Below, one piece after another: positions 1 through 64,000 of a stretch of DNA of 64,000 nt. The position numbers and the translations under genes were made by a program. The DNA comes from Pedobacter cryoconitis (GTDB lineage Bacteria > Bacteroidota > Bacteroidia > Sphingobacteriales > Sphingobacteriaceae). The notes beneath the pieces were generated by a model, which was given only the letters and a program-made list of their open reading frames with translations, was not told where the DNA came from and searched no databases. How positions within the stretch are numbered: position 1 is the stretch's first letter; every line of letters starts with the position of its first letter. Where the stretch lies: the NCBI RefSeq assembly GCF_001590605.1, contig NZ_CP014504.1:5146001-5210000 (forward strand), written 5' to 3'.

Positions 1-357
1 ATAAGGGTTCGCTGATTTTATATTCGGGTTTTCCTCCATTGCGCTCAGTATTTCACTTGCCCAATTTTGATGATAAATGAGATCATTATTACACAGGCAT
101 ACATAAGCATTATCCGTTTGTGCAATACCAATATTCAGATATTTATTAAAGCCAAATTTTTCATCAGGATATATAGTTTTGGTATTGGGATATTGATAAG
201 GAAACAATGAAGCATTTGATTCAATAACGAGAGCCTCAAATTGAATATGCTCAGAATCTTCTGATAGAAAAAGGCTTTCAATCCCCTGTAAAGTGATTTG
301 CTTTAACAGTTCTGTCTTCGCGTAGCTTAAAATAATGATATCTATTTTAACAGGCAT
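1..357 (-). CDS. Family 2 glycosyltransferase, partial (cut by window edge)
   Basis: The open frame starts at an ATG on the minus strand (355-357) and runs off the left edge, so about 119 N-terminal residues are visible. It begins MPVKIDIIILSYAKTELLK, the first beta strand and nucleotide-binding start of GT-A fold glycosyltransferases, and later has a CLCNNDLIY stretch that resembles the DxD-type region of GT2 enzymes. It lies one base downstream of the methyltransferase, so it belongs to the same polysaccharide operon and probably adds a sugar to the repeat unit. Acceptor and donor cannot be inferred. Confidence 0.75.
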   Translation of the reverse strand, partial: MPVKIDIIILSYAKTELLKQITLQGIESLFLSEDSEHIQFEALVIESNASLFPYQYPNTKTIYPDEKFGFNKYLNIGIAQTDNAYVCLCNNDLIYHQNWASEILSAMEENPNIKSANPY

Positions 358-358
358 A

Positions 359-1015
359 CTAAAGGGAGGCAACAATTACAAATTGGGGAAATTTCATGTC
401 TTCCTGGGTACCCAGTAAAAGGAAATTAAGGATATTAAAAAATGAAAAGCTATTGTCTTTATTAATTCCCTTAACCTGACAAACTTTATAATCACTTTCT
501 TCAAAAAGCCTGATCATACTTTTTTTTGTGAAAAAGCGCAGATGTGTTTTATCCATCACCCCAGCTTCCTGATATTTGAAATCCTTATACCTGAGCAGTG
601 ATAAAATAACCGGGTACCAGCGGATATTGGGAATAGAAGCAATAATGCGGCCGTCTGTAGTCAGTAGCTCTTTGCAAACAGAAATTGCTTCTGAAGGATC
701 TGCAAGATGTTCGAGTACATCATTAAAAAATATGGCATCAAATTTTTTACCGGCCAATTCTGGCATGGAGCCAGAAAATATTGCATTCACACACTTGTCA
801 ATTTTTTTTTCTGCTTCACGTGCAGAATTTTTGTCCGGTTCGATTCCCCAAACCATACATTGATATTCTTTTTTTAAAAGGGATCCGAATGAACCGTTCC
901 CGCAACCTATATCCAAAGCCGTCTTTATACCAGCAGGAATAAATGGTAATATTTCTGTACGGCTGTGATTGTAATATATCTCATTCTTATTTTCGTACAG
1001 CTTCTCGTAGTTCAT
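359..1015 (-). CDS. Class I SAM-dependent methyltransferase
   Basis: A 218-residue protein with SAM-binding motif I ALDIGCGNGSFG (about residues 33-44), an acidic residue ending the next strand (GIEPD), and the motif FDAIFFNDVLEHLADP (motif II/post-II region). This is the Methyltransf_11/23 type fold that uses S-adenosylmethionine. It lies between the ABC exporter ATPase (11 bases upstream) and a GT2 (1 base downstream), so it likely methylates a sugar or the chain end of the exported polysaccharide. Chain-end methylation is a known length-terminating step in some Wzm/Wzt O-antigen systems, but that role here is inference. It is cytosolic, with no signal peptide. Confidence 0.85.
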   Translation of the reverse strand: MNYEKLYENKNEIYYNHSRTEILPFIPAGIKTALDIGCGNGSFGSLLKKEYQCMVWGIEPDKNSAREAEKKIDKCVNAIFSGSMPELAGKKFDAIFFNDVLEHLADPSEAISVCKELLTTDGRIIASIPNIRWYPVILSLLRYKDFKYQEAGVMDKTHLRFFTKKSMIRLFEESDYKVCQVKGINKDNSFSFFNILNFLLLGTQEDMKFPQFVIVASL

Positions 1016-1026
1016 TAATTGTAGGG

Positions 1027-2283
1027 CTAAATAACGGTAAAATGATAGTCTACTTCCATATATCCTCTTATAGGTAATGGATAAGGAAGCAGTTTACTGG
1101 TTAATTCTTTTTGCAAGACTTCAAACTGCAACAGGCTAAAAAAATCTTTATACAATAAGTTCGATTGAATATGTAAACCTATTTTATATTTCCCTGGTTT
1201 GAGCGGGAGGTTTTTTAAGATACCTTTAATTTCAAATTTTTTTTCGGAGGTACTTATTTTAAACATCTCTTCACTGCGTAAATCTACAAAACCTGCTTTC
1301 TGATCGTATTCATCATAAATAAATAGCGCAATAGATTGAAAACTATTTTCCATAAGGCTTTCGATAATGATACGAAAAGTCAGATCCTCATGTGAGGTGA
1401 TTTCAGCTTTATCTATTTGGAACAGGCATAAACATATATCTGAGTTAAGCTGAAAATCTGAAATAACAGTTTTAGAGATTTCATTGCTATTTTTTGATGA
1501 ATATTTTGTTATAACCTCATTAACTTCACCTTGAAAAACCAGTTCGCCATGATGCAGCAATAATCCTTTATTGCACAAAGATTTTATACTTTCCATCTGG
1601 TGGCTCACAAATAAGACCGTTCTGCCTTCGCCCTTACTGATCTCACCCATTTTTCCAAGGCACTTTTTCTGAAATTCTGCATCTCCAACAGCAAGGACTT
1701 CATCCACAATTAAAATCTCTGATTCCAGATGTGCGGCGACAGCAAAGGCTAATCTAACATACATACCCGATGAATATTTCTTAACAGGAGTATCTATATA
1801 CCTTTCTATACCTGCAAAATCAACAATAGCATCAAAATGCTTTTTAATTTCTACTTTGCGCATACCCAGAATTGCACCATTTAAAAAGATGTTCTCTCTG
1901 CCAGTTAACTCCGGATGAAAGCCGGTGCCTACCTCCAGCAAACTGGCGATACGTCCTTTTACTTTGATTGACCCTGTCGTTGGAGAAGTCACCCTGCTCA
2001 ATATCTTCAACAATGTACTTTTCCCTGCGCCATTACGGCCTATAATGCCAACCGCATCACCCTGGTTAATATCAAAGCTGATATCTTTTAAGCTCCAAAC
2101 TATATTGCTGTTCCCTTTCGCAGCTCTGTCATTGGTTTCGCCGATAAGCAAAAATGGATCCTCTTTACCACGTAGCTTTGCCCACCAGCGTTCCAGATCG
2201 CGCGAAATTGTTCCCGTACCTATTTCCCCAAGCTGGTAAGCCTTGGAAAGATCTTCTGTTTTAATAGCGATATTATTCATCAA
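1027..2283 (-). CDS. wzt: Polysaccharide ABC exporter, ATP-binding subunit (Wzt/TagH type)
   Basis: A 418-residue ATPase. Walker A is GRNGAGKST (82-90), the signature loop is KYSSGM (about 169-174), Walker B is ILIVDEVLAVGD (190-201), and the switch is SHQ (227-229). After the nucleotide-binding domain, about 150 C-terminal residues form a beta-rich extension like the carbohydrate-binding Wzt C domain, which in O9a-type systems recognises the modified chain end. It pairs with the permease encoded 9 bases upstream. The adjacent methyltransferase fits a chain-end modification and recognition model, which is inferred. The N-terminal insert before Walker A is typical of polysaccharide and teichoic acid exporters rather than uptake ATPases. 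Confidence 0.92.
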   Translation of the reverse strand: MMNNIAIKTEDLSKAYQLGEIGTGTISRDLERWWAKLRGKEDPFLLIGETNDRAAKGNSNIVWSLKDISFDINQGDAVGIIGRNGAGKSTLLKILSRVTSPTTGSIKVKGRIASLLEVGTGFHPELTGRENIFLNGAILGMRKVEIKKHFDAIVDFAGIERYIDTPVKKYSSGMYVRLAFAVAAHLESEILIVDEVLAVGDAEFQKKCLGKMGEISKGEGRTVLFVSHQMESIKSLCNKGLLLHHGELVFQGEVNEVITKYSSKNSNEISKTVISDFQLNSDICLCLFQIDKAEITSHEDLTFRIIIESLMENSFQSIALFIYDEYDQKAGFVDLRSEEMFKISTSEKKFEIKGILKNLPLKPGKYKIGLHIQSNLLYKDFFSLLQFEVLQKELTSKLLPYPLPIRGYMEVDYHFTVI

Positions 2284-2292
2284 CCTGCTTTA

Positions 2293-3156
2293 TCAAATGG
2301 TATCTACAAAATTTTTCTCAACTTTATTAAAAACAATTATTCCTAATAACATGATCAATGTCGTTATACCTGCACAATAGGCCAGAGATTCCCAGCTAAA
2401 GCTACCACTTCCCAAAAATCCGTACCGGAAAGTTTCAATAATAGGTGTCATTGGGTTATATTGAATAATCCATGCATATGCTGGATATTTCTCTATTGCA
2501 GTGGATAATGGATAGATCACAGTTGTGGCATACATCAATAGCTGCACGCCAAAGGTGACTAAGAATGCCAGATCGCGGTATTTAGTGGTCATTGCAGAGA
2601 TGATCATGCCTAACCCTAAACCCAGGCAGGCCATGAGTAATACAATTACTGGAAATAAAAGGATAAACCAATTTGGACCAAAATGTTTACCAATGATCAG
2701 ATAATAAACGATCATGATTATAAATAACAGTAATTGTACACTAAAACGTACAAGGTTAGACACTACAATGCTCAAAGGCATAATTAGCCGTGGAAAATAC
2801 ACTTTTCCAAATATATTGGCATTGTCCTTAAATACGGTACTGGTCTTAGTCAGGCATTCTGCAAAATAATTCCATGCAGTAATACCTGCCATATAGAATA
2901 AAGGTTGCGGAAGTCCGTCTGTAGAAATACCCGCCAGATTTCCAAAAATAAAAGTGAAGATAATCGTGGTAAAAATAGGTTGTATAAAAAACCATAGCGG
3001 CCCCAGGATGGTCTGTTTATAAAATGATACAAAATCGCGTCTCACAAAAAGTAATAACAGATCACGATAATACCATACATCCTTCAACCTTAAATCAAAC
3101 AGGTTGTTCTTTGGGGTAATCTCCATGTCCCAGTTTTCTTCAGGCAGTTGCTCCAT
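2293..3156 (-). CDS. wzm: Polysaccharide ABC exporter, permease subunit (Wzm type, ABC-2)
   Basis: A 287-residue inner membrane protein with about six hydrophobic segments and the ABC-2 layout: a cytosolic N-terminal helix, then KQTILGPLWFFIQPIF entering the first membrane segment, and a conserved YNPMTPIIETFRYGFLG region before the last one. It would form the channel moving lipid-linked polysaccharide across the inner membrane with the Wzt ATPase encoded next. Its start overlaps the end of the upstream GT4 gene by 17 bases, so the genes are cotranscribed and probably translationally coupled. The polymer itself is unknown. Confidence 0.92.
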   Translation of the reverse strand: MEQLPEENWDMEITPKNNLFDLRLKDVWYYRDLLLLFVRRDFVSFYKQTILGPLWFFIQPIFTTIIFTFIFGNLAGISTDGLPQPLFYMAGITAWNYFAECLTKTSTVFKDNANIFGKVYFPRLIMPLSIVVSNLVRFSVQLLLFIIMIVYYLIIGKHFGPNWFILLFPVIVLLMACLGLGLGMIISAMTTKYRDLAFLVTFGVQLLMYATTVIYPLSTAIEKYPAYAWIIQYNPMTPIIETFRYGFLGSGSFSWESLAYCAGITTLIMLLGIIVFNKVEKNFVDTI

Positions 3157-4270
3157 TTTTTATCAATTTTTCTAAGGCATTGCTATAATCCTGTGGATTA
3201 AAATATTTTAGGCATTGCTGCTGAATACTTTTTCTTTCAGCAATTGTTAAAGGATGCGCTAATTTCTGACGGATTGTCTGTTCTAAGAGCGCACTATCGT
3301 CAGGATCAATAGCGGTTCCCATTTCTTTGTTGCGTATAGCATCTACGCTGCCATCTGCATTACCGCAGATTACAGGAAGTCCAAATGCCATGGCTTCTAT
3401 AAAAACAATTCCGAATCCTTCTTTTTTGCTGGGCATCACAAATAAATCAGCCATTAAAAAGTAGTCGGCCAAGGCTGTTTCTTCAAGATAACCTGTTAAT
3501 ATAAAATTGCTTTCCAGCTGCTCATCCTTTATTAATTGCAAGATTCGTGTTTTTTCATTTTCATCATAAGGGCCTGCAAGAATATACTTCACCTTTGGAA
3601 AGCTTTCTTTAATCCTGCTTACTGCTTTTATAGTTTGCTCGTATCCTTTAAATTTCTCTGTTGAGGTGATGCGTGATAAGCTCAGTATAACTTTATCATG
3701 TGCCAGCAGGTCGTAACGTTTTAATAAATGTGCAGGCTTCACAAAAAAATCAGGCAGCTTTGTAAAAGGATCCAGCGCATGGTTTAATACCACACATCGA
3801 TCAGGGTCAACAGGATGCATCTCCACTATTTTTCTCTTGGTAAAATTACTTACACATATAATTTGATCCGCTATGCCCCAGATTGCTTTTTTCCAAAATT
3901 TTAAGGGGCGCCATACCTCTACACCGTGAGTGATCAACCATATTTTACAGGCAGGATTCAGCAGTCGGATAAGGCAGCCTATGGAGGAAAGATGAACATG
4001 GCTTAAAATGATTAAATCGCTATTCATTCCGGCTTTTAAACTATGCCATAGGTAATTTAATTTACTTTTTTTAAAAGCTTTAAAGTTAGCCATAGGCAGA
4101 TAGTTGGGCAGGAGATCTGACTGTTCATCATGTAAAGCGTACACGGTGACATCCCAATGGTTCTTTTTGCCTAACTGGGACAATGTATAGGACATTGTCC
4201 GGTTCATTTTCTGAATTCCGCCAGTTCCGCCAAAAGTCTCAAGGGTTAAAAAAAGTATTTTTTTAGACAT
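3140..4270 (-). CDS. Family 4 glycosyltransferase (GT-B fold)
   Basis: A 376-residue retaining-type GT4 enzyme. The N-terminal acceptor half starts with a strand followed by the glycine-rich GGTGGIQK loop. The C-terminal half has ILSLSRITSTEKFKGYEQTI, then YILAGPYDE, and the EGFGIVFIEAMAFGLPVI block, which carries the EX7E-type nucleotide-sugar contact. It is cytosolic and adds one sugar of the repeat unit. It lies 112 bases downstream of the UpxY antiterminator, the longest gap inside this operon, and overlaps the ABC permease gene. Confidence 0.9.
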   Translation of the reverse strand: MSKKILFLTLETFGGTGGIQKMNRTMSYTLSQLGKKNHWDVTVYALHDEQSDLLPNYLPMANFKAFKKSKLNYLWHSLKAGMNSDLIILSHVHLSSIGCLIRLLNPACKIWLITHGVEVWRPLKFWKKAIWGIADQIICVSNFTKRKIVEMHPVDPDRCVVLNHALDPFTKLPDFFVKPAHLLKRYDLLAHDKVILSLSRITSTEKFKGYEQTIKAVSRIKESFPKVKYILAGPYDENEKTRILQLIKDEQLESNFILTGYLEETALADYFLMADLFVMPSKKEGFGIVFIEAMAFGLPVICGNADGSVDAIRNKEMGTAIDPDDSALLEQTIRQKLAHPLTIAERKSIQQQCLKYFNPQDYSNALEKLIKNGATA

Positions 4271-4382
4271 GAATCATCTACCTTTTATTATTCATAATTA
4301 TGCACAGCTTCGCCTCTTTAGTCACATTTATTTACGTAACTATTTATAAACCATTGCATTAATTGCACCTAAGAATCGGTGT

Positions 4383-4901
4383 TTATTGCAGTCTTTCTAT
4401 CAAGGATGCTGGGACATGCACAATGATATTGTATTTGATATCGCCTAATCTCAGGAGCAACTGCTTTTGAGAATGGTATTTAATAATTTCTCCATGCATT
4501 CCTTTTAGGGAGCCTGCTTTAATAATAATTTTTTCTCCTGGCAGCAGTTCATCTTCTGTAATTTCAAATTCATAAGCACTTGCCAGTACTAATTTGAGTT
4601 CCTCTATTTGCCGGTCAGGCATTGATGCAATTTTGCCTGAAAAATAGAGGAAACGTGCAACTCCGCTGGTCATCAATACCTCAGTTTGCTGATGCTGATG
4701 TATATGTACAAAAACATAAGATTTAATCAATGGCTCTTCTACCCATTTTTTCCTGTCACTCCATTGTTTCATCTGACGGCGCAAAGGCAGATAGGCTTCA
4801 ATATCTTTGTTCAGTAATTCCTGATATGCTTTCTTTTCCGACCTTGAGTGGGTATAAACTGGATACCATTGCTTTCTTTCTTTATCTCTAATGTCAGCCA
4901 T
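4383..4901 (-). CDS. upxY: UpxY/NusG-family transcription antiterminator
   Basis: A 172-residue NusG paralogue. The NGN-like domain begins with WYPVYTHSRSEKKAYQELL and contains SYVFVHI, and the C-terminal KOW-like segment is LPGEKIIIKAGSLKGMHGEI. In Bacteroides, UpxY proteins are encoded at the start of capsule operons and stop premature termination in their own long operon; this is family knowledge. Here the gene is third, after the Wza and Wzc genes and just before the glycosyltransferase and export genes. It may therefore control read-through into the sugar-assembly genes. The start gives the normal family length. Confidence 0.9.
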   Translation of the reverse strand: MADIRDKERKQWYPVYTHSRSEKKAYQELLNKDIEAYLPLRRQMKQWSDRKKWVEEPLIKSYVFVHIHQHQQTEVLMTSGVARFLYFSGKIASMPDRQIEELKLVLASAYEFEITEDELLPGEKIIIKAGSLKGMHGEIIKYHSQKQLLLRLGDIKYNIIVHVPASLIERLQ

Positions 4902-4910
4902 CTGATTAAA

Positions 4911-7313
4911 TTAAGATTTAAACCAATGCTTGATGTTCCACCATTTTAATTTTTCTTCTTCATCTAAATAGTAACCGGAATTTTCATAGTCGTATTGTGT
5001 ATCTGAACTAAAACTACCACTGTACTTATATAATCCGGCATGTAAAAGGTTTTTTTCAAAGGCATTTAATACAATCACGAGGTTATTTAAATTATATTCC
5101 TTTGATAGCCTATCAGGTAATGTAGCTGAACTGTATTTTGATTTTCCGTAGCGGATTACAAACAGGTTGATGTCGCTCATACTGATCAGCGGAACTGAGT
5201 CTGAGACCAGGCCCACAGGAGCAGTATCTATTAAGATCACATCATATCTTTCTCTCAACTGGCCAATTAGTTCGGCCATCCGTTCAAGATGCAATAATTC
5301 TGAAGGATTTGGCGGGATAGGGCCTGAGCTTATAAAATCAAGATTTTTGGTGTTTGATTCTTGAATGATATCATCTATGCCACATTTGTTGACAAGGTAA
5401 TTGCTTAAGCCCATGGCGTTAGGCTTACCAAAGGTTTTATGCAGTTTCGGTCTGCGAAGGTCGGCACCAATAAGTAATATTTTTTTGTTGATCAAGGCGA
5501 AACTGCTTGCCAGGTTAATAATTACAAAAGATTTTCCTTCTCCTGCGCTTTCCGAGGTAATACAAATGACCTTACTTTTCTTTCCTGAGGCGAGAAAATT
5601 GAGGTTCGTACGTATAATGCGAACGGATTCTGCAAAGATAGACCGTGGTTTACTTAAGGAAAGTATCTGACTATTGTTTTCATCAATTTTTTCCGGGAAC
5701 TTTCTGAGGGCACCTAAAATTGGTATCGAAGTTGTCCTTTCAATGATCTCCCTGTCATAAATGTAAGGATTGGATATTCTGATCACTATAATAATCCCAA
5801 TGCCGGCTAAGAAGCCCAATATAACAGCGGTACGGTAAATCTCATCGGTATTAGGGGCAATAGGAACTGTATTCAGCTGTGCCTTTTCAACAATGATTGC
5901 TCCTGGTAAGATAGCAGCGCGGTTAACTTGTGCCTCAAGGCTTTTTTCGGATAAAAAAGAATATACCTTTTCATTAATCTCGAAATTACGGTTTAAGCCA
6001 ATCAAATCTTTTTCTGCTGTTGGAAGCAAAGCTACCTGCTGGTTTACTTTTGCTAATTGATCGTTCAAGTAACCAATACTTTTCTGAATGCGCTGATTTG
6101 AAGCACTAATATTGCGCATTGCAGATTTTTTGACCTGCGAAATTTGTCTGTTAATCTCCTCTACAGGTTGCGACGTACTGTGGTAGACTTTTAACAGGGC
6201 ATTTTTATCGTTTATTAAAGTATTGAAATTGCCTACAAGAACGCCTAGTAAGGGATCAATACTTCCCTCCAGGTTAAGATTAAGGTTTACTGCATTTTTT
6301 TCTGCAGCTATTTGTTCTTTCAGTTGATCAATAACAATGAGTTGCATTTTCAGCAAGGAACGCTGCGACTCCAGATCACTGACTTTGCTGAATGCAATTC
6401 CTGCAGATGAACTCACGTCCATGATCTTTGTATTCTCCTTGTATTTTTCCAATGACCGTTCTGATCCTTTCAGCTCAGTGGAAAGGTATTTTAACTGATC
6501 GGTAATAAAGTCGATCAACTGTGTCGCAGATTGTGTTTTCTGGTTACGGTCAAAATTCAGGTATTCCTTCATGATCGCATTGATGATATCCATTGCGAAC
6601 TGAGGATTAGCATCAGTTTGCTGTAGCGTCAGAAGATCTGAATTTTTAATCGCCTCATTGATCCGTAAACCACTACGTACCCGATCTAAAAAAGATTCAG
6701 GAATATTGAATTTAAACAAGTAGGAGATATTCGGGTTAACTGATCCCGGATAGCCGATGGTAAAGGTAACAGCTCCGATATTTACCGGATAACCATATTT
6801 GAAATTTTGCTGGACTTTGTTATTTCCGATTTTCCAGCTCAATTCAAATTTATTTTTATTTATTGGTTTAAAGGCGATCAGATCCTGGTAAAAATTCAGG
6901 CTATCAAATTTTAATAAATTGATCTGAAGCGGCTTCTTTGGGTACATATCATAGGTACGTACCCTTCCCGAAAGATAAAAGCTGGTTCTGTAATCCAGGT
7001 TTTTAATGGCCTTTAATAGCAGGCTACGGCTTTGGATGGTAAAACTTTCACTTTGCAAATTGACAGTATTCCGATCGGAATTGCCCATTGTTCCGATGAT
7101 GTCAGAAAGTTCTGGTTTTTTTTCTTCAAATTTAAGTAATCCGTTCGTGGAATAGGTTTTTGGAGTATACCATAAATAGAGATTTGCCGTGATTAAACCG
7201 ATTATAATTGGGCCCGCTATCAGGTACCAGCTGTTAAACAATATCTTAATTATTTTTAGATAGTCAACTTCCTTGCTATTCAGGTATGTTTGGGCCGTTT
7301 TTACTTCTTGCAT
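4911..7313 (-). CDS. wzc: Polysaccharide co-polymerase with tyrosine autokinase domain (Wzc type)
   Basis: An 800-residue inner membrane protein. The first membrane segment is about 28-48, a long periplasmic coiled-coil Wzz/GNVR region spans about 50-490, and the second segment is about 493-512. The cytosolic BY-kinase domain has Walker A SAGEGKS (about 589-595), Walker A' GADLRRP (about 616-622) and Walker B VILIDTAP (about 692-699). The last 40 residues hold a tyrosine cluster (YKY, YDY, YY) as autophosphorylation sites. Such proteins set chain length and couple polymerisation to export through Wza. The gene begins exactly where the Wza gene ends (ATG next to its stop), so it is coupled to it. 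Confidence 0.95.
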   Translation of the reverse strand: MQEVKTAQTYLNSKEVDYLKIIKILFNSWYLIAGPIIIGLITANLYLWYTPKTYSTNGLLKFEEKKPELSDIIGTMGNSDRNTVNLQSESFTIQSRSLLLKAIKNLDYRTSFYLSGRVRTYDMYPKKPLQINLLKFDSLNFYQDLIAFKPINKNKFELSWKIGNNKVQQNFKYGYPVNIGAVTFTIGYPGSVNPNISYLFKFNIPESFLDRVRSGLRINEAIKNSDLLTLQQTDANPQFAMDIINAIMKEYLNFDRNQKTQSATQLIDFITDQLKYLSTELKGSERSLEKYKENTKIMDVSSSAGIAFSKVSDLESQRSLLKMQLIVIDQLKEQIAAEKNAVNLNLNLEGSIDPLLGVLVGNFNTLINDKNALLKVYHSTSQPVEEINRQISQVKKSAMRNISASNQRIQKSIGYLNDQLAKVNQQVALLPTAEKDLIGLNRNFEINEKVYSFLSEKSLEAQVNRAAILPGAIIVEKAQLNTVPIAPNTDEIYRTAVILGFLAGIGIIIVIRISNPYIYDREIIERTTSIPILGALRKFPEKIDENNSQILSLSKPRSIFAESVRIIRTNLNFLASGKKSKVICITSESAGEGKSFVIINLASSFALINKKILLIGADLRRPKLHKTFGKPNAMGLSNYLVNKCGIDDIIQESNTKNLDFISSGPIPPNPSELLHLERMAELIGQLRERYDVILIDTAPVGLVSDSVPLISMSDINLFVIRYGKSKYSSATLPDRLSKEYNLNNLVIVLNAFEKNLLHAGLYKYSGSFSSDTQYDYENSGYYLDEEEKLKWWNIKHWFKS

Positions 7314-8089
7314 TATCGCGTTATCGTATAAATGATCAGTGCAGTATTTAATAACAAGATAATTGGTTGCAATATAGAAGAGAAGCCTGTCACTTTTGTA
7401 GTGCGTACAGCTTGTTTATTTTGTGTGACGTAAATAATGTCCTCGTTTTTGAGGATGATCCTGGGATCGGAGAGCGTAGTGAGATTACTTAAATCCAGAT
7501 CAATCACCTCTTGATTTTTTATTCCTCCCCGAATTATTCTCACGTTTTTACTGTTTGCCCGCTCGGTTAACCCACCTGCCTCTCCAATCATTTCTATTAA
7601 TGAAGTCCGGTCTTTTACCAGCGTATAGCTACCCTGAGTTTTAACTTCGCCCAGGATTGTTACCTTCAGGTTTACTATTTTTAGGTCAATAATAGGGTTT
7701 TTGATTTCTTTACTATAAATATTTTCAATTTTCTTGGCAGCATCATAACGGTTAAGCCCCTCTACTTTTACACGTCCTATGATCGGGAGTGCTACCGTCC
7801 CATCACTTTCTACCAAAAAGGTCTGGCCATCTGTACTGTTGGCGCCCTTTGCGGCTGATATAGTTGTAGTAGGTTCATCAACAATATATTTAGGGCTCTG
7901 CAGGTTTTTTATTTGAAGCAGATCCTGCGGTTGTATCTTATAGGCACTTGTATCAGTAATAGTTGGGGTATTATTGAAAGCCTGTCTTCTATTCTCAAAA
8001 AGAGCCTGTTGCTGTTTAACAGAACATGAAAAACAGCTGGTAAGAAGAATAAAGATAAATGCATAAAGTATGTATTTATTTGAAGGCAT
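7313..8089 (-). CDS. wza: Polysaccharide export outer membrane lipoprotein (Wza/BexD family)
   Basis: A 258-residue protein with a lipoprotein signal: a hydrophobic stretch, then LLTSCFSC, giving a lipobox cysteine near residue 20. A Poly_export domain follows (YKIQPQDLLQIKN, then FLVESDGTVALPIIGRVKVEGL) and a SLBB-like domain (VTILGEVKTQGSYTLVKDRTSL). A hydrophobic C-terminal segment (about 236-256) resembles the outer-membrane helix of Wza or an extra membrane anchor. It is shorter than E. coli Wza (about 360), as is usual in Bacteroidota. It is first in the minus-strand operon and forms the outer membrane exit pore with Wzc. Confidence 0.93.
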   Translation of the reverse strand: MPSNKYILYAFIFILLTSCFSCSVKQQQALFENRRQAFNNTPTITDTSAYKIQPQDLLQIKNLQSPKYIVDEPTTTISAAKGANSTDGQTFLVESDGTVALPIIGRVKVEGLNRYDAAKKIENIYSKEIKNPIIDLKIVNLKVTILGEVKTQGSYTLVKDRTSLIEMIGEAGGLTERANSKNVRIIRGGIKNQEVIDLDLSNLTTLSDPRIILKNEDIIYVTQNKQAVRTTKVTGFSSILQPIILLLNTALIIYTITR

Positions 8090-8491
8090 AAATATTTATT
8101 ATAATGGTTTGTATCATACTTTATGAATCTAAGGTAGGTAATCATTTACCATTAAGGGGTAATTTCATTTTGCACGATTTGTAATATTTTTGATACAAAA
8201 AAATAAATATTGAATTAATCCTAAGTTTAGGAGTGTTTTAAATTTTAAATTAATTTACCATAAAGTTATTGTATTTTTTTGTTGATTAATATTCTACTTA
8301 TTTAGTTTAAAATATAATTTGAGTGATAGATATTTGGCACACATTCTTACTATTGCTGTCATTTGATTGATCAGAAATTAATATTTTTCCATCTGTACTT
8401 GTCGTTCTAAGTTCTTGAAGTGTGTCTTGTTTGCTAACTATCTCATTATTATAATTATGTTTACTTTATCATTGCATATTTACTTCATATA
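8090..8491. other. Divergent intergenic region between the two polysaccharide transcription units
   Basis: This 400-base AT-rich stretch separates the minus-strand wza operon from the plus-strand GT2 gene and must hold both promoters. I see no clean TTTG / TAnnTTTG pair in either direction and no ORF of note. Small inverted repeats are present (GGTAA-TCAT-TTACC near 8136-8149 and CCTAAGTTTAGG at about 8219-8230), but no long inverted repeats of the kind that flank invertible capsule promoters in Bacteroides. Confidence 0.5.
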
Positions 8492-9238
8492 GTGCACCAA
8501 CCAAAGATCTCTTTAATCACAGTCACCTATAATGCAGTGGAAACATTGCAACGCTGTATTGAATCTGTAACCAATCAGACTTATGGCAATTTAGAATATA
8601 TTATCATTGATGGTAGTTCAACGGACGGTACATTGAAAATTATTCAGAATAACCAAAAATATATTCATGTTTTCAATTCTGAACATGACAATGGGATCTA
8701 CGATGCAATGAATAAGGGTATTAATCTGGCAACCGGTGATATCATTGGTACCCTCAATGCAGATGATTATTTTGCTAATAATGATGTATTAGAAAAGATA
8801 GCGCAAGCATTTAATACTGATCATAGAGAAATGTTATATGCGAACCTTAATTATGTAAATAAGCATGGAACAGTAGTTCGTAAGTGGCGATCTGGAAAAT
8901 ATAAGGCTACTAAATTTAACTGGGGATGGATGCCTCCTCACCCAACATTTTATGTAAAGAAGGACTTTTTTGATAAATACGGTTTGTATGATCTCAGTTA
9001 TGGAACTGCTGCTGATTATGAACTTATGCTTCGTTTTATGTATTTAAAAGCCGTAAATGTGTTTTTTCTCGACGAAGTAATCGTAAATATGACTATTGGA
9101 GGAGTGAGCAACAGGAATTTTAGAAACAGAATTAGCGCCTGGGCGGGTGATTTTAAAGCGATGAAAAGTTGTCAACTACCGATTCCGCTTTTAGGGGTGA
9201 TTTTCAAGCCGATACGAAAAATACTACAGTTCATTTAA
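8492..9238 (+). CDS. Family 2 glycosyltransferase
   Basis: A 248-residue GT-A enzyme. It starts with ISLITVTYNAVETLQRCI, has IDGSSTDGT (nucleotide contact), and the acidic motif TLNADDYF (DxD-type metal site). GWMPPHPTFYVKKDFF is typical of the WcaA-like subgroup working on lipid-linked sugars. The start is GTG: upstream in-frame codons offer no ATG, and the protein begins at the expected position of the first strand. It is the first gene of the plus-strand polysaccharide unit, 16 bases before the WecA-like transferase, so it may add the second sugar to the primed carrier. Confidence 0.9.
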   Translation: MHQPKISLITVTYNAVETLQRCIESVTNQTYGNLEYIIIDGSSTDGTLKIIQNNQKYIHVFNSEHDNGIYDAMNKGINLATGDIIGTLNADDYFANNDVLEKIAQAFNTDHREMLYANLNYVNKHGTVVRKWRSGKYKATKFNWGWMPPHPTFYVKKDFFDKYGLYDLSYGTAADYELMLRFMYLKAVNVFFLDEVIVNMTIGGVSNRNFRNRISAWAGDFKAMKSCQLPIPLLGVIFKPIRKILQFI

Positions 9239-9254
9239 TATAAAAATATTTTTT

Positions 9255-10373
9255 ATGGAAACATTTGATTTGCCAATTTATTTAAACAACCATCCTTTAA
9301 TTTGTTGCATTCTGGTATTTGTATCTTCTATTTTAATTACTCTGGCTATTATTCCTTCTATTATTTTTGTTGCTAAAACTCATAATTTATACGATAACTT
9401 CAGCTATTTCAGAAAGCAGCATCTGGGTGCTATTCCGCGCTTAGGCGGAGTAGGGATATACACTGGTTTTACTGTTACTTTACTGTTCTTTGATTTAACG
9501 GATAAAATAACCCCGATCAATTATTTGCTTGCTTCCTGTATGATATTGTCTATTATGGGGATTAAGGATGACCTTCTTGGAGTTAATCCGCGTACAAAAC
9601 TCATCATTCAGTTAATTACATCGCTGATTTTGGTTATTCCAGGAAATACCAGGATCAGTAGCTTACATGGGGTATTCGGCCTCTACGATATCTCCTATCC
9701 TGCAAGTGTTGTATTGTCTCTGCTGACTATCATATTCATTATTAATTCCTTCAATTTGATTGACGGAATTGATGGGCTGTCAGCGATGACAGGCATTATT
9801 GTGAATAGTGTTTTTTCAGCCTTATTTATATATATGGGCAAATATGAATTAGCTGCCATTTCGTTAGCAATGACTGGTGCTATTATAGGATTTATACAAT
9901 TTAACATTACTCCGGCAAAAATCTTTATGGGGGATACCGGAGCATTGATAATCGGATTGATATCGGCCGTTATGGCTATCAAATTTTTAGAATTAAATAA
10001 GTTTACACCAGATCACAATCCTGATGTTTTCCCTGCTCCGGCTATAGCACTGGCTATTCTGATTATTCCTGTTTCAGATTCATTGCGCGTGTTTATTTTA
10101 AGAATTTTAAAAGGAAAATCACCTTTTTTGGCTGATCGGAATCATATTCATCACCGGATATTAAAATTAGGTTTTACCCATATGCAGACTACCACACTTT
10201 TAATTGGTGTTAATCTATTGATGATTTTAATCGCATGTCTCTTTGCCAGTTATGGCAATGGGTTCTTGCTGATAGTTATTTCTCTTATTGCATTAATGTT
10301 AAACTGGATACTCAGTTACCTGATACGCTCCAAAGAACGTGAAAGTTATGCTTTACGTAACTTATTTTTATAA
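9255..10373 (+). CDS. Polyprenyl-phosphate sugar-1-phosphate transferase (WecA/MraY family)
   Basis: A 372-residue integral membrane protein with about ten to eleven hydrophobic segments. Family motifs are all present: IKDDLLGVNPRTK (Mg/substrate aspartates), NSFNLIDGIDGLS, FMGDTGAL, and the cytosolic DRNHIHHRIL loop, which resembles the HIHH signature of WecA-like enzymes rather than MraY. It would transfer a HexNAc-1-phosphate from UDP-sugar to undecaprenyl phosphate, priming the surface polysaccharide made by the neighbouring genes. The exact sugar is not predictable from sequence. Confidence 0.92.
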   Translation: METFDLPIYLNNHPLICCILVFVSSILITLAIIPSIIFVAKTHNLYDNFSYFRKQHLGAIPRLGGVGIYTGFTVTLLFFDLTDKITPINYLLASCMILSIMGIKDDLLGVNPRTKLIIQLITSLILVIPGNTRISSLHGVFGLYDISYPASVVLSLLTIIFIINSFNLIDGIDGLSAMTGIIVNSVFSALFIYMGKYELAAISLAMTGAIIGFIQFNITPAKIFMGDTGALIIGLISAVMAIKFLELNKFTPDHNPDVFPAPAIALAILIIPVSDSLRVFILRILKGKSPFLADRNHIHHRILKLGFTHMQTTTLLIGVNLLMILIACLFASYGNGFLLIVISLIALMLNWILSYLIRSKERESYALRNLFL

Positions 10374-10520
10374 GATATATCAGGTCTTTTGCTGAACCTT
10401 TCTGGAGTTCTTGACAATCTTTCGTGTATTCTCCTCTGTCTGCTAATTAAATCAACTAAAAAATAAGTTTAAAAGATTACATAAAACTCTATTTTTGGGT
10501 AAATTCCTACGAAAGAGATT

Positions 10521-11180
10521 ATGCTGGATAAAAATGTTTTGAATAAAACGGAGCCGAAAAACAGGAAACTAACTGAGCGAAAGCTTATTGATGCAGTAGG
10601 TGAAATTATCCGGTCCACTGGATATACAGGGCTGGGCGTAAATGCAATTGCCAAAAGCGCAGGTGTCAGTAAAAAATTGATCTACCGCTACTTTGGTACA
10701 GTAGATGCTTTAATTGAAACTTATCTCATCGAAAGAGATTATTGGGTCACTTTTTCTAAAAAAGTGAGTGATGCAGCAGTAGCTTCTAATAAAAAACAAA
10801 CCATGATTGAGTTTTCGTCCAGCATCTTCGAAAATCAGTTTGATTTCTTTTTTAATGAAGATGAAATGCAGCGGATTATCCTCTGGGAGATCTCGGAAAA
10901 AAGTAATATTTTAAATGAGCTGAGCAGAAAGCGCGAAGCCATGGGAGAAGAACTTTTAAAGTTAACGGATCCTTATTTTAAAGACTCAGATATCAATTTC
11001 AGAGCTGTTTCAGCAATTATTATATGCGGAATTTATTACTCTGTGTTACATACTAAAAAGAATGCAAGTACCTTATGCGGACTTGACCTGAATACCGAGG
11101 CAGGAAGAAAAGAGATTACTAAGGCAGTAAGAAAAATAGTAGAGCTGTGTTTTGGAAGTAAAAAGAAAAAAGCAAATTAA
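10521..11180 (+). CDS. TetR/AcrR-family transcriptional regulator
   Basis: A 219-residue regulator. The N-terminal helix-turn-helix spans about residues 20-65 (RKLIDAVGEIIRSTGYTGLG, then the recognition region AGVSKKLIYRYFGTVDALIE). The remainder is a helical ligand-binding domain. The N terminus is lysine-rich, as is the C-terminal end (GSKKKKAN). It stands alone between the polysaccharide genes and the lanthipeptide island and is followed by a strong stem-loop. Its target is unknown; repression of a nearby unit is possible but nothing in the sequence shows it. Confidence 0.9.
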   Translation: MLDKNVLNKTEPKNRKLTERKLIDAVGEIIRSTGYTGLGVNAIAKSAGVSKKLIYRYFGTVDALIETYLIERDYWVTFSKKVSDAAVASNKKQTMIEFSSSIFENQFDFFFNEDEMQRIILWEISEKSNILNELSRKREAMGEELLKLTDPYFKDSDINFRAVSAIIICGIYYSVLHTKKNASTLCGLDLNTEAGRKEITKAVRKIVELCFGSKKKKAN

Positions 11181-11183
11181 AAG

Positions 11184-11221
11184 ATACCTCATGGCTAAAC
11201 ACACCTAAAGCCATGAGGTAT
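11184..11221 (+). terminator. Stem-loop after the TetR gene
   Basis: A perfect 13-base stem (ATACCTCATGGCT / AGCCATGAGGTAT) with a 12-base loop starts 3 bases after the tetR stop. No long T tract follows, so it may be a weak terminator or an RNA-stabilising hairpin. Confidence 0.6.
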
Positions 11222-11421
11222 ACTCATTAATGTTGGTAAGAACGATTTCTAATCTTCTCAAAGATTCACACATCACAAAGTTAGATCACATTAATTCTCT
11301 AAGTGGTGACATAAGCTAAAAATAATTCAATTATTTTTAGCTCAAATATTTATTCAAATATCTATCAGTCAGCATGTTGTGTTTTCTTTTGCTAAAGACG
11401 TGGATAAAATTATTTGACAGG

Positions 11422-11622
11422 TCATTTCAAAATTGAAAATTGAACGCTGAAAATCACTCCAAAGTCAACAATAGACCCTCTTCTTTTTTTAACTGGAATT
11501 TCTTCATTCACAGCGAAAGTACTTGCCAGTTGAAAATTCCTGATAGCAGGTGCGCTGAGCTTTGCTTTTTTTGGATCAATCCCCAAAGCTTTCCTAGATA
11601 ACTTGATTAGACCGATTATTAA
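11422..11622 (-). pseudogene. Possible C-terminal gene remnant without a start codon
   Basis: The minus strand stays open from just after a TAG (11623-11625) to a TGA at 11422-11424, giving about 66 codons with no ATG start. The frame has a coding-like composition (charged residues such as KLSRKALGIDPKKAK, then an alternating beta-like ending VDFGVIFSVQFSILK). The ending resembles the last strand of an outer-membrane beta barrel, but this is only an impression. It lies directly after the repeated ABM tail and looks like a severed gene end. Chance openness is a real alternative. Confidence 0.3.
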
Positions 11623-11661
11623 CTATCCATGTGCTTTTTACAATCTGCAGGAGCTTCCTTA
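11623..11661 (-). repeat. Partial copy of the ABM gene 3' end (direct repeat flanking the lanthipeptide island)
   Basis: This segment matches 17092-17131 with a handful of mismatches and one single-base indel; the shared block GCAGGAGCTTCCTTA is identical. On the minus strand it reads KEAPADCKKHMDS, against KEAPADSKIAHG at the end of the intact ABM-family gene. The copy starts where the truncated exported-protein frame ends. Together the two copies bracket lanA, lanB and lanC in direct orientation. Confidence 0.7.
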
Positions 11662-11900
11662 GCCTAGCTTGCCAGGGCAATCATCTTTTCTTCGCCATTC
11701 AATAACTGTTTTTGCCACTGCACTGGCGGTACTTATAGTTATAACTGCACGATGGTTGCCTAATGAATCAGGATTCCAACTGTTGGTTCCAATTTTATAG
11801 TGGAGTTGCTGGCCTGAGCAATTGCGAAATTGATACTTGAAAGTAGAGCAATGCCAAAGATAGCTTTTGTTAGAAATTTTGCCTGAATTGATTTGAACAT
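11659..11900 (-). pseudogene. Frameshifted fragment of an exported protein
   Basis: An ATG at 11900 opens a convincing signal peptide (MFKSIQAKFLTKAIFGIALL followed by SSINFAIAQ), but that frame stops after 46 residues at 11760-11762. The adjacent frame stays open and reads on as a protein-like sequence (YKIGTNSWNPDSLGNHRAVI, then EWRRKDD) to a TAA at 11659. One indel near codon 30 would join them. The GNHRAVI...WRR pattern recalls the N-terminal domain of some exported Bacteroidota glycoside hydrolases, but I cannot verify this. The gene is cut off where the ABM-tail repeat begins, so it is a fragment. Confidence 0.5.
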
Positions 11901-12054
11901 GGTCTTCGAAGGAATATTTTCCTAAGCTGAGAGTATTGATTTTAATCACGAAACACCTGAAATGGCCCGGATTTGGGACTGAAAAATTAAGGCAAATGTT
12001 TGACATTTAGCTTGGTTAGACTATAAGATTGTAGCTTTCATTCAGTCGTATAAT

Positions 12055-12094
12055 AATGCCAGAGTAGTCAGGTTCGATAGACTATTCTGGCATT
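12055..12094 (-). terminator. Stem-loop terminator after the lanthipeptide precursor
   Basis: An inverted repeat (AATGCCAGAGTAGTC with its partner AGACTATTCTGGCATT) starts a few bases after the lanA stop on the minus strand. The stem of about 15 bases with one mismatch is followed by an AT-rich run. It marks the end of the lanthipeptide operon. Confidence 0.7.
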
Positions 12095-12099
12095 GAAAA

Positions 12100-12348
12100 T
12101 TAACAAACTCTAATTCCTGGTAAAGTACCGCAACTTCTTAACGTATCATTATAATCTCCAGGAGTACCACAACTACACGTATTAGGATTTGGTAGTGGAT
12201 CTGCGGTTCCACATTTTGCGCCTGCAGTTTGACACTGATAAGTACTGACGTCCATAGTTACGGGGGCACTTCCTCCTTTTATAGCACTCAGGTCACCAAT
12301 AATCTGTTTATCGAATATTAGTTGTTTTTCAATCTTTTGTTTTTTCAT
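12100..12348 (-). CDS. lanA: Class I lanthipeptide precursor peptide
   Basis: An 82-residue peptide. The leader (1-26) has the Bacteroidota RiPP pattern of alternating Leu/Ile/Phe and Lys (KQLIFDKQIIGDL) and ends in a double glycine (SAIKGG), a typical cleavage point. The predicted core (27-82) has six cysteines, the last being the C-terminal residue, and twelve Ser/Thr, enough for up to six lanthionine or methyllanthionine rings plus dehydrated residues. The core also has three tight Thr/Ser-Cys neighbourhoods (NTCSCGT, LRSCGT). It lies last in the operon, 170 bases after the split dehydratase genes, an unusual position because precursors normally come first. No dedicated peptidase or exporter is nearby. 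Confidence 0.85.
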   Translation of the reverse strand: MKKQKIEKQLIFDKQIIGDLSAIKGGSAPVTMDVSTYQCQTAGAKCGTADPLPNPNTCSCGTPGDYNDTLRSCGTLPGIRVC

Positions 12349-12518
12349 GATTTTAATTTTACAAATGATAATTGGTTAATTTTGTTAATTTAAGTTTTAT
12401 GTAATTTAGTTTATTAGTTTCTGATTTTATACATAAATTTATTTATTTTTATGAATACACGCTATTATAATTCTTAATTAATCATGTTAATTGCCTTTAG
12501 TATAAAAAGGAGTATTTA

Positions 12519-13394
12519 TTATTTTTCTTTATAAGATTCTTCTAAAAAATACCTATGCATGAAATCATATAATATATATTCTGACACGCTATTATCTTTA
12601 ATGAAAATTCGATTTAATGACATATGAAAAAAACTTGTAATAAGTCTGTTGGCTGGGATAAAGGGTGAATTGTGGGCAAAATTAGATATCAACGATTTAA
12701 TCACAAAAGATTGACTTGATGAATCACGTTGATGTAAAGTAAATAGTTTATTGTAATGTGCATCATCTGAATTTAATAGATCGGCCAGCAATTTTCGCTT
12801 ATTTTTGTACCTGTTTGCTATTTCCTTACTGTCCTTAGAACTGATATAATATTCATTGTTAAAGTTTGACTTTAGATTTTTTAAGAAATCTATTCTTTCA
12901 TATAGATCAAAATCAAATAGATCCAAGTAATGATTTATTAATAATGCTGCGTGTAACCATCTGGAATCGCTATTTGTACTGAGGTCAATTGAACTTAGAA
13001 TTTGTAGAACGTTGAGGCTATCATAGAAAAAAAACTGCTCAGATAACTCCATTGTAAAATCACCGTATCTTTCTATCTCTCGCTGGTAAGTATCAATTTG
13101 AATAGAATTAATACGCTCATCCAAGACGTACTTATTAAAAAGATTATGAAATACACTGATAATAAAACCTAATTTTTCAACATTTTTGAGCTTTATTCTT
13201 AACCTAATATGAAATTCAGGATCATTATATCTTATAAAAAAAAATGAATCGATCTCGTTATCTTTTATTAATTTCTTAAGGGTTTTGTAAATTGAATTAG
13301 CAAGAAGATTATCAGCTGTGCTTTCACTTAAGTAAATTTTATAACATAGCCATTCCGAACCAACAATATATTTCCTAGACACCTGATTATGCAT
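12519..13394 (-). CDS. lanB: Lanthipeptide dehydratase, elimination subunit (SpaB C-terminal / thiopeptide-type domain)
   Basis: A 291-residue stand-alone version of the C-terminal elimination domain of LanB. It has the family opening YIVGSEWLCYKIYLS, the FFFIRYNDPEFHIRLRIK core strand pair, and an IQIDTYQREIERYG segment; this last YxxEXXRYG-like motif is characteristic of SpaB_C proteins. It removes glutamate from glutamylated Ser/Thr to give dehydroalanine or dehydrobutyrine. The gene overlaps the larger dehydratase gene by 8 bases, so both halves are made together. Splitting is usual in thiopeptide systems and known in the Bacteroidota pinensin cluster. Confidence 0.9.
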   Translation of the reverse strand: MHNQVSRKYIVGSEWLCYKIYLSESTADNLLANSIYKTLKKLIKDNEIDSFFFIRYNDPEFHIRLRIKLKNVEKLGFIISVFHNLFNKYVLDERINSIQIDTYQREIERYGDFTMELSEQFFFYDSLNVLQILSSIDLSTNSDSRWLHAALLINHYLDLFDFDLYERIDFLKNLKSNFNNEYYISSKDSKEIANRYKNKRKLLADLLNSDDAHYNKLFTLHQRDSSSQSFVIKSLISNFAHNSPFIPANRLITSFFHMSLNRIFIKDNSVSEYILYDFMHRYFLEESYKEK

Positions 13395-15603
13395 TTTTAT
13401 AGAATGAAATTATTAATTCGTGACAATGGTTCTGATTTGTAACATTTTTAACTAAGCTTTCTTCTTTGAACAAAAATTCCTTTAGTAATATTGTGTTACT
13501 CTTAAGTAGCTTATTTAGAAAAATCTTCACAGATAACTGATTCTCAAAATCAATAAGAAGTTCATTATCTCCTTCACATAGCAATACTAGCTCAGGCAGT
13601 TTAAATTTATTTCTAAAGTTGTTTATCGAATTTACTAAAGCATTGGTGTCTTCTTGATTAATACCCTTAAGTGTAGGCTCATTGAACTTAATAAACCAGC
13701 GTGCCTCAAGAACGATACAATTTTTATATTCAATTCTGGGGATGTGAGAAAACATTTTTTGCAGATCATCCAAATAAAATCCTAAATAATTTCTTTTCCC
13801 ATATAATTGGAGGTCTGTAAGAAATCTATATACAGGTATGTTTGATTTTAGACTGTTGTGGGCATTAGGTAAAAATGGTTTAATAATCTTATTAAGTTTT
13901 TTAGATCTTAATTCTATCTTCATATCGTTTGTTAATCTTACCATAATATCCTCAATCGGTATAGGATTGGCTACAGTTGATAGTGGGGCTGAAAGTATAG
14001 GGATGAAATGATCGAAAATATGCTTTTGTTCAAAAACATTTGTTAAATGAATATTAGGAGCATGAATGATTTCTGCATTAATGTAGCCCTTTCTATCTGC
14101 ATTCTCATTCTCTTTTTTAACGATGTCGCTTACTAAATATTTGGTCGTTTTATCCTGATAAGTGAATCTCGTAAGTAGATTTACAGCTGAAGGCCCCCCA
14201 AACCCATTAATGACAATTTTTTTTCCATCTGAAGTTTGCAGGATTTTTATATTCGCATAAATAGTATTTGGGATATCATCCCAGTTCTCCTTTAAATCTT
14301 CAAAGTCAGAATCATAGAGCTCGATTACCGTTTTGTTATGGGTATAAGCTGAAAGAATTCTTTCATGTAGAATAGAGGTCACTGTATTCCATCGGATGAT
14401 ATCGCTTTTTCGTTGTTTTTGTTTTATGTTTAAATTTTCAATGAGTGGATTAGATGATATTTGATGGTGGTTAATTGGATAACCTAAACCTATATCGTTA
14501 TCCATCAATGTGACAATATTTACTTCTCTAAACTCATATTTTTTGTAGAAAGACTGTGTAAATTGCTCTAATTCAGGGTTGTTTATAGCTGTTGTTATCT
14601 TGTTGAAAAATGGTAACAAACTTTTGATTTTTAAAAATGTGGTTTTATCTAAAGTATTTATGCCATCCTTCATTACTACTGTTGATTTTATCGGAGAAAA
14701 ATTAATCAGACCATCAACTGAATTTTTTTTGATATCTATGATTTCATTAAATTTTTGTATATCTAATCCATCACTATTTATATCTTTCAGAATTTGAGTA
14801 TATTTATTTACAATGTCACGCAATAAAATGTTGTCAATTAGTTTGTTGGAAAGTGACACAATTTTTGTAAAATAATCTTCCCTTAATGTGGGTTGTATCT
14901 CCGTTAGAAGAAGCTTATTAATTATTAATGTATCTAAATATGCCAATGCGTCACTCTTGGAATATCCTTGTGAAATTAAATCATCAAGCAATATCCCTAA
15001 AGTACAACCTGTTTTAGTCAGTTTTAGAATTCTTGTTAAATAAGTATTATTACTAGTTATTACCTCTTTAAATGTTCTTTCTCCTTTAGGAAAGTTATCA
15101 AAGAATTCGATGAATTTATATCTTTTGTCATGTCCAAATAACATATTATTTGAATAAATATTCATGTCTGAAAATTTATCAGGTTCTAATCTATATAACG
15201 CAGTTACTAATTCGTATAAAAAGGTATTATCATATTGATAATTTAAAGTGATTTTACTTGAATCAATAACGATCTTGGATTCTTTTCCTAATTCGCCAAC
15301 AGAAATCCCAGAAAAAAGACCAAAAGGTGTACTTCTTGTGCTCATTCGGGATAGATATTTCATCAAAGTACTATTAAACCTCACTTTGTCTTTGGTATTA
15401 ATTTCAACATGATTTTTAATTTCTATAGCTTTAAGCTGAAGATATAGATCAGGTGAGGAAATTAAAATGGCCATTTGGAAATATTTATTTAAACAAAAAA
15501 AGTTAAACATATTATCTTCATGTATTATCTCCTTAATGCCGTCAATGGAATAAACCGGGAATCTTAAGAAATATTTATCGAAATAGTGATAAGGATTCTT
15601 CAT
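13387..15603 (-). CDS. lanB: Lanthipeptide dehydratase, glutamylation subunit (LanB N-terminal)
   Basis: A 738-residue Lant_dehydr_N protein. Recognisable segments are the MSTRSTPFGLFSGISVG block (about residues 85-101), which is the hallmark of LanB N-terminal domains, and later a LVSDIVKK...IIHAPNIHLTNVF stretch and a VLEARWFIKFNEP stretch. These enzymes use glutamyl-tRNA to glutamylate Ser/Thr of the precursor. The elimination half is a separate gene, overlapping by 8 bases. The two together (1029 residues) match the length of a full LanB. The region is strikingly AT-rich: two sampled 60-base lines here are 25-30% G+C, versus 45% in one nuoF line. Confidence 0.92.
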   Translation of the reverse strand: MKNPYHYFDKYFLRFPVYSIDGIKEIIHEDNMFNFFCLNKYFQMAILISSPDLYLQLKAIEIKNHVEINTKDKVRFNSTLMKYLSRMSTRSTPFGLFSGISVGELGKESKIVIDSSKITLNYQYDNTFLYELVTALYRLEPDKFSDMNIYSNNMLFGHDKRYKFIEFFDNFPKGERTFKEVITSNNTYLTRILKLTKTGCTLGILLDDLISQGYSKSDALAYLDTLIINKLLLTEIQPTLREDYFTKIVSLSNKLIDNILLRDIVNKYTQILKDINSDGLDIQKFNEIIDIKKNSVDGLINFSPIKSTVVMKDGINTLDKTTFLKIKSLLPFFNKITTAINNPELEQFTQSFYKKYEFREVNIVTLMDNDIGLGYPINHHQISSNPLIENLNIKQKQRKSDIIRWNTVTSILHERILSAYTHNKTVIELYDSDFEDLKENWDDIPNTIYANIKILQTSDGKKIVINGFGGPSAVNLLTRFTYQDKTTKYLVSDIVKKENENADRKGYINAEIIHAPNIHLTNVFEQKHIFDHFIPILSAPLSTVANPIPIEDIMVRLTNDMKIELRSKKLNKIIKPFLPNAHNSLKSNIPVYRFLTDLQLYGKRNYLGFYLDDLQKMFSHIPRIEYKNCIVLEARWFIKFNEPTLKGINQEDTNALVNSINNFRNKFKLPELVLLCEGDNELLIDFENQLSVKIFLNKLLKSNTILLKEFLFKEESLVKNVTNQNHCHELIISFYKNA

Positions 15604-15665
15604 TAGTAATGCTATATTTTAAATTAATGTCTCTATTATTACCATCTTAACTGGGACGTTGAGAA

Positions 15666-16871
15666 TTATATCATCATAGATTGTTTCCAGTTTAATTCGG
15701 TGTCAGATATCAGTGATATTATACCCAGACCTATTCCTGCTATACCGTCTAAAAGATTGACCTCGTTGATGTATTTATTGTAATCATATTTTTTAAATCC
15801 ACCCAATCCGTCTGGGAAACTTCCTTTCATTAGACCATCATTTAACCAATAATTGGAGGCTTGGCTAAAATTTTTATTTGAAGTTATATCATAAAAGCTC
15901 TTGTAAATAACAGCAATGCCTAATGATCCGTGACATAATCCACTATCTACTACTCCTGTTTCCAGGAGAGATCTTCTTGAACAGCACTTTATCATGATTC
16001 TTTCACTTTCTTTTAGTAAGTCTTGTCCTTTGATAAATCTACTGGCATTCATGAAGGCACTGGCAATTCCTAAATCACCATAACACCACGCCATTCTGCT
16101 TGCCTCGGCTAAATGCGGATCGATTAAATTAATATAAATATTTTTGGGATATGCAGAATCCAACTGATCGTTCCTAGCAGTTAAAAGGAAATTAGTTGCC
16201 AGATCTAGCATTTTTAGGGCTTTTGGACTTTTTATATTATATGACAAAACGTTGGTTAGGAAACTAATTATACCTGACATGCCATGGGCAAATCCTGTAT
16301 CTACTGAGTTTTTGGGAAATCCCTCAAACGTATTTATCCAATAAATACCATTTTGGCTTTTAAAAGAAAAAGCAGAAAGACCATCAATCAAGTCATGAAT
16401 ATAGTTTAGGTATTTCTGTTTTAGTCTTTTTGAGTTTGTTAAATTATATCTTTTTAAGAAGTAATATCCATACCCAATGGAGCAATGTAAAAAATCAAAT
16501 TGACCCTTCTTCATACAACTGTTCATGTTTTCTGCTAAAAATTCATCAATCTCATTGAAATTTTCATCTGAACTAAATTGTATAAAATTGTATTCATTTA
16601 GATATTCAATTGTCCAGGCAGCACCTGCAATTCCACTGCAATAGGTTGGAAAGGAATATCCATTGTTGATTCTGTCAATAATTTCTACTATATATTTTTT
16701 TCCGAGGTCTGAATAATACTCATCTCCTGAATATTTATAATAATGAAAGAGAAATAGGGCGATTCCTGAGATTCCATTTAATACTCCCAGGTTAGGGCTA
16801 TTGAGGTACTTTTCATCTTTTAATTCTTTAGCAATTTGTTTTAGCTTTTCTTTCGCAAGCTCATATTTCAT
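15666..16871 (-). CDS. lanC: Lanthionine synthetase cyclase (LanC)
   Basis: A 401-residue LanC. The zinc ligands are visible as Cys263 (WCYGDLGIA) and Cys313-His314 (LCHGSLGIA), and the catalytic histidine region is AHGMSG (His196); these correspond to the Cys, Cys-His and His of NisC. Repeated G-x-x-G toroid turns (GVLNGISGIALFL, CSGIAGAAW, LLDGIAGIGLG) mark the seven-helical barrel. It adds cysteine thiols to dehydrated residues to form (methyl)lanthionine rings. It is the first gene of the lanC-lanB-lanB-lanA run and lies 220 bases after the ABM gene. Confidence 0.93.
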   Translation of the reverse strand: MKYELAKEKLKQIAKELKDEKYLNSPNLGVLNGISGIALFLFHYYKYSGDEYYSDLGKKYIVEIIDRINNGYSFPTYCSGIAGAAWTIEYLNEYNFIQFSSDENFNEIDEFLAENMNSCMKKGQFDFLHCSIGYGYYFLKRYNLTNSKRLKQKYLNYIHDLIDGLSAFSFKSQNGIYWINTFEGFPKNSVDTGFAHGMSGIISFLTNVLSYNIKSPKALKMLDLATNFLLTARNDQLDSAYPKNIYINLIDPHLAEASRMAWCYGDLGIASAFMNASRFIKGQDLLKESERIMIKCCSRRSLLETGVVDSGLCHGSLGIAVIYKSFYDITSNKNFSQASNYWLNDGLMKGSFPDGLGGFKKYDYNKYINEVNLLDGIAGIGLGIISLISDTELNWKQSMMI

Positions 16872-16902
16872 AATTAATTTTGTATTAATAAAAACAGACG
16901 AA

Positions 16903-16922
16903 ATTCTATAATTAAATAGAAT
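16903..16922. promoter_or_regulatory. Short inverted repeat upstream of lanC (possible operator)
   Basis: ATTCTAT-(AATTAA)-ATAGAAT forms a perfect 7-base palindrome about 32 bases before the lanC start. This is a plausible site for a dimeric regulator, or a short hairpin in the leader. No consensus -7 or -33 element is visible in the 220-base gap, which is otherwise featureless. Confidence 0.35.
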
Positions 16923-17091
16923 CTAGATTGAAGTGCATTTTTAATTATACAATATAATCTTTATTGCTTAATATTATTCTGTTTATTTAAATTATTTTTC
17001 TATTATGATCTTTGTTTTTCTCTTTGTCGATGCTGATTTAATATGGTAAGCTAGTGGGCATGGAATAAATAATGTAGGTAATTTGAAGCGA

Positions 17092-17436
17092 TTATCCATG
17101 TGCTATTTTACTATCCGCAGGAGCTTCCTTACGGTCGAACATTCCGTAATCTCTAACCACGGTTGCTATTCTTAAATGATAATCATTAAAAACGGTCTCC
17201 CGGCCCTGTGCTTGTGCATCCCGGTGCATTTCTATATTTCTCCATTCCAGAATCGCTTTTTCATTTTCCCAAAAAGACAAGGACAGTATCTTATCCGGAT
17301 GTACCAGGCTCTGAAACCTTTCAATAGATATAAAGCCCGGTATAGTAGAAAGTTCAGGATTAAGTTTTGCAGCGATGGACAGGTAGTCTGCCATTTTACC
17401 CGTTGCAGGGATAACTTCAAAAATTACTGCGATCAT
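17092..17436 (-). CDS. Antibiotic biosynthesis monooxygenase (ABM)-family protein
   Basis: A 114-residue ferredoxin-like alpha/beta protein of the ABM fold: an opening strand IAVIFEVIPATGKMADYLS, then IPGFISIERFQSL, ILSLSFWENEKAILEWRN, and a C-terminal HLRIATVVRDYGMF. Members act as cofactor-free monooxygenases or as small auxiliary dimers. Its ATG overlaps the stop of the P450 gene (ATGA), so the two are translationally coupled and probably work on the same substrate. The last 40 bases are repeated at 11623-11661. Whether it belongs to the lanthipeptide pathway is unproven; base composition shifts to AT-rich just beyond its 3' end. Confidence 0.85.
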   Translation of the reverse strand: MIAVIFEVIPATGKMADYLSIAAKLNPELSTIPGFISIERFQSLVHPDKILSLSFWENEKAILEWRNIEMHRDAQAQGRETVFNDYHLRIATVVRDYGMFDRKEAPADSKIAHG

Positions 17437-18563
17437 TTTTCTTGATTTTTAAAGATGATAAATAGATTTTTAACCAATCTGGCATTTAAGAGTGGCTCAT
17501 AAGTAAAGGATTGGGGCAATATTTGTATTTGGTGGTACAAAATTTTAAAGGTTTCTGCTGTTAACCTCATGGTTAAATGCTTAGCCAGGCACTGATGATG
17601 ACCTGCGCCAAAAGTCAGGTGTGCCTTATTATTGCCTCTTGATGGGTTATATGTTAAGGGAGATTCAAATATTTGAGGATCAAGATTGGCTGCTGCTAAT
17701 AAAATGATAATCATTTCTCCTTTTTTTATCAACTGATCATTTATCAAAAGATCTTTCCCGGCAACTCTCCGGGTTAGGTGTATTGGCGGATCAAAACGTA
17801 AAGTTTCTACAACGGCTTGTTCAAAATAGTTTTCTGCCTCCGATAGGGAGAGTTGTTGATTTGAGAGCTGCAACAGTGTGTTAGTGAGTAATCCTCTTCC
17901 TGCGTCATAGCTTTGAATCAAAAGCCCAATGAGATTAGAGACCAGCAATGTTTCCCATTCTTCAGCGGCTATATAATTTGGGGCAAATGCACCGTCCGGC
18001 AGATATTTTTCCAATAAAGGAAATATAAGGTTGATCAACTCATTTAACTGTTTAATGGTTGCTGGATTTTGCTGCGGGGACATGATTTTGACCAGTACAG
18101 GAAGATGATCAATTAAAAACGTACAATCTTTTGCCTCAACGTTCAGGCTTTTTAAGATATAGAGTGCTGGTAGCCTTTTACAAACAACTTCAACCCAATC
18201 TACAGGTATCCCTGTTATCACTGGTTTCAATAAAAGATCAAGTAAATCCTGGGTAGCAACAGGCTGCATTTGATTATAAATCTGCAATGCTGCTGCTCTT
18301 GATTGCTGGTGTTGTTCAAAATTGTTCAGCCTTGCTAACTGTTGAATTAACTGGACTGCATTTTTATTCAGGCCAGTCTGACTGGTGTTAAGTTCGGGGA
18401 TAAGGGCATCCTGGTGCAGCAAGACTTCTTTAGCTTGCGGATAAGCGTAAATTAACCAGCTTTGTTGCGCTTTGGCGTAATAGAGCGGGTGCGTTGCTCT
18501 TCTTTGAGTGTAAAATGTATAGGGTTCAATTGTATTCCAATCTAAAATAATTCCGGTATCCAT
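17433..18563 (-). CDS. Cytochrome P450
   Basis: A 376-residue soluble P450. The K-helix ExxR is ETLR (253-256) and the heme loop is FGAGHHQC with the thiolate ligand Cys325. The I-helix reads SYDAGRG (218-224): the acidic residue is present as Asp220, but alanine takes the place of the usual threonine. The protein is shorter than most bacterial P450s (about 400), and its N terminus starts straight into the first strands with no membrane anchor. It is coupled to the ABM gene by a 4-base overlap. Substrate unknown; tailoring of the nearby lanthipeptide is possible. No ferredoxin or reductase gene is adjacent. Confidence 0.92.
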   Translation of the reverse strand: MDTGIILDWNTIEPYTFYTQRRATHPLYYAKAQQSWLIYAYPQAKEVLLHQDALIPELNTSQTGLNKNAVQLIQQLARLNNFEQHQQSRAAALQIYNQMQPVATQDLLDLLLKPVITGIPVDWVEVVCKRLPALYILKSLNVEAKDCTFLIDHLPVLVKIMSPQQNPATIKQLNELINLIFPLLEKYLPDGAFAPNYIAAEEWETLLVSNLIGLLIQSYDAGRGLLTNTLLQLSNQQLSLSEAENYFEQAVVETLRFDPPIHLTRRVAGKDLLINDQLIKKGEMIIILLAAANLDPQIFESPLTYNPSRGNNKAHLTFGAGHHQCLAKHLTMRLTAETFKILYHQIQILPQSFTYEPLLNARLVKNLFIIFKNQEK

Positions 18564-18703
18564 GCTTGCTTTTTGTTGACTTCATCAAAATTAGCTAACC
18601 AGAAAAGGTTATACTTCATTCTAAAATGAATCGTACGCAATGGATGGGAAATTAATTAGCACAGCTAATTTTTAAAGTGGAATTCGGGAAGGAAAAATGC
18701 TGA

Positions 18704-18742
18704 ATGCATAAAGGAAAACAGCGCCTGTTTTCCTTTATGCAT
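18704..18742 (-). terminator. Strong intrinsic terminator
   Basis: A perfect 18-base stem (left arm 18704-18721, right arm 18725-18742) with a 3-base loop CGC starts 5 bases after the stop of the minus-strand gene at 18747. On the minus strand it is followed shortly by a short T run (ATTTTTCC). Confidence 0.85.
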
Positions 18743-18746
18743 CTGG

Positions 18747-19094
18747 CTATTTAAATAATTCTTGCAGGTCTCTGTCAGCAGTAGGGATCTTTTTGAGAAA
18801 ATCATCAAAACCCGTTCCTTCTTGAGAGCTGTACATGCCATAGGCATCCATAATGTAGCCAATCTGGCCATCTTTGTCTTCTAACAAATAAAGCACAGAA
18901 TTATCTGCCGGATCTGAGTCACCTTCAAAACGATATGTTTTTATGATAGTCAGATCTTCCGGTAAATAGATTTTGTGCAGACCAACACCCTGCATTTTGC
19001 CATGGTCGGTCATCTTTATTTCGTTATCTAACCCTTTTTGCCTTAATTTTTCTAAAATCTGGCTAAGTGTGTTCATTTCCGCTGGTTGTTCCAT
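18747..19094 (-). CDS. Small conserved Bacteroidota protein (often labelled phosphoribosylpyrophosphate synthetase)
   Basis: A 115-residue acidic cytosolic protein: LSQILEKLRQKGLDNEIKM, then a YRFEGDSDPADNSVLYLLE core and GYIMDAYGMYSSQEG. I recall a Bacteroidota family of about 100 residues with this RFEG.S.P.D.SVLYA...DAYG pattern that databases often name PRPP synthetase. It contains neither the PRPP-binding loop nor the size of that enzyme, so the name is probably wrong and the function is unknown. I chose the ATG at 19094; a second ATG at 19076 matches the usual family start even better, and a longer start at 19130 is less likely. Confidence 0.75.
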   Translation of the reverse strand: MEQPAEMNTLSQILEKLRQKGLDNEIKMTDHGKMQGVGLHKIYLPEDLTIIKTYRFEGDSDPADNSVLYLLEDKDGQIGYIMDAYGMYSSQEGTGFDDFLKKIPTADRDLQELFK

Positions 19095-19146
19095 AATAAA
19101 GATTGTTTGCTTATTAAACAAAGCCTTCAATAAATGGTTTTCTTTT

Positions 19147-20694
19147 TTATTTCATGTAGCCGTATTTTTTCATCAGGGAAATTAACACACCGTTAGTCCA
19201 GCCAAATCCATCTTGAGAGGTATATTCGCCACCTCCTGCCTTTAATTGCAAGTCTACGACATTGTATTTCTCCATTAACTTTCCTGTGCGCTGATAAACG
19301 CTGGTATTTAAATTAATCCAGCGGACAGAGATCTGTTTCTCTAAAGTATGGAAGCCATAATTCCCCAATCCTGTGATCGCCATCCACTGTAAAGGAGCCC
19401 ATCCGTTAGGTGCATCCCATTGTTGGTGCGTATTTAGCGGTGTAGAAACCAGTCCACCAGCTTTAAGGAATTTTTGTTGTAAAATATTCTTAACCAGTTT
19501 GGCCTGTTTTTGATCAACCAGGTTAAAAGACAAAGGGAACATCCCTGCCAAACTCAATATGGAGGATTGTTTTTTGGTTTTAAGGTTATAATCTGTGAAC
19601 CAGGAATATTTTGGTGACCAGAAATATTTCTGAATACTCGCTTTTCTTTTTAAGGCCAGCGCCTGATATTCCTTTTCTTTAGCCACATTGTGCTGAAGTG
19701 CATAACATTTTTGCAGCGTTAATTCCAGATTATACAATAAACAATTCAGATCCACAGGAACGATTTGTGTCGTTTGAATTGTCTTTAACTGCATGCCATC
19801 TGCCAGCCATCTGCTGCTGAAATCCCAGCCACTTTCTGCTGCCGACCTGATATCGCGGTATACTTCCGGGTTTTTTGCTTCCGCTTGTTTACCGATCAGC
19901 ACATCTTCTTTATAAGATTCTTGTCTGGGCGTGTTTAACTGATCATAATAGCGGTTCAGTTTACTCCCGTCGGGCATAATTACCACATGTTTAGTCGCTG
20001 CAGACTGATCCATCCAGTACGCATATTCTTTTTCCAGTGCCGGTAAGTAGGTAGAATAGGCTTTATTTCCTTTGATTTGAGCAAGAAGCCCAATCATCAG
20101 CGAGAAAAAAGGGGGCTGCGATCTGCTGAGGTAATAATTTCTGTTTCCATTTGGGATATGGCCGTTCTGTTCAATCAGGTAAGCGAAATTTTTGATCATA
20201 TTTTCTATGGTCTCATTTTCTCCGGATACCTGCAGTCCTAACATCGTGAAATAGCTGTCCCAATAATAAACTTCTCTGAATCGTCCGCCAGGAACGATAT
20301 ATGGGGAAGGAAGGTCGAGCAGGGAGCTGTTGGCAATTTTTTCTGCAGGTTTACGGCGCAGTGCTTCCCAAAGTTGGTTAATGTGCTCAGTTACTGGTTG
20401 ATTTGCTTGAATAACAACCGTGGTATTGGTATCTGGTAGAATAAAGTTGTCATTCACAAAAGCTTTGGTGCTGAATTTAGTTTTAGCAGCTTTTAATTTC
20501 ATGTAATCTTCAAGAATACGCGCAGGATCTCTTTTCGGTATACAATCCACAAATGTTTTCCCATCTTTCAGCACATTCTGCATTTGTACATCAATAAATA
20601 GCTGACCGTAGAGCGCATCTGGTGTTTTAGTCTGGGCGGAAACCCTTCCCAGCTGAAGCCCGATAAAGAGGATAAATATAATCTTTCGTATCAT
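19147..20694 (-). CDS. treA: Periplasmic trehalase (GH37)
   Basis: A 515-residue protein with a signal peptide (about residues 1-20, ending VSA-Q). Both trehalase signatures are present: PGGRFREVYYWDSY (135-148) and QWDAPNGWAP (425-434). The catalytic region RSAAESGWDFSSRW carries the acidic residue of GH37, and the closing GGGEYTSQDGFGWTNG is also family-typical. It hydrolyses trehalose to two glucose molecules in the periplasm. It appears to be a single-gene unit, with 240 noncoding bases before metK's end. Confidence 0.95.
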   Translation of the reverse strand: MIRKIIFILFIGLQLGRVSAQTKTPDALYGQLFIDVQMQNVLKDGKTFVDCIPKRDPARILEDYMKLKAAKTKFSTKAFVNDNFILPDTNTTVVIQANQPVTEHINQLWEALRRKPAEKIANSSLLDLPSPYIVPGGRFREVYYWDSYFTMLGLQVSGENETIENMIKNFAYLIEQNGHIPNGNRNYYLSRSQPPFFSLMIGLLAQIKGNKAYSTYLPALEKEYAYWMDQSAATKHVVIMPDGSKLNRYYDQLNTPRQESYKEDVLIGKQAEAKNPEVYRDIRSAAESGWDFSSRWLADGMQLKTIQTTQIVPVDLNCLLYNLELTLQKCYALQHNVAKEKEYQALALKRKASIQKYFWSPKYSWFTDYNLKTKKQSSILSLAGMFPLSFNLVDQKQAKLVKNILQQKFLKAGGLVSTPLNTHQQWDAPNGWAPLQWMAITGLGNYGFHTLEKQISVRWINLNTSVYQRTGKLMEKYNVVDLQLKAGGGEYTSQDGFGWTNGVLISLMKKYGYMK

Positions 20695-20878
20695 AATCTC
20701 ATATTTTAATTAATAATACGATTTATTCTGGCTTTACCGATAAAACCTGGATTAAAACCGCTGATTTCCTATCCTTTTTCTGGCTTGTTCAACTTCTGGT
20801 ATGAGGTATTATTAGCTAGATAGAAGTATCTATGGATTCATAGGCAAGTTAATAAGAACCTGACCAGGACTTAAACGC

Positions 20879-20914
20879 AAAAGAGCAATGCCTGTGAAGA
20901 CATCGCTCTTTTTT
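20879..20914 (-). terminator. Intrinsic terminator of metK
   Basis: AAAAGAGCAATG pairs with CATCGCTCTTTT (one mismatch) around a 10-base loop, 20 bases after the metK stop on the minus strand and followed by CTTTTGCG. It fits a rho-independent terminator. Confidence 0.8.
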
Positions 20915-20935
20915 CTAAAGATTTTACTGACCGGA

Positions 20936-22204
20936 TTATAGAGAGAACGCTTTTTTAACTGCGTCTACAAAGTCTAATTTTTCCCAGGTGAACAATTCTA
21001 CTGTAACTTCTTTTTCAGTACCATTAGATGCTTTAAAGATTTTGGTAATGACTTCATTGTTTTTACCAAAGTGTCCATAAGCTGCAGTTTCTGAATAAAT
21101 AGGGTTTCTTAACTTCAAACGGGTTTCAATACCGTAAGGAGTCATATCGAAGATTTTTTCAACTTCTTTCGCTATTTCACCATCAGTAAGCAATTTACCG
21201 TCTGCTGCTTTAACTTTAGCTGTTCCGTAAGTGTTTACGTAAATACCCATAGGCTGAGCAACACCAATTGCATAAGATACCTGTACCAGGATTTCATCAG
21301 CAACACCAGCCGCGACTAAGTTTTTAGCGATGTGTCTGGTTGCATAAGCTGCCGAGCGGTCAACTTTAGATGGATCTTTTCCTGAGAATGCACCACCACC
21401 GTGAGCACCTTTACCACCGTAAGTATCTACAATGATCTTTCTACCGGTCAAACCAGTATCTCCATGAGGGCCGCCAATCACAAATTTACCAGTTGGGTTA
21501 ATGTGATATTTAATATCCTTGTTGAACAATTTGCTGAACTGAGGATATTGACTTGATACACGTGGAATCAGGATATTGATAATGTCTTCTTTTATCTTTT
21601 TAAGCATGGTCTGCTCTTCATCGAAATCATCATGTTGTGTAGACACCACGATAGAATCGATTCTTACAGGCTCATTGTTATCGTTGTACTCTAAAGTAAC
21701 CTGAGATTTTGCATCCGGACGCAAATAAGTGATTTCCGTGTTTTCACGACGGATTGCAGCTAATTCAATCAGGATTTTGTGTGCAAGGTCAAGTGCAAGA
21801 GGCATGAAGTTTTCAGTCTCTCTGGTTGCATAACCAAACATCATTCCCTGGTCACCAGCTCCCTGAGTAGTTTTATCTTCTTTGTCTACACCCTGGTTAA
21901 TGTCAGGAGATTGCTCATGAATAGCAGATAGTACGCTGCAAGAGTTACTGTCAAACATATATTCACCTTTAGTGTAACCAATTTTACTGATTACTTCTCT
22001 TGCGATCTTCTGCACATCAAGATATGCTTTTGATTTAACTTCTCCGGCAAGAAAAACTTGTCCGGTAGTTACTAAAGTCTCACAAGCAACTTTTGATTCA
22101 GGATCAAATGCTAAAAAATTATCAATTAGTGCATCCGAAATTTGATCTGCTACTTTATCAGGATGGCCTTCAGAAACAGATTCTGATGTAAATAAATATG
22201 ACAT
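20936..22204 (-). CDS. metK: S-adenosylmethionine synthetase
   Basis: A 422-residue enzyme making SAM from methionine and ATP. Motifs: [17 protein letters not shown] (ATP/methionine site), [27 protein letters not shown], and the [16 protein letters not shown] loop, all intact. It is longer than E. coli MetK (384), as is common in Bacteroidota. It is monocistronic: preceded by its own promoter and riboswitch and closed by a terminator. Regulation by SAM through the leader is predicted from the RNA motif. Confidence 0.98.
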
Positions 22205-22284
22205 TTTAAATAATTAGGTATATAATCAACAATTCTTTAAAATGGAAATGACCCCGTAAAAACAGGCAGTAAAATGAAGTGTAT

Positions 22285-22358
22285 GAATGGTTAGCACTTT
22301 TTTTTACGTGGTTGCAATCCCGTCATGCTAACATAACATCGCAAATCAGTCCACCTTT
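22285..22358 (-). ncRNA. Probable SAM-II-class riboswitch in the metK leader
   Basis: On the minus strand the leader reads GGTGG, then CTGATTTG, an inserted loop, GATTGCAA, CCACGT, an A-rich run and GTGCTAACC. The order matches SAM-II (SAM_alpha): a P1 stem (GTGG with CCAC), the L1 start TGATTT, the conserved ATTGCAA before the closing P1 strand, CGT plus an A-rich linker, and the 3' GCTAA pseudoknot strand. The known structure has the same TGATTT...ATTGCAA...CGTGATAAA...GCTAAA order. The L1 insertion of about 20 bases contains GTTAGCA, which could also pair with TGCTAAC. It lies about 80 bases before metK, exactly where a SAM sensor is expected. Confidence 0.75.
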
Positions 22359-22364
22359 ATATTG

Positions 22365-22396
22365 CAAAATTACTATATATATTCAAAATAGTCAAA
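22365..22396 (-). promoter_or_regulatory. metK promoter (Bacteroidota consensus)
   Basis: On the minus strand TTTG (22393-22396), a 20-base spacer and TAATTTTG (22365-22372) match the TTTG / TAnnTTTG consensus. The predicted start, about 6 bases downstream near 22359, coincides with the 5' end of the riboswitch, which supports both calls. Confidence 0.7.
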
Positions 22397-22436
22397 AAAT
22401 ATCAATTATTTTGTGCCATAATTAAATCATATCCCT

Positions 22437-23336
22437 TTGGCAAAGTCGAACATTCTATTTATTATTAATCCTATATCCGGGGGTAAGGATAAATTAAAGA
22501 TACCAGCTATCATTGATGCAAATCTGGACAGGTCCAAATTTAACCCTAATTTTAGCTTTACGGAGTATGTAGGACATGCTGCGGAGATAGCAGAAGAGGC
22601 TGCAAATAAGAACTTTGATATCATTGTTGCCGTTGGTGGGGATGGAACAATCAATGAAATTGCAGCGAAAGTAATGCAGCAGCAGAAGATCCTGGGTATC
22701 ATCCCTTTTGGATCGGGAAATGGTTTGGCCAGGTTTTTAAAAATACCAATGAATACAGCCAAAGCGATCCAGGTATTAAATGAGCTGATCGTAACGAAAA
22801 TTGATACGGGTACATTTAATGATAAGTTTTTCTTCAATATGGCCGGGATGGGATTTGATGCACATATCAGCTCTGTATTTGTTGGCAATAAGAAAAGAGG
22901 CTTAACAGGGTATTTCAAGCTGGGGCTCAAAGAAATGATTAATTATAAACCTGAAACCTATCATATCCGGGTGGATGGGGTAGGGTATACCAGGACGGCT
23001 TTTGTGGTCAGTGTGGCCAATTCTTCTCAGTATGGAAATAATGCACATGTTTCACCGCATGCTTCTGTAACGGATGGTTTGCTGGATGTTTGTATCATTA
23101 AGTCTTTTCCACTTTATAAAATACCACTACTAGCTTATCATATGCTGAATGCGAGTACAGACAAATCTGATCTGGTAGAAATTATCCAGGGAAAAGAGAT
23201 ACAGATTACCAGGGTGGATGATGCTGCTATTCACATTGATGGGGAACCTTATTTTATGGGAAGAGAGATTGAAGTAACGATTTCGCCGCTCTCTTTAAAT
23301 GTAATTGTACCAGCGGCAATGGGAGTTATCATTTAA
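22437..23336 (+). CDS. Diacylglycerol/lipid kinase family protein (YegS/BmrU-like)
   Basis: A 299-residue DAGK-catalytic protein. The opening strand and phosphate loop are ILFIINPISGGKDKL, the nucleotide-binding GGDGT is in VAVGGDGTINEIA, and PFGSGNGLARFL follows; the C-terminal half has the beta-sandwich with HIDGEPYF. It phosphorylates a lipid or lipid-like substrate using ATP. The start is TTG at 22437: an in-frame stop at 22419 leaves no ATG, and the first strand needs these residues. It is divergent from metK, with about 80 bases between it and the riboswitch 5' end. Confidence 0.9.
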   Translation: MAKSNILFIINPISGGKDKLKIPAIIDANLDRSKFNPNFSFTEYVGHAAEIAEEAANKNFDIIVAVGGDGTINEIAAKVMQQQKILGIIPFGSGNGLARFLKIPMNTAKAIQVLNELIVTKIDTGTFNDKFFFNMAGMGFDAHISSVFVGNKKRGLTGYFKLGLKEMINYKPETYHIRVDGVGYTRTAFVVSVANSSQYGNNAHVSPHASVTDGLLDVCIIKSFPLYKIPLLAYHMLNASTDKSDLVEIIQGKEIQITRVDDAAIHIDGEPYFMGREIEVTISPLSLNVIVPAAMGVII

Positions 23337-23346
23337 TATTATTATT

Positions 23347-23700
23347 ATGAAACCTAATAAAAAATCATTGAGCGATCTTGGTGGGATCATGTATTCTACT
23401 GATCCTTCTTTTAGCTATGAAACTGAGAACGAGACACCGCAGGAGGTAATTGCCAACAATCAGCAAGATTTACGGGTAATGCTGGACCGGAAAAACAGGG
23501 GTGGTAAAGCAGTTACACTGGTGACCGGGTTTCGGGGAAATGCAGAGGAATTAGAGAAATTATCAAAAATGCTGAAGACCAAATGCGGGGTAGGAGGAAG
23601 TGCTAAAGATGGAGAGGTTATGGTGCAGGGAGACTTCAGAGATAAGGTGGTTTTGATGCTTCAAAAAGAAGGCTATAAAGTGAAAAAATCTGGCGGATAA
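23347..23700 (+). CDS. SUI1/YciH-family translation initiation factor-like protein
   Basis: A 117-residue protein with the SUI1 domain in the C-terminal two thirds (GGKAVTLVTGFRGNAEELE, then LKTKCGVGGSAKDGEVMVQG and a final GYKVKKSGG). It is the bacterial counterpart of eIF1 and may influence start selection; its role in bacteria is poorly known. The ATG at 23347 is preferred over an upstream frame extension at 23305, which would overlap the kinase gene and lacks family resemblance. It lies 10 bases after the lipid kinase gene, probably cotranscribed. Confidence 0.9.
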   Translation: MKPNKKSLSDLGGIMYSTDPSFSYETENETPQEVIANNQQDLRVMLDRKNRGGKAVTLVTGFRGNAEELEKLSKMLKTKCGVGGSAKDGEVMVQGDFRDKVVLMLQKEGYKVKKSGG

Positions 23701-23833
23701 TACCCTTGCTAAATCTTTGATATTCAAATGATTATTCTATAGTGTATATGCCACAATAAGTGAAATATTTCCTTTGAAATGATAATTTTTCAATAAATAT
23801 CTCCTTAGCTTTGCCTAAACAAATAATCATTTT

Positions 23834-25438
23834 ATGAGCAAAGTTTTAATGCCTGAACCAGACTTATCCCGGTTGAATTTGGGTAATGATAATGCATACT
23901 ATCAGTTAAGCGTACCGGAACTGGTAGAACAAGCAATCAATAACGGAGAGGGTACACTCTCCTCTTCAGGTGCTTTGGCAATTGATACTGGTAAATTTAC
24001 TGGTCGTTCGCCAAAGGACAGGTTTATAGTGCTGGATGATATAACGAGGGATTCAGTTTGGTGGGGCGATATTAACATCCAGTTTAGTCAGTCAAATTTC
24101 GAGTCTTTACTACATAAAGTTTGTGCGCATCTTAACAAAGACAAGTTTTATGTGAGGGATGCTTATGCTTGTGCGGATGAAGCTTACAAAATGAGCCTCA
24201 GGGTAATCACTGAAACCGCTTATCAAAATCTATTTGCTAATAATTTATTCCTCAGGCCAGCAGAAGGAGAGGTGATTGAAAATCCGGAGTGGACAATTAT
24301 AGCTGCACCAACATTTCTGGCCGATCCGGCTATCGATGGTACGCGCCAGGCTAATTTCGCGATCCTGAATTTCACAGATAAAATAATACTGATAGGTGGA
24401 ACGGGTTATACAGGTGAAATTAAAAAAGGCATCTTCTCTGTATTAAATTTCATTTTACCTGAATTGAAAAGCACTTTATCCATGCACTGTTCTGCTAATG
24501 TAGGCGCTGAAGGGGATACTGCAATTTTCTTTGGCTTATCTGGTACAGGTAAAACAACATTGTCTGCTGACCCTGCAAGGGGGTTGATCGGTGATGATGA
24601 GCATGGCTGGGGAGATTCTTCTGTCTTTAATTTTGAGGGTGGATGTTATGCAAAATGTGTAGATCTGACTGCTGAAAAAGAGCCACAAATCTATAATGCA
24701 ATCAAATTTGGCTCTTTGCTGGAGAATATCAATTATTTTCCGGGTACAAGAACTGTTGATTATTCAAATATTGAAAAAACGGAAAATACAAGGGTCGCTT
24801 ATCCTATAAATTATATTGACAACGCGGTTTTACCTTCTATTGCGGGTATTCCAAAGAATATTTTCTTTTTGACGGCAGATGCTTTCGGTGTTCTACCTCC
24901 ATTGTCGAAATTAAATCCTGGTCAGGCGATGTTTCATTTCATTTCCGGATATACAGCTAAGGTTGCAGGTACAGAAGCCGGAGTAACTGAGCCTCAGGTA
25001 ACGTTTTCTGCTTGTTTTGGAAAAGCATTCCTGCCTTTGCACCCGACTAAATATGCGGATCTTCTTGGAAAAAAAATGGAAGAACATAAAGTGAATGTCT
25101 GGTTAGTGAATACAGGCTGGAGTGGTGGTGCTTATGGTACAGGCAGCAGGATGAAATTAAGTTATACACGCGCATTAATCACTGCAGCATTGAATGGGGA
25201 ATTAACTTCAGCAACATTTACTGAACATCCGGTTTTCGGATTACAGATGCCAGATGCTTGTCCGGGCGTTCCTTCAGAAATTTTGAACCCAAGAAATACA
25301 TGGTCAGACAAACAACAATATGACCATAAAGCAAACGAACTTGCTAAAGCGTTTATTGACAACTTTAAGCAATTTGAAGAGTTCGCAAATGACGAAATAC
25401 TGAAATCAGTCCCAAAAGTTGTAGAAAACACACTTTAA
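23834..25438 (+). CDS. pckA: Phosphoenolpyruvate carboxykinase (ATP)
   Basis: A 534-residue enzyme converting oxaloacetate and ATP to PEP, CO2 and ADP, the first step of gluconeogenesis. The P-loop is GLSGTGKTT (234-242), followed by the metal site LIGDDEHGWG (251-260). GRSPKDRF near residue 57 binds substrate, and the C-terminal NTGWSGGAYGTGSRM is family-typical. A -7-like TAGCTTTG at 23806-23813 precedes the gene but has no clear TTTG at proper distance. A terminator follows 55 bases after the stop. Confidence 0.97.
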   Translation: MSKVLMPEPDLSRLNLGNDNAYYQLSVPELVEQAINNGEGTLSSSGALAIDTGKFTGRSPKDRFIVLDDITRDSVWWGDINIQFSQSNFESLLHKVCAHLNKDKFYVRDAYACADEAYKMSLRVITETAYQNLFANNLFLRPAEGEVIENPEWTIIAAPTFLADPAIDGTRQANFAILNFTDKIILIGGTGYTGEIKKGIFSVLNFILPELKSTLSMHCSANVGAEGDTAIFFGLSGTGKTTLSADPARGLIGDDEHGWGDSSVFNFEGGCYAKCVDLTAEKEPQIYNAIKFGSLLENINYFPGTRTVDYSNIEKTENTRVAYPINYIDNAVLPSIAGIPKNIFFLTADAFGVLPPLSKLNPGQAMFHFISGYTAKVAGTEAGVTEPQVTFSACFGKAFLPLHPTKYADLLGKKMEEHKVNVWLVNTGWSGGAYGTGSRMKLSYTRALITAALNGELTSATFTEHPVFGLQMPDACPGVPSEILNPRNTWSDKQQYDHKANELAKAFIDNFKQFEEFANDEILKSVPKVVENTL

Positions 25439-25493
25439 ATCATTTTTTTTAAGCAAAAATTTGCATTTCAATTTTTTTTTAGTTTTCATTGTG

Positions 25494-25526
25494 AAAGATT
25501 GTCTTTTAACCGGGACAATCTTTTTT
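25494..25526 (+). terminator. Intrinsic terminator after pckA
   Basis: AAAGATTGTC pairs perfectly with GACAATCTTT around a 10-base loop and runs into a T tract (TTTTTT), about 55 bases after the pckA stop. Confidence 0.88.
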
Positions 25527-25590
25527 AATAATAGCTACGCGACGATAGATTTATTGCGAAAATCAAATTTACCTGGTAATGATAATTTAA

Positions 25591-25620
25591 TTTGGAATTA
25601 AAATCAAAGTTGTAGATTTG
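25591..25620 (+). promoter_or_regulatory. Promoter of the exbB-exbD-exbD-tonB cluster
   Basis: TTTG (25591-25594), an 18-base spacer and TAGATTTG (25613-25620) match the Bacteroidota TTTG / TAnnTTTG consensus. The predicted start near 25627 leaves a leader of about 90 bases before exbB. Confidence 0.65.
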
Positions 25621-25717
25621 TTATTGCAACATTTGATTCTATTCGTCGTTGTGTGTATTACAAGATATTTAATCTAAATTTAAAAAACAAAGTACTAAAA
25701 ACTCAAAAACTAAAAAA

Positions 25718-26545
25718 ATGGCAAACGCACCAAAACCAACAACAGTTAAAAAGGAAAGCTCATCAGCTTCAAATCTATTCGCTACTCTAGTCATCCCAAT
25801 TTGTATTATCATCGCAGCACTTATTTATAAATTCGTTCTTGGAGATGCAAATAACTTTATTGACAACAATGTTGAGAACTTACCTAAAGTTGGTAACTAT
25901 GCAGGTATGGCTTACAAAGGTGGACCAATCGTTCCAATCTTAATGGGTATGCTTTTAATGGTAGTCGTATTCTCAGTAGAACGTTTCATCGTTATCGGAA
26001 AAGCAACTGGTACATCTAGTTTAGATGCTTTTGTGAAGAAAGTACAAGCACTTTTAAATTCAAATAATATCGAAGCAGCTATGGCTGAGTGCGATAAACA
26101 ACAAGGTTCGGTTGCTAACGTAATCAAATCTGGTTTGAAAAAATATCGTGAGATGGAAGTTGAAACAAACATGGACACAGACCAGAAATGTTTAGCTATC
26201 CAAAAAGATATCGAAGAAGCTACAACATTAGAAATGCCAATGTTAGAGCAAAACTTAACAGTAATCGCAACATTAGTATCAGTTGGTACATTAATGGGAT
26301 TATTAGGAACAGTAACAGGTATGATCAAGGCCTTCGGTGGTTTAGGTGCTTCTGGAGCTCCGGATTCAGCAGCGTTAGCAACAGGTATCTCTGAGGCACT
26401 TATCAATACTGCAACTGGTATCGGTACTTCAACTTTAGCGATTATCATGTACAACATCCTGACTTCTAAAATTGATAAATTAACTTATGCAATTGATGAA
26501 GCTGGTTTTAGCATCATCCAAACTTATGCTTCTACGCATAAATAG
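25718..26545 (+). CDS. exbB: MotA/TolQ/ExbB proton channel protein
   Basis: A 275-residue inner membrane protein with three expected membrane segments: one near residues 18-40, one near 65-90 (PIVPILMGMLLMVVVFSVER), and a C-terminal pair around 185-250 containing the conserved TLMGLLGTVTGMIKAF and the NTATGIGTSTLAI segment with channel threonines. With ExbD it forms the proton-driven motor that energises TonB. It heads the cluster; two exbD genes and tonB follow on the same strand. Codon use is strongly biased, as in highly expressed genes. Confidence 0.95.
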   Translation: MANAPKPTTVKKESSSASNLFATLVIPICIIIAALIYKFVLGDANNFIDNNVENLPKVGNYAGMAYKGGPIVPILMGMLLMVVVFSVERFIVIGKATGTSSLDAFVKKVQALLNSNNIEAAMAECDKQQGSVANVIKSGLKKYREMEVETNMDTDQKCLAIQKDIEEATTLEMPMLEQNLTVIATLVSVGTLMGLLGTVTGMIKAFGGLGASGAPDSAALATGISEALINTATGIGTSTLAIIMYNILTSKIDKLTYAIDEAGFSIIQTYASTHK

Positions 26546-26631
26546 AAAATAATGTAATTTTTTTTTACCGGCTTTATGGAAAACCGGAAGAATTAACATC
26601 ATTATATAAAACATAAGTAATTTTTAAAATT

Positions 26632-27246
26632 ATGCCTAGAGCAAAGGTTCAAAGAAAGAGTACCTCGATTGATATGACCGCCATGTGCGACGTGTCCTTC
26701 CTGTTACTTACTTACTTTATTTTATCAGCAACTGCAAAACAACCGGATCCTTTGGATGTAAGACTTCCTACGTCAACGTATAAGATCAAAGTTCCTGAAA
26801 AGGATATCGCGATTTTAACGATTGGTAAAGATAAAGTTTACTTCGAAGCTGCTGGTCAGGATATCAAAGTAGCTACGCTGGAAAAAATTGGTGAGCAATA
26901 TAAGATCAGTTTTACACCAGAAGAGAAAAAACGCTTTAGCGTTATTGGATCATTTGGTGTGCCGATCCAGAGTTTAAAACAGTTCGTCATGCTGGACGGA
27001 GATAAAAGAAAGAAATCAGGTCTGGAAACAGGTATACCTACCGATTCTACCAATAATCAATTGGCAGATTGGATTCTTCAATCCCGTAAAGCTGTTGCTG
27101 AGCTGCATTCTGAAGGAATGAGAGTAAGTATTAAAGGCGATGCCGAAGAAGGCTACCCGATGGTCAAGAAAATTGTTGACATCCTTCAAAAACAAAAAAT
27201 TAACAAATTCAGTTTAATCACCACTGCTGAAGGCGGTAGCAAATAA
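26632..27246 (+). CDS. exbD: ExbD/TolR biopolymer transport protein, first copy
   Basis: A 204-residue protein. A basic N terminus leads to a single membrane segment with the conserved proton-path aspartate at SIDMTAMCDVSFLLLTYFI, then a periplasmic domain ending in YPMVKKIVDILQKQKINKFSLIT. It is longer than E. coli ExbD (141) owing to insertions in the periplasmic domain, common in Bacteroidota. It works with ExbB as stator of the TonB motor. It lies 86 bases after exbB and 8 before the second exbD. Confidence 0.93.
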   Translation: MPRAKVQRKSTSIDMTAMCDVSFLLLTYFILSATAKQPDPLDVRLPTSTYKIKVPEKDIAILTIGKDKVYFEAAGQDIKVATLEKIGEQYKISFTPEEKKRFSVIGSFGVPIQSLKQFVMLDGDKRKKSGLETGIPTDSTNNQLADWILQSRKAVAELHSEGMRVSIKGDAEEGYPMVKKIVDILQKQKINKFSLITTAEGGSK

Positions 27247-27254
27247 TTTAAAAC

Positions 27255-27791
27255 ATGGCAGAATTAGATACCTCCGGCGGGGGTGGCAAAAAGGGTGGGA
27301 AAGTAAGAAGTAAGAAATCGTCTACGAAAGTAGATTTAACCGCAATGGTTGATTTAGCGTTCTTATTGATTACCTTCTTCATGTTAACCACCACGCTGAA
27401 TAAACCAATCGCAATGGATATTGCGAAGCCAGATAAAGATGAAAAGAATGAACAGAGACTTGAATTAAGAGCATCTCAGACTATGACAATTTTGTTAGGT
27501 AAAAATAACAAGGTTGCCTGGTACATGGGAGAGGCTGGAAAATCAGCTCCTGAGGTTCAGGATTTTACTCAGATCAGAAAATCGATACTGGAGAACAAAC
27601 AAAAAGTACAGGCTGCAAGTGGCAAATCTATCGTTATGGTGATTAAACCTACTTCTGGAGCTACCTATAAAAACTTTGTTGATATCATGGATGAATTAGC
27701 AATTACCGGAATCAAGTCGGCTCCTGCAATTGACGATGAAAACATTACTGATGCTGAAAAAGCATTCATGAAATCTCAGAATCTTTTATAA
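27255..27791 (+). CDS. exbD: ExbD/TolR biopolymer transport protein, second copy
   Basis: A 178-residue paralogue of the preceding protein. The membrane segment carries the aspartate in KVDLTAMVDLAFLLITFFML, and the periplasmic part ends with FVDIMDELAITGIKSAPAID. The very basic glycine-rich N terminus (GGGGKKGGKVRSKK) is cytosolic. Two different ExbD proteins per ExbB are usual in Bacteroidota and could form a heterodimeric stator; that is an inference. It sits between exbD and tonB with short spacers. Confidence 0.93.
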   Translation: MAELDTSGGGGKKGGKVRSKKSSTKVDLTAMVDLAFLLITFFMLTTTLNKPIAMDIAKPDKDEKNEQRLELRASQTMTILLGKNNKVAWYMGEAGKSAPEVQDFTQIRKSILENKQKVQAASGKSIVMVIKPTSGATYKNFVDIMDELAITGIKSAPAIDDENITDAEKAFMKSQNLL

Positions 27792-27818
27792 TATTATTAA
27801 CATTTTAAATAACAAGCA

Positions 27819-28640
27819 ATGTTCGGATCTAAAATAGATTTATTCAATAAGGAATGGCTTGATGTTATTTTCGCTAAAAAGAACAAAGAATACGGAGCTT
27901 ACGAGTTACGTAGACAAAATGGCGCAAATACTTCGAGAGCACTACTTTTTGCTTCGGCAGCTTTTATATTTTTGTTTCTTTTACCTAAGATCGTTACTTT
28001 GATCAAAGGTCAGCTTCCTGAAGAGGAAATTGTGAAACAAGTTGAAGTTACTGTTGCACCTCCGCCTCCGGTGGATCCAAAAACACCTCCACCGCCTCCG
28101 GTTGAGCCACCGCCACCAAAGACGGATCAAATCAAGTTCCCTCCTCCGATTGTAAAACCGGATAACCAGGTTCGTGATGAAGATCCTCCTCAGATTGAGC
28201 AATTAAAAGCTGCTGACCCAGGTCAGAAAACAATCGAGGGTGATCCGGGTGCTGATATTGTAGTGGTTGGTCCGGTAGGAGAAGGCCCTAAACAAGCAGC
28301 AGTAGTAGAAGATACTAAAGTCTATGACTTTGTAAGTATCGAAACTCAGCCAGGTTTCCCTGGAGGTATGGACAAGTTTTATGCATACTTGCATAAAGCG
28401 GTAAGATATCCTCCTATGGCTCAGGAAAATAATATTCAGGGTAAGGTGTTCTTATCTTTCGTAGTGGAGAAAGATGGCCGTCTGACTGATATAAAAGTTG
28501 AGCGTAAATTAGGTGGTGGTACTGATGAAGAGGCAATCAGGGTATTAAAGGCTAGTCCAAAATGGACTCCTGGTATCCAGAATGGTAAACCTGTTCGTGT
28601 TAAATATAACATCCCGATCAGTTTCACTTTATCTAACTAA
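27819..28640 (+). CDS. tonB: TonB-family energy transducer
   Basis: A 273-residue protein. A cytosolic N terminus with KEYGAYELRRQNG precedes one membrane segment (about 43-62), then a proline-rich periplasmic spacer (APPPPVDPKTPPPPPVEP, about 82-115). The C-terminal TonB domain spans about 185-273 (FPGGMDKFYAYLHKAVRYPP, then GKVFLSFVVEKDGRLTDIKV and the ending KYNIPISFTL). It transmits proton-motive energy to outer membrane SusC- or TonB-dependent receptors. It is the fourth gene of the exb cluster, 27 bases after the second exbD. Confidence 0.95.
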   Translation: MFGSKIDLFNKEWLDVIFAKKNKEYGAYELRRQNGANTSRALLFASAAFIFLFLLPKIVTLIKGQLPEEEIVKQVEVTVAPPPPVDPKTPPPPPVEPPPPKTDQIKFPPPIVKPDNQVRDEDPPQIEQLKAADPGQKTIEGDPGADIVVVGPVGEGPKQAAVVEDTKVYDFVSIETQPGFPGGMDKFYAYLHKAVRYPPMAQENNIQGKVFLSFVVEKDGRLTDIKVERKLGGGTDEEAIRVLKASPKWTPGIQNGKPVRVKYNIPISFTLSN

Positions 28641-28654
28641 ATATTATAACAATA

Positions 28655-28879
28655 ATGTTTAATTTCAATATTTTCAAACAGAAATCGCCTCAACAGCGAT
28701 TTCTGTTCATTTTAGGCCTAGTGATGCTGACCATGTATGTAGTACTTGGAACAGCACTAATCTTCTGGAAAGACATTCCTTTTGAGATTAAGCCTACCTA
28801 CCGCATCTTATTCGGATTATTATTGATCGCTTATGCCGTGATAAGATTTTTCCGTTTGATTAATCAAAAAGACAATTAG
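28655..28879 (+). CDS. Small two-segment membrane protein
   Basis: A 74-residue protein with two hydrophobic segments (about 16-36 and 48-66) and basic ends. No known domain is recognised. It lies 14 bases after tonB and its stop is 1 base before the PstS-like gene, so it is a real member of this operon. Small proteins of this kind follow tonB in related Bacteroidota as far as I recall. Function unknown. Confidence 0.8.
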   Translation: MFNFNIFKQKSPQQRFLFILGLVMLTMYVVLGTALIFWKDIPFEIKPTYRILFGLLLIAYAVIRFFRLINQKDN

Positions 28880-28880
28880 C

Positions 28881-29786
28881 ATGAACAAACTAGTTTTTAT
28901 CCTGCCATTATTTTTATTCATTGCTTGTAAGCAAAAGCCTAAAAGTAATGATGGGGAGGCTTCCCGTGTTTCAGGTACGCTAAAGTTACTGGTTGACGAG
29001 AGTTTTTCTTCGGTATTGGAAGATCAGATTGAAGTTTTTAAACTGGACTATCCGGATGCTAAATTTGAACTGGTCCATGGCAATGAGAATAAGATCCTGC
29101 CTACTTTCTTAAATGATAGTGTAAGAGTTGCTGTTTTATCCAGAATGCTTACACCTGACGAAGAAAAGGCTTACAGTAAACGAAGTATCCCGATTTTTAC
29201 TTCCCGGTTCGCGATTGACGGTATCGCATTGATTACAGGAAATGATAACCCGGATTCAACGATTACTGCTGATGAAGTGGTTTCGATTATGAAAGGGACT
29301 TCGGCCTCTGGTAAACAATTGGTTTTTGATAATGCTTATTCCAGCACATTGCGCTATTTTAAGGACCTTTCTCAAATTAAGGATTTACCTAAGTCAGGTA
29401 TTTATACTTTACAGAATAATAAAGACGTTATCAAATACGTTGCAGAACATAAGAACTATATTGGAGTTGTTGGAGTGAACTGGCTAATAAAAAATGGCCG
29501 TGATCAGCAGGACTTTACCGACCAGGTGAAAGTTATGGGTGTGAAAAATACCAAGGGCAAAAAAGGTGATGATACCTTCTATAAGCCTACTCAAAAGAAC
29601 TTAATTGATGGTATATATCCTTTCTTAAGGAATGTTTATATTATTAATGCAGAAGGAAAAAATGGTTTAGGCACGGGTTTTGCAACATGGTTGACGGGTC
29701 AGCGAGGCCAGTTAATCGTTTTAAAATCTGGATTGGGACCAAATAAGATGAATCCAAGGGAGATTAATATAAAAAAGGAAAATTAA
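28881..29786 (+). CDS. PstS-like substrate-binding lipoprotein
   Basis: A 301-residue lipoprotein with lipobox LFLFIAC (Cys about residue 13). The mature part follows the PBP-like/PstS fold: LKLLVDESFSSVLEDQI, FAIDGIALITGNDNPDS, then VVSIMKGTSASG and a late YIGVVGVNWL. No PstABC transporter is nearby, so it is unlikely to act as the usual phosphate uptake component. Its constant place beside exb/tonB genes suggests an envelope role, unproven. It is 1 base after the small membrane protein gene. Confidence 0.85.
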   Translation: MNKLVFILPLFLFIACKQKPKSNDGEASRVSGTLKLLVDESFSSVLEDQIEVFKLDYPDAKFELVHGNENKILPTFLNDSVRVAVLSRMLTPDEEKAYSKRSIPIFTSRFAIDGIALITGNDNPDSTITADEVVSIMKGTSASGKQLVFDNAYSSTLRYFKDLSQIKDLPKSGIYTLQNNKDVIKYVAEHKNYIGVVGVNWLIKNGRDQQDFTDQVKVMGVKNTKGKKGDDTFYKPTQKNLIDGIYPFLRNVYIINAEGKNGLGTGFATWLTGQRGQLIVLKSGLGPNKMNPREINIKKEN

Positions 29787-29926
29787 TATTATATTGAGCC
29801 GTGGCTTTAAGTAGTCGGGTAATAGAAAAAAACGAATTAGCTTACAATAAATAAAAATTTAGTAACCGATGAAACGTGCATTATTCCATGCAAGCTTCAT
29901 CACCTTTAAAATCAAATCTAAAACGG

Positions 29927-31645
29927 ATGAAAATGACAAAGAAAGCAATAACCTTAAGTTTAGGTTTAGTAGTGATGGGTTCTGCCTCTTTTGCTCAAAA
30001 CTTAAGTGATGCAAAAAAAGCAATTGATGCTGAGCAGTATGCTAAAGCAACTTCTATGCTTAAATCACTAGTAAGTTCTCAGGCGGGTAAAGGGGAGAAC
30101 TATTTTAACTTAGGTGATGTATATCTGCATAATGAGTATGTGGATTCTGCTAAAGCAGTTTTTACTAAAGGAGTTGCTGCTGATCCTAAATATGCCTTAA
30201 ACTATGTTGGATTAGGACATGTAGATCTTGCTACAAACAACGCGGCATCAGCAAAAACCAATTTTGATAAAGCTATTGGATTAGCTTCTAAAAAAGACCA
30301 TACTCCATACTTATATATTGGTAAAGCTTACCTGGAGCAAAGCAAACCAGATTTCGCTGCAGCTTTAACCAGCTTAACAAAAGCAGACGAAGTTGATGCA
30401 GCTGATAAAGATCCTGAGACATTTTTAGCTTTAGGTGATTTATATGCAGCACAGAAAAAAAATTCTGAAGCATTAAGCAATTACCTGCGTGCATTGAACA
30501 TCAATGAAGGCTTAGTAAGAGCTAAAGTTCAGATTGGAAGAATGTACAAAGAATCAAGAGCATTTCCTGAGTCTGAAACTCAATTAAAAGAAGTAATCAC
30601 AGCTGACCCTAATTATGGTCCTGCTTACCGTGAAATTGCTGAATTGTATATGCAATGGGCAAACTTTGAGCCAGCTCACTATGATGAGAAATCTAAACAA
30701 GCTTTAGAAAACTACAAAAAATACATGGACCTGACTGACAAATCTTTTGATACAAGATTACGTTATGCACAGTTCTTGTTTTATGCAAAAGACTTCAAAG
30801 CTTTAGAGACTGAAACTGCTGATATTGCAAAATTATATCCTAACAACCAAAAAACGTTAGTAATCAACCGTTTACAAGCATACTCTGCGGCTGAAAACAA
30901 AAGCCCTGAGAGTTTGAAATTATTAACTGATTTCTTCGCTAAAAACGCTGATACTTCTCGTTTAATCGCTGCCGATTACCTTTACTTAGGTAAAGCACAA
31001 TTAGTTGCAGGACAAGATAGTTTAGCTTTAAAAAGCATCAGAACAGCGATCTCTAAAGATTCTACAAACGTAGAAGCATTAGAAGATGTTGGTAAAGCAT
31101 TATATACAAACAAAAAATACGATCAGGCTGCTGCTGTTTATAAAGACGCAATCAAATTGAATCCAAATGGTAAAGGTTCATTAACTAACTATTACTACCT
31201 GGCTTCTGCTGATTACTTTGATTATGCAAATAAAGACAGAGACAAAAAGAATCCAGCTAAAACTATTTTAGTGGAAGCTGACTCAGCTTTAGCACACTTA
31301 AACAAAGTTTCACCTGAATTCACTTTGGCTTACATCATGAGAGCACGTGTTGCACGTTTGATGGATGATCAGACTAATCCTAAAGGTTTATTAGTTCCTT
31401 ACTATGAGCAATACCTGGATTTAGTAACTGTTAAAAAACCTGAATTAGGTGCTGCTGAAGCTGAAAAAAGAAACTTAGTTGAAGCTTATACTAACTTAGG
31501 ATTTGCTTATACTCCTACAGATAAAGCAAAAGCAGGTGACTATTTCAAAAAGGCATTAGCTATTGATCCTGCAAATGCAAATGCATTGGCCGGTGCAAAA
31601 CAATTAGCTGCCCCAGCTGCTAAAGCTCCATCGAAAAAGAAATAG
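29927..31645 (+). CDS. Exported TPR-repeat protein
   Basis: A 572-residue protein with signal peptide (MKMTKKAITLSLGLVVMGSA, cleavage near SFAQ) and many tetratricopeptide repeats over the whole length, for example AKATSMLKSLVSSQAGKGEN, DPKYALNYVGLGHVDLATNN and DPANANALAGAK at the end. TPR arrays hold protein partners; a periplasmic scaffold tied to the TonB system is an inference from position. The chosen ATG at 29927 starts the signal peptide; a longer frame from a GTG at 29876 would add a non-signal N terminus. Composition is strongly biased to A/K codons, as for an abundant protein. Confidence 0.88.
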   Translation: MKMTKKAITLSLGLVVMGSASFAQNLSDAKKAIDAEQYAKATSMLKSLVSSQAGKGENYFNLGDVYLHNEYVDSAKAVFTKGVAADPKYALNYVGLGHVDLATNNAASAKTNFDKAIGLASKKDHTPYLYIGKAYLEQSKPDFAAALTSLTKADEVDAADKDPETFLALGDLYAAQKKNSEALSNYLRALNINEGLVRAKVQIGRMYKESRAFPESETQLKEVITADPNYGPAYREIAELYMQWANFEPAHYDEKSKQALENYKKYMDLTDKSFDTRLRYAQFLFYAKDFKALETETADIAKLYPNNQKTLVINRLQAYSAAENKSPESLKLLTDFFAKNADTSRLIAADYLYLGKAQLVAGQDSLALKSIRTAISKDSTNVEALEDVGKALYTNKKYDQAAAVYKDAIKLNPNGKGSLTNYYYLASADYFDYANKDRDKKNPAKTILVEADSALAHLNKVSPEFTLAYIMRARVARLMDDQTNPKGLLVPYYEQYLDLVTVKKPELGAAEAEKRNLVEAYTNLGFAYTPTDKAKAGDYFKKALAIDPANANALAGAKQLAAPAAKAPSKKK

Positions 31646-31665
31646 TATTCAAAACATTATTTCAC

Positions 31666-31705
31666 AAGAATGCCCCGGAAAGTATTTACTTCACGGGGCA
31701 TTCTT
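31666..31705. terminator. Bidirectional terminator between convergent genes
   Basis: A perfect 12-base stem (AAGAATGCCCCG / CGGGGCATTCTT) with a 16-base loop lies between the TPR gene end (31645) and the converging serine hydrolase gene end (31746). Confidence 0.85.
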
Positions 31706-31745
31706 ATTAAAAGCCATTTTTAAAACCAATTTTGTATAACCCAGG

Positions 31746-33233
31746 CTAAATGCCTTCGAGTTTTTTCAGCTGCTGAGCAGCATTCGTGTTTTTTGGGTTC
31801 AGTTGAAAAGAGCGTTGATAGTTCTTTATAGCCTCTGTCTTATTCCCCGTTGCAGCAAGCGCTTCTGCATAGCTATCATAAGCATTGCTGCTCTTCGGAT
31901 AAAGCTCTGTGTATAACTTAAAGACCTTGACAGCTTCCTGCTTCTTTTGCTCACCCAAAAGCCTGTAACCAAAAGCATTGATATCATCCTCATTAAGTAT
32001 AAAACCTGCACCATGTTTCTTTTTCAATTGCTGTGCAGTCTTTAAAGCATTGTTGTATTGCTGCTTGATTAATTCCTTCCTTAATAATTTGACTGCAGGA
32101 GACAAGCCAAAACCATTCGATTCTTTTAAACCAGAGACATAATATCCAGCAATCTCATCTATAAAATACTCTGGATTAGCTCCTTGTAAATTAGTAAGCA
32201 CAATTACAGCAAGCTCATCCTTTGGATAAACAAAGAAAGAGTTTCTCATTCCGCCAACCGGTGCAACTGCCGGATGCTCATCCCGGACAATAACCGGCCA
32301 GCCCAGCGCATAACCATTTAAGAAATTATTAAGCCCCTCAGGTTTTCCATTATTCATCAATGAAGCTGTCCAAAGCAATTCCAGGCTCGATTTCTGTTTC
32401 AACAACTGACCATCCTGAAGGGCAATAATCCACCTTGCAATTTCTCCGGCATTAGAGATCATGCCGCTGGCAGTTCTGAAGAATAAAGGAAACTCCATAT
32501 AAGCCGTTGTTAAATTCCCGTTACTTACCCACTGACCCTTTACATTACTCACGGTAGAATAAGCACCAGCAGAATGTGGTATCACATCATGCGCATCACC
32601 AAAACGGGTTAACTTCATATCCACCACCCTAAACTGACGCTCTTCAATAAATTTAGTAAAATGTACCCCACTGAGTTTATTGATGATCATGCCCAGCATA
32701 ACGTATCCAGTTTGATTATAACTATACTTTTCACCCGCCTGAAATTGAACCGGAAGGGTTTTTACTTTTGTCCATGCTGAAGCCTCATCACCATTGCCTA
32801 ATATCTTTTCCTGTTCATCGATAATATTTGGAAGCCCCGAGTTATTCGCCAGTACCTGCTTTATCGTGATCTTATTCCATGCCTCAGGTAGACTATCAAG
32901 GTACTTTGATACCGGATCATTGATATTGAGCTGACCGTCCTCCTGGAGTTGCATAACAGCTACCCCAACAAAGGCCTTCGTACAGGAATTGATAGAAAAT
33001 AAACTTTCATCCGTCGCAAGTACCGAATTCTCAGGGTTAGCCATTCCATAACTGCTCAATTTAACCAGTTTTCCCTTTTGAATAACCCCAAGCTGAAGCG
33101 CCGGAATACGCAACTGCTGCATTTTATTTTTGATAAACACATCCACACTATCACTCGTCAGATCACTCTGCGCATTGACCTGGATATAAAAAAGGAGAGT
33201 AGACAAACAAATAAATAATCGTTTTATAATCAT
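31746..33233 (-). CDS. Serine hydrolase (class C beta-lactamase/DD-peptidase family) with TPR tail
   Basis: A 495-residue exported protein with signal peptide (cleavage near VNAQ). The SxxK motif is SCTK (in SINSCTKAFVG), the YxN motif is YSYNQTGYVMLG, and the HxG-like element is APVGGMRNSFFV. The beta-lactamase-fold domain covers about 25-370; the last 100 residues form TPR-like repeats (AGFILNEDDINAFGYRLLG, then NAYDSYAEALAATGNK and a final AIKNYQRSFQLNPKN). Such proteins act as peptidases or esterases, and real beta-lactam hydrolysis cannot be assumed. It is transcribed toward the TPR gene and stands alone. Confidence 0.9.
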   Translation of the reverse strand: MIIKRLFICLSTLLFYIQVNAQSDLTSDSVDVFIKNKMQQLRIPALQLGVIQKGKLVKLSSYGMANPENSVLATDESLFSINSCTKAFVGVAVMQLQEDGQLNINDPVSKYLDSLPEAWNKITIKQVLANNSGLPNIIDEQEKILGNGDEASAWTKVKTLPVQFQAGEKYSYNQTGYVMLGMIINKLSGVHFTKFIEERQFRVVDMKLTRFGDAHDVIPHSAGAYSTVSNVKGQWVSNGNLTTAYMEFPLFFRTASGMISNAGEIARWIIALQDGQLLKQKSSLELLWTASLMNNGKPEGLNNFLNGYALGWPVIVRDEHPAVAPVGGMRNSFFVYPKDELAVIVLTNLQGANPEYFIDEIAGYYVSGLKESNGFGLSPAVKLLRKELIKQQYNNALKTAQQLKKKHGAGFILNEDDINAFGYRLLGEQKKQEAVKVFKLYTELYPKSSNAYDSYAEALAATGNKTEAIKNYQRSFQLNPKNTNAAQQLKKLEGI

Positions 33234-33422
33234 AATTCAGCGCTAAGTTTGTTCTAAATTAGACTATTTTAAAAAAAACAGGAAATACATCAGGTCACTG
33301 AAGCAAATCGGTGAGCAGTGTATACTCACGATAACTCGACAAATTGATCTGTCTAAATCAATCAAATGCCCGATTTAACCACATACTGTAGAGACAATAG
33401 GCAATGCCAATTTAAACTTTCT

Positions 33423-33850
33423 AATCAGCTCCGTCGCAAGGTTTCTTCGTAAGTTTCGTCATAAAATACCACTATTAGCTTCGTCACAAGGTTTTTCCAT
33501 AAGCTTCGTCTTAAAATACCGCTATTAGCTTCGCCATAAGTCTTTCCATAAGCTTCGTCTTAAAATACCGCTATTAGCTTGGCCATAAGTCTTTCCATAA
33601 GCTTCGTCATAAAATACTGTTATTAGCTTCGCCATAAGTCTTTCCATAAGCTTCGTCTTAAAATACCGCTATTAGCTTCATCACAAGGTTTTTCCATAAG
33701 CTTCGTCTTAAAATACCGCTATTAGCTTGGCCATAAGTCTTTCCATAAGCTTCGTCTTAAAATACCACTATTAGCTTGGCCATAAGTCTTTCCATAAGCT
33801 TCGTCTTAAAATACCACTATTAGTTTCGCCATAAAGTTTTTCCATAAAGT
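33423..33850. repeat. Tandem repeat array, period 49-50 bases, about 8.5 copies
   Basis: Units start TTAGCTTCG at about 33475, 33525, 33574, 33623, 33672, 33722, 33771 and 33820, with a diverged first unit before 33475. Each unit splits into two related halves of about 25 and 24 bases: CTTCGTCTTAAAATACCGC-TATTAG and CTTCGCCATAAGTCTTTCC-ATAAG. The period is not a multiple of three, so it is not coding. Two units (33475 and 33672) share the variant TCACAAGGTTTTTCC, indicating segmental duplication or conversion. There are no unique spacers, so it is not CRISPR. Confidence 0.95.
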
Positions 33851-33939
33851 CTCCTCTTTCACCTCCAACCAACATTTCCTAAGAGCGCATTAATCTTAAT
33901 TTGTGCCTTTTGTAAAACACCAGCCAAGGGTGCAGTGTG

Positions 33940-34038
33940 AAATACTTAAAAGTGATTTGCTAATGTAAGGACACTGCATTTTTGCCTTTTCAGGCAAAGA
34001 AATGCCGTCCGAACATGGCAAGTCACTTTTAAGTATTT
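33940..34038. repeat. 99-base imperfect palindrome upstream of nuoA
   Basis: The outer arms (33940-33960 and 34018-34038) are 21 bases long with one mismatch (AAATACTTAAAAGTGATTTGC and its partner). Pairing continues imperfectly inward (GCATTTTTGCC with GGCAAAGAAATGC) to a 6-base loop centred near 33989. A competing 8-base pair, TGCAGTGT (33931-33938) with ACACTGCA (33971-33978), would exclude the long stem. It resembles a REP-like or MITE-like element. Confidence 0.85.
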
Positions 34039-34066
34039 GATTTCCCCCTTTTTTCTTTTACTTTTG
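34036..34066 (+). promoter_or_regulatory. Promoter of the nuo operon
   Basis: TTTG (34036-34039), a 19-base spacer and TACTTTTG (34059-34066) fit the Bacteroidota promoter consensus exactly. The predicted start near 34073 leaves a very short leader before nuoA at 34085. The TTTG box overlaps the last bases of the 99-base palindrome. Confidence 0.78.
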
Positions 34067-34084
34067 TGGCCTAATTAAGATTAT

Positions 34085-34456
34085 ATGGAAACGCAGAGTT
34101 TACCCTCAGACTTTTTACCTATCATTTTCCAGGTTATCGTAGCCCTTGGTTTTGTTGTAGTTACTCTTATCGCTACACACTTCTTAGGTCCCTCCCGTAA
34201 AACCAGTGACAAACTAGGTACATTTGAAGCCGGGGTAAAAGTAGTCGGAAACGCACGTCAGCCATTCTCCATCAAATACTTCCTTGTTGCCATACTATTC
34301 GTACTATTCGACGTCGAAGTTATCTTTATGTATCCATGGGCTGTAAATTTCAGAGAACTTGGATGGCCGGGATTAATAGAAATGTTTGTCTTTATGGGTA
34401 CGCTTTTATTAGGCTTTATTTACATTCTGAAAAAGAAAGCACTCGACTGGAACTAA
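34085..34456 (+). CDS. nuoA: NADH-quinone oxidoreductase subunit A
   Basis: A 123-residue membrane protein with three segments. Family motifs: GPSRKTSDKLGTFEAGVKVVG in the first loop and FDVEVIFMYPWAV in the second helix, with the conserved acidic residues of NuoA. It lies at the junction between the membrane arm and the hydrophilic arm of complex I. It opens the nuo operon and is separated from nuoB by 106 bases holding a terminator-like hairpin. Confidence 0.96.
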   Translation: METQSLPSDFLPIIFQVIVALGFVVVTLIATHFLGPSRKTSDKLGTFEAGVKVVGNARQPFSIKYFLVAILFVLFDVEVIFMYPWAVNFRELGWPGLIEMFVFMGTLLLGFIYILKKKALDWN

Positions 34457-34512
34457 TTATTTAGATCGGTTCTAAATCGAGATAGACTAAGCCTTTTTGG
34501 CTCGAAATATTG

Positions 34513-34552
34513 TAGATTTGTGGTTCATTCTGTATTAGAATGAGCCTTTTTT
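34513..34552 (+). terminator. Terminator-like hairpin and -7-like box between nuoA and nuoB
   Basis: A perfect 7-base stem TCATTCT-GTATT-AGAATGA (34525-34543) is followed by GCC and a six-T run (34547-34552), the form of a weak intrinsic terminator inside the operon. A -7-like TAGATTTG lies just upstream at 34513-34520, but the nearest TTTG (34496-34499) is only 13 bases away. It may tune nuoA relative to nuoB or be a weak second start point. Confidence 0.5.
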
Positions 34553-34562
34553 GTTTTATGAT

Positions 34563-35105
34563 ATGAGTGACATCAATATAGTAGACGCGCCTCCAGGCAT
34601 TGAAGGATCTGGCTTTTTCGCTACTTCTTTAGACAAGGTTATTGGTTTAGCCCGTTCCCATTCATTATGGCCATTGCCATTTGCAACCTCATGCTGTGGA
34701 ATTGAATTCATGGCTACAATGGGTTCGCACTATGATTTCGGTCGTTTTGGTTCAGAACGTTTAAGTTTTTCTCCACGTCAGGCAGATTTATTAATGGTTA
34801 TGGGTACCATAGCTAAAAAAATGAGTCCTGTACTAAAGCAAGTGTATTTACAAATGGCAGAGCCCCGTTGGGTAATGGCAGTAGGTGCATGTGCATCAAG
34901 CGGTGGTATTTTTGATACTTACTCAGTTTTACAGGGAATCGATGAGATTATTCCGGTAGATGTTTACGTTCCTGGCTGTCCGCCAAGACCAGAAGCTATT
35001 TTAGACGGTTTCGGTAAGATTCAGGAATTAGTAAGAAATGAATCTGGCAGAAGAAGAGATTCTGATCAGTATAAACAAATGTTGGCTTCATACGGAATCG
35101 AATAA
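34563..35105 (+). CDS. nuoB: NADH-quinone oxidoreductase subunit B
   Basis: A 180-residue protein binding the terminal N2 4Fe-4S cluster that reduces quinone. The tandem cysteines are in [12 protein letters not shown]; further ligands are in [10 protein letters not shown] and [11 protein letters not shown], so all four are present. The ATG at 34563 gives the usual N terminus ([15 protein letters not shown]); an upstream TTG four codons earlier is unlikely. It ends adjacent to nuoC. Confidence 0.97.
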
Positions 35106-35605
35106 TGGCAGAGGTTAACAATAGTAGCGTAATAGAGCTGTTAGCTGCCCGTTTCGGAGCTAAAGTGAGTGGAGTGAACGAACCTTATGGTTTACTTACT
35201 GTAGAGACCACTAAAGATGTAATTATTGATGTACTTACGTATTTGAAAGAAACAGAAGGCACTAAGTTTGCTTTTCTGACTGATATCACTGCAGTACACT
35301 ACCCTGACACTAAACATATCGCTGTAGTTTACCACTTACACAACATGGTAAACAAAATCAGGATCAGAGTTAAGGTATTCATCCATGAACAAACCCCTTC
35401 AATCCCAACAGCTACTGTGCTCTGGAATGGTGCAAACTGGATGGAGAGAGAAACATATGACTTTTTCGGTGTTAAATTCGAAGGTCACCCCGATTTAAGA
35501 AGGATTTTAAATATGGATGAGCTGAATGTTCACCCGATGTTAAAACAATATCCTTTAGAAGATCCGAACAGAGTTGATAAAAAAGACGAATACTTTGGTA
35601 GATAA
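35105..35605 (+). CDS. nuoC: NADH-quinone oxidoreductase subunit C
   Basis: A 166-residue peripheral arm subunit of the 30 kDa family. The signature region WMERETYDFFGVKFEGHPDL and the closing LKQYPLEDPN are present. It is a separate gene, not fused to nuoD as in E. coli. Its ATG begins at the last base of the nuoB stop (TAATG), showing tight coupling. Confidence 0.97.
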   Translation: MAEVNNSSVIELLAARFGAKVSGVNEPYGLLTVETTKDVIIDVLTYLKETEGTKFAFLTDITAVHYPDTKHIAVVYHLHNMVNKIRIRVKVFIHEQTPSIPTATVLWNGANWMERETYDFFGVKFEGHPDLRRILNMDELNVHPMLKQYPLEDPNRVDKKDEYFGR

Positions 35606-35609
35606 GAAC

Positions 35610-36824
35610 ATGAATCACAATCAACCAGTATATACAGACAACGATCCTCAGAATGAGCTGGTCACCTTAAACTTAGGCCCGACTCACCCTGCAACACACG
35701 GTGTTTTTCAAAACGTACTTCAGTTAGACGGAGAACGTATTGTAAGCGGAGTTTCTACCATCGGGTATATTCACCGCGCCTTTGAAAAGATTGCTGAACA
35801 CAGGCCATTCTATCAGATCACACCGCTGACAGACAGATTAAACTACTGCTCATCACCTATTAACAATATGGGATGGCACATGACAGTAGAGAAACTGTTA
35901 AATATAAAAGTACCTAAACGTGTAGATTATTTAAGGATAATTGTCATGGAACTGGCGCGTATTTCAGACCATATTATCTGTAATACAATTATCGCGCAGG
36001 ATACTGGTGCAACAACCACCTTCTTATATCTTTTCCAGTTCAGAGAGCATATCTATGAAATTTACGAAGAGATATGTGGGGCACGTTTAACAACAAACAT
36101 TGGCCGTATAGGTGGTTTTGAAAGAGATTTCAACGACATCGCCTTTGCTAAAATCAATAAATTCTTAAAAGAATTCCCTGTTGCTTTAAGGGAATTTGAA
36201 AGCCTGCTTAACCGTAACCGTATCTTTATTGACCGTACTGCCGGCGTTGCCTGTGTTACTCCTGAAGATGCTTTAAGTTACAGCTGGAGCGGTCCTTTAT
36301 TGCGTGCAACTGGTGTAGACTATGATGTACGCGTAAGTGAGCCTTATTGTTCTTATGATGAATTTGATTTTGAAGTTCCTGTAGGTACAAGCGGTGATAT
36401 TTACGATCGTTATTTAGTGCGTAATGAGGAAATGTGGCAGAGTGTAAGTCTGATTGAACAGGCACTGGAGAAAATCAAACATGAACCTGCCGGAGTTTTC
36501 CATGCAGATGTGCCTGATTTCTATTTACCTGCTAAAGAAGAAGTATATAACAATATGGAGGCCTTGATTTACCATTTCAAAATTGTAATGGGAGAGATTG
36601 ATGCACCTAAAGCAGAAGTATATCATGCTGTTGAAGGCGGAAACGGAGAACTTGGATTTTATCTGATCAATGACGGTGGAAGAACACCTTACCGTCTGCA
36701 CTTCAGAAGACCTAGTTTTATCAATTATTCCATGTATGCAAAGATGAGTGAAGGAATGTTACTGTCTGATGCCATTATCAACATGAGTAGTATGAATATT
36801 ATTGCCGGAGAATTAGATGCTTAA
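35610..36824 (+). CDS. nuoD: NADH-quinone oxidoreductase subunit D
   Basis: A 404-residue 49 kDa-family subunit lining the quinone site with NuoB. Motifs: LNLGPTHPATHGVFQ, GYIHRAFEKIAE, and the C-terminal DPRILSDAIINMSS-like end (here MLLSDAIINMSSMNIIAGELDA in part). I chose the ATG at 35610, because a longer start at 35574 would lie inside nuoC without family support. It overlaps nuoE by 8 bases. Confidence 0.97.
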   Translation: MNHNQPVYTDNDPQNELVTLNLGPTHPATHGVFQNVLQLDGERIVSGVSTIGYIHRAFEKIAEHRPFYQITPLTDRLNYCSSPINNMGWHMTVEKLLNIKVPKRVDYLRIIVMELARISDHIICNTIIAQDTGATTTFLYLFQFREHIYEIYEEICGARLTTNIGRIGGFERDFNDIAFAKINKFLKEFPVALREFESLLNRNRIFIDRTAGVACVTPEDALSYSWSGPLLRATGVDYDVRVSEPYCSYDEFDFEVPVGTSGDIYDRYLVRNEEMWQSVSLIEQALEKIKHEPAGVFHADVPDFYLPAKEEVYNNMEALIYHFKIVMGEIDAPKAEVYHAVEGGNGELGFYLINDGGRTPYRLHFRRPSFINYSMYAKMSEGMLLSDAIINMSSMNIIAGELDA

Positions 36825-37329
36825 AGTAGAAGAACAACAACCAGTAGAGTTTTCATCAGCTTTGATTGCAAAGTGTGATGAAATTTCAAGTAGATATCCG
36901 CAAGGGAAACAAAAATCTGCCCTATTGCCTATACTTCACGAAGTTCAGGCAGAACTGGGTTGGTTAAGCTCCAATGCGATGGATAAAGTAGCAGCATATT
37001 TAAAAATTGAACCTATCGAAGTTTACGAGGTAGCCTCTTTTTACAGTATGTACTTCTTACAGCCAAAGGGTAAATATGTTTTAGAAGTTTGCCGCACCGG
37101 GCCTTGCTGCCTGGTAGGCGCAGAAAAACTGATGGAGCATATGGAACAGACTCTTGGGGTGAAAGAAGGAGAGGTTACAGCTGATGGTTTATTCAGCTGG
37201 AGAGGTGTTGAATGTCTTGCAGCCTGTGGTTACGGCCCGGTTCTGCAAATAGGCCCTGAATACACTTTTTATGAAAACCTCGACAATCAAAAGGTAGACA
37301 CATTGATAGAAGAATTACGCAAAAAATAA
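36817..37329 (+). CDS. nuoE: NADH-quinone oxidoreductase subunit E
   Basis: A 170-residue 24 kDa-family subunit with a thioredoxin-like fold and the N1a 2Fe-2S cluster. Ligands are visible as CRTGPCC (first pair, C-x4-C) and CLAACG (second pair). An N-terminal helical part precedes (ILHEVQAELGWLS, IEPIEVYEVASFYSMY). It pairs with NuoF at the NADH-oxidising tip. It overlaps nuoD and abuts nuoF. Confidence 0.97.
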   Translation: MLKVEEQQPVEFSSALIAKCDEISSRYPQGKQKSALLPILHEVQAELGWLSSNAMDKVAAYLKIEPIEVYEVASFYSMYFLQPKGKYVLEVCRTGPCCLVGAEKLMEHMEQTLGVKEGEVTADGLFSWRGVECLAACGYGPVLQIGPEYTFYENLDNQKVDTLIEELRKK

Positions 37330-38696
37330 TGGCCCGTAAACTCTTATTAGAACATATAAACGTACCAGGCATCAATACACTTGATGTTTACCGCCAAAAA
37401 GGCGGGTACCGTGCTGTGGAGAAAGCTTTGAAAACTCTGACCCCTGATGAAGTGGTAGAAGAAGTTAAAAAGTCTGGCTTGCGCGGACGTGGCGGTGCAG
37501 GTTTCCCTACAGGAATGAAGTGGAGCTTTCTGGCAAAACCAGAGGGTGTTGCCCGCTACCTGGTATGTAATGCTGACGAATCAGAGCCGGGCACTTTTAA
37601 AGACCGCTATCTGATGACCTACATTCCTCATGCTTTAATTGAAGGAATGATTGTGTCAAGTTTTGCATTAGGGGCTAATACATCTTATATCTACGTTCGT
37701 GGAGAGATGATGCCGCAAATCAGGATTCTGGAAAGAGCAATCGCAGAAGCAAAAGCTGCTGGCTTTTTAGGAAAAAACATTTTAGGGTCGGGTTATGATC
37801 TGGAAATTTATGTTCAGCCGGGTGGCGGAGCTTATATTTGCGGTGAAGAAACGGCTTTATTAGAATCACTGGAAGGTAAAAGGGGTAATCCAAGGATTAA
37901 ACCGCCGTTCCCGGCTATTGCTGGTTTATATGGCTGCCCAACGGTAGTGAACAACGTTGAATCTATTGCCGCAGTTGTGCCTATTATTAATGACGGTGGT
38001 GATGAATATATGAAAATCGGCATTGGCCGCAGTACAGGAACAAAACTGATCTCTGCTTCTGGTAACCTGGTCAGACCAGGTGTCTACGAAATAGAATTGG
38101 GCCTTCCGGTAGAAGAGTTCATTTATTCTGATGAATATTGTGGTGGTATTGCCAATGGCAAAAGATTGAAGGCTACTGTAGCCGGAGGTTCTTCTGTTCC
38201 GGTATTGCCTGCTAACCTGACGCTTAAGCTGGCGAACGGTGAACCACGCTTAATGAGTTACGAATCACTTTCTGAAGGTGGATTTGCTACCGGAACGATG
38301 TTAGGTTCAGGCGGTTTTATAGCTTTTGATGAAGATCAGTGTATCGTAAGAAACACCTGGAATTTTTCCCGCTTTTATCACCATGAAAGCTGTGGTCAGT
38401 GTTCTCCTTGCCGTGAAGGTACTGGATGGATGGAAAAAGTCTTACACAGACTGGAGCATGGACATGGTAAGATGAGCGATATTGACTTATTGGTTGATGT
38501 GTCTAAAAAAATCGAAGGAAATACGATTTGTCCTTTAGGGGATGCTGCTGCATGGCCTGTCGCAAGTGCAATCAGACATTTCAGAGATGAGTTTGAATGG
38601 CATGTGAAAGAGCCTATAAAAAGTCTTCAGGGAAATTATGGTATCGCTAATTATGCTGTGCCAATTCCTAAAGCAGAAGTAAAACAGGAAAATTAA
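37329..38696 (+). CDS. nuoF: NADH-quinone oxidoreductase subunit F
   Basis: A 455-residue 51 kDa-family subunit binding NADH, FMN and the N3 4Fe-4S cluster. Seen motifs: GLRGRGGAGFPTGMKW (NADH loop), CNADESEPGTFKDR (FMN), GAYICGEETALLESLEG, and the cluster ligands ESCGQCSPCREG plus a late TICPLGD cysteine. It is the electron entry site of complex I. Its ATG overlaps the nuoE stop by one base (TAATG). Confidence 0.97.
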   Translation: MARKLLLEHINVPGINTLDVYRQKGGYRAVEKALKTLTPDEVVEEVKKSGLRGRGGAGFPTGMKWSFLAKPEGVARYLVCNADESEPGTFKDRYLMTYIPHALIEGMIVSSFALGANTSYIYVRGEMMPQIRILERAIAEAKAAGFLGKNILGSGYDLEIYVQPGGGAYICGEETALLESLEGKRGNPRIKPPFPAIAGLYGCPTVVNNVESIAAVVPIINDGGDEYMKIGIGRSTGTKLISASGNLVRPGVYEIELGLPVEEFIYSDEYCGGIANGKRLKATVAGGSSVPVLPANLTLKLANGEPRLMSYESLSEGGFATGTMLGSGGFIAFDEDQCIVRNTWNFSRFYHHESCGQCSPCREGTGWMEKVLHRLEHGHGKMSDIDLLVDVSKKIEGNTICPLGDAAAWPVASAIRHFRDEFEWHVKEPIKSLQGNYGIANYAVPIPKAEVKQEN

Positions 38697-38757
38697 CTGT
38701 CAGACCTGGGTTTTTTAATTAAGGAACGCAGGAATGATAAAAGAATATCATTTAACA

Positions 38758-39762
38758 ATGAGTGAAAAAGTTAAGGTAACCATAGACGGGATAACCGTCG
38801 AAGTAGAGCCCGGTACAACGATCCTGAATGCTGCAAGGCAAATAGGAGGGGATATTGTGCCCCCTGCAATGTGCTACTATTCCAAATTGGAAGGTAGTGG
38901 AGGTAAGTGCCGTACTTGTATCGTAAAAGTAAGCAAGGGTTCTGAAAAAGACCCAAGACCAATGCCTAAGCTGGTTGCTTCGTGCCGTACCACTGTAATG
39001 GACGGAATGGAAGTACAGAATATTACTTCTCCTGAAGTAATTGAAGCCAGAAGTGGTGTGGTAGAGATGCTGTTGATTAACCACCCGCTTGATTGTCCGG
39101 TATGTGACCAGGCTGGAGAATGCGATTTGCAGAATCTGGGTTATGAGCACGGTTTACAGAAAACACGTTATGAATTTGAGCGCCGTACTTTTGAGCGTAT
39201 TGATATAGGAGATAAGATCCAGTTACATATGAACAGGTGCATTTTGTGCTACCGTTGTGTGTTTACAGCAGATCAGATCACCAATAAACGTGTTCATGGT
39301 ATCTTAAACCGAGGTGATCATTCAGAAATTTCTACTTATATCCAGACTGCTGTTGATAACGATTTCTCCGGAAATGTGATTGATGTATGTCCGGTTGGGG
39401 CTTTAACTGATAAAACTTTCCGTTTCAAAAACAGGGTTTGGTTCACAAAACCTGTAGATGCACATAGAGATTGCCCTACTTGTAGTGGTAAAGTGACTTT
39501 ATGGTACAAAGGGGAAGATGTTTTAAGGGTAACTGCCCGTAAAGACATTTATGGTGAAGTAGAGGAGTTCATTTGTAACACTTGCCGTTTCGATAAAAAG
39601 AAAACAGCAGACTGGACTATTGAGCATCCTACGCACATCAGTGATACTTCCGTAATCTCTTCTAACCATTACGAAACGATGATCCCATTACCTGTAATTC
39701 AGGAAGATCTTCGTTTGCAGGAAGCTAATAAAGTTGAACTGGAAAAAACCGCTAAATTCTAA
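38758..39762 (+). CDS. nuoG: NADH-quinone oxidoreductase subunit G, short form
   Basis: A 334-residue protein with only the iron-sulfur part of NuoG. A ferredoxin-like 2Fe-2S domain (MCYYSKLEGSGGKCRTC, then VASC) is followed by HPLDCPVCDQAGECDLQ (His-liganded cluster), MNRCILCYRC with IDVCPVGAL (4Fe-4S), and a further cysteine set (DCPTC, CNTC). The large molybdopterin-oxidoreductase-like domain of the 700-900 residue enzyme is absent and not encoded downstream, since nuoH follows at once. Short NuoG is, as I recall, a normal Bacteroidota feature. I chose the start at 38758 over 38734 to fit the ferredoxin domain. Confidence 0.93.
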   Translation: MSEKVKVTIDGITVEVEPGTTILNAARQIGGDIVPPAMCYYSKLEGSGGKCRTCIVKVSKGSEKDPRPMPKLVASCRTTVMDGMEVQNITSPEVIEARSGVVEMLLINHPLDCPVCDQAGECDLQNLGYEHGLQKTRYEFERRTFERIDIGDKIQLHMNRCILCYRCVFTADQITNKRVHGILNRGDHSEISTYIQTAVDNDFSGNVIDVCPVGALTDKTFRFKNRVWFTKPVDAHRDCPTCSGKVTLWYKGEDVLRVTARKDIYGEVEEFICNTCRFDKKKTADWTIEHPTHISDTSVISSNHYETMIPLPVIQEDLRLQEANKVELEKTAKF

Positions 39763-40802
39763 TGGATATCTCATTCGTCATAGAAAAATTTATACTGGTT
39801 GCTATCATTTTTGGTATAAGTTTAGTTATCGCTATGTATTCTACATATGCGGAAAGAAAAGTTGCTGCTTTTTTGCAGGATAGGCTTGGACCAGACCGTG
39901 CAGGGCCTTTCGGGATCTTGCAGCCATTGGCAGACGGACTGAAAATGTTCATGAAGGAAGAAATTATTCCTACGCATGCAAACAAATGGTTGTTTATGGT
40001 TGGGCCGGGTTTAGCAATGCTGACCGCCTGCATCGGAACTGCTGTTATCCCATGGGGAAGCCCGATTACTACGGCTGCAGGAAGGGTCATCCCTTTGCAG
40101 GTTACTGATATTAACGTAGGTGTTTTATATATTTTCGGGGTAGTTTCTCTAAGTGTATATGGCGTAATGATCGGGGGCTGGGCTTCTAACAATAAATACT
40201 CTCTTTTAAGTGCTATTCGTGCGGCTTCGCAAAATATCAGTTATGAGGTTGCCATGGGACTTTCTATTATCGCCTTATTATTGGTGACCAATACAATGAG
40301 CCTGAAAGAAATCGTGGATATGCAGCATGGATGGCGCTGGAATGTGCTTTATCAGCCATTAGGCTTCCTGCTATTTATCATTTGTGCATTCGCTGAAACT
40401 AACAGGGCACCATTCGATTTACCGGAGTGTGAAACTGAATTAATCGGTGGATACCATACAGAGTATTCTTCGATGAAATTAGGTTTTTATCTTTTTGCGG
40501 AATATATCAATATGTTTGTGTCTTCGGCAGTAATGGCTACTTTATACTTCGGTGGTTACAATTATCCGGGTATGGACTGGGTACTGACGCAGGTTGGTCC
40601 TGTAATCGCACCATTAATCGGAACGGCTGTATTGTTCGCTAAAATATTTGCATTCATATTTTTCTTTATGTGGGTGAGATGGACAATTCCCCGTTTCCGT
40701 TATGATCAGCTGATGCATTTGGGCTGGAAAGTGCTGATCCCGATTGCCATAGCGAACGTAATTATCACAGGTATTGTGATTGCAATAGTAGAAAAGTTTT
40801 AA
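39762..40802 (+). CDS. nuoH: NADH-quinone oxidoreductase subunit H
   Basis: A 346-residue membrane protein with about eight segments, connecting quinone site and membrane arm. Motifs: AERKVAAFLQDRLGPDRAGP and the quinone-chamber loop AETNRAPFDLPECETELIGG, with IPRFRYDQLMHLGWKVLIP near the end. It begins at the last base of nuoG (TAATG). Confidence 0.97.
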   Translation: MDISFVIEKFILVAIIFGISLVIAMYSTYAERKVAAFLQDRLGPDRAGPFGILQPLADGLKMFMKEEIIPTHANKWLFMVGPGLAMLTACIGTAVIPWGSPITTAAGRVIPLQVTDINVGVLYIFGVVSLSVYGVMIGGWASNNKYSLLSAIRAASQNISYEVAMGLSIIALLLVTNTMSLKEIVDMQHGWRWNVLYQPLGFLLFIICAFAETNRAPFDLPECETELIGGYHTEYSSMKLGFYLFAEYINMFVSSAVMATLYFGGYNYPGMDWVLTQVGPVIAPLIGTAVLFAKIFAFIFFFMWVRWTIPRFRYDQLMHLGWKVLIPIAIANVIITGIVIAIVEKF

Positions 40803-40823
40803 CTATCCGCTCAGCGGAATATA

Positions 40824-40831
40824 AAAGGAGG
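40824..40831 (+). promoter_or_regulatory. Unusually strong Shine-Dalgarno before nuoI
   Basis: AAAGGAGG ends 4 bases before the nuoI ATG at 40836. Most genes in this window have no recognisable Shine-Dalgarno, so this near-perfect site stands out. Confidence 0.7.
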
Positions 40832-40835
40832 TTTA

Positions 40836-41336
40836 ATGCAACCATTAACCAGTAAAAAGAAAATATTAATACAAAAGCCACTTAATTTTGCGGAGCGGAT
40901 GTATCTGCCTGCATTAGGAAAGGGACTGGCTATTACGATCAGTCACTTCTTCAAAAAAGAAGCAACGATCAGATATCCTGAAGTTCAGCGCGAAATGTCT
41001 ATCAACTGGAGAGGGATGCATTCCCTGAAAAGAGATGAGGACGGAAAGGAACGTTGTACTGCTTGTGGATTATGTGCATTATCATGCCCTGCAGAAGCGA
41101 TCACTATGATTGCTGCTGAACGTAAACCAGAAGAAAAGGACTTGTATAGAGAAGAAAAATATGCGGCTGTATATGAAATCAATATGCTGCGCTGCATTTT
41201 CTGTGGTTTATGTGAAGAGGCTTGTCCAAAAGAAGCAATTTACCTGGATGGCCCTATCGTTCCTTCAGATTATTTACGTAAAGACTTTATTTACGGTAAA
41301 GATAAGCTGGTAGAAGAGCCTCTTGTAAAGAAATAA
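40836..41336 (+). CDS. nuoI: NADH-quinone oxidoreductase subunit I
   Basis: A 166-residue ferredoxin-type subunit with two 4Fe-4S clusters (N6a, N6b). Both cysteine sets are complete: CTACGLCALSCPAEAI and CIFCGLCEEACPKEAI. It carries electrons from NuoG toward NuoB. It lies 33 bases after nuoH behind a strong ribosome-binding site and 80 bases before nuoJ. Confidence 0.97.
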   Translation: MQPLTSKKKILIQKPLNFAERMYLPALGKGLAITISHFFKKEATIRYPEVQREMSINWRGMHSLKRDEDGKERCTACGLCALSCPAEAITMIAAERKPEEKDLYREEKYAAVYEINMLRCIFCGLCEEACPKEAIYLDGPIVPSDYLRKDFIYGKDKLVEEPLVKK

Positions 41337-41416
41337 TGAAATTGAAGCGGGTAATCGCTTCTTGATATAAACAGTTTATACATTTGCCGTTTACGGCTTT
41401 AAAACAAAAATAATAA

Positions 41417-41914
41417 ATGGGTACATCAGTATTCTATTTGGTCGCTTTTTTAAGTATTTTCTTTTCACTGATGGTGATTTTCGCAAAGAACCCAGTGCAC
41501 AGTGTACTTTATCTGATCGTAACGTTTTTTACGTTCACAGTCCATTACATTTTGCTTAATGCGCAGTTTCTGGCAGTGGTAAACTTTATTGTGTACATGG
41601 GGGCAATTATGGTACTCTTCCTGTTTGTCCTGATGCTGCTCAATCTCAATAAAGAGAATGAACCGCTAAAGTCTGGTTTAGTAAAGGTTGTAGGTATCGT
41701 TGCCGGATGTTGTCTGGTTGTGACACTGGTTGGCTCTTTAAAGGCTACAGCTGTATCTGATCCACTGGTATTGCAGAATCCAAACTTAGGTCTGGTTAAG
41801 AACCTGGGTAAAGAATTGTTCGGTCCATTTATGCTGCCTTTCGAGTTGTCTTCAATTCTATTGCTTACAGCTATGGTGGGTGCCGTATTATTAACTAAAA
41901 AAGAAAAAGTATAG
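41417..41914 (+). CDS. nuoJ: NADH-quinone oxidoreductase subunit J
   Basis: A 165-residue membrane subunit with five segments. The typical NPVHSVLYLIVTFF and FIVYMGAIMVLFLFVLMLLN stretches are present. It takes part in proton translocation with NuoK. Its stop TAG shares a base with the GTG start of nuoK. Confidence 0.95.
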   Translation: MGTSVFYLVAFLSIFFSLMVIFAKNPVHSVLYLIVTFFTFTVHYILLNAQFLAVVNFIVYMGAIMVLFLFVLMLLNLNKENEPLKSGLVKVVGIVAGCCLVVTLVGSLKATAVSDPLVLQNPNLGLVKNLGKELFGPFMLPFELSSILLLTAMVGAVLLTKKEKV

Positions 41915-42243
41915 TGAATAATCTTACTCAAACCTTACAGGGTGTACCGCTTAATCATTATATATGGTTAAGTGCTATCATTTTCACCATCGGTGTAATA
42001 GGCGTACTGACCCGCAGAAATGCTATCGTAATTTTTATGTCGGTAGAATTGATGCTGAATGCTGTTAATTTATTACTTACTGCTTTCTCTGTACATAGCA
42101 ACGATCCTTCGGGACAGGTGTTTGTGTTTTTCATCATGGCTTTGGCAGCGGCCGAAGTAGCAGTGGGCTTAAGTATTATTGTAATGGTTTACAGAAATAC
42201 GCAGTCTACAGATATTAATGTATTGAATCGCCTTAAGTGGTAA
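41914..42243 (+). CDS. nuoK: NADH-quinone oxidoreductase subunit K
   Basis: A 109-residue three-segment antiporter-like subunit. The membrane glutamates essential in this family are seen in FMSVELMLNAVNLLL and AAAEVAVGLSII. The start is GTG within ATAGTG, where the nuoJ stop overlaps; the resulting N terminus has the usual length. Confidence 0.95.
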   Translation: MNNLTQTLQGVPLNHYIWLSAIIFTIGVIGVLTRRNAIVIFMSVELMLNAVNLLLTAFSVHSNDPSGQVFVFFIMALAAAEVAVGLSIIVMVYRNTQSTDINVLNRLKW

Positions 42244-42264
42244 TTATTAAGAATAAATTATAAA

Positions 42265-44157
42265 ATGATAAATTTAGTTTGGCTGGTTCCGTTAATTCCT
42301 CTTTTAGGCTTTATCATCAACGGTCTTGGGAGAAATACATTATCCAAAAACCTGATCGGTTTTATTGGGAGTAGCGTGATATTCATATCTTTTGTGATTA
42401 GTATCGGCATCTTTTTAGCTTTAGGCAATGATGCTGTGAAATCGCATGAGGTTTTCTTGTTTGACTGGATCAGTGCCGGTTCATTAAAAATTCCGGTTTC
42501 CTTCCTGGTAGATCCATTGAGTTCAATCATGTTGCTGATCATCACCGGAATCGGTTTCCTGATTCATGTCTACTCTATCGGGTATATGCATGATGATGAA
42601 GGGTTTGGTAAATTCTTCAGCTATTTAAACTTGTTTATCTTTTTCATGTTGTTGCTGGTTCTCGGATCAAACTATATCGTGATGTTTATCGGTTGGGAGG
42701 GTGTTGGTTTATGCTCTTACTTACTGATCGGCTTCTGGTTTACCAACAGCAGTTACGCAACAGCAGCAAAGAAAGCCTTCGTGATGAACCGTATTGGTGA
42801 TTTAGGCTTCTTAATCGCGGTATTCCTGATCTTCACTACATTTGGTAGTGTAGAGTTCTCTAAAATATTCCCGCTGGCAGGCAATATGCTGCCTGGCAAT
42901 TCTACCATTGCATTAATTGCTTTGTTATTATTTGTAGGTGCTTGTGGTAAATCTGCACAGATTCCATTGTTTACCTGGTTACCAGATGCGATGGCTGGCC
43001 CAACGCCTGTTTCTGCCCTGATTCACGCGGCAACAATGGTAACCGCTGGTATCTATATGATTGCACGTTCCAATGTCTTGTTTGATCTCGCTCCGGTAGT
43101 TCAGCATTTAATTGCAATTATTGGTCTGGCTACAGCCGTTATGGGTGCATTGGTTGCCCTGACGCAAACAGATATTAAAAAAGTACTGGCTTATTCTACG
43201 GTATCTCAATTGGGGTATATGTTCTTAGGGCTAGGTGTTGGTGCTTACAACGGTTCTTTCTTCCACGTGATTACACATGCTTTCTTTAAAGCATTATTGT
43301 TCTTATGTGCAGGATCGGTGATCCACGCGATGCACCATGAGCAGGATATGAGACATATGGGTGGTTTACGTAAAAAACTTCCGGTAACTTTCTTAACCAT
43401 GCTGATTGGTACGATAGCGATTTCAGGTTTACCTCCGTTCTCAGGTTTCTTCTCGAAAGACGAGATTCTTTCTCATGTATATGAGTATAACAAAGTAATG
43501 TGGGCAATCGGGGTATTCACTGCCTTTTTAACTGCATTCTATATGTTCAGAATGTTGTTCCTTACCTTTTTCGGTAAATACAGAGGCACACACCATGCGG
43601 AAGAAAAAATTCATGAGTCGCCAAAAAGCATGACTATTCCGTTAATCGTTCTTGCCGTGCTTTCAGCTATCGGTGGTGCAATTGGTATTCCTGAGTCATT
43701 AGGTGGTTCACATTGGTTATCACATTGGCTTGAGCCGGTTATCCAGCATCATGGAGAAGCGCCGGATCATGCTACTGAATATATTTTAATGGCTGTTTCG
43801 GTTGTAGGTGTATTGATTTCTATCGCATTTGCTTATAGCAAATACGTGAAACAAAACCATGTTCCTGTTGCAGACGAAGGACAACGTTCTGCATTGGCTA
43901 AACTATCTTATCATAAGTTTTATGTAGATGAGATTTATGATACTTTAATCAGAAAACCTCTGGATGCTATTTCAGTATTCTTTTATAAGGTATTTGATAA
44001 AAAGATTATTGACGGTATTGTCAATGGTTTAGGATGGAGCACATCGGAAGCGAGTAAAGGGGTAAGATTACTGCAATCTGGTAATGTTGGATTCTATATT
44101 TTTATGATGGTCGTTGGAATCATCTCGTTGTTATTGTATACTTATTTATCTCTATAA
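42265..44157 (+). CDS. nuoL: NADH-quinone oxidoreductase subunit L
   Basis: A 630-residue antiporter-like proton pump at the end of the membrane arm. Landmarks: GWEGVGLCSYLLIGFWF (glutamate of the proton path), KSAQIPLFTWLPDAMAGPTP, and STVSQLGYMFLGLG. The C terminus carries the long lateral helix region and a last membrane segment. It follows nuoK by 21 bases. Confidence 0.97.
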   Translation: MINLVWLVPLIPLLGFIINGLGRNTLSKNLIGFIGSSVIFISFVISIGIFLALGNDAVKSHEVFLFDWISAGSLKIPVSFLVDPLSSIMLLIITGIGFLIHVYSIGYMHDDEGFGKFFSYLNLFIFFMLLLVLGSNYIVMFIGWEGVGLCSYLLIGFWFTNSSYATAAKKAFVMNRIGDLGFLIAVFLIFTTFGSVEFSKIFPLAGNMLPGNSTIALIALLLFVGACGKSAQIPLFTWLPDAMAGPTPVSALIHAATMVTAGIYMIARSNVLFDLAPVVQHLIAIIGLATAVMGALVALTQTDIKKVLAYSTVSQLGYMFLGLGVGAYNGSFFHVITHAFFKALLFLCAGSVIHAMHHEQDMRHMGGLRKKLPVTFLTMLIGTIAISGLPPFSGFFSKDEILSHVYEYNKVMWAIGVFTAFLTAFYMFRMLFLTFFGKYRGTHHAEEKIHESPKSMTIPLIVLAVLSAIGGAIGIPESLGGSHWLSHWLEPVIQHHGEAPDHATEYILMAVSVVGVLISIAFAYSKYVKQNHVPVADEGQRSALAKLSYHKFYVDEIYDTLIRKPLDAISVFFYKVFDKKIIDGIVNGLGWSTSEASKGVRLLQSGNVGFYIFMMVVGIISLLLYTYLSL

Positions 44158-44178
44158 AAGATCGTCCAAGAAAACATA

Positions 44179-45645
44179 ATGGAACAACTTTTAATACTTC
44201 TAATATTTCTGCCAGTAATTGGTGCACTGGTTACAGCATTTACCGGCAATGCCGCTAAACATGTAGCCCTGGTTTTCGCTGTTGCTTCATTGGCATTAAC
44301 AGCTGTTGTTGCCGGACAGTTTATCCCGGACGCAAGCACTCAATTTGTCGTAAACTTACCCTGGATCCAGGATCTTGGAATTCATTTCCATGCAGGTATC
44401 GACGGGATCAGCTTAATCACGGTATTGCTGACCAATGTGCTGGTACCAATTATCATATTGGCAAGTTATCAGCATAACTATAAATCGCCGGCTGGCTTCT
44501 TTGCTTTAATCTTATTTATGCAGGCAGGTTTACTGGTTGTATTTACAGCAATGGATGCGTTCTTATTCTATATTGGCTGGGAAGCTGCATTAATTCCAAT
44601 CTATTTTATCTGTGCAATCTGGGGAGGTAAAGACCGCATTAAAGTAAACATGAAATTCTTTGTGTACACTATTGCTGGTTCTTTATTTATGTTATTAGGG
44701 ATCATTTACCTGTACTTACAGAATCCTGCACATAACTTTGATATACAAGCATTTTATCAGCTTCATTTAGATCCTGTTCAGCAGGGTTGGATATTCTGGT
44801 CATTCTTTATTGCTTTTGCGATTAAAATGCCAATTTTCCCTTTTCATACCTGGCAGCCGGATACTTATACTGAGGCACCAGCAGCAGGTACGATGTTACT
44901 TTCGGGTATCATGCTGAAAATGGGTATTTATGGTGTAATCAGATGGTTACTGCCAATTGTACCAGCAGGAGTACAGGAATGGGGTAACACCGCAATCATC
45001 CTGTCTATTATCGGAATCGTCTATGCTTCTTTAATTGCTTTCAAACAAAAAGATGCGAAAAGACTAATCGCTTATTCATCTATTGCCCACGTAGGGTTAA
45101 TCTCTGCAGGTATCTTTGCTTTAAATACGCAGGGTATGCAAGGCGCAATGATCCAGATGTTAAGCCACGGTGTAAATGTGATCGGGTTATTCTTTGTGCT
45201 GGACATTATTTTCTCCAGGGTAAAAACAAATACAATTGCTGAGCTGGGTGGTATTGCGAAATCAGCACCAAAACTGGCAATTGCATTCCTGATCATTGTA
45301 TTGGGAACAGTAGCTTTACCAGGGACCAACGGTTTCATCGGGGAGTTTCTATTGCTGATCGGTATTTACCAGTACAATATCTGGGCTGTCGTATTTGCAG
45401 GTTTAACGGTTATTTTTGGTGCGGTATATATGTTCCGCCTGTACCAGAATATTATGTTAGGTAAAACCAATGAGCTTACTGTTGGATTTGCAGACATTAA
45501 AGGAACTGAACAAATTGTATTGGTTATAATTTGTGCGTTGATTATCGTATTAGGTGTTTATCCTAAACCAATTCTGCATTTATCAGAAGCTTCGGTACAA
45601 CAATTATTAGAACAGGTAAATCAAAAATTAACATCGGTAAAATAA
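44179..45645 (+). CDS. nuoM: NADH-quinone oxidoreductase subunit M
   Basis: A 488-residue antiporter-like proton pump. The family block GWEAALIPIYFICAIWGG holds the key glutamate; further landmarks are KMPIFPFHTWQPDTYTEAPA and AYSSIAHVGLISAGIFA. About 13-14 membrane segments. It lies between nuoL (21 bases) and nuoN (4 bases). Confidence 0.97.
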   Translation: MEQLLILLIFLPVIGALVTAFTGNAAKHVALVFAVASLALTAVVAGQFIPDASTQFVVNLPWIQDLGIHFHAGIDGISLITVLLTNVLVPIIILASYQHNYKSPAGFFALILFMQAGLLVVFTAMDAFLFYIGWEAALIPIYFICAIWGGKDRIKVNMKFFVYTIAGSLFMLLGIIYLYLQNPAHNFDIQAFYQLHLDPVQQGWIFWSFFIAFAIKMPIFPFHTWQPDTYTEAPAAGTMLLSGIMLKMGIYGVIRWLLPIVPAGVQEWGNTAIILSIIGIVYASLIAFKQKDAKRLIAYSSIAHVGLISAGIFALNTQGMQGAMIQMLSHGVNVIGLFFVLDIIFSRVKTNTIAELGGIAKSAPKLAIAFLIIVLGTVALPGTNGFIGEFLLLIGIYQYNIWAVVFAGLTVIFGAVYMFRLYQNIMLGKTNELTVGFADIKGTEQIVLVIICALIIVLGVYPKPILHLSEASVQQLLEQVNQKLTSVK

Positions 45646-45649
45646 GGAA

Positions 45650-47023
45650 ATGAATATCATTATAACAATTGTTGTTACAGCTTTAGCGGTGCTTTATGCA
45701 GGTTTATTCAAAGCGAAGAAAGCTTTGTTACCACTAACTCTTGTGGGGTTATTGATCTCTCTGGCCTTTGCAGTTACAGCCTGGAATTCTAATACGGTGT
45801 ATTATGGAATGATGGAGATGGACAATTTTGCCATCGCTTTTTCTTCTCTTACTATTTTAGGGACGATTTTCATCTTTTTACTGACGCAGAATTACTTTGC
45901 GAAGGATAGTGAAAACGTGGCAGAATATTATACTTTGATCTTATTCGCCCTTTCGGGTATCGTGATCATGGTATCTTATACCAATATGTCCATGTTATTT
46001 ATTGGAATAGAAATTATGTCGGTGGCTTTATATATCCTTGCGGGTATACGGAAGAGCAATTTTGCTTCCAATGAGGCTTCTTTAAAATACTTCCTGATGG
46101 GCGCCTTTTCTACAGGTTTCCTTTTATTCGGGATCACTTTAGTTTATGGTGCTACGGGTTCATTCAGCCTGCATGCAATCAATCAGTACCTGATCGGAAA
46201 CTACCAGGCCGTATCTCCATTGTTTTATCCTGGGGTAATCCTGATCATGGTAGGTCTGTGTTTCAAAATCGGTGCTGCACCTTTCCATTTCTGGACTCCG
46301 GATGTATATGAAGGCGCACCTTCTCTGATTACTGCTTTCATGTCTACTGTAGTGAAAACTGCTGGTTTTGCAGCCTTCCTGCGTCTTTTCGCTGGTACTT
46401 TCGCTCCGCTTCATGATTTCTGGATGCCACCTTTGATGGCTATTGTATGTATTACCTTGTTTATTGGTAACATTACTGCCCTTTTCCAAAAGAACTTCAA
46501 AAGGATGCTTGCTTATTCAAGTATCTCTCATGCTGGTTACCTGTTATTCTCTTTAGTTACATTGACTGCCAATTCGGCAAACAATGTAATGGTTTATGCA
46601 GCAGCCTATACTTTTGCCAGTATTATTGCTTTCGCCGTATTAATTTTAGTGAAACAGAAAACAGGCCATGATAATTTTGAGAGTTTTAACGGATTGGGAA
46701 AACGTAATCCTTTAGTAGCGCTGGCATTGACAATTGCGATGCTTTCTCTTGCAGGGATACCACTTACTGCTGGTTTTATAGGAAAATACCTGATGTTTTT
46801 AAATGTCATGAATGAATACCAGGTCTACCTGGTTGCATTTGCGATTTTAAATGCGCTTGTAGGCTTTTACTATTACTTAAGGGTAATTGTCGCCATGTAC
46901 TTTAAAGAAGGCTCTGAAGTCGTTTTAGAAACGCCGGTTCAATACAAAGTGGTTTTAATTTTATCTGTAATCATCACGATATTCTTAGGAGTTTATCCAA
47001 CTATAATATTAAATCTGATATAG
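45650..47023 (+). CDS. nuoN: NADH-quinone oxidoreductase subunit N
   Basis: A 457-residue antiporter-like proton pump. Landmarks: FIGIEIMSVALYILAGIRKS (key glutamate), GAAPFHFWTPDVYEGAP and LAYSSISHAGYLLFSL. It closes the nuo operon; nuoA to nuoN are all present in standard order with C and D as separate genes. Confidence 0.97.
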   Translation: MNIIITIVVTALAVLYAGLFKAKKALLPLTLVGLLISLAFAVTAWNSNTVYYGMMEMDNFAIAFSSLTILGTIFIFLLTQNYFAKDSENVAEYYTLILFALSGIVIMVSYTNMSMLFIGIEIMSVALYILAGIRKSNFASNEASLKYFLMGAFSTGFLLFGITLVYGATGSFSLHAINQYLIGNYQAVSPLFYPGVILIMVGLCFKIGAAPFHFWTPDVYEGAPSLITAFMSTVVKTAGFAAFLRLFAGTFAPLHDFWMPPLMAIVCITLFIGNITALFQKNFKRMLAYSSISHAGYLLFSLVTLTANSANNVMVYAAAYTFASIIAFAVLILVKQKTGHDNFESFNGLGKRNPLVALALTIAMLSLAGIPLTAGFIGKYLMFLNVMNEYQVYLVAFAILNALVGFYYYLRVIVAMYFKEGSEVVLETPVQYKVVLILSVIITIFLGVYPTIILNLI

Positions 47024-47067
47024 GCATTTCTCAGGAAATTATTTGTAATTTTACGATTACTTGAACT

Positions 47068-47712
47068 ATGCACGATTTCTGGACCTCCGTACATCACTTT
47101 ATTGATCCTGAGAAATTACTTAAAGAAGGTGGCTTTTACGTCCTGATATTCGTAATTTTTGCTGAGACAGGATTATTTTTTGGATTTTTTTTACCTGGGG
47201 ATTACTTACTGTTTCTTGCCGGGATGTTCGTGGCGACGGGTAAACTTGACGTAAATATTTACGTACTTATCTTTGGCCTGATTGCATCGGCGGTTTCAGG
47301 TAATTTTACCGGTTATTGGTTTGGAAAGAAAACAGGGCCGGTTTTATATGATCGTAAAGATACTTTCCTCTTCAAAAAACGCTATCTTAAAGCTGCTGAA
47401 GCTTACTATCACAAACAAGGTGCTTTTGCTTTAATTATGGGACGGTTTGTTCCCATTGTCAGGACTTTTGCACCAATTATTGCCGGGGTTGTCAGACTGG
47501 ATTTTAAGAAGTTCGCACTATATAATATTTGTGGTGCTTTTTTATGGATAACATCTTTAACTTTGCTGGGCTATTTTCTTGGCAAGAAATTTGAAAAGGA
47601 AATCAACGCTTACCTGCTTTATATTATTGTAGGTTTTATGGTTATAACTACTATCCCGCTCCTCTATACTTTTTTGAAGAAGCGGGTACATACAAACGAA
47701 GAGAATAAATAA
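47068..47712 (+). CDS. DedA-family membrane protein
   Basis: A 214-residue membrane protein of the DedA/SNARE-associated family. The conserved [22 protein letters not shown] and [16 protein letters not shown] blocks are both present, with GYWFGKKTG between. Family members flip undecaprenyl phosphate or lipids and support envelope homeostasis. It follows nuoN by 44 bases and precedes ppa by 13, so it may be read from the same long transcript. Confidence 0.93.
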
Positions 47713-47725
47713 CAACATTAAAAAA

Positions 47726-48277
47726 ATGCAAATAGACACAAAACATCCCTGGCACAGTGTTTCTCCAGGTGCTAATTTACCAGAATCGGTAAATGCTATT
47801 ATTGAAATTCCTAAAGGATCAAAAGCTAAATACGAAATAGATAAAGACTCTCATTTGATTAAATTGGATCGTGTCCTGTTTTCTTCTGTCATGTATCCTG
47901 CAAACTATGGTTTCATTCCTCAGACTTACTGTGATGACAATGATCCATTAGATATTCTTGTTTTATGTTCTGTGGATGTTTACCCTTTATCTATTGTTGA
48001 GGCAAAAGTTATTGGTGTAATGCACATGGTGGATAATGGTGAGCAGGATGATAAAATCATCGCTGTTGCAAAAAATGATATGTCAGTAAACTATATCAAT
48101 GACATTTCTGAATTGCCACCACACCAGATGAAAGAAATCGTAAGATTCTTCCAGGATTATAAAGCTTTAGAAGAAAAGAACGTAACTATCGAAAAGTTGA
48201 TGGGCGTTACTTATGCTTATAAAGTTATTGAAGAAAGTATAGAACTTTATAATAGTACATTTAGAAACAACTCTTAA
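47726..48277 (+). CDS. ppa: Inorganic pyrophosphatase (family I)
   Basis: A 183-residue soluble enzyme hydrolysing pyrophosphate. The signature [11 protein letters not shown] holds the metal-binding aspartates; [14 protein letters not shown] and [18 protein letters not shown] are also family motifs. It drives biosynthetic reactions forward. Its stop overlaps the next ATG (TAATG), so it is coupled to the CNNM/CBS gene. Confidence 0.96.
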
Positions 48278-49602
48278 TGGGCTTTCAAATATTCTTAACC
48301 TTTTTCTTAGTCGTCTTAAACGGCTTTTTCGTTGCAGCTGAGTTTGCAATCGTTAAAGTCAGAGCGTCGCAAATAGAAATTAAGGCTAAATCTGGTAATA
48401 GAGTAGCTAATATTGCTAAATATATTACACAACATCTTGATGGATACCTGGCTGCAACGCAGCTGGGTATTACATTGGCATCACTGGGATTAGGCTGGGT
48501 TGGAGAATCAGTAATGGAACATCTGTTACACAATCTATTAACTTCATTAAACCAGTCCCCTGAATTCATCGATTCCTTCTCGAAAACTGCTTCTCCAATT
48601 ATTGCATTCAGTTTTATTACGATTATGCACATCGTATTCGGAGAGCTTGCACCAAAATCAATTGCTATTCAGCGCCCCGTAGCGACTACACTTTTTATCT
48701 CTGTTCCGTTACAGATTTTCTATGTAGTTTTCAGACCGTTTATCTGGTTACTGAATGGGTTCGCTAATATTATCCTGAAAGTTTTTGGTATTTCGACAGT
48801 TGGTGGTCACGAGGCGGTACACAGTACAGAAGAACTATATTACCTGTTAGATCAGGGAAGAGAGAGTGGCGCGCTGGATAACAACGAGCATGAACTCATC
48901 CGCAACGTTTTTGATTTCAATGAACGTGTGGTTAAAAATATTATGGTACCCAGAACCAAGATTTCAGGTATCGAACTGTCTACGCCAAAAGAAGAAGTGA
49001 TTACATTGATTATCGCTGAAGGATATTCAAGGATGCCGGTATATGATGACATTATTGATAAGATCATCGGTATCATACATGCTAAGGACGTTTTGCCTTT
49101 ACTGGCTGGAAATAAAGAGTGGTCATTAAAAGATATTATCAGAAAGCCTTATTTCGTTCCGGAAACGAAAAAGATCAATGATCTGTTAAGTGAGCTTCAG
49201 CAGAAACGTATTCAGATTGCTATTGTTATCGATGAATTTGGTGGTACAGCTGGTATGGTGACACTGGAAGATATTGTGGAAGAAATTGTAGGGGAAATTC
49301 AGGATGAGTATGATGAAGAGAAGCCTACCGTAGAAAAGATTTCTGATACAGAGTTTGTCATCAATGCTTATGCAACGGTTTACGATGTGAATGAACACCT
49401 TCCGCATGATCTTCCTGAAGATCTGGATTTTGATACCGTTGGTGGTTTAGTCTCTCATGCTTTTGGAAAAATCCCTGATGTAGGGGATAGCGAAGAATGC
49501 TACGGATATTTATTTACCATTCTGAAAAAGACAGAGCAAAACATTGAAACGATCAAGCTTGAATTGGTGATCAGTAACAATGACCTGGTAGATAACCACT
49601 AA
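48277..49602 (+). CDS. Hemolysin-family CNNM/CBS transporter-like protein
   Basis: A 441-residue protein. The N-terminal DUF21/CNNM membrane domain (about 1-190) has FFVAAEFAIVKVRASQIE and LGLGWVGE; a CBS pair follows (about 205-330, ISGIELSTPKEEVITLIIAEGYSR in part, and IAIVIDEFGGTAGMVTLEDI), then a C-terminal CorC_HlyC domain (about 345-430). Such proteins are Mg/Co efflux-related rather than true hemolysins. It resembles GldE, but gldD is not adjacent, so I do not call it that. Confidence 0.9.
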   Translation: MGFQIFLTFFLVVLNGFFVAAEFAIVKVRASQIEIKAKSGNRVANIAKYITQHLDGYLAATQLGITLASLGLGWVGESVMEHLLHNLLTSLNQSPEFIDSFSKTASPIIAFSFITIMHIVFGELAPKSIAIQRPVATTLFISVPLQIFYVVFRPFIWLLNGFANIILKVFGISTVGGHEAVHSTEELYYLLDQGRESGALDNNEHELIRNVFDFNERVVKNIMVPRTKISGIELSTPKEEVITLIIAEGYSRMPVYDDIIDKIIGIIHAKDVLPLLAGNKEWSLKDIIRKPYFVPETKKINDLLSELQQKRIQIAIVIDEFGGTAGMVTLEDIVEEIVGEIQDEYDEEKPTVEKISDTEFVINAYATVYDVNEHLPHDLPEDLDFDTVGGLVSHAFGKIPDVGDSEECYGYLFTILKKTEQNIETIKLELVISNNDLVDNH

Positions 49603-49613
49603 AATCAGATAAG

Positions 49614-50318
49614 ATGCACGTTTTTTATACGCCGGATATTACCGCTGATTCCTATATTTTAAATGAGGAAGAAAGCAGGCACTGTATGAAAGTCTTGCGT
49701 CTGGTAATCGGTGACGTTGTACACCTGATTGATGGTAAAGGCGGGCTGTATGAAGCAGAGATCATCGCTGAATCTAAAAGAAATGTAACCTTGCGTGTGT
49801 TGAAGACCACCAGGGAATATCAAAAGAGAAACCACGGCCTTCATATTGCCGTGGCCCCTACAAAAAATATAGACAGGCTGGAATGGTTCCTGGAGAAGGC
49901 GACGGAGATTGGGATTGATACCATTACCCCACTGATCTGTGAGCGTTCGGAGCGTAAGATTGTTAAAGAAGAGCGCTTGAATAAAGTGATCACTTCGGCA
50001 GTTAAGCAATCGCTGCAGGCTTACCATCCGGTATTAAACGATGCTGTTGGTTTTAAGGAGTTTATCAGTAAAAATACCGCCGACTATAAAATGATTGCAC
50101 ATTGTGTAGACGGAGAACCACGTGGCTTTATCAGCCAGGTTTCCAAACCAGGTCAGAATTATCTGATCCTGATCGGGCCGGAAGGAGATTTCACTCCAAA
50201 TGAAATTCAGTTGGCTTTGCAAAATGACTTTAAACCATTAACTTTAGGTAATACACGTCTCAGGACAGAAACTGCTGCTTTGGCTGCATGTTTTGAAGTG
50301 AATTACTTAAATAGATGA
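49614..50318 (+). CDS. rsmE: 16S rRNA m3U1498 methyltransferase
   Basis: A 234-residue SPOUT-class methyltransferase. The N-terminal PUA-like part holds ESRHCMKVLRLVIGDVVHLIDG; the trefoil-knot SAM site is ILIGPEGDFTPNEI and LTLGNTRLRTETAALAA. It methylates U1498 of 16S rRNA. It follows the CNNM gene by 11 bases and overlaps the next start (ATGA). Confidence 0.95.
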   Translation: MHVFYTPDITADSYILNEEESRHCMKVLRLVIGDVVHLIDGKGGLYEAEIIAESKRNVTLRVLKTTREYQKRNHGLHIAVAPTKNIDRLEWFLEKATEIGIDTITPLICERSERKIVKEERLNKVITSAVKQSLQAYHPVLNDAVGFKEFISKNTADYKMIAHCVDGEPRGFISQVSKPGQNYLILIGPEGDFTPNEIQLALQNDFKPLTLGNTRLRTETAALAACFEVNYLNR

Positions 50319-50974
50319 AATTCAAGCTACTAACCTTTTTCCCTTTACTGATTTTATTGACAAGCAGTTTTAATACCCCTGCTTATCAACTGGCAAGACT
50401 TAAATACAGTGGTGGAGGGGATTGGTATGGCAACAGGACAGCTTTAGTTAACCTGGCTGCGTTTTGCAATCAGAACCTGCGTACTAATTTCGCTCCAGAA
50501 GAAGCTGTAACAGAAGCGGGTAGCCCTGAAATCTTCAATTATCCTTTTGTCTATATGACTGGGCACGGAAACGTGGTATTCAGTGCACAGGAAGCACAAA
50601 ACATCCGTCGTTATTTAATAGGAGGAGGGTTTTTGCATATTGATGATAACTATGGTCTGGACAAATATGTGCGGGTACAGATGAAAAAGGTATTTCCTGA
50701 GTTATCCTTCATCGAATTACCTGCTAATCACCCGATTTATAATGAAAAGTTTAAATTTCCTAATGGCTTGCCCAAAATACATGAACATGATGGAAAGCGT
50801 GCACAGGGCTTTGCGCTGTTATGGGAGGGTAGAATAATTTGTTATTATACCTATGAGTGTGATTTAGGGAACGGCTGGGAGGACTTTGGAACTTATCCGG
50901 GAGATACGGCCGAAAAAAGAAGTAACGCGCTTAAAATGGGCGCAAATTTAGTCAGTTATGTTTTAACCCATTGA
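50315..50974 (+). CDS. DUF4159-domain exported protein
   Basis: A 219-residue protein with a signal peptide (about residues 1-20). The mature part has YPFVYMTGHGNVVFSAQEAQ, GGGFLHIDDNYGLDKYV and a C-terminal DLGNGWEDFGTYPGD, matching what I recall of DUF4159, a glutamine amidotransferase-like fold of unknown function. It overlaps rsmE by 4 bases and precedes the biotinyl carrier gene by 1 base. Function unknown. Confidence 0.85.
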   Translation: MKFKLLTFFPLLILLTSSFNTPAYQLARLKYSGGGDWYGNRTALVNLAAFCNQNLRTNFAPEEAVTEAGSPEIFNYPFVYMTGHGNVVFSAQEAQNIRRYLIGGGFLHIDDNYGLDKYVRVQMKKVFPELSFIELPANHPIYNEKFKFPNGLPKIHEHDGKRAQGFALLWEGRIICYYTYECDLGNGWEDFGTYPGDTAEKRSNALKMGANLVSYVLTH

Positions 50975-50975
50975 T

Positions 50976-51476
50976 ATGTACAAAGTAAAAGTAAATGAAA
51001 CTTATGAATTTGATTTATCAGCTGTAAATGACACTTTACAACTGAATGGTCAAGCAGTTCCAGTCGACGTAAGGGAGCTTCAGGATGGCCACCTGCATTT
51101 CATCTATAAAAATAAGTCCTATAATGCTGAAGTGGTTTCTGAGAATCACGAAAACAAGACTTCGGTTGTTAAAATAAATGGAAAACTATACGAAGTAGCG
51201 ATCGAAGATCAGTTTGACAGTTTACTGAAAGCTATGGGAATGGGGGCTGGTAGCGGGAAAACCGCAAGAGAGGTTAAGGCACCTATGCCTGGTTTAGTGT
51301 TGAATATCAACGTGGCCGAAGGGCAGGAGATTCAAAAAGGTGATAACCTGTTGGTCTTGGAGGCTATGAAAATGGAAAATATGCTAAAATCAGTAACTGA
51401 AGGGGTTATTAAAAAGATAAATATCAGTAAAGGTGATAAAGTGGAGAAAAACCAGGTTTTAATAGAATTTGTATAA
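50976..51476 (+). CDS. Biotinyl-domain carrier protein (acyl-CoA carboxylase type)
   Basis: A 166-residue protein. The C-terminal biotinyl domain starts at about residue 95 (VKAPMPGLVLNINVAEGQEI), with the biotinylation site VLEAMKMEN (Lys132). The N-terminal part resembles the linker region of propionyl-CoA or methylmalonyl-CoA decarboxylase gamma-type carriers. No carboxylase or carboxyltransferase subunit is adjacent, so its partner is elsewhere; accB-like or pyc-type identity cannot be settled here. Confidence 0.88.
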   Translation: MYKVKVNETYEFDLSAVNDTLQLNGQAVPVDVRELQDGHLHFIYKNKSYNAEVVSENHENKTSVVKINGKLYEVAIEDQFDSLLKAMGMGAGSGKTAREVKAPMPGLVLNINVAEGQEIQKGDNLLVLEAMKMENMLKSVTEGVIKKINISKGDKVEKNQVLIEFV

Positions 51477-51489
51477 TTGCCTAAAATAA

Positions 51490-51521
51490 AAAAAGAGGAA
51501 CTTTTCAGTTCCTCTTTTTTT
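51490..51521. terminator. Bidirectional terminator between convergent genes
   Basis: AAAAAGAGGAACT pairs perfectly with AGTTCCTCTTTTT around a TTTC loop, with A and T runs on either side. It serves both the biotinyl carrier gene (+) and gldJ (-). Confidence 0.9.
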
Positions 51522-51540
51522 ATAAGCTTATGTTTTTAGC

Positions 51541-53145
51541 TTATTTCTTTTTCGCATTGAAAGGCTTTTGCTGTTTAGGTTTAAATTGAGGTTTTCCGAC
51601 AGAGCGGATCTCAGAAGCACCCAGCATGGTCATCGCACAGCGGAAACCAATGTCAGCAGTAGATTCATCTTGTGGTAAGAAGCGTCTGGTTGCAGGGTTT
51701 AACCATAAAGCCTGGTCATCCCATGAGCCTCCTTTGTAAACTCTTGATTTATTATTTACCAGTGTAATTTCACCATATAATTTGCTTTCCTCATCGCGGA
51801 AACCTCTTTGGTCAGCATAAGAATTCTTTAGCGTATCTGCTTTAGCGGTAGCGGCTTGTTTCTCTGCCCAGGTTTGTTTTTTACCAGATACAGCAGCAGT
51901 CATAATAGGTCTGTTGTAAGCGTCTTTCTCCAATCTTCCTGTTAACGGATCAGCAACTTTTTTGTCCTGGTAATAATTTCCTCTGTATGGGTTTAAAGCA
52001 TCTGCATCTGCAAAAGTATTAGAGCGGTAAACATCGGCTACCCACTCATTCACGTTTCCAGCCATATTGTATAAACCGAAATCATTAGGTACGTAAGAAC
52101 GAACAGGGACCGTAATACTTCCTTTATCATTCAGTGTACCGCCAACACCCATGTAGTCACCTTTAGTTCTTTTAAAGTTGGCCAGGATCAAGCCACGGGT
52201 CTTGTTCTTTGCAGAACTGATACCCAGACCATCCCATGGATAAATCTTGTTGCTGGAGATATTTTCGTAATTCGTATTTCCGATTAAGCCTAAAGCTGCA
52301 TATTCCCACTCAGCTTCTGTAGGCAAGCGGTATGGTTGTTTGATAATACCGTCTTCTAACCTTACATTTCTGGTTGCACCACCTTTTTGACCTTTAGCAT
52401 TTGCATTGGCTGCAGTAGCCGCAGGACTAAAATCTTTCATGGCTTTAGTTCCCTTATCGTCATACTGCCCATTTAAATAAATGTCTGTATTGAAAGGGCC
52501 GGTCGGCTTAGCCGCAGTAGCTGCAGCATTCGTTTTTTTGCCATTTTTACCAGTACCATTCAGATCCTTGTAGCTGGTCATATAGTTTTGCTCTCTTAAA
52601 AGAGATTCATTGACGATATCCGTTCTCCATTCACAATATCTTTGTGCCTGTTCCCAGCTTACACCTACCACAGGATAGTCCTGATAAGCAGGGTGTCTTA
52701 AATAATTGTCAACGTAAGGTTCATTGTAGGAAAGAGGCCTGCGCCAAACCAGCGTATCAGGTAACTCGTTGTAATAATATTCGTAGTTAGTTGGGTCAAC
52801 TTTTCTGATCCAGTTGAGGTATTCTAACCAGTTTGTATTGGAAACCTCGGTTTCATCCATGTAAAAGGAAGATACTGTTGTTTCTCTTTTGTGGTTATAA
52901 TCTTTAAGCTCCTGTCCTGGAACATTGGTCGCGCTTCCGCTCATCACAAATACGCCACCTTCAATCTCAACCAAACCCGGACCAGGTCCGCGTTTGAATT
53001 TGTTATTTACCTGAAACCCTCCGTTTTCTGGTCTATTGTATGCTAATCCTGTCTTTTCGGAGGTTGCACTTTTTTTCGATGTGCACGAAATTATTGAGGA
53101 AACAGACAATAAAAAAGCAAATGAATATAGGTATGTTTTTTCCAT
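51541..53145 (-). CDS. gldJ: Gliding motility/type IX secretion lipoprotein GldJ (SUMF1 domain)
   Basis: A 534-residue lipoprotein. The signal has lipobox SSIISC, and the mature part has the SUMF1/formylglycine-generating-enzyme fold: GPGPGLVEIEGGVFVMSGSA, PVVGVSWEQAQRYCEWR, RLPTEAEWEYAALG, LYNMAGNVNEWVADVYR and GGSWDDQALWLNPATRRFLP. An Asn/Ala/Lys-rich insert splits the domain (about 200-270), and the basic tail follows GFRCAMTMLG. GldJ is needed for gliding and T9SS stability in Flavobacterium. I chose the ATG at 53145, since a longer frame from 53226 adds a second hydrophobic stretch before the lipoprotein signal. It is divergent from porV. Confidence 0.88.
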   Translation of the reverse strand: MEKTYLYSFAFLLSVSSIISCTSKKSATSEKTGLAYNRPENGGFQVNNKFKRGPGPGLVEIEGGVFVMSGSATNVPGQELKDYNHKRETTVSSFYMDETEVSNTNWLEYLNWIRKVDPTNYEYYYNELPDTLVWRRPLSYNEPYVDNYLRHPAYQDYPVVGVSWEQAQRYCEWRTDIVNESLLREQNYMTSYKDLNGTGKNGKKTNAAATAAKPTGPFNTDIYLNGQYDDKGTKAMKDFSPAATAANANAKGQKGGATRNVRLEDGIIKQPYRLPTEAEWEYAALGLIGNTNYENISSNKIYPWDGLGISSAKNKTRGLILANFKRTKGDYMGVGGTLNDKGSITVPVRSYVPNDFGLYNMAGNVNEWVADVYRSNTFADADALNPYRGNYYQDKKVADPLTGRLEKDAYNRPIMTAAVSGKKQTWAEKQAATAKADTLKNSYADQRGFRDEESKLYGEITLVNNKSRVYKGGSWDDQALWLNPATRRFLPQDESTADIGFRCAMTMLGASEIRSVGKPQFKPKQQKPFNAKKK

Positions 53146-53296
53146 AGTTGCGTATTGAGCTATTCTAACTGTTAAAATTACACAAAAAAAGATCGATGAA
53201 ACAAAATAATTGAATAATATCATCATAGATTAACATCTTGCAATATATATCCGCACAAATGTTAAGTCTTAACTTAAATAAATTGCTTATTTAAAT

Positions 53297-53304
53297 TATA
53301 TTTG
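53297..53304 (+). promoter_or_regulatory. -7-like box before porV
   Basis: TATATTTG fits TAnnTTTG about 60 bases before the porV start. No TTTG lies at the usual distance upstream, so this is a partial match only. Confidence 0.4.
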
Positions 53305-53363
53305 AAAAAGAGAGTCAACACTGACCCATACCTATCTATGAACCTGAACAAGAAAATCAATTA

Positions 53364-54548
53364 ATGAGGATAAAAAAACTGAAGTGCTCTTCAAGATTTC
53401 TATTGATTTGCTTCTTTTTTGCTGTAGAAACTTTTTCTCTGCAGGCCCAGACACCAGAAACACAAAGTAATGGCAGCAGGTTTAACAGTTTGAAAACGGC
53501 AGTCCCGTTTTTACTGATCACGCCCGATGCGAGAGTTGGAGGGATGGGAGAAGCCGGTGTGGCGATCTCGCCTGATGCGAATTCTGGTAGCATTAACCCT
53601 TCTAAACTTGCTTTTCTGGAAGAGAAATATGGATTTTCAGCTTCTTATAGCCCATGGTTGAGAAGTATTGTTTCTGATATTAATTTAGGCTATCTGAGTG
53701 GGTTCTATAAATTGGATGACAGAACAACATTAGCTGCTTCAATGCGTTATTTTTCCTTGGGTAAAATACAACTGACTGATGCGAATCAGCAAGAGCTGGG
53801 TACTTCCAGCCCAAGTGAGTTAGCTATTGATGCAACTTTTGCGCGTCGTTTTGGAGATTCTTTCTCTTTGGGAACCTCTGTCAGATATATTTATTCAAAC
53901 CTGGCAGCAGGAAACTTTGGCGTCGGACAGCAATCAAAAGCGGGTAAATCTCTTGCGGTGGATGTTTCCGCTTATTTCAAAAAGCCAACCTATATGCTTG
54001 GACATGATGCGATTGTATCCGCTGGTGCGAATATTTCAAATATCGGTACAAAAATGAGTTATGTAGATGGCGGTCAGAGTGCTTTCCTGCCTACAAACCT
54101 GAAAATCGGTGGAGCTGCGACGCTGATCCTTGATGATTACAATGAAATAACGCTTGCACTGGATTTCAATAAACTTTTAGTGCCTACCCAGCCTATTTAT
54201 AACCAGGACGGAAGTATACAATCGGGCAGAGATCCTGACCGTTCAGTTCCTTCTGGTATCTTTGGTTCGTTCAATGACGCGCCAGGAGGTTTCAATGAAG
54301 AGGTAAAGGAGATCAATATTGCTTCAGGACTGGAATACTGGTACAATAAGAAATTTGCACTCAGAACCGGCTATTTCTATGAAAGTCCACAAAAAGGGGA
54401 CAGGAGATATTTTACTTTAGGTACAGGCTTTAAATATGAAAGTTTTAATTTCGATGTATCTTACCTGGTTGCAAGTGCCAGAAAAAGCCCGTTAGCGAAT
54501 ACTTTGAGGTTTACCTTATTGTTTAATTTAGGGAATACCAGTAAATAA
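53364..54548 (+). CDS. porV: Type IX secretion system outer membrane protein PorV
   Basis: A 394-residue FadL-like beta-barrel protein. A signal peptide (cleavage near LQAQ) is followed by TAVPFLLITPDARVGGMGEAGVAISPDANSG in part, the hallmark opening of PorV, and repeated beta strands to a C-terminal FTLLFNLGNTSK. PorV shuttles T9SS substrates from the translocon to the attachment complex. It is divergent from gldJ with only 218 bases between starts, and precedes ispF by 11 bases. Confidence 0.93.
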   Translation: MRIKKLKCSSRFLLICFFFAVETFSLQAQTPETQSNGSRFNSLKTAVPFLLITPDARVGGMGEAGVAISPDANSGSINPSKLAFLEEKYGFSASYSPWLRSIVSDINLGYLSGFYKLDDRTTLAASMRYFSLGKIQLTDANQQELGTSSPSELAIDATFARRFGDSFSLGTSVRYIYSNLAAGNFGVGQQSKAGKSLAVDVSAYFKKPTYMLGHDAIVSAGANISNIGTKMSYVDGGQSAFLPTNLKIGGAATLILDDYNEITLALDFNKLLVPTQPIYNQDGSIQSGRDPDRSVPSGIFGSFNDAPGGFNEEVKEINIASGLEYWYNKKFALRTGYFYESPQKGDRRYFTLGTGFKYESFNFDVSYLVASARKSPLANTLRFTLLFNLGNTSK

Positions 54549-54559
54549 ATATAAATAAA

Positions 54560-55036
54560 ATGAAGATTAAAGTAGGATTTGGATTTGACGTACACCAGTT
54601 AAAAGGTGGTCATCCATTCGTGGTTGGGGGAGTAAATCTTGAACACCATCAGGGGGCATTTGGACATTCAGATGCCGATGTTTTATTACATGCAATTTGT
54701 GATGCTTTATTAGGGGCTGCAAACCTTCGCGATATTGGCTTCCATTTTAAAAATACAGATCCAAGATGGAAAGGAATCAGCAGTGTGATTCTTTTACAGG
54801 AAACGGTAAAACTGCTGACTGAGAAAGGATGGAGCATTGGAAATATTGATGCGATGCTTTGTCTGGAGGCACCGAAAATCAATCCGCACATTCCACAGAT
54901 GCAGCAGAATATTGCTGACGCGATCGGTATGTCCACAGAAGATATTTCCATTAAAGCGACGACCAATGAAACGATGGGTTTTATCGGTCGGGAAGAGGGT
55001 GTTGTTGCCTATGCAGTTTGCCTGATTGAAAAATAA
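54560..55036 (+). CDS. ispF: 2-C-methyl-D-erythritol 2,4-cyclodiphosphate synthase
   Basis: A 158-residue MEP-pathway enzyme making the cyclodiphosphate intermediate of isoprenoid synthesis. The metal site FGFDVHQL (Asp10, His12) and LEHHQGAFGHSDADVLLHAI in part, with the conserved HSDADV motif, are present; DISIKATTNETMGFIGREEG is the C-terminal signature. It lies 11 bases after porV and may share its transcript. Confidence 0.97.
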   Translation: MKIKVGFGFDVHQLKGGHPFVVGGVNLEHHQGAFGHSDADVLLHAICDALLGAANLRDIGFHFKNTDPRWKGISSVILLQETVKLLTEKGWSIGNIDAMLCLEAPKINPHIPQMQQNIADAIGMSTEDISIKATTNETMGFIGREEGVVAYAVCLIEK

Positions 55037-55082
55037 AAAACAATTGATGCTGCAAGGGCGTTATGTAGAAAAACCCCTTATT

Positions 55083-55298
55083 ATGAAAAATTCATTCCAA
55101 TGTTTACTCATAGCAGGAATAACAGCCATTTCTATTTCATCCTGTACCATGGGTGATAAAGGAAGCGAGAAAGTTCCTGATTCAGTAAAAATAGATACTA
55201 GTATTAAGTCTTCTTCACAGCCAGCGCAGCAAAAGAGTTCTGATACCACATTAATTGATAGTTTGCAAACAGATCACTCGAAGCCTGTTAAGAAATAA
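55083..55298 (+). CDS. Small putative lipoprotein
   Basis: A 71-residue protein with a lipoprotein-type signal (AGITAISISSC, Cys about residue 21) and a short hydrophilic Ser/Asp/Lys-rich mature part with no recognisable domain. I chose the ATG at 55083 because it starts the signal; a frame extension to 55026 overlaps ispF. Such small lipoproteins are common in Bacteroidota envelopes. Function unknown. Confidence 0.65.
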   Translation: MKNSFQCLLIAGITAISISSCTMGDKGSEKVPDSVKIDTSIKSSSQPAQQKSSDTTLIDSLQTDHSKPVKK

Positions 55299-55301
55299 AT
55301 G

Positions 55302-55337
55302 AGAAAGCCGCTGAATCATACGACTCAGCGGCTTTCT
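55302..55337. terminator. Bidirectional terminator between convergent genes
   Basis: A perfect 13-base GC-rich stem (AGAAAGCCGCTGA / TCAGCGGCTTTCT) with a 10-base loop lies between the small lipoprotein gene (+) and the pirin gene (-). Confidence 0.88.
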
Positions 55338-55367
55338 GGTTTTTATACCGGTTTGGTTCCTTAAATA

Positions 55368-56240
55368 TTAATCTTCCAGGTAACCAAACTTACCTTCGTT
55401 ATAATCGCTTATTGCTAATTTTATTTCTGCCTGATTGTTCATTAAGAATGGCCCGTATTGTGCAATTGGTTCATAGATAGGTTCACCACTTAAAATCAGA
55501 ATGATACTATTTTCTGAAGCCTTAGCATGGATTTCCTCTCCATCATTCTTAAAATATACAAATTCATTTCCGGCTGCTTTTTCTCCATTGATGGTCAGGT
55601 TTCCCTCTATGATCAATATACCAGTATTAAAATCAGCTGGAAAATGGAATACAGCTTCTCCGCCAGCATTTAAATGCACATTGTATACATTCATTTTGCT
55701 GAAAGTAGTTGCAGCTCCTATAACGTCCATATACTGGCCTGCGATAACCTCTACTTTTCCTGCATCTTCTGGTAAAAGGTATCTTCCGATAGTATCATTT
55801 TGAATCTCCTGATACTTAGGTTTACTCATTTTATCCTTAGCAGGCAAGTTTACCCACAGCTGAACCATCTGGAAAAGCCCGCCTTTCCTGCTGAATTCCT
55901 TTTCATGATATTCTTTATGGAGAATACCGCTTGCAGCTGTCATCCACTGTACATCACCAGGGTAAATAATCCCACTGTTTCCGGCGCTGTCATGATGCGC
56001 AATTGCCCCATGGTAAGCAATCGTCACTGTTTCAAAACCACGGTGTGGATGCACTCCAACGCCGCGTAACTGATTCGTTGGCGGAAGCTCCATTTTATCA
56101 TTAAAATCGAGCATATAGAAAGGGCTCATTTTAATTTTATAGCCTCCCGGGAAAAAGTTACTCACTTTAAACCCATCACCGACCATATGTGGTGTTGGTG
56201 CAGCTAAAACAGCCGAAACAGATTTTATAGTGGTTTCCAT
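55368..56240 (-). CDS. Pirin-family bicupin protein
   Basis: A 290-residue pirin. The N-terminal cupin holds the metal-ligand pattern GVGVHPHRGFETVTIAYHG and later GILHKEYHEK (His, His, His, Glu); the C-terminal pirin domain ends with PIAQYGPFLMNN and an acidic tail. Some pirins have quercetinase activity, others are regulatory; which applies is unknown. It is last in a run with yceI and a Crp/Fnr gene, 49 bases after yceI. Confidence 0.93.
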   Translation of the reverse strand: METTIKSVSAVLAAPTPHMVGDGFKVSNFFPGGYKIKMSPFYMLDFNDKMELPPTNQLRGVGVHPHRGFETVTIAYHGAIAHHDSAGNSGIIYPGDVQWMTAASGILHKEYHEKEFSRKGGLFQMVQLWVNLPAKDKMSKPKYQEIQNDTIGRYLLPEDAGKVEVIAGQYMDVIGAATTFSKMNVYNVHLNAGGEAVFHFPADFNTGILIIEGNLTINGEKAAGNEFVYFKNDGEEIHAKASENSIILILSGEPIYEPIAQYGPFLMNNQAEIKLAISDYNEGKFGYLED

Positions 56241-56289
56241 AAGAAATCTTTTTGTTAGAAGTAATCAACCAGGTTAAAGAGTAAACTGA

Positions 56290-56820
56290 CTAGGCTTGTT
56301 TTGCGAATTGCAGTTCACCTAAGATTTTAACTTCTTCACCTAACATGACACCACCAGTTTCTAATGCAGCATTGTAAGTCAGACCGAAATCAGTTCTGTT
56401 TATTTTTCCTTTGATAGTAAAACCAGCTTTAGTATTACCCCATGGGTCTTGTGCAGTTCCACCAAATTCAACAGCTAAAGTAACTGGTTTAGTTACATCT
56501 TTGATAGTCAGGTCACCTTTCAATTGATAATCGTCACCATCTTTAGTGAATGAAGTCGAAACAAATGATACAGAAGGGAAATCTGCAGCATTAAAGAAAT
56601 CACCACCTATTAAATGACTATCTCTGTCTTTATTACCTGTATCGATAGAATTTACACCTGCTTTGAAAGAAACAACTGAATGTTCGAAATCGTCATTATC
56701 GGTATCTAATTCTGCAGAAAACTCATTGAAACTACCAGTTACGGTAGAGATCATCAAATGTTTTACTTTAAATTGAAGTTCACTGTGTGTTGGATCTAAT
56801 ACCCATTTAGTAGTTGCCAT
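56290..56820 (-). CDS. YceI-family lipid-binding protein
   Basis: A 176-residue lipocalin-like protein: TKWVLDPTHSELQFKVKHLM opening, VSFKAGVNSIDTGNKDRDSH, and a FGLTYNAALETGGVMLGEEV ending, all YceI hallmarks. There is no signal peptide from this ATG, so it is predicted cytosolic, unlike E. coli YceI. It binds isoprenoid-type lipids in characterised members. It lies between the Crp/Fnr and pirin genes. Confidence 0.94.
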   Translation of the reverse strand: MATTKWVLDPTHSELQFKVKHLMISTVTGSFNEFSAELDTDNDDFEHSVVSFKAGVNSIDTGNKDRDSHLIGGDFFNAADFPSVSFVSTSFTKDGDDYQLKGDLTIKDVTKPVTLAVEFGGTAQDPWGNTKAGFTIKGKINRTDFGLTYNAALETGGVMLGEEVKILGELQFAKQA

Positions 56821-56906
56821 AATCTTTAGTTTTAATATTGGTTTTTATTATAACACAAATCTAAAGCTAATGTTGAGCGTGGGTGTTGATGTATGATAAG
56901 AAATAG

Positions 56907-57494
56907 TTAAACTTTGAAATGTTTGTGTGCGAGGTCTTTACGTACTCTGCTTAAAGATTCTGGTGTAATACCAAGGTAAGAGGCAATCATCCATTGTGGT
57001 ACACGGAGCGTCAGGTTAGGATATAATTTGATAAAATCAAGATATCTTTCTTCAGCAGTTGCACTTAATAACATATTGATCCTTTTTTGCATAAAGCGGA
57101 TCGAATTGTTCAGCATGGTATAGTTAAGGTCAGCAAAACAAGGGATGTTTTTTGCTGCATCATCAAAATAGTTTTTAGGAATCTGCAATACTGTAGTACG
57201 TTCTACAGCATCAATATAGAAATCGGAAGGTTCATTGAAAAGGCTGTTCCTTTCAGACATCCACCAGTTTTCAGGAGCAAACTGAATAATGTTGACCTTT
57301 GCTTTGCTGTCAATGGAATAGCAGCGTAACAGTCCTTCAGTCACAAAATAACCCTTGGAATTGATTTCACCGGGCGCAACAAGCACCTGGTTTTTTTCAA
57401 TTACTTTGACTTTAATGTCTCTTGAAATCAGTTCAAACTGCTCGTCAGTAACTGTAATCCTTTTTTGCAGATAATCTTTAAGCTGTTGGAACAT
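56907..57494 (-). CDS. Crp/Fnr-family transcriptional regulator
   Basis: A 195-residue regulator. The N-terminal cyclic-nucleotide-binding-like domain includes VIEKNQVLVAPGEINSKGYF and GLLRCYSIDSKAKVNIIQF; the C-terminal HTH is QWMIASYLGITPESLSRVRK. It lacks the iron-sulfur cysteines of Fnr. In Bacteroidota such regulators often neighbour yceI and pirin genes; control of these two is likely but inferred. It is upstream of yceI by 86 bases. Confidence 0.93.
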   Translation of the reverse strand: MFQQLKDYLQKRITVTDEQFELISRDIKVKVIEKNQVLVAPGEINSKGYFVTEGLLRCYSIDSKAKVNIIQFAPENWWMSERNSLFNEPSDFYIDAVERTTVLQIPKNYFDDAAKNIPCFADLNYTMLNNSIRFMQKRINMLLSATAEERYLDFIKLYPNLTLRVPQWMIASYLGITPESLSRVRKDLAHKHFKV

Positions 57495-57511
57495 ATTGAT
57501 ATAGATGAAAA

Positions 57512-57670
57512 CTATTTATTTTTAGTTTCAATATTAGAAAAATCTACACCACATTTGCAATTAGATGCGCATCCACCACTTTTTGGGGATACGGCGCGAT
57601 AAATGATACGGCCTATATAGCATAAGGCTGCAACAAATAAAAGTCCTGCTAAAATAGCTTGAATATCCAT
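57512..57670 (-). CDS. Small Cys-rich membrane protein (FeoB-associated type)
   Basis: A 52-residue protein. One N-terminal membrane helix (QAILAGLLFVAALCYIGRII) is followed by a short cytosolic tail with the cysteine motif GGCASNCKCGVDF. This is the FeoB-associated Cys-rich layout, usually linked to ferrous iron uptake. No feoA or feoB is in the window, so the link is by similarity only. It lies 17 bases before the Crp/Fnr gene on the same strand. Confidence 0.75.
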   Translation of the reverse strand: MDIQAILAGLLFVAALCYIGRIIYRAVSPKSGGCASNCKCGVDFSNIETKNK

Positions 57671-57720
57671 AATACAATTATAATCAATTGATCTATTCAG
57701 GGAGTCTGTTAAATGTAAAT

Positions 57721-58914
57721 TTACTGGGCCATTAGGCCTACAGTGCCGCCTACCCAGTCAAAATCGGCATTATACCGTACCCCGATCATCTTCCCTCTGC
57801 TTAAACGGGCCAGGTTAATACACAATTGAGGCTCTTCTCCATCCGGCCAGATATAGAGTAATCTGAGCTCTGCTTTAACCAGGCCATCTGGCGATTGAAC
57901 AACAGGTTCATAATTCACTTTTCTTTGTAAAATCCAGTTCTCAGGATCAGTTATTGCGTCAATATCAGCCTTGCTAACTTCTATAATCACACCCATTCCT
58001 GCAAATGAAAACAAAGGTTTGAGTACGTAATTCTCCAAATCGGAAGGTATTACTTCAATAGTATTTAAAAACCGGGTTTCAGGTACAAATTCATTCTTTA
58101 AAAAGGGCATGGTGAATTTGCTGATCCGGTAAAACCAGTTAGGATGTGTGATCCATTCGATGTCCAGTTCATCTCTCGGGTCAAAACTGAGCTTAAATAA
58201 TTCCTGTTGTGTACTTACTTCGTCAAAAATCAGGCGGTTATAAATCCTTCTTAACCTGATTTTCTTGCCCTGCTCTATATAAAATAGCTGATTGCCTTCT
58301 TTAAAAATATCCGTTAAGCTTAGAATCCGTATCCCTAAATGTTTGGCGGTGACAAAGAAATCAATCGCTGTTTTCTGATTTAGAGCGTCGATATCCATTA
58401 AAGCAACTTCTTCGGGGGCAAAAGGGCCTAGTATCACCTTTTTCAATAAAGCGATATAGCTTTGCTGATCTATCCCATGGAAAAAAGGACTGAAATCTGC
58501 GAGTTCATCCAACTCAAAAGTCTCTTTATAAACATCAGCTAAATGTGCCTGAAAACCAAATAAAGAAGGGAATCCCTGCATTTCTATCAGTCTGGGTACT
58601 AAACGGCCCTCTTCATCTTTACAAATGGCAAAATCGAATGCTAAAAAATGAGGATGATCATTTTCATTGGGAACAATCCATTCTTTAGGAATTGCATTGT
58701 CGGTAAGCGCTTTGAAATCAGGTTGTTTGATTAACTTGATGATTTCTTCGCCCGCTTCGATCAGCTGATTTTTTAAATCCTCAGGGATGAATACAGGCGT
58801 TTCGGCAAATCTGATTGTTATTGGGGGATAATCTTCGCCAAGTACACGTAAAAACTGAACGTACTTGTCTTTGGTAAAGTTCCGGTTAAAATATTCCCTA
58901 TAAGTACGGACCAT
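57721..58914 (-). CDS. ATP-grasp-like protein, last gene of the amidoligase operon
   Basis: A 397-residue protein not matching a well-known enzyme. Features that suggest an ATP-grasp fold related to glutathionylspermidine synthase are IEMQGFPSLFGFQ, the glycine loop YVLKPLFSFAGMGVIIEV, the ENWILQRKVNYEPV strand, and AELRLLYIWPDGEEPQL followed by NLARLSRGKMIGVRYN near the C terminus. These would bind ATP and metal to activate a carboxylate. Its ATG lies 1 base after the amidotransferase stop. Substrate unknown; a C-N or C-S bond-forming role is inferred from its neighbours. Confidence 0.7.
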   Translation of the reverse strand: MVRTYREYFNRNFTKDKYVQFLRVLGEDYPPITIRFAETPVFIPEDLKNQLIEAGEEIIKLIKQPDFKALTDNAIPKEWIVPNENDHPHFLAFDFAICKDEEGRLVPRLIEMQGFPSLFGFQAHLADVYKETFELDELADFSPFFHGIDQQSYIALLKKVILGPFAPEEVALMDIDALNQKTAIDFFVTAKHLGIRILSLTDIFKEGNQLFYIEQGKKIRLRRIYNRLIFDEVSTQQELFKLSFDPRDELDIEWITHPNWFYRISKFTMPFLKNEFVPETRFLNTIEVIPSDLENYVLKPLFSFAGMGVIIEVSKADIDAITDPENWILQRKVNYEPVVQSPDGLVKAELRLLYIWPDGEEPQLCINLARLSRGKMIGVRYNADFDWVGGTVGLMAQ

Positions 58915-58915
58915 A

Positions 58916-59746
58916 TCAGGCTTCTTTAAGAAATTGAATAGCTTCAGTTAAAAAATTGGGTAATATAGTTTGCTGAGTTAGCAGAATCCTATCCGGATTA
59001 TCCAGACTTTCCAGCATATCAAGATATTTCTCTTCCCCATGTGCAGCAATAATGGTGTTTTTTTTCTCTTCTTCTAGTAAGTATAATCTCATGCCTTCCG
59101 GATCTGCTTCGGGATGAAACTGGGTTCCGACAAACTCTTTAGAGAAACGAATGGACATAATACAGCGTTCCAGATCAACATGTGGCCGTTCTTTTTCCAG
59201 GGCTAAAACCTCAGCTCCTGTTTCGTTGAAAGTTTCATCTTCTGCATCCACGACCTGCCAGTCTCTGCTATCAATTGTATAAAATGGATTAATGAGGCCG
59301 GCATAGATAATATCATTTTCTCCTTGTGCTGTTAAAGTGACAGGGAAAATCCCGAAAGCGTTAGATTTCCGTTCTGTAACCAGGCCTAAGCCATATTTTC
59401 GGCAGGCCATCTGGAAAGAGTGACAAATTAAGAAAGTATATTTTTTATCTTCGTGTGTTTGATTATAAGCCTCTAAATCATCCAGCAAGGTGAAAAACGA
59501 GTTTTCCCATGCCTGACCTTCGCCCTCATACGGACTGCCCGGGCCACCACTTGAAATATAAATATCAAACTCCGTTCCCGGAATTTCATCTTTTACCCTC
59601 AGATCGAACACTTGAACCGATAAATTCAGCGCATGCTCTTCTTTGTAAGTAGATACAATATTCAGAATACCTCTCAGTCCCTGGTTAGGAAACCCGTTAT
59701 TCATATCTATGACCGCAACTTTAATTTCTTTTAGCTGTTCTGTCAT
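58916..59746 (-). CDS. Class I glutamine amidotransferase-like protein
   Basis: A 276-residue GATase1. The oxyanion strand is YISSGGPGSPYEG, the nucleophile elbow LICHSFQMACRK holds the catalytic Cys (CHSFQ, in place of the common CxGxQ), and the His-Glu pair is GTQFHPEADPEG. It releases ammonia from glutamine or hydrolyses a gamma-glutamyl bond. It overlaps the GCS2 gene by 4 bases (ATGA), so its product probably works with those ligases as ammonia donor or hydrolase; which one is open. Confidence 0.88.
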   Translation of the reverse strand: MTEQLKEIKVAVIDMNNGFPNQGLRGILNIVSTYKEEHALNLSVQVFDLRVKDEIPGTEFDIYISSGGPGSPYEGEGQAWENSFFTLLDDLEAYNQTHEDKKYTFLICHSFQMACRKYGLGLVTERKSNAFGIFPVTLTAQGENDIIYAGLINPFYTIDSRDWQVVDAEDETFNETGAEVLALEKERPHVDLERCIMSIRFSKEFVGTQFHPEADPEGMRLYLLEEEKKNTIIAAHGEEKYLDMLESLDNPDRILLTQQTILPNFLTEAIQFLKEA

Positions 59747-60849
59747 CCGTGTGCCCCGATTAAAGTTTGTGAAGTAATGTAATCTACAACAGATTCAAAG
59801 CTGCCTGTTTGTGAATAAATTGCCAGTTGTCTATCGGCGCCTGTGCCATTTTCAAGGATCTTGTGGATATAATCAAGATCCGCTCTGCATCCGAGTTCAT
59901 CTACAACATCGTCTACAAAATCTAATAGTTCCAGTACAAGATTGCGGCAATTGATCTCCATTTCTTTACCGAAGTCAATTAAGTTCCCATCAATTCCATA
60001 ACGGGCTGCCCGCCATTTATTCTCATTGATCAGCGCTCTTGAATAATTGATAAAACTCATGTTTTGCAGGCGAAGCTTATACAATTTAGCGCAAAGAGCC
60101 TGAAACAAAGCTACAAAAGCCATCGTTTCGTCGATCAGCATTGGACAGTCGCAGATCCTGAACTCAATAGTTTCAAAGAATGGATGTACACGGATATCCC
60201 ACCAGATCTTTTTGGCATTATCAATACTGTTTGTTTTGATCAGTAGCTTAACATAGTTATCATAATCTTCAATGCTATTGAATACATCGGGGATGCCAGT
60301 TCTTGGAAACTTATCAAATATTTTTGTTCTGTATGATTTATACCCGGTGTTTCTGCCTTCCCAAAAAGGTGAATTTGTAGATAAAGCAAATACATGGGGC
60401 AGGAAATAACGGACCTGGTTAGCAATGTGAATGGCCAGCTCCCGCGACTGGAAGCCTACATGAACGTGCAAACCAAAAATCAGGTTAGAGCGTGCAGCCT
60501 CCTGAAGCTCATTGACAATTTCGCTATATCTTGGGTGTTCAGTAATCAGTTGTTTTTCCCAATGTGAAAATGGGTGAGTTCCTGATGCACCAATACGTAA
60601 ACCCTGTTCGCCTGCAAGTACCGATACCGTATGGCGCAACTGTGATATTTCCAGACGTGCTTGTTCAGTATTTTTGCAAATACCAGTTCCAACTTCCACA
60701 ACTGCCTGGTGCATCTCTGCCTTTACCTGGTCTTTATGGATTTTTTGCGCAGCTTCCACTATTTTCTGATCATGAGAGGTTAGCTCACGCGTAACCGGGT
60801 CAATGACCATATATTCTTCTTCTACACCGAGCGTAAATTCATTCATCAT
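59743..60849 (-). CDS. Carboxylate-amine ligase, glutamate-cysteine ligase type 2 (YbdK-like)
   Basis: A 368-residue GCS2 protein. The signature TLGVEEEYMVIDP (metal-binding glutamates) opens it, followed by VEVGTGICKNTEQAR, GASGTHPFSHWEKQ, FGLHVHVGF (active-site histidines), SPFWEGRNTGYKSYR, and a late ENKWRAARYGIDG. YbdK-type enzymes join an amino acid carboxylate to an amine using ATP. A strong Shine-Dalgarno (AGGAGG, 60857-60862) lies 7 bases before the start, and either of two consecutive ATGs could be used. It is third in the operon. Confidence 0.93.
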   Translation of the reverse strand: MMNEFTLGVEEEYMVIDPVTRELTSHDQKIVEAAQKIHKDQVKAEMHQAVVEVGTGICKNTEQARLEISQLRHTVSVLAGEQGLRIGASGTHPFSHWEKQLITEHPRYSEIVNELQEAARSNLIFGLHVHVGFQSRELAIHIANQVRYFLPHVFALSTNSPFWEGRNTGYKSYRTKIFDKFPRTGIPDVFNSIEDYDNYVKLLIKTNSIDNAKKIWWDIRVHPFFETIEFRICDCPMLIDETMAFVALFQALCAKLYKLRLQNMSFINYSRALINENKWRAARYGIDGNLIDFGKEMEINCRNLVLELLDFVDDVVDELGCRADLDYIHKILENGTGADRQLAIYSQTGSFESVVDYITSQTLIGAHG

Positions 60850-60856
60850 CTTGGAA

Positions 60857-60862
60857 CCTCCT
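60857..60862 (-). promoter_or_regulatory. Strong Shine-Dalgarno before the GCS2 ligase gene
   Basis: AGGAGG (minus strand) sits 7 bases upstream of the first ATG. It is one of only two such sites I noticed in the window, so it suggests high translation of this gene. Confidence 0.65.
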
Positions 60863-60870
60863 TATTGAAT

Positions 60871-62085
60871 CTATTTTTTCTTTGCTGCCGCTGTTTTATC
60901 AGTTGCTGTCGTTTTTGCTTTTTTAGCAGGTTCAGTAATTTTTACTGCTGCTTTAGGTTTTGCTGAAGTTTCAGGTTTAGTCTTTACTGAAGTTTCAGGT
61001 TTAATCTTCGCTGAACTCTCCGGTTTAGTTTTTGCTGAAGCCTGAGGCTTGGTCTTCACTGAACTTTCTGCCTTAGGTTTCGCTGGACTTACCGCTTCAG
61101 CCGGAATTGCTTTTGCCGGCTTACCAACACCAGTTAATGGTTTTCCAGCAATAGCAGACTTCAAATATTCGCCCCAAGTTAAGTTATCCTGTCCATCAAT
61201 CTGCGTTTCTGCTCTTTCTATTGCATATTTTGCCGAATATTCTACCACCCAGTCAAAATTTTCCTGACCTACACTTTTAATATCTGCATCAGGTGCGGGG
61301 TTGCAGAAATCAATGGCATAAGGGATTCCATCACGCACTGCAAACTCAACCGTATTAAAATCATAGCCTAAATACTGGTTCAATTTAATCACATAATCAT
61401 GGATCGTCTTGAGCAGCTTTTCATTAGCAGATTTTTCCTCTACAGCATACCTTAAATGCGCAGGATTACGCGGTTCATACTGCATGATACGGACATATTT
61501 TCCTCCAATACAATAACACCTGAAATATTCGTCAAACTCAATTTCTTCCTGCAGCATCATGACGTGCTGATGCGTCTGGCTGTGTTTATCGAAAAATTCT
61601 TCTTTATTATTTAGCTTATAAACTTCTTTCCAGCCGCCACCGTCAAAAGGTTTCATATAAGCCGGAAAACCAGTATATTCAAAAATATTATCCCAGTCAA
61701 AAGGAAAAGCCAGGTTGCTGAAAGAATTTTCATTCGTATCATCCGGTCTGGCATGAGAGGGGATCAGCGCAGTTTTAGGAACAGGGATCCCTAGTTTGAC
61801 AGCCAGTGCATTGTTGAAAAACTTTTCATCGGCACTCCACCAAAAAGGGTTATTAATTACTGCTGTTCCTGTAATTGCTGCATTTTTTAAAGATGCCCTG
61901 TAAAATGGAACATCCTGAGAAATCCGGTCAATGATTACGGCATAATCCAACGGTTCAGCCTGGAATATTTTATCGATATTGACAAATTCCGCCTGGAAAT
62001 CTTTGCCTCCTAATTCATTTACACGTTTCACGAAGGCTTCAGGAAATGATCGTTCCTGTCCGAATAAGATGCCTATTTTCTTCAT
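60871..62085 (-). CDS. ATP-grasp ligase with Lys/Ser/Pro-rich repeat tail
   Basis: A 404-residue protein. Residues 1-310 form an ATP-grasp domain: YMKPFDGGGWKEVYKL (glycine loop, about 143-158), MMLQEEIEFDEYFRCY, and the metal-binding end VEFAVRDGIPYAIDFCNPAP (about 246-265, with Glu, Asp and Asn). The fold resembles RimK or D-Ala-D-Ala ligase types. From about 318 a low-complexity tail follows with five 8-residue repeats of the form S(A/V)K(T/I)KPE(T/S) (342-381), then AKK-rich sequence. The tail is very basic and probably disordered. It lies 21 bases upstream of the GCS2 gene. Confidence 0.87.
   Translation of the reverse strand: MKKIGILFGQERSFPEAFVKRVNELGGKDFQAEFVNIDKIFQAEPLDYAVIIDRISQDVPFYRASLKNAAITGTAVINNPFWWSADEKFFNNALAVKLGIPVPKTALIPSHARPDDTNENSFSNLAFPFDWDNIFEYTGFPAYMKPFDGGGWKEVYKLNNKEEFFDKHSQTHQHVMMLQEEIEFDEYFRCYCIGGKYVRIMQYEPRNPAHLRYAVEEKSANEKLLKTIHDYVIKLNQYLGYDFNTVEFAVRDGIPYAIDFCNPAPDADIKSVGQENFDWVVEYSAKYAIERAETQIDGQDNLTWGEYLKSAIAGKPLTGVGKPAKAIPAEAVSPAKPKAESSVKTKPQASAKTKPESSAKIKPETSVKTKPETSAKPKAAVKITEPAKKAKTTATDKTAAAKKK
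60943..61062 (-). repeat. Five 24-base tandem repeats encoding the basic ATP-grasp tail
   Basis: In-frame repeats of 24 bases encode SVKTKPQA, SAKTKPES, SAKIKPET, SVKTKPET and a degenerate SAKPKAAV. Because the period is a multiple of three, unit gain or loss would keep the frame. Confidence 0.85.
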
Positions 62086-62146
62086 AGATTTTTAAAATTA
62101 GGGAGTTGCTTTTTATACTGTTTTATATTCTTTTTTATCATGTTGT

Positions 62147-62851
62147 TTATATTCTGGCTAAATAATCCGGGAACATTTGTCGCCATATTGGCCAGTCATG
62201 ATCCGCATCAGGTCTGATATCCAGCCAGTGGTTGATGTTTTTCTGATGAAGAATTCCTGATAAACGTTCGTTAAAGGGTTTACAAATATCCCGGTCTGCT
62301 GTGCCCAATATAATATTCATATTCCATAGGTCAGGATCCTGATCACGGGGAAGAAAGTCAACCGGGTTATTATAATAAATATCAATGTTATAATAACCAT
62401 CTGTTTGTGGAGTAATATCAAACGTTCCGCTCATGCTGAACATATGACTCACTAAAGCAGGGTGTTTGAATGCAAAATTCGCCGCATGATAGCCGCCAAA
62501 ACTGCATCCGGCTGCAACTACTTTTTGATAACCGGTTTCGTGGACTGCCATTGGAAAAAGTTCTTCAACCAGCATTTTATCGTACCAGGAATGGTTGTGT
62601 GCACGGCCTGCCGGAGAGATATCTTTATTATACCAACTCAGTGCATCAATACTATCGGGGCAATATATTTTAATTTTTCCTTCCTCGATCAGGTGTTGTA
62701 CTGAAGCAATCAGGCCGAAATCTTTTGTTTCATAATAACGGCCTTTACTTGTAGGGAAAAGCAATACCGGCTGCCCGCTATGGCCATACATCAGGAGTTC
62801 TATATCGCCACATAAATTTGGGCTGTACCATTTCTTATATTCTTCTTTCAC
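62147..62851 (-). CDS. Esterase-family alpha/beta hydrolase
   Basis: A 234-residue protein of the esterase D/enterochelin-esterase-like family. The nucleophile elbow is AAGCSFGGYHAANFAFKH (Ser in GCSFGG), an acidic residue follows in a LGTADRDIC strand, and the histidine is in PDADHDWPIWRQ. No signal peptide. It is the first gene of the amidoligase operon, 61 bases before the ATP-grasp gene, and paralogous in fold to the divergent hydrolase at 63079. Substrate unknown; it could hydrolyse an ester or act as acyltransferase. Confidence 0.88.
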   Translation of the reverse strand: MKEEYKKWYSPNLCGDIELLMYGHSGQPVLLFPTSKGRYYETKDFGLIASVQHLIEEGKIKIYCPDSIDALSWYNKDISPAGRAHNHSWYDKMLVEELFPMAVHETGYQKVVAAGCSFGGYHAANFAFKHPALVSHMFSMSGTFDITPQTDGYYNIDIYYNNPVDFLPRDQDPDLWNMNIILGTADRDICKPFNERLSGILHQKNINHWLDIRPDADHDWPIWRQMFPDYLARI

Positions 62852-63078
62852 GGCTTTCCCTATTAGTATACTGAAGATATGTAAAACTCATTCAAACCCA
62901 AAAGGTTTAATAAATTTATTCTTAATCTCTTATCAATTTATTTAATCTGTATAAGTTTAGATATAAAAAGCATCAACTGATTGGTATTAGCTTGGTTTCT
63001 GTATCGAAAAAATAGATAATTATTTCTGGAGATTGTTAAATTTGCAGGGAATTTGTGAGAAAGGGAATTCGTTGAATT

Positions 63079-63900
63079 ATGTATACTACAAAATCAGTTC
63101 TTGGGTTAACCCCCGTTGTCCGCCAATTAGAGTCCACCCATTTACAGCGTATAGTGGAAATAGAATTATTCTATCCTTCTGGATTGCTGGGAAATGAAAA
63201 GTTGAATTTATTGTTGTTAAACGATGGACAGGATGCTGCAGGACTGAATCTGCAGGAGACTCTAAGCAGTTTATACGAAGATCAGAAAATCGAACCCGTT
63301 GTTGTTGCTGCAATTAAAGCTTCTGAAGACCGGCTTCAGGAATATGGCGTTGCCGGCGCTGTTGATTTTGCCTCAAGGGGCAGCAAGGCTGATGCGTATT
63401 CCAAATTTATCACCCTTGAATTAATGCCTTACCTTGAAAAAGAGATTGGAATGCCTTTTTTGGGCAAACGTGCATTTGTCGGATGTTCATTAGGCGGGTT
63501 AACAGCTTTTGATATTGTCTGGAAAAACGATGCTTTCTTTGACCTGGCCGGAGTTTTTTCTGGTTCTTTCTGGTGGAGAAAAAAAGATCTTAAGGACGGA
63601 TATACGGATGACGACCGGATTATGCACCAGGTAATCAGAGAAACCGAAGGAAAACCTTTGGTGAAATTCTGGTTAATGACCGGAACAGCAGATGAAACCG
63701 CTGACCGTAACCGTAATTTTATCATTGACTCTATTGATGATACAATTGATATTATCAAAGAATTAACTAAAAAAGGATACAAAAGACAAGAAGATATTTT
63801 CTACTATGAAATGGTAGGAGGGAAGCATAACGTAGCCACCTGGTCTAAAGCACTCCCCTCATTTTTATGCTGGGCATTTCCAAGAAAAACGTTTTTGTAA
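63079..63900 (+). CDS. Esterase-family alpha/beta hydrolase, divergent paralogue
   Basis: A 273-residue protein. The nucleophile elbow is RAFVGCSLGGLTAFDIVWKN (Ser in GCSLGG), the acid is near FWLMTGTADETADRNRNFI, and the histidine is in MVGGKHNVATWSKAL. It has no signal peptide and belongs to the same family as the minus-strand esterase. It is divergent, 227 bases from that gene. TAAATTTG at 63037-63044 fits a -7 box, but no TTTG lies at the right distance. The pair probably frames one functional unit with the operon. Confidence 0.88.
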   Translation: MYTTKSVLGLTPVVRQLESTHLQRIVEIELFYPSGLLGNEKLNLLLLNDGQDAAGLNLQETLSSLYEDQKIEPVVVAAIKASEDRLQEYGVAGAVDFASRGSKADAYSKFITLELMPYLEKEIGMPFLGKRAFVGCSLGGLTAFDIVWKNDAFFDLAGVFSGSFWWRKKDLKDGYTDDDRIMHQVIRETEGKPLVKFWLMTGTADETADRNRNFIIDSIDDTIDIIKELTKKGYKRQEDIFYYEMVGGKHNVATWSKALPSFLCWAFPRKTFL

Positions 63901-63961
63901 AGCAGCTTAAAGTTTTTTACAATAGCTGTTATTGATCTTTCTGGTCTGGGGTATAAAGTTT

Positions 63962-64000
63962 TTAAAGCACATCGCTTAAAGCCTGAATCTGATCAGAAGG
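63962..64000 (-). CDS. Possible C-terminal end of a minus-strand gene (partial)
   Basis: On the minus strand the last 39 bases read PSDQIQALSDVL followed by TAA (63962-63964). It looks like the end of a gene entering from the right, but 12 codons cannot prove this. Confidence 0.3.
   Translation of the reverse strand, partial: PSDQIQALSDVL

Follow-up and report, generated by a model that had tools for sequence, protein, structure and literature searches.

Gene neighbourhoods in which amidotransferases and hydrolases accompany ligases of the ATP-grasp and GCS2 families were reportedly predicted as amidoligase neighbourhoods by Iyer et al. in 2009, and the operon considered here, which is of the same general kind, belongs to the known class of amidoligase operons. 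Literature searching, which did not reach the 2009 paper, found no description of this operon itself. For its individual enzymes, YgiC and YjfC of Escherichia coli are presented as characterised peptide-spermidine ligases where PMC12568646 cites Pederick 2023, and they and GspS (Pfam GSP_synth) resemble the A1 protein of this locus in a permuted ATP-grasp fold and a detectable profile match. GspS is also alike in that a ligase is coupled with an amidase-type enzyme, in A1's case encoded by separate genes. However, A1 is 13–14% identical to YgiC, YjfC and GspS, leaves PF03738 unmatched and carries an altered R-x-D...E-x-N signature, and the neighbours listed for ygiC are ygiB and ygiD, with GCS2, A2 and GAT not adjoining. 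Eukaryotic-type glutathione and homoglutathione synthetases likewise share the fold of A1, alongside which a gamma-glutamyl-type ligase (GCS2) is encoded, whereas the present operon is bacterial and adds a third ligase (A2), GAT and esterases, and cysteine in its product is unsupported. The biosynthesis of E-64, with the ATP-grasp enzyme Cp1B and the amide synthetase Cp1D, also assembles an acid–amino acid–amine compound without a non-ribosomal peptide synthetase (NRPS), and Cp1B has the A1 fold (Z 23.1), but this pathway is fungal, distinct in sequence and devoid of GCS2, a RimK-type ligase and an amidotransferase (PMC12568646). RimK, LysX and ArgX have a fold in common with A2 (Z 20.5–21.6), although A2 falls below the rimK_fam cut-off and its gene lacks a conserved neighbour coding for a carrier protein or a ribosomal protein.

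The window, that is, the whole stretch of 64,000 nucleotides of Pedobacter cryoconitis DNA that was analysed, holds five tightly packed minus-strand genes and a divergent esterase gene, with exactly the spacings given in the initial annotation (1 base, a 4-base overlap, 21 bases and 61 bases in the ORF listing; Table 1). Three amidoligases of separate families (GCS2, A2 and A1) lie within one conserved module together with an amidotransferase and two alpha/beta-hydrolases, with no NRPS and no conserved precursor peptide, in agreement with the amidoligase chemistry proposed at the outset. When the gaps of the module were compared, no small ORF was common to more than three loci, and a graspetide or precursor-peptide reading was discarded on that ground. 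The Bacteroidetes promoter motif TTTG-N17-23-TAnnTTTG was also considered and set aside, with 5 matches in the window against 5 expected and none near the operon.

Table 1 Features of the operon and its divergent neighbour (positions in the window)
Feature	Position	Strand	Length	Assignment	Basis
A1	57721..58914	−	397 aa	Predicted ATP-grasp ligase, glutathionylspermidine synthetase/YgiC/eukaryotic glutathione synthetase fold	AF2 model and structure comparison
GAT	58916..59746	−	276 aa	Class-I glutamine amidotransferase-like	PF00117 and triad C108/H211/E213
GCS2	59743..60849	−	368 aa	YbdK-type carboxylate-amine ligase	PRK13515, PF04107
A2	60871..62085	−	404 aa including low-complexity tail	Predicted RimK/LysX-like ATP-grasp ligase	AF2 model and structure comparison
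A2 C-terminal tail	60874..61155	−	residues 311–404	Lys/Ala/Pro-rich; varies among relatives, almost gone in some	
Est5	62147..62851	−	234 aa	Alpha/beta-hydrolase, Ser117 within GxSxG	PF00756
Est6	63079..63900	+ (divergent)	273 aa	Alpha/beta-hydrolase, enterochelin-esterase/esterase-D type, Ser137 and His250	PF00756

The call of two ATP-grasp proteins is upheld by AlphaFold (AF2) models and comparison with the PDB, not by family matches. A1 matched no Pfam family at E ≤ 1, PF03738 included, and no NCBIfam model at E ≤ 0.1, and by sequence it had a single PDB match, at chance level. Its model (pLDDT 93.6) adopts a circularly permuted ATP-grasp fold from end to end (Z 22.7–26.2 over 326–348 aligned residues for YgiC, YjfC and GspS, with 344–348 residues for YgiC and GspS; VIA-align against the PDB), shared with YgiC (7uk8, Z 26.2), human glutathione synthetase (2hgs, Z 24.7), GspS (2io7, Z 24.5) and the soybean enzyme 3kal of glutathione/homoglutathione synthetase type (Z 24.3), and its profile aligns with that of a YgiC pair at E 4.4 × 10−6 (hhalign). 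On the predicted model, A1 is a ligase of the glutathione/glutathionylspermidine-synthetase type, which refines the original assignment. Residues D94, E111 and Q113 are invariant in 52 of 52 sequences, and the standard R-x-D...E-x-N signature is not intact, with A, Q, V, T, I or S in place of the arginine and glutamine in place of the asparagine (52/52). Because this ATP/Mg signature is altered, the chemistry may differ from that of YgiC and GspS. An ordinary YgiC orthologue was rejected as an identity for A1, as the same genome has a separate full GSP_synth at C1:4765691.

A2 matches rimK_fam (TIGR00768) weakly, at 31.7 bits and well under the cut-off of 143.4. The AF2 model of residues 1–310 (pLDDT 89.8) identifies it as a RimK/LysX-type ATP-grasp ligase, with RimK the best match among solved structures (5zct, Z 21.6), LysX/ArgX at Z 20.5–21, and LysX/ArgX, D-Ala-D-Ala ligase and graspetide ligases fitting nearly as well as RimK. 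The Lys-rich tail was rejected as a conserved substrate arm, as it amounts to about 4–12 residues in several lineages. The GCS2 ligase and the class-I amidotransferase of the initial annotation both score above curated family cut-offs: GCS2 reaches 538.6 bits against NCBIfam PRK13515 'carboxylate-amine ligase' (cut-off 371), 303.5 bits against TIGR02050 (cut-off 176.4) and 205 bits against PF04107, and has relatives of solved structure (1r8g and 1tt4), and GAT reaches 41.8 bits against PF00117 (cut-off 22.8), with a catalytic triad invariant in 25 diverse sequences. Both esterases pass PF00756 (Est5 at 31.3 bits with a cut-off of 22, Est6 at 79.6 bits), with the serine conserved in 61 of 63 Est5 sequences and the serine and histidine in 63 of 63 Est6 sequences; their claimed paralogy is weak, at 31% identity across 67 aa.

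Among 395 Bacteroidota genomes surveyed, A1 is present in 114, A2 in 134 and both in 110, or about 28% (about a quarter) of the sample, a co-occurrence with a Fisher p of 7 × 10−68 on raw counts that ignore relatedness. In some genomes the two genes are unlinked, 0.17–3.2 Mb apart, yet both are kept. The gene neighbourhood is conserved across Pedobacter and Mucilaginibacter and well past them in Bacteroidota, beyond Sphingobacteriaceae, so the outcome that the initial annotation had named as refuting did not occur. The genes are neighbours far beyond chance, but the full set of six that it described is not universal. Est-A2-GCS2 and GAT-A1 form two separable sub-modules, and the six-gene operon is the shape taken in Sphingobacteriaceae by a looser system, from which GCS2 and the esterases may be missing. 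No GCS2 turned up in genome G357 or in four family f5 genomes that retain A1, A2 and GAT, and gamma-glutamylation by GCS2 is therefore not obligatory.

GAT, present in 86 genomes of which 84 are A2-positive, is absent from 42 of the 110 genomes with both A1 and A2. The 8 genomes that have an M29 peptidase are without exception A1- and A2-positive and GAT-negative. The peptidase usually occupies the GAT slot in them, and no genome surveyed contains both enzymes; in G445, for example, it stands in place of the GAT kept by the other listed members of that family. In families f25 and f28, the gene that overlaps A1 or lies directly against it encodes an Amidohydro_3 enzyme, and a check of four genomes there revealed no GAT. 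GAT and the M29 peptidase are both missing from 34 of the 110 genomes, and the hydrolases are thus not obligatory. A1 is itself displaced in the majority of genomes that carry a close A2 but no A1, where the arrangement is Est5-A2-[another permuted ATP-grasp]-GAT; this substitute was seen in 11 of 11 loci examined and adjoins GAT in 10. It aligns with A1 at E 0.005 and low probability (hhalign), and the two are likely homologous, judging from their profiles. The choice between ammonia supply and bond cleavage, which had been left open for the amidotransferase, now tilts towards cleavage, as the occupation of its slot by an M29 peptidase or, in other families, an Amidohydro_3 enzyme favours a hydrolase over a protein acting mainly as an ammonia donor.

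The operon probably builds a small peptide or peptide-amine by a route that resembles glutathione/glutathionylspermidine synthesis. Our preferred reading, to which we give about even credence, is a stepwise, NRPS-independent pathway to a small peptide of gamma-glutamyl type, in which three amidoligases ligate, GAT edits and the hydrolases cleave. GCS2, of YbdK type, would link an amine to a carboxylate, in the likeliest case glutamate's gamma-carboxyl; A2 would attach a further amino acid; and A1 would cap the carboxylate left free, using either an amine or an amino acid. GAT would be an amidase or gamma-glutamyl hydrolase dedicated to the pathway, for salvage or editing, and the alpha/beta-hydrolases would take off an ester or thioester group. 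We infer all substrates, the order of the steps and the role of the hydrolases; the product would be a metabolite and the esterases would act late, as initially proposed. A more specific version, which we offer tentatively and hold to be doubtful, is an undescribed, phylum-wide Bacteroidota pathway to a gamma-glutamyl peptide-amine conjugate, parallel in function to glutathionylspermidine or trypanothione, with A1 as a new ATP-grasp family and with dedicated, interchangeable amidases.

The tight GAT-A1 linkage (a median gap of 56 bases across loci, 1 base in the window) and the intact class-I triad would also suit a glutamine-dependent amidotransferase, in which GCS2 and A2 build a peptide and A1 uses ammonia from GAT to give it a terminal carboxamide. 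We consider this unlikely, as the slot of GAT is taken by M29 metallopeptidases, a family not known to release ammonia from glutamine for a partner, many genomes with both ligases lack GAT, and the characterised relatives of A1 take free amines rather than channelled ammonia. With RimK as its closest solved structure, A2 might instead act on a protein C-terminus, with A1 and GAT adding and removing a cap in a peptide-tagging cycle, and ligase-plus-hydrolase pairs are indeed typical of reversible modification. The neighbourhood, however, contains no conserved candidate gene for a protein substrate, and the near-equal matches of A2 to other ligases speak against it as well, making this explanation quite improbable.

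A glutathione-like thiol for redox or detoxification, with the esterases cleaving S-acyl adducts, would draw on the glutathione-synthetase fold of A1 and on the membership of both esterases in the Pfam family of S-formylglutathione hydrolases. YbdK, moreover, is credited with gamma-glutamyl:cysteine ligase activity where PMC2588565 cites Lehmann 2004. The same genome encodes BshC, however, and so probably makes bacillithiol, and some lineages keep A1 and A2 where GCS2 was not found; glutathione replacement is weakened as a main reading on both counts, and we give it little chance. That the modules come apart in some lineages could even point to incidental linkage, that is, housekeeping genes on a common promoter with no shared pathway, but A1, A2 and GAT co-occur phylum-wide, unlinked genes included, and functional substitutes seem to have taken over from lost parts, so that this explanation is strongly disfavoured.

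Within the preferred amidoligase pathway, the genes are conserved, chromosomal and single-copy, and their co-inheritance, with missing parts substituted, suggests that the compound matters to the physiology of the cell and is not an antibiotic peculiar to certain strains. A1 has no curated Pfam or NCBIfam family although it accompanies A2 in more than a quarter of the sampled Bacteroidota. Spread by plasmids or viruses was rejected, as plasmids gave no A1 or A2 match and viral contigs no A2 relative; among the best 80 of 570 genome-contig matches, every title is Bacteroidota or unassigned.

The six open reading frames of the initial annotation, and their spacings, are exactly those of the window sequence, and its amidotransferase (GAT), GCS2 ligase and two esterases (Est5, Est6) each match the family proposed: PF00117 for GAT, PF04107 for GCS2 (with NCBIfam PRK13515 over cut-off) and PF00756 for both alpha/beta-hydrolases. 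GAT is amidotransferase-like with an intact catalytic triad, and the esterases are serine hydrolases with conserved catalytic residues. The genome is one 5.95-Mb contig with a single-copy GCS2 gene, and the nearest named relatives are Pedobacter. Of the remaining two proteins, Pfam and NCBIfam give no family for A1 and only a weak similarity to RimK for A2.

Features of the locus and its surroundings (window coordinates unless a locus is named)
Feature	Coordinates	Strand	Description
FGE-sulfatase-domain, PorV and IspF genes	51541-55036		GldJ/GldK-like; type IX secretion; YgbB
CRP/FNR-like, YceI-like and pirin-like genes	55368-57494	-	After the operon
52-aa ORF	57512-57670	-	Cys-rich membrane protein, between A1 and CRP-like gene
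A1	57721-58914	-	Predicted permuted ligase fold
GAT	58916-59746	-	Class-I amidotransferase
GCS2	59743-60849	-	YbdK-type carboxylate-amine ligase
A2	60871-62085	-	RimK/LysX-like ATP-grasp
A2 tail	60874-61155	-	Histone-H1-like, Lys/Ala/Pro-rich
Est5	62147-62851	-	Alpha/beta-hydrolase
Est6	63079-63900	+	Alpha/beta-hydrolase
GSP_synth/YgiC-type ligase	L226:1468-2601		Canonical; adjoins small putative lipoprotein ORFs

Predicted models of both A1 and A2 match ATP-grasp ligase structures, as first suggested. The AlphaFold model of A1, built from 52 natural homologues (mean pLDDT 93.6), matched permuted-ligase structures over its whole length (Foldseek and VIA-align): YgiC (Z 26.2), YjfC (25.6), human glutathione synthetase (24.7), E. 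coli glutathionylspermidine synthetase (24.5) and fungal E-64 ligase Cp1B (23.1). Below these came a putative gamma-glutamylcysteine synthetase (3k1t, Z 12.6) and then the standard ATP-grasp enzymes, LysX among them, at Z ≤8.4. HMM-HMM comparison also linked A1 significantly to two YgiC-type sequences (E 4.4e-6). YgiC and YjfC are described as peptide-spermidine ligases (Pederick et al. 2023, as cited in PMC12568646). A1 is not simply of the YgiC-type family: it has no PF03738 match and carries a D...E-x-Q signature lacking the usual Arg (52/52 sequences), whereas the GSP_synth protein encoded elsewhere in the same genome has R-F-D...E-F-N. Structural matches of the catalytic part of A2 (pLDDT 89.8, AlphaFold) include RimK (Z 21.6) and LysX/ArgX (about 21). 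The A2 tail, carried by many lineages, ranges in length between about 4 and 120 residues in related proteins (about 120 in Dyadobacter, nearly absent in others) and is thus not essential.

Across Bacteroidota, the three amidoligases, each from a different family, are inherited together with GAT and the serine hydrolases. The shared neighbourhood that the initial annotation proposed to look for is present: the order Est6(divergent)-Est5-A2-GCS2-GAT-A1 is kept in named genomes of Pedobacter, Mucilaginibacter, Rufibacter, Dyadobacter, Chitinophaga and others, and in several lineages is broken up, with Est-A2-GCS2 as one block and GAT-A1 as the other. Gene clustering of 120 A1-anchored loci, some on short contigs, recovered GAT in 91, GCS2 in 90, A2 in 85 and esterases in 74, the next-commonest genes being confined to close Pedobacter/Mucilaginibacter context. 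Among 395 Bacteroidota genomes, A1 occurs in 114, A2 in 134 and both in 110 (Fisher p 7e-68, a descriptive value that ignores shared ancestry), including seven where they lie 0.17 to 3.2 Mb apart on the same contig. GAT occurs in 86, 84 of them A2-positive; one genome has GAT but neither A1 nor A2. Four genomes have A1 without A2; in one, an A2-Est5 segment appears deleted and GCS2-GAT-A1 kept. Profile searches such as these can overlook divergent copies.

Both A1 and GAT can be displaced. GAT is present in 16 of the 24 A2-positive, A1-negative genomes. At all 11 close-A2 loci examined in such genomes, A2 is followed by a ~455-aa protein whose best Pfam matches, below or just at cut-offs, are circularly permuted ATP-grasp families (PF14403/PF04174), which gives A1 a counterpart in the same broad class of fold; GAT comes next in 10/11, usually with Est5 upstream. 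The other eight genomes lack GAT, and in the six of them that were read A2 is more divergent (33-43% identity). Some families have a solitary A2 flanked by a metallophosphoesterase-like gene, which resembles UDP-2,3-diacylglucosamine hydrolase, and a histidine-ammonia-lyase-like gene (three loci). For GAT, an M29 metallopeptidase (PF02073) lies between GCS2 and A1 at four loci; it occurs in 8/395 genomes, all with A1 and A2 and none with GAT. One of the eight belongs to family f35; its M29 gene lies 21 bases upstream of A1, and the other listed members of the family carry GAT. In families f25 and f28 the gene that adjoins or overlaps A1 encodes an Amidohydro_3 enzyme, and the four genomes tested gave no GAT match; this is a weaker case, since the same type also lies next to GAT in Chitinophagaceae.

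GCS2 may make a first, gamma-glutamyl-type amide, which A2 would extend. A1, like glutathione synthetase, GspS and YgiC, would then cap the carboxylate by joining an amine or amino acid to it, and the esterases could have ester or thioester forms as substrates. Four genomes of family f5 and one other keep A1 and A2 but gave no GCS2 match, so the first step can proceed by another route there, or its substrate may be taken up from outside. The main rival for GAT is that it channels ammonia to A1; we favour hydrolysis of the product or a side product, by GAT or M29, because the substitutes share hydrolysis of amide-type bonds. The RimK-like A2 might conceivably tag a protein instead. A glutathione-like thiol is a less likely product, as the same genome encodes BshC and hence probably makes bacillithiol, and a graspetide is unlikely given that no conserved precursor ORF was found within the module, in line with the initial annotation. 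Operons of this general kind were reportedly predicted by Iyer et al. in 2009. We found no description in searchable literature of the A1 fold and altered signature, the phylum-wide co-inheritance or the displacement of A1 and GAT.

Around the module, the 52-aa ORF matches FeoB_associated (PF12669) weakly and keeps its position in 29 relatives. The CRP/FNR-like, YceI-like and pirin-like gene order is the same in most Pedobacter loci and not in Mucilaginibacter, and the FGE-sulfatase-domain, PorV and IspF genes are adjacent. Downstream of A1, several genomes carry an ArgD-like class-III aminotransferase, and Chitinophagaceae a 105-aa cupin directly after it.
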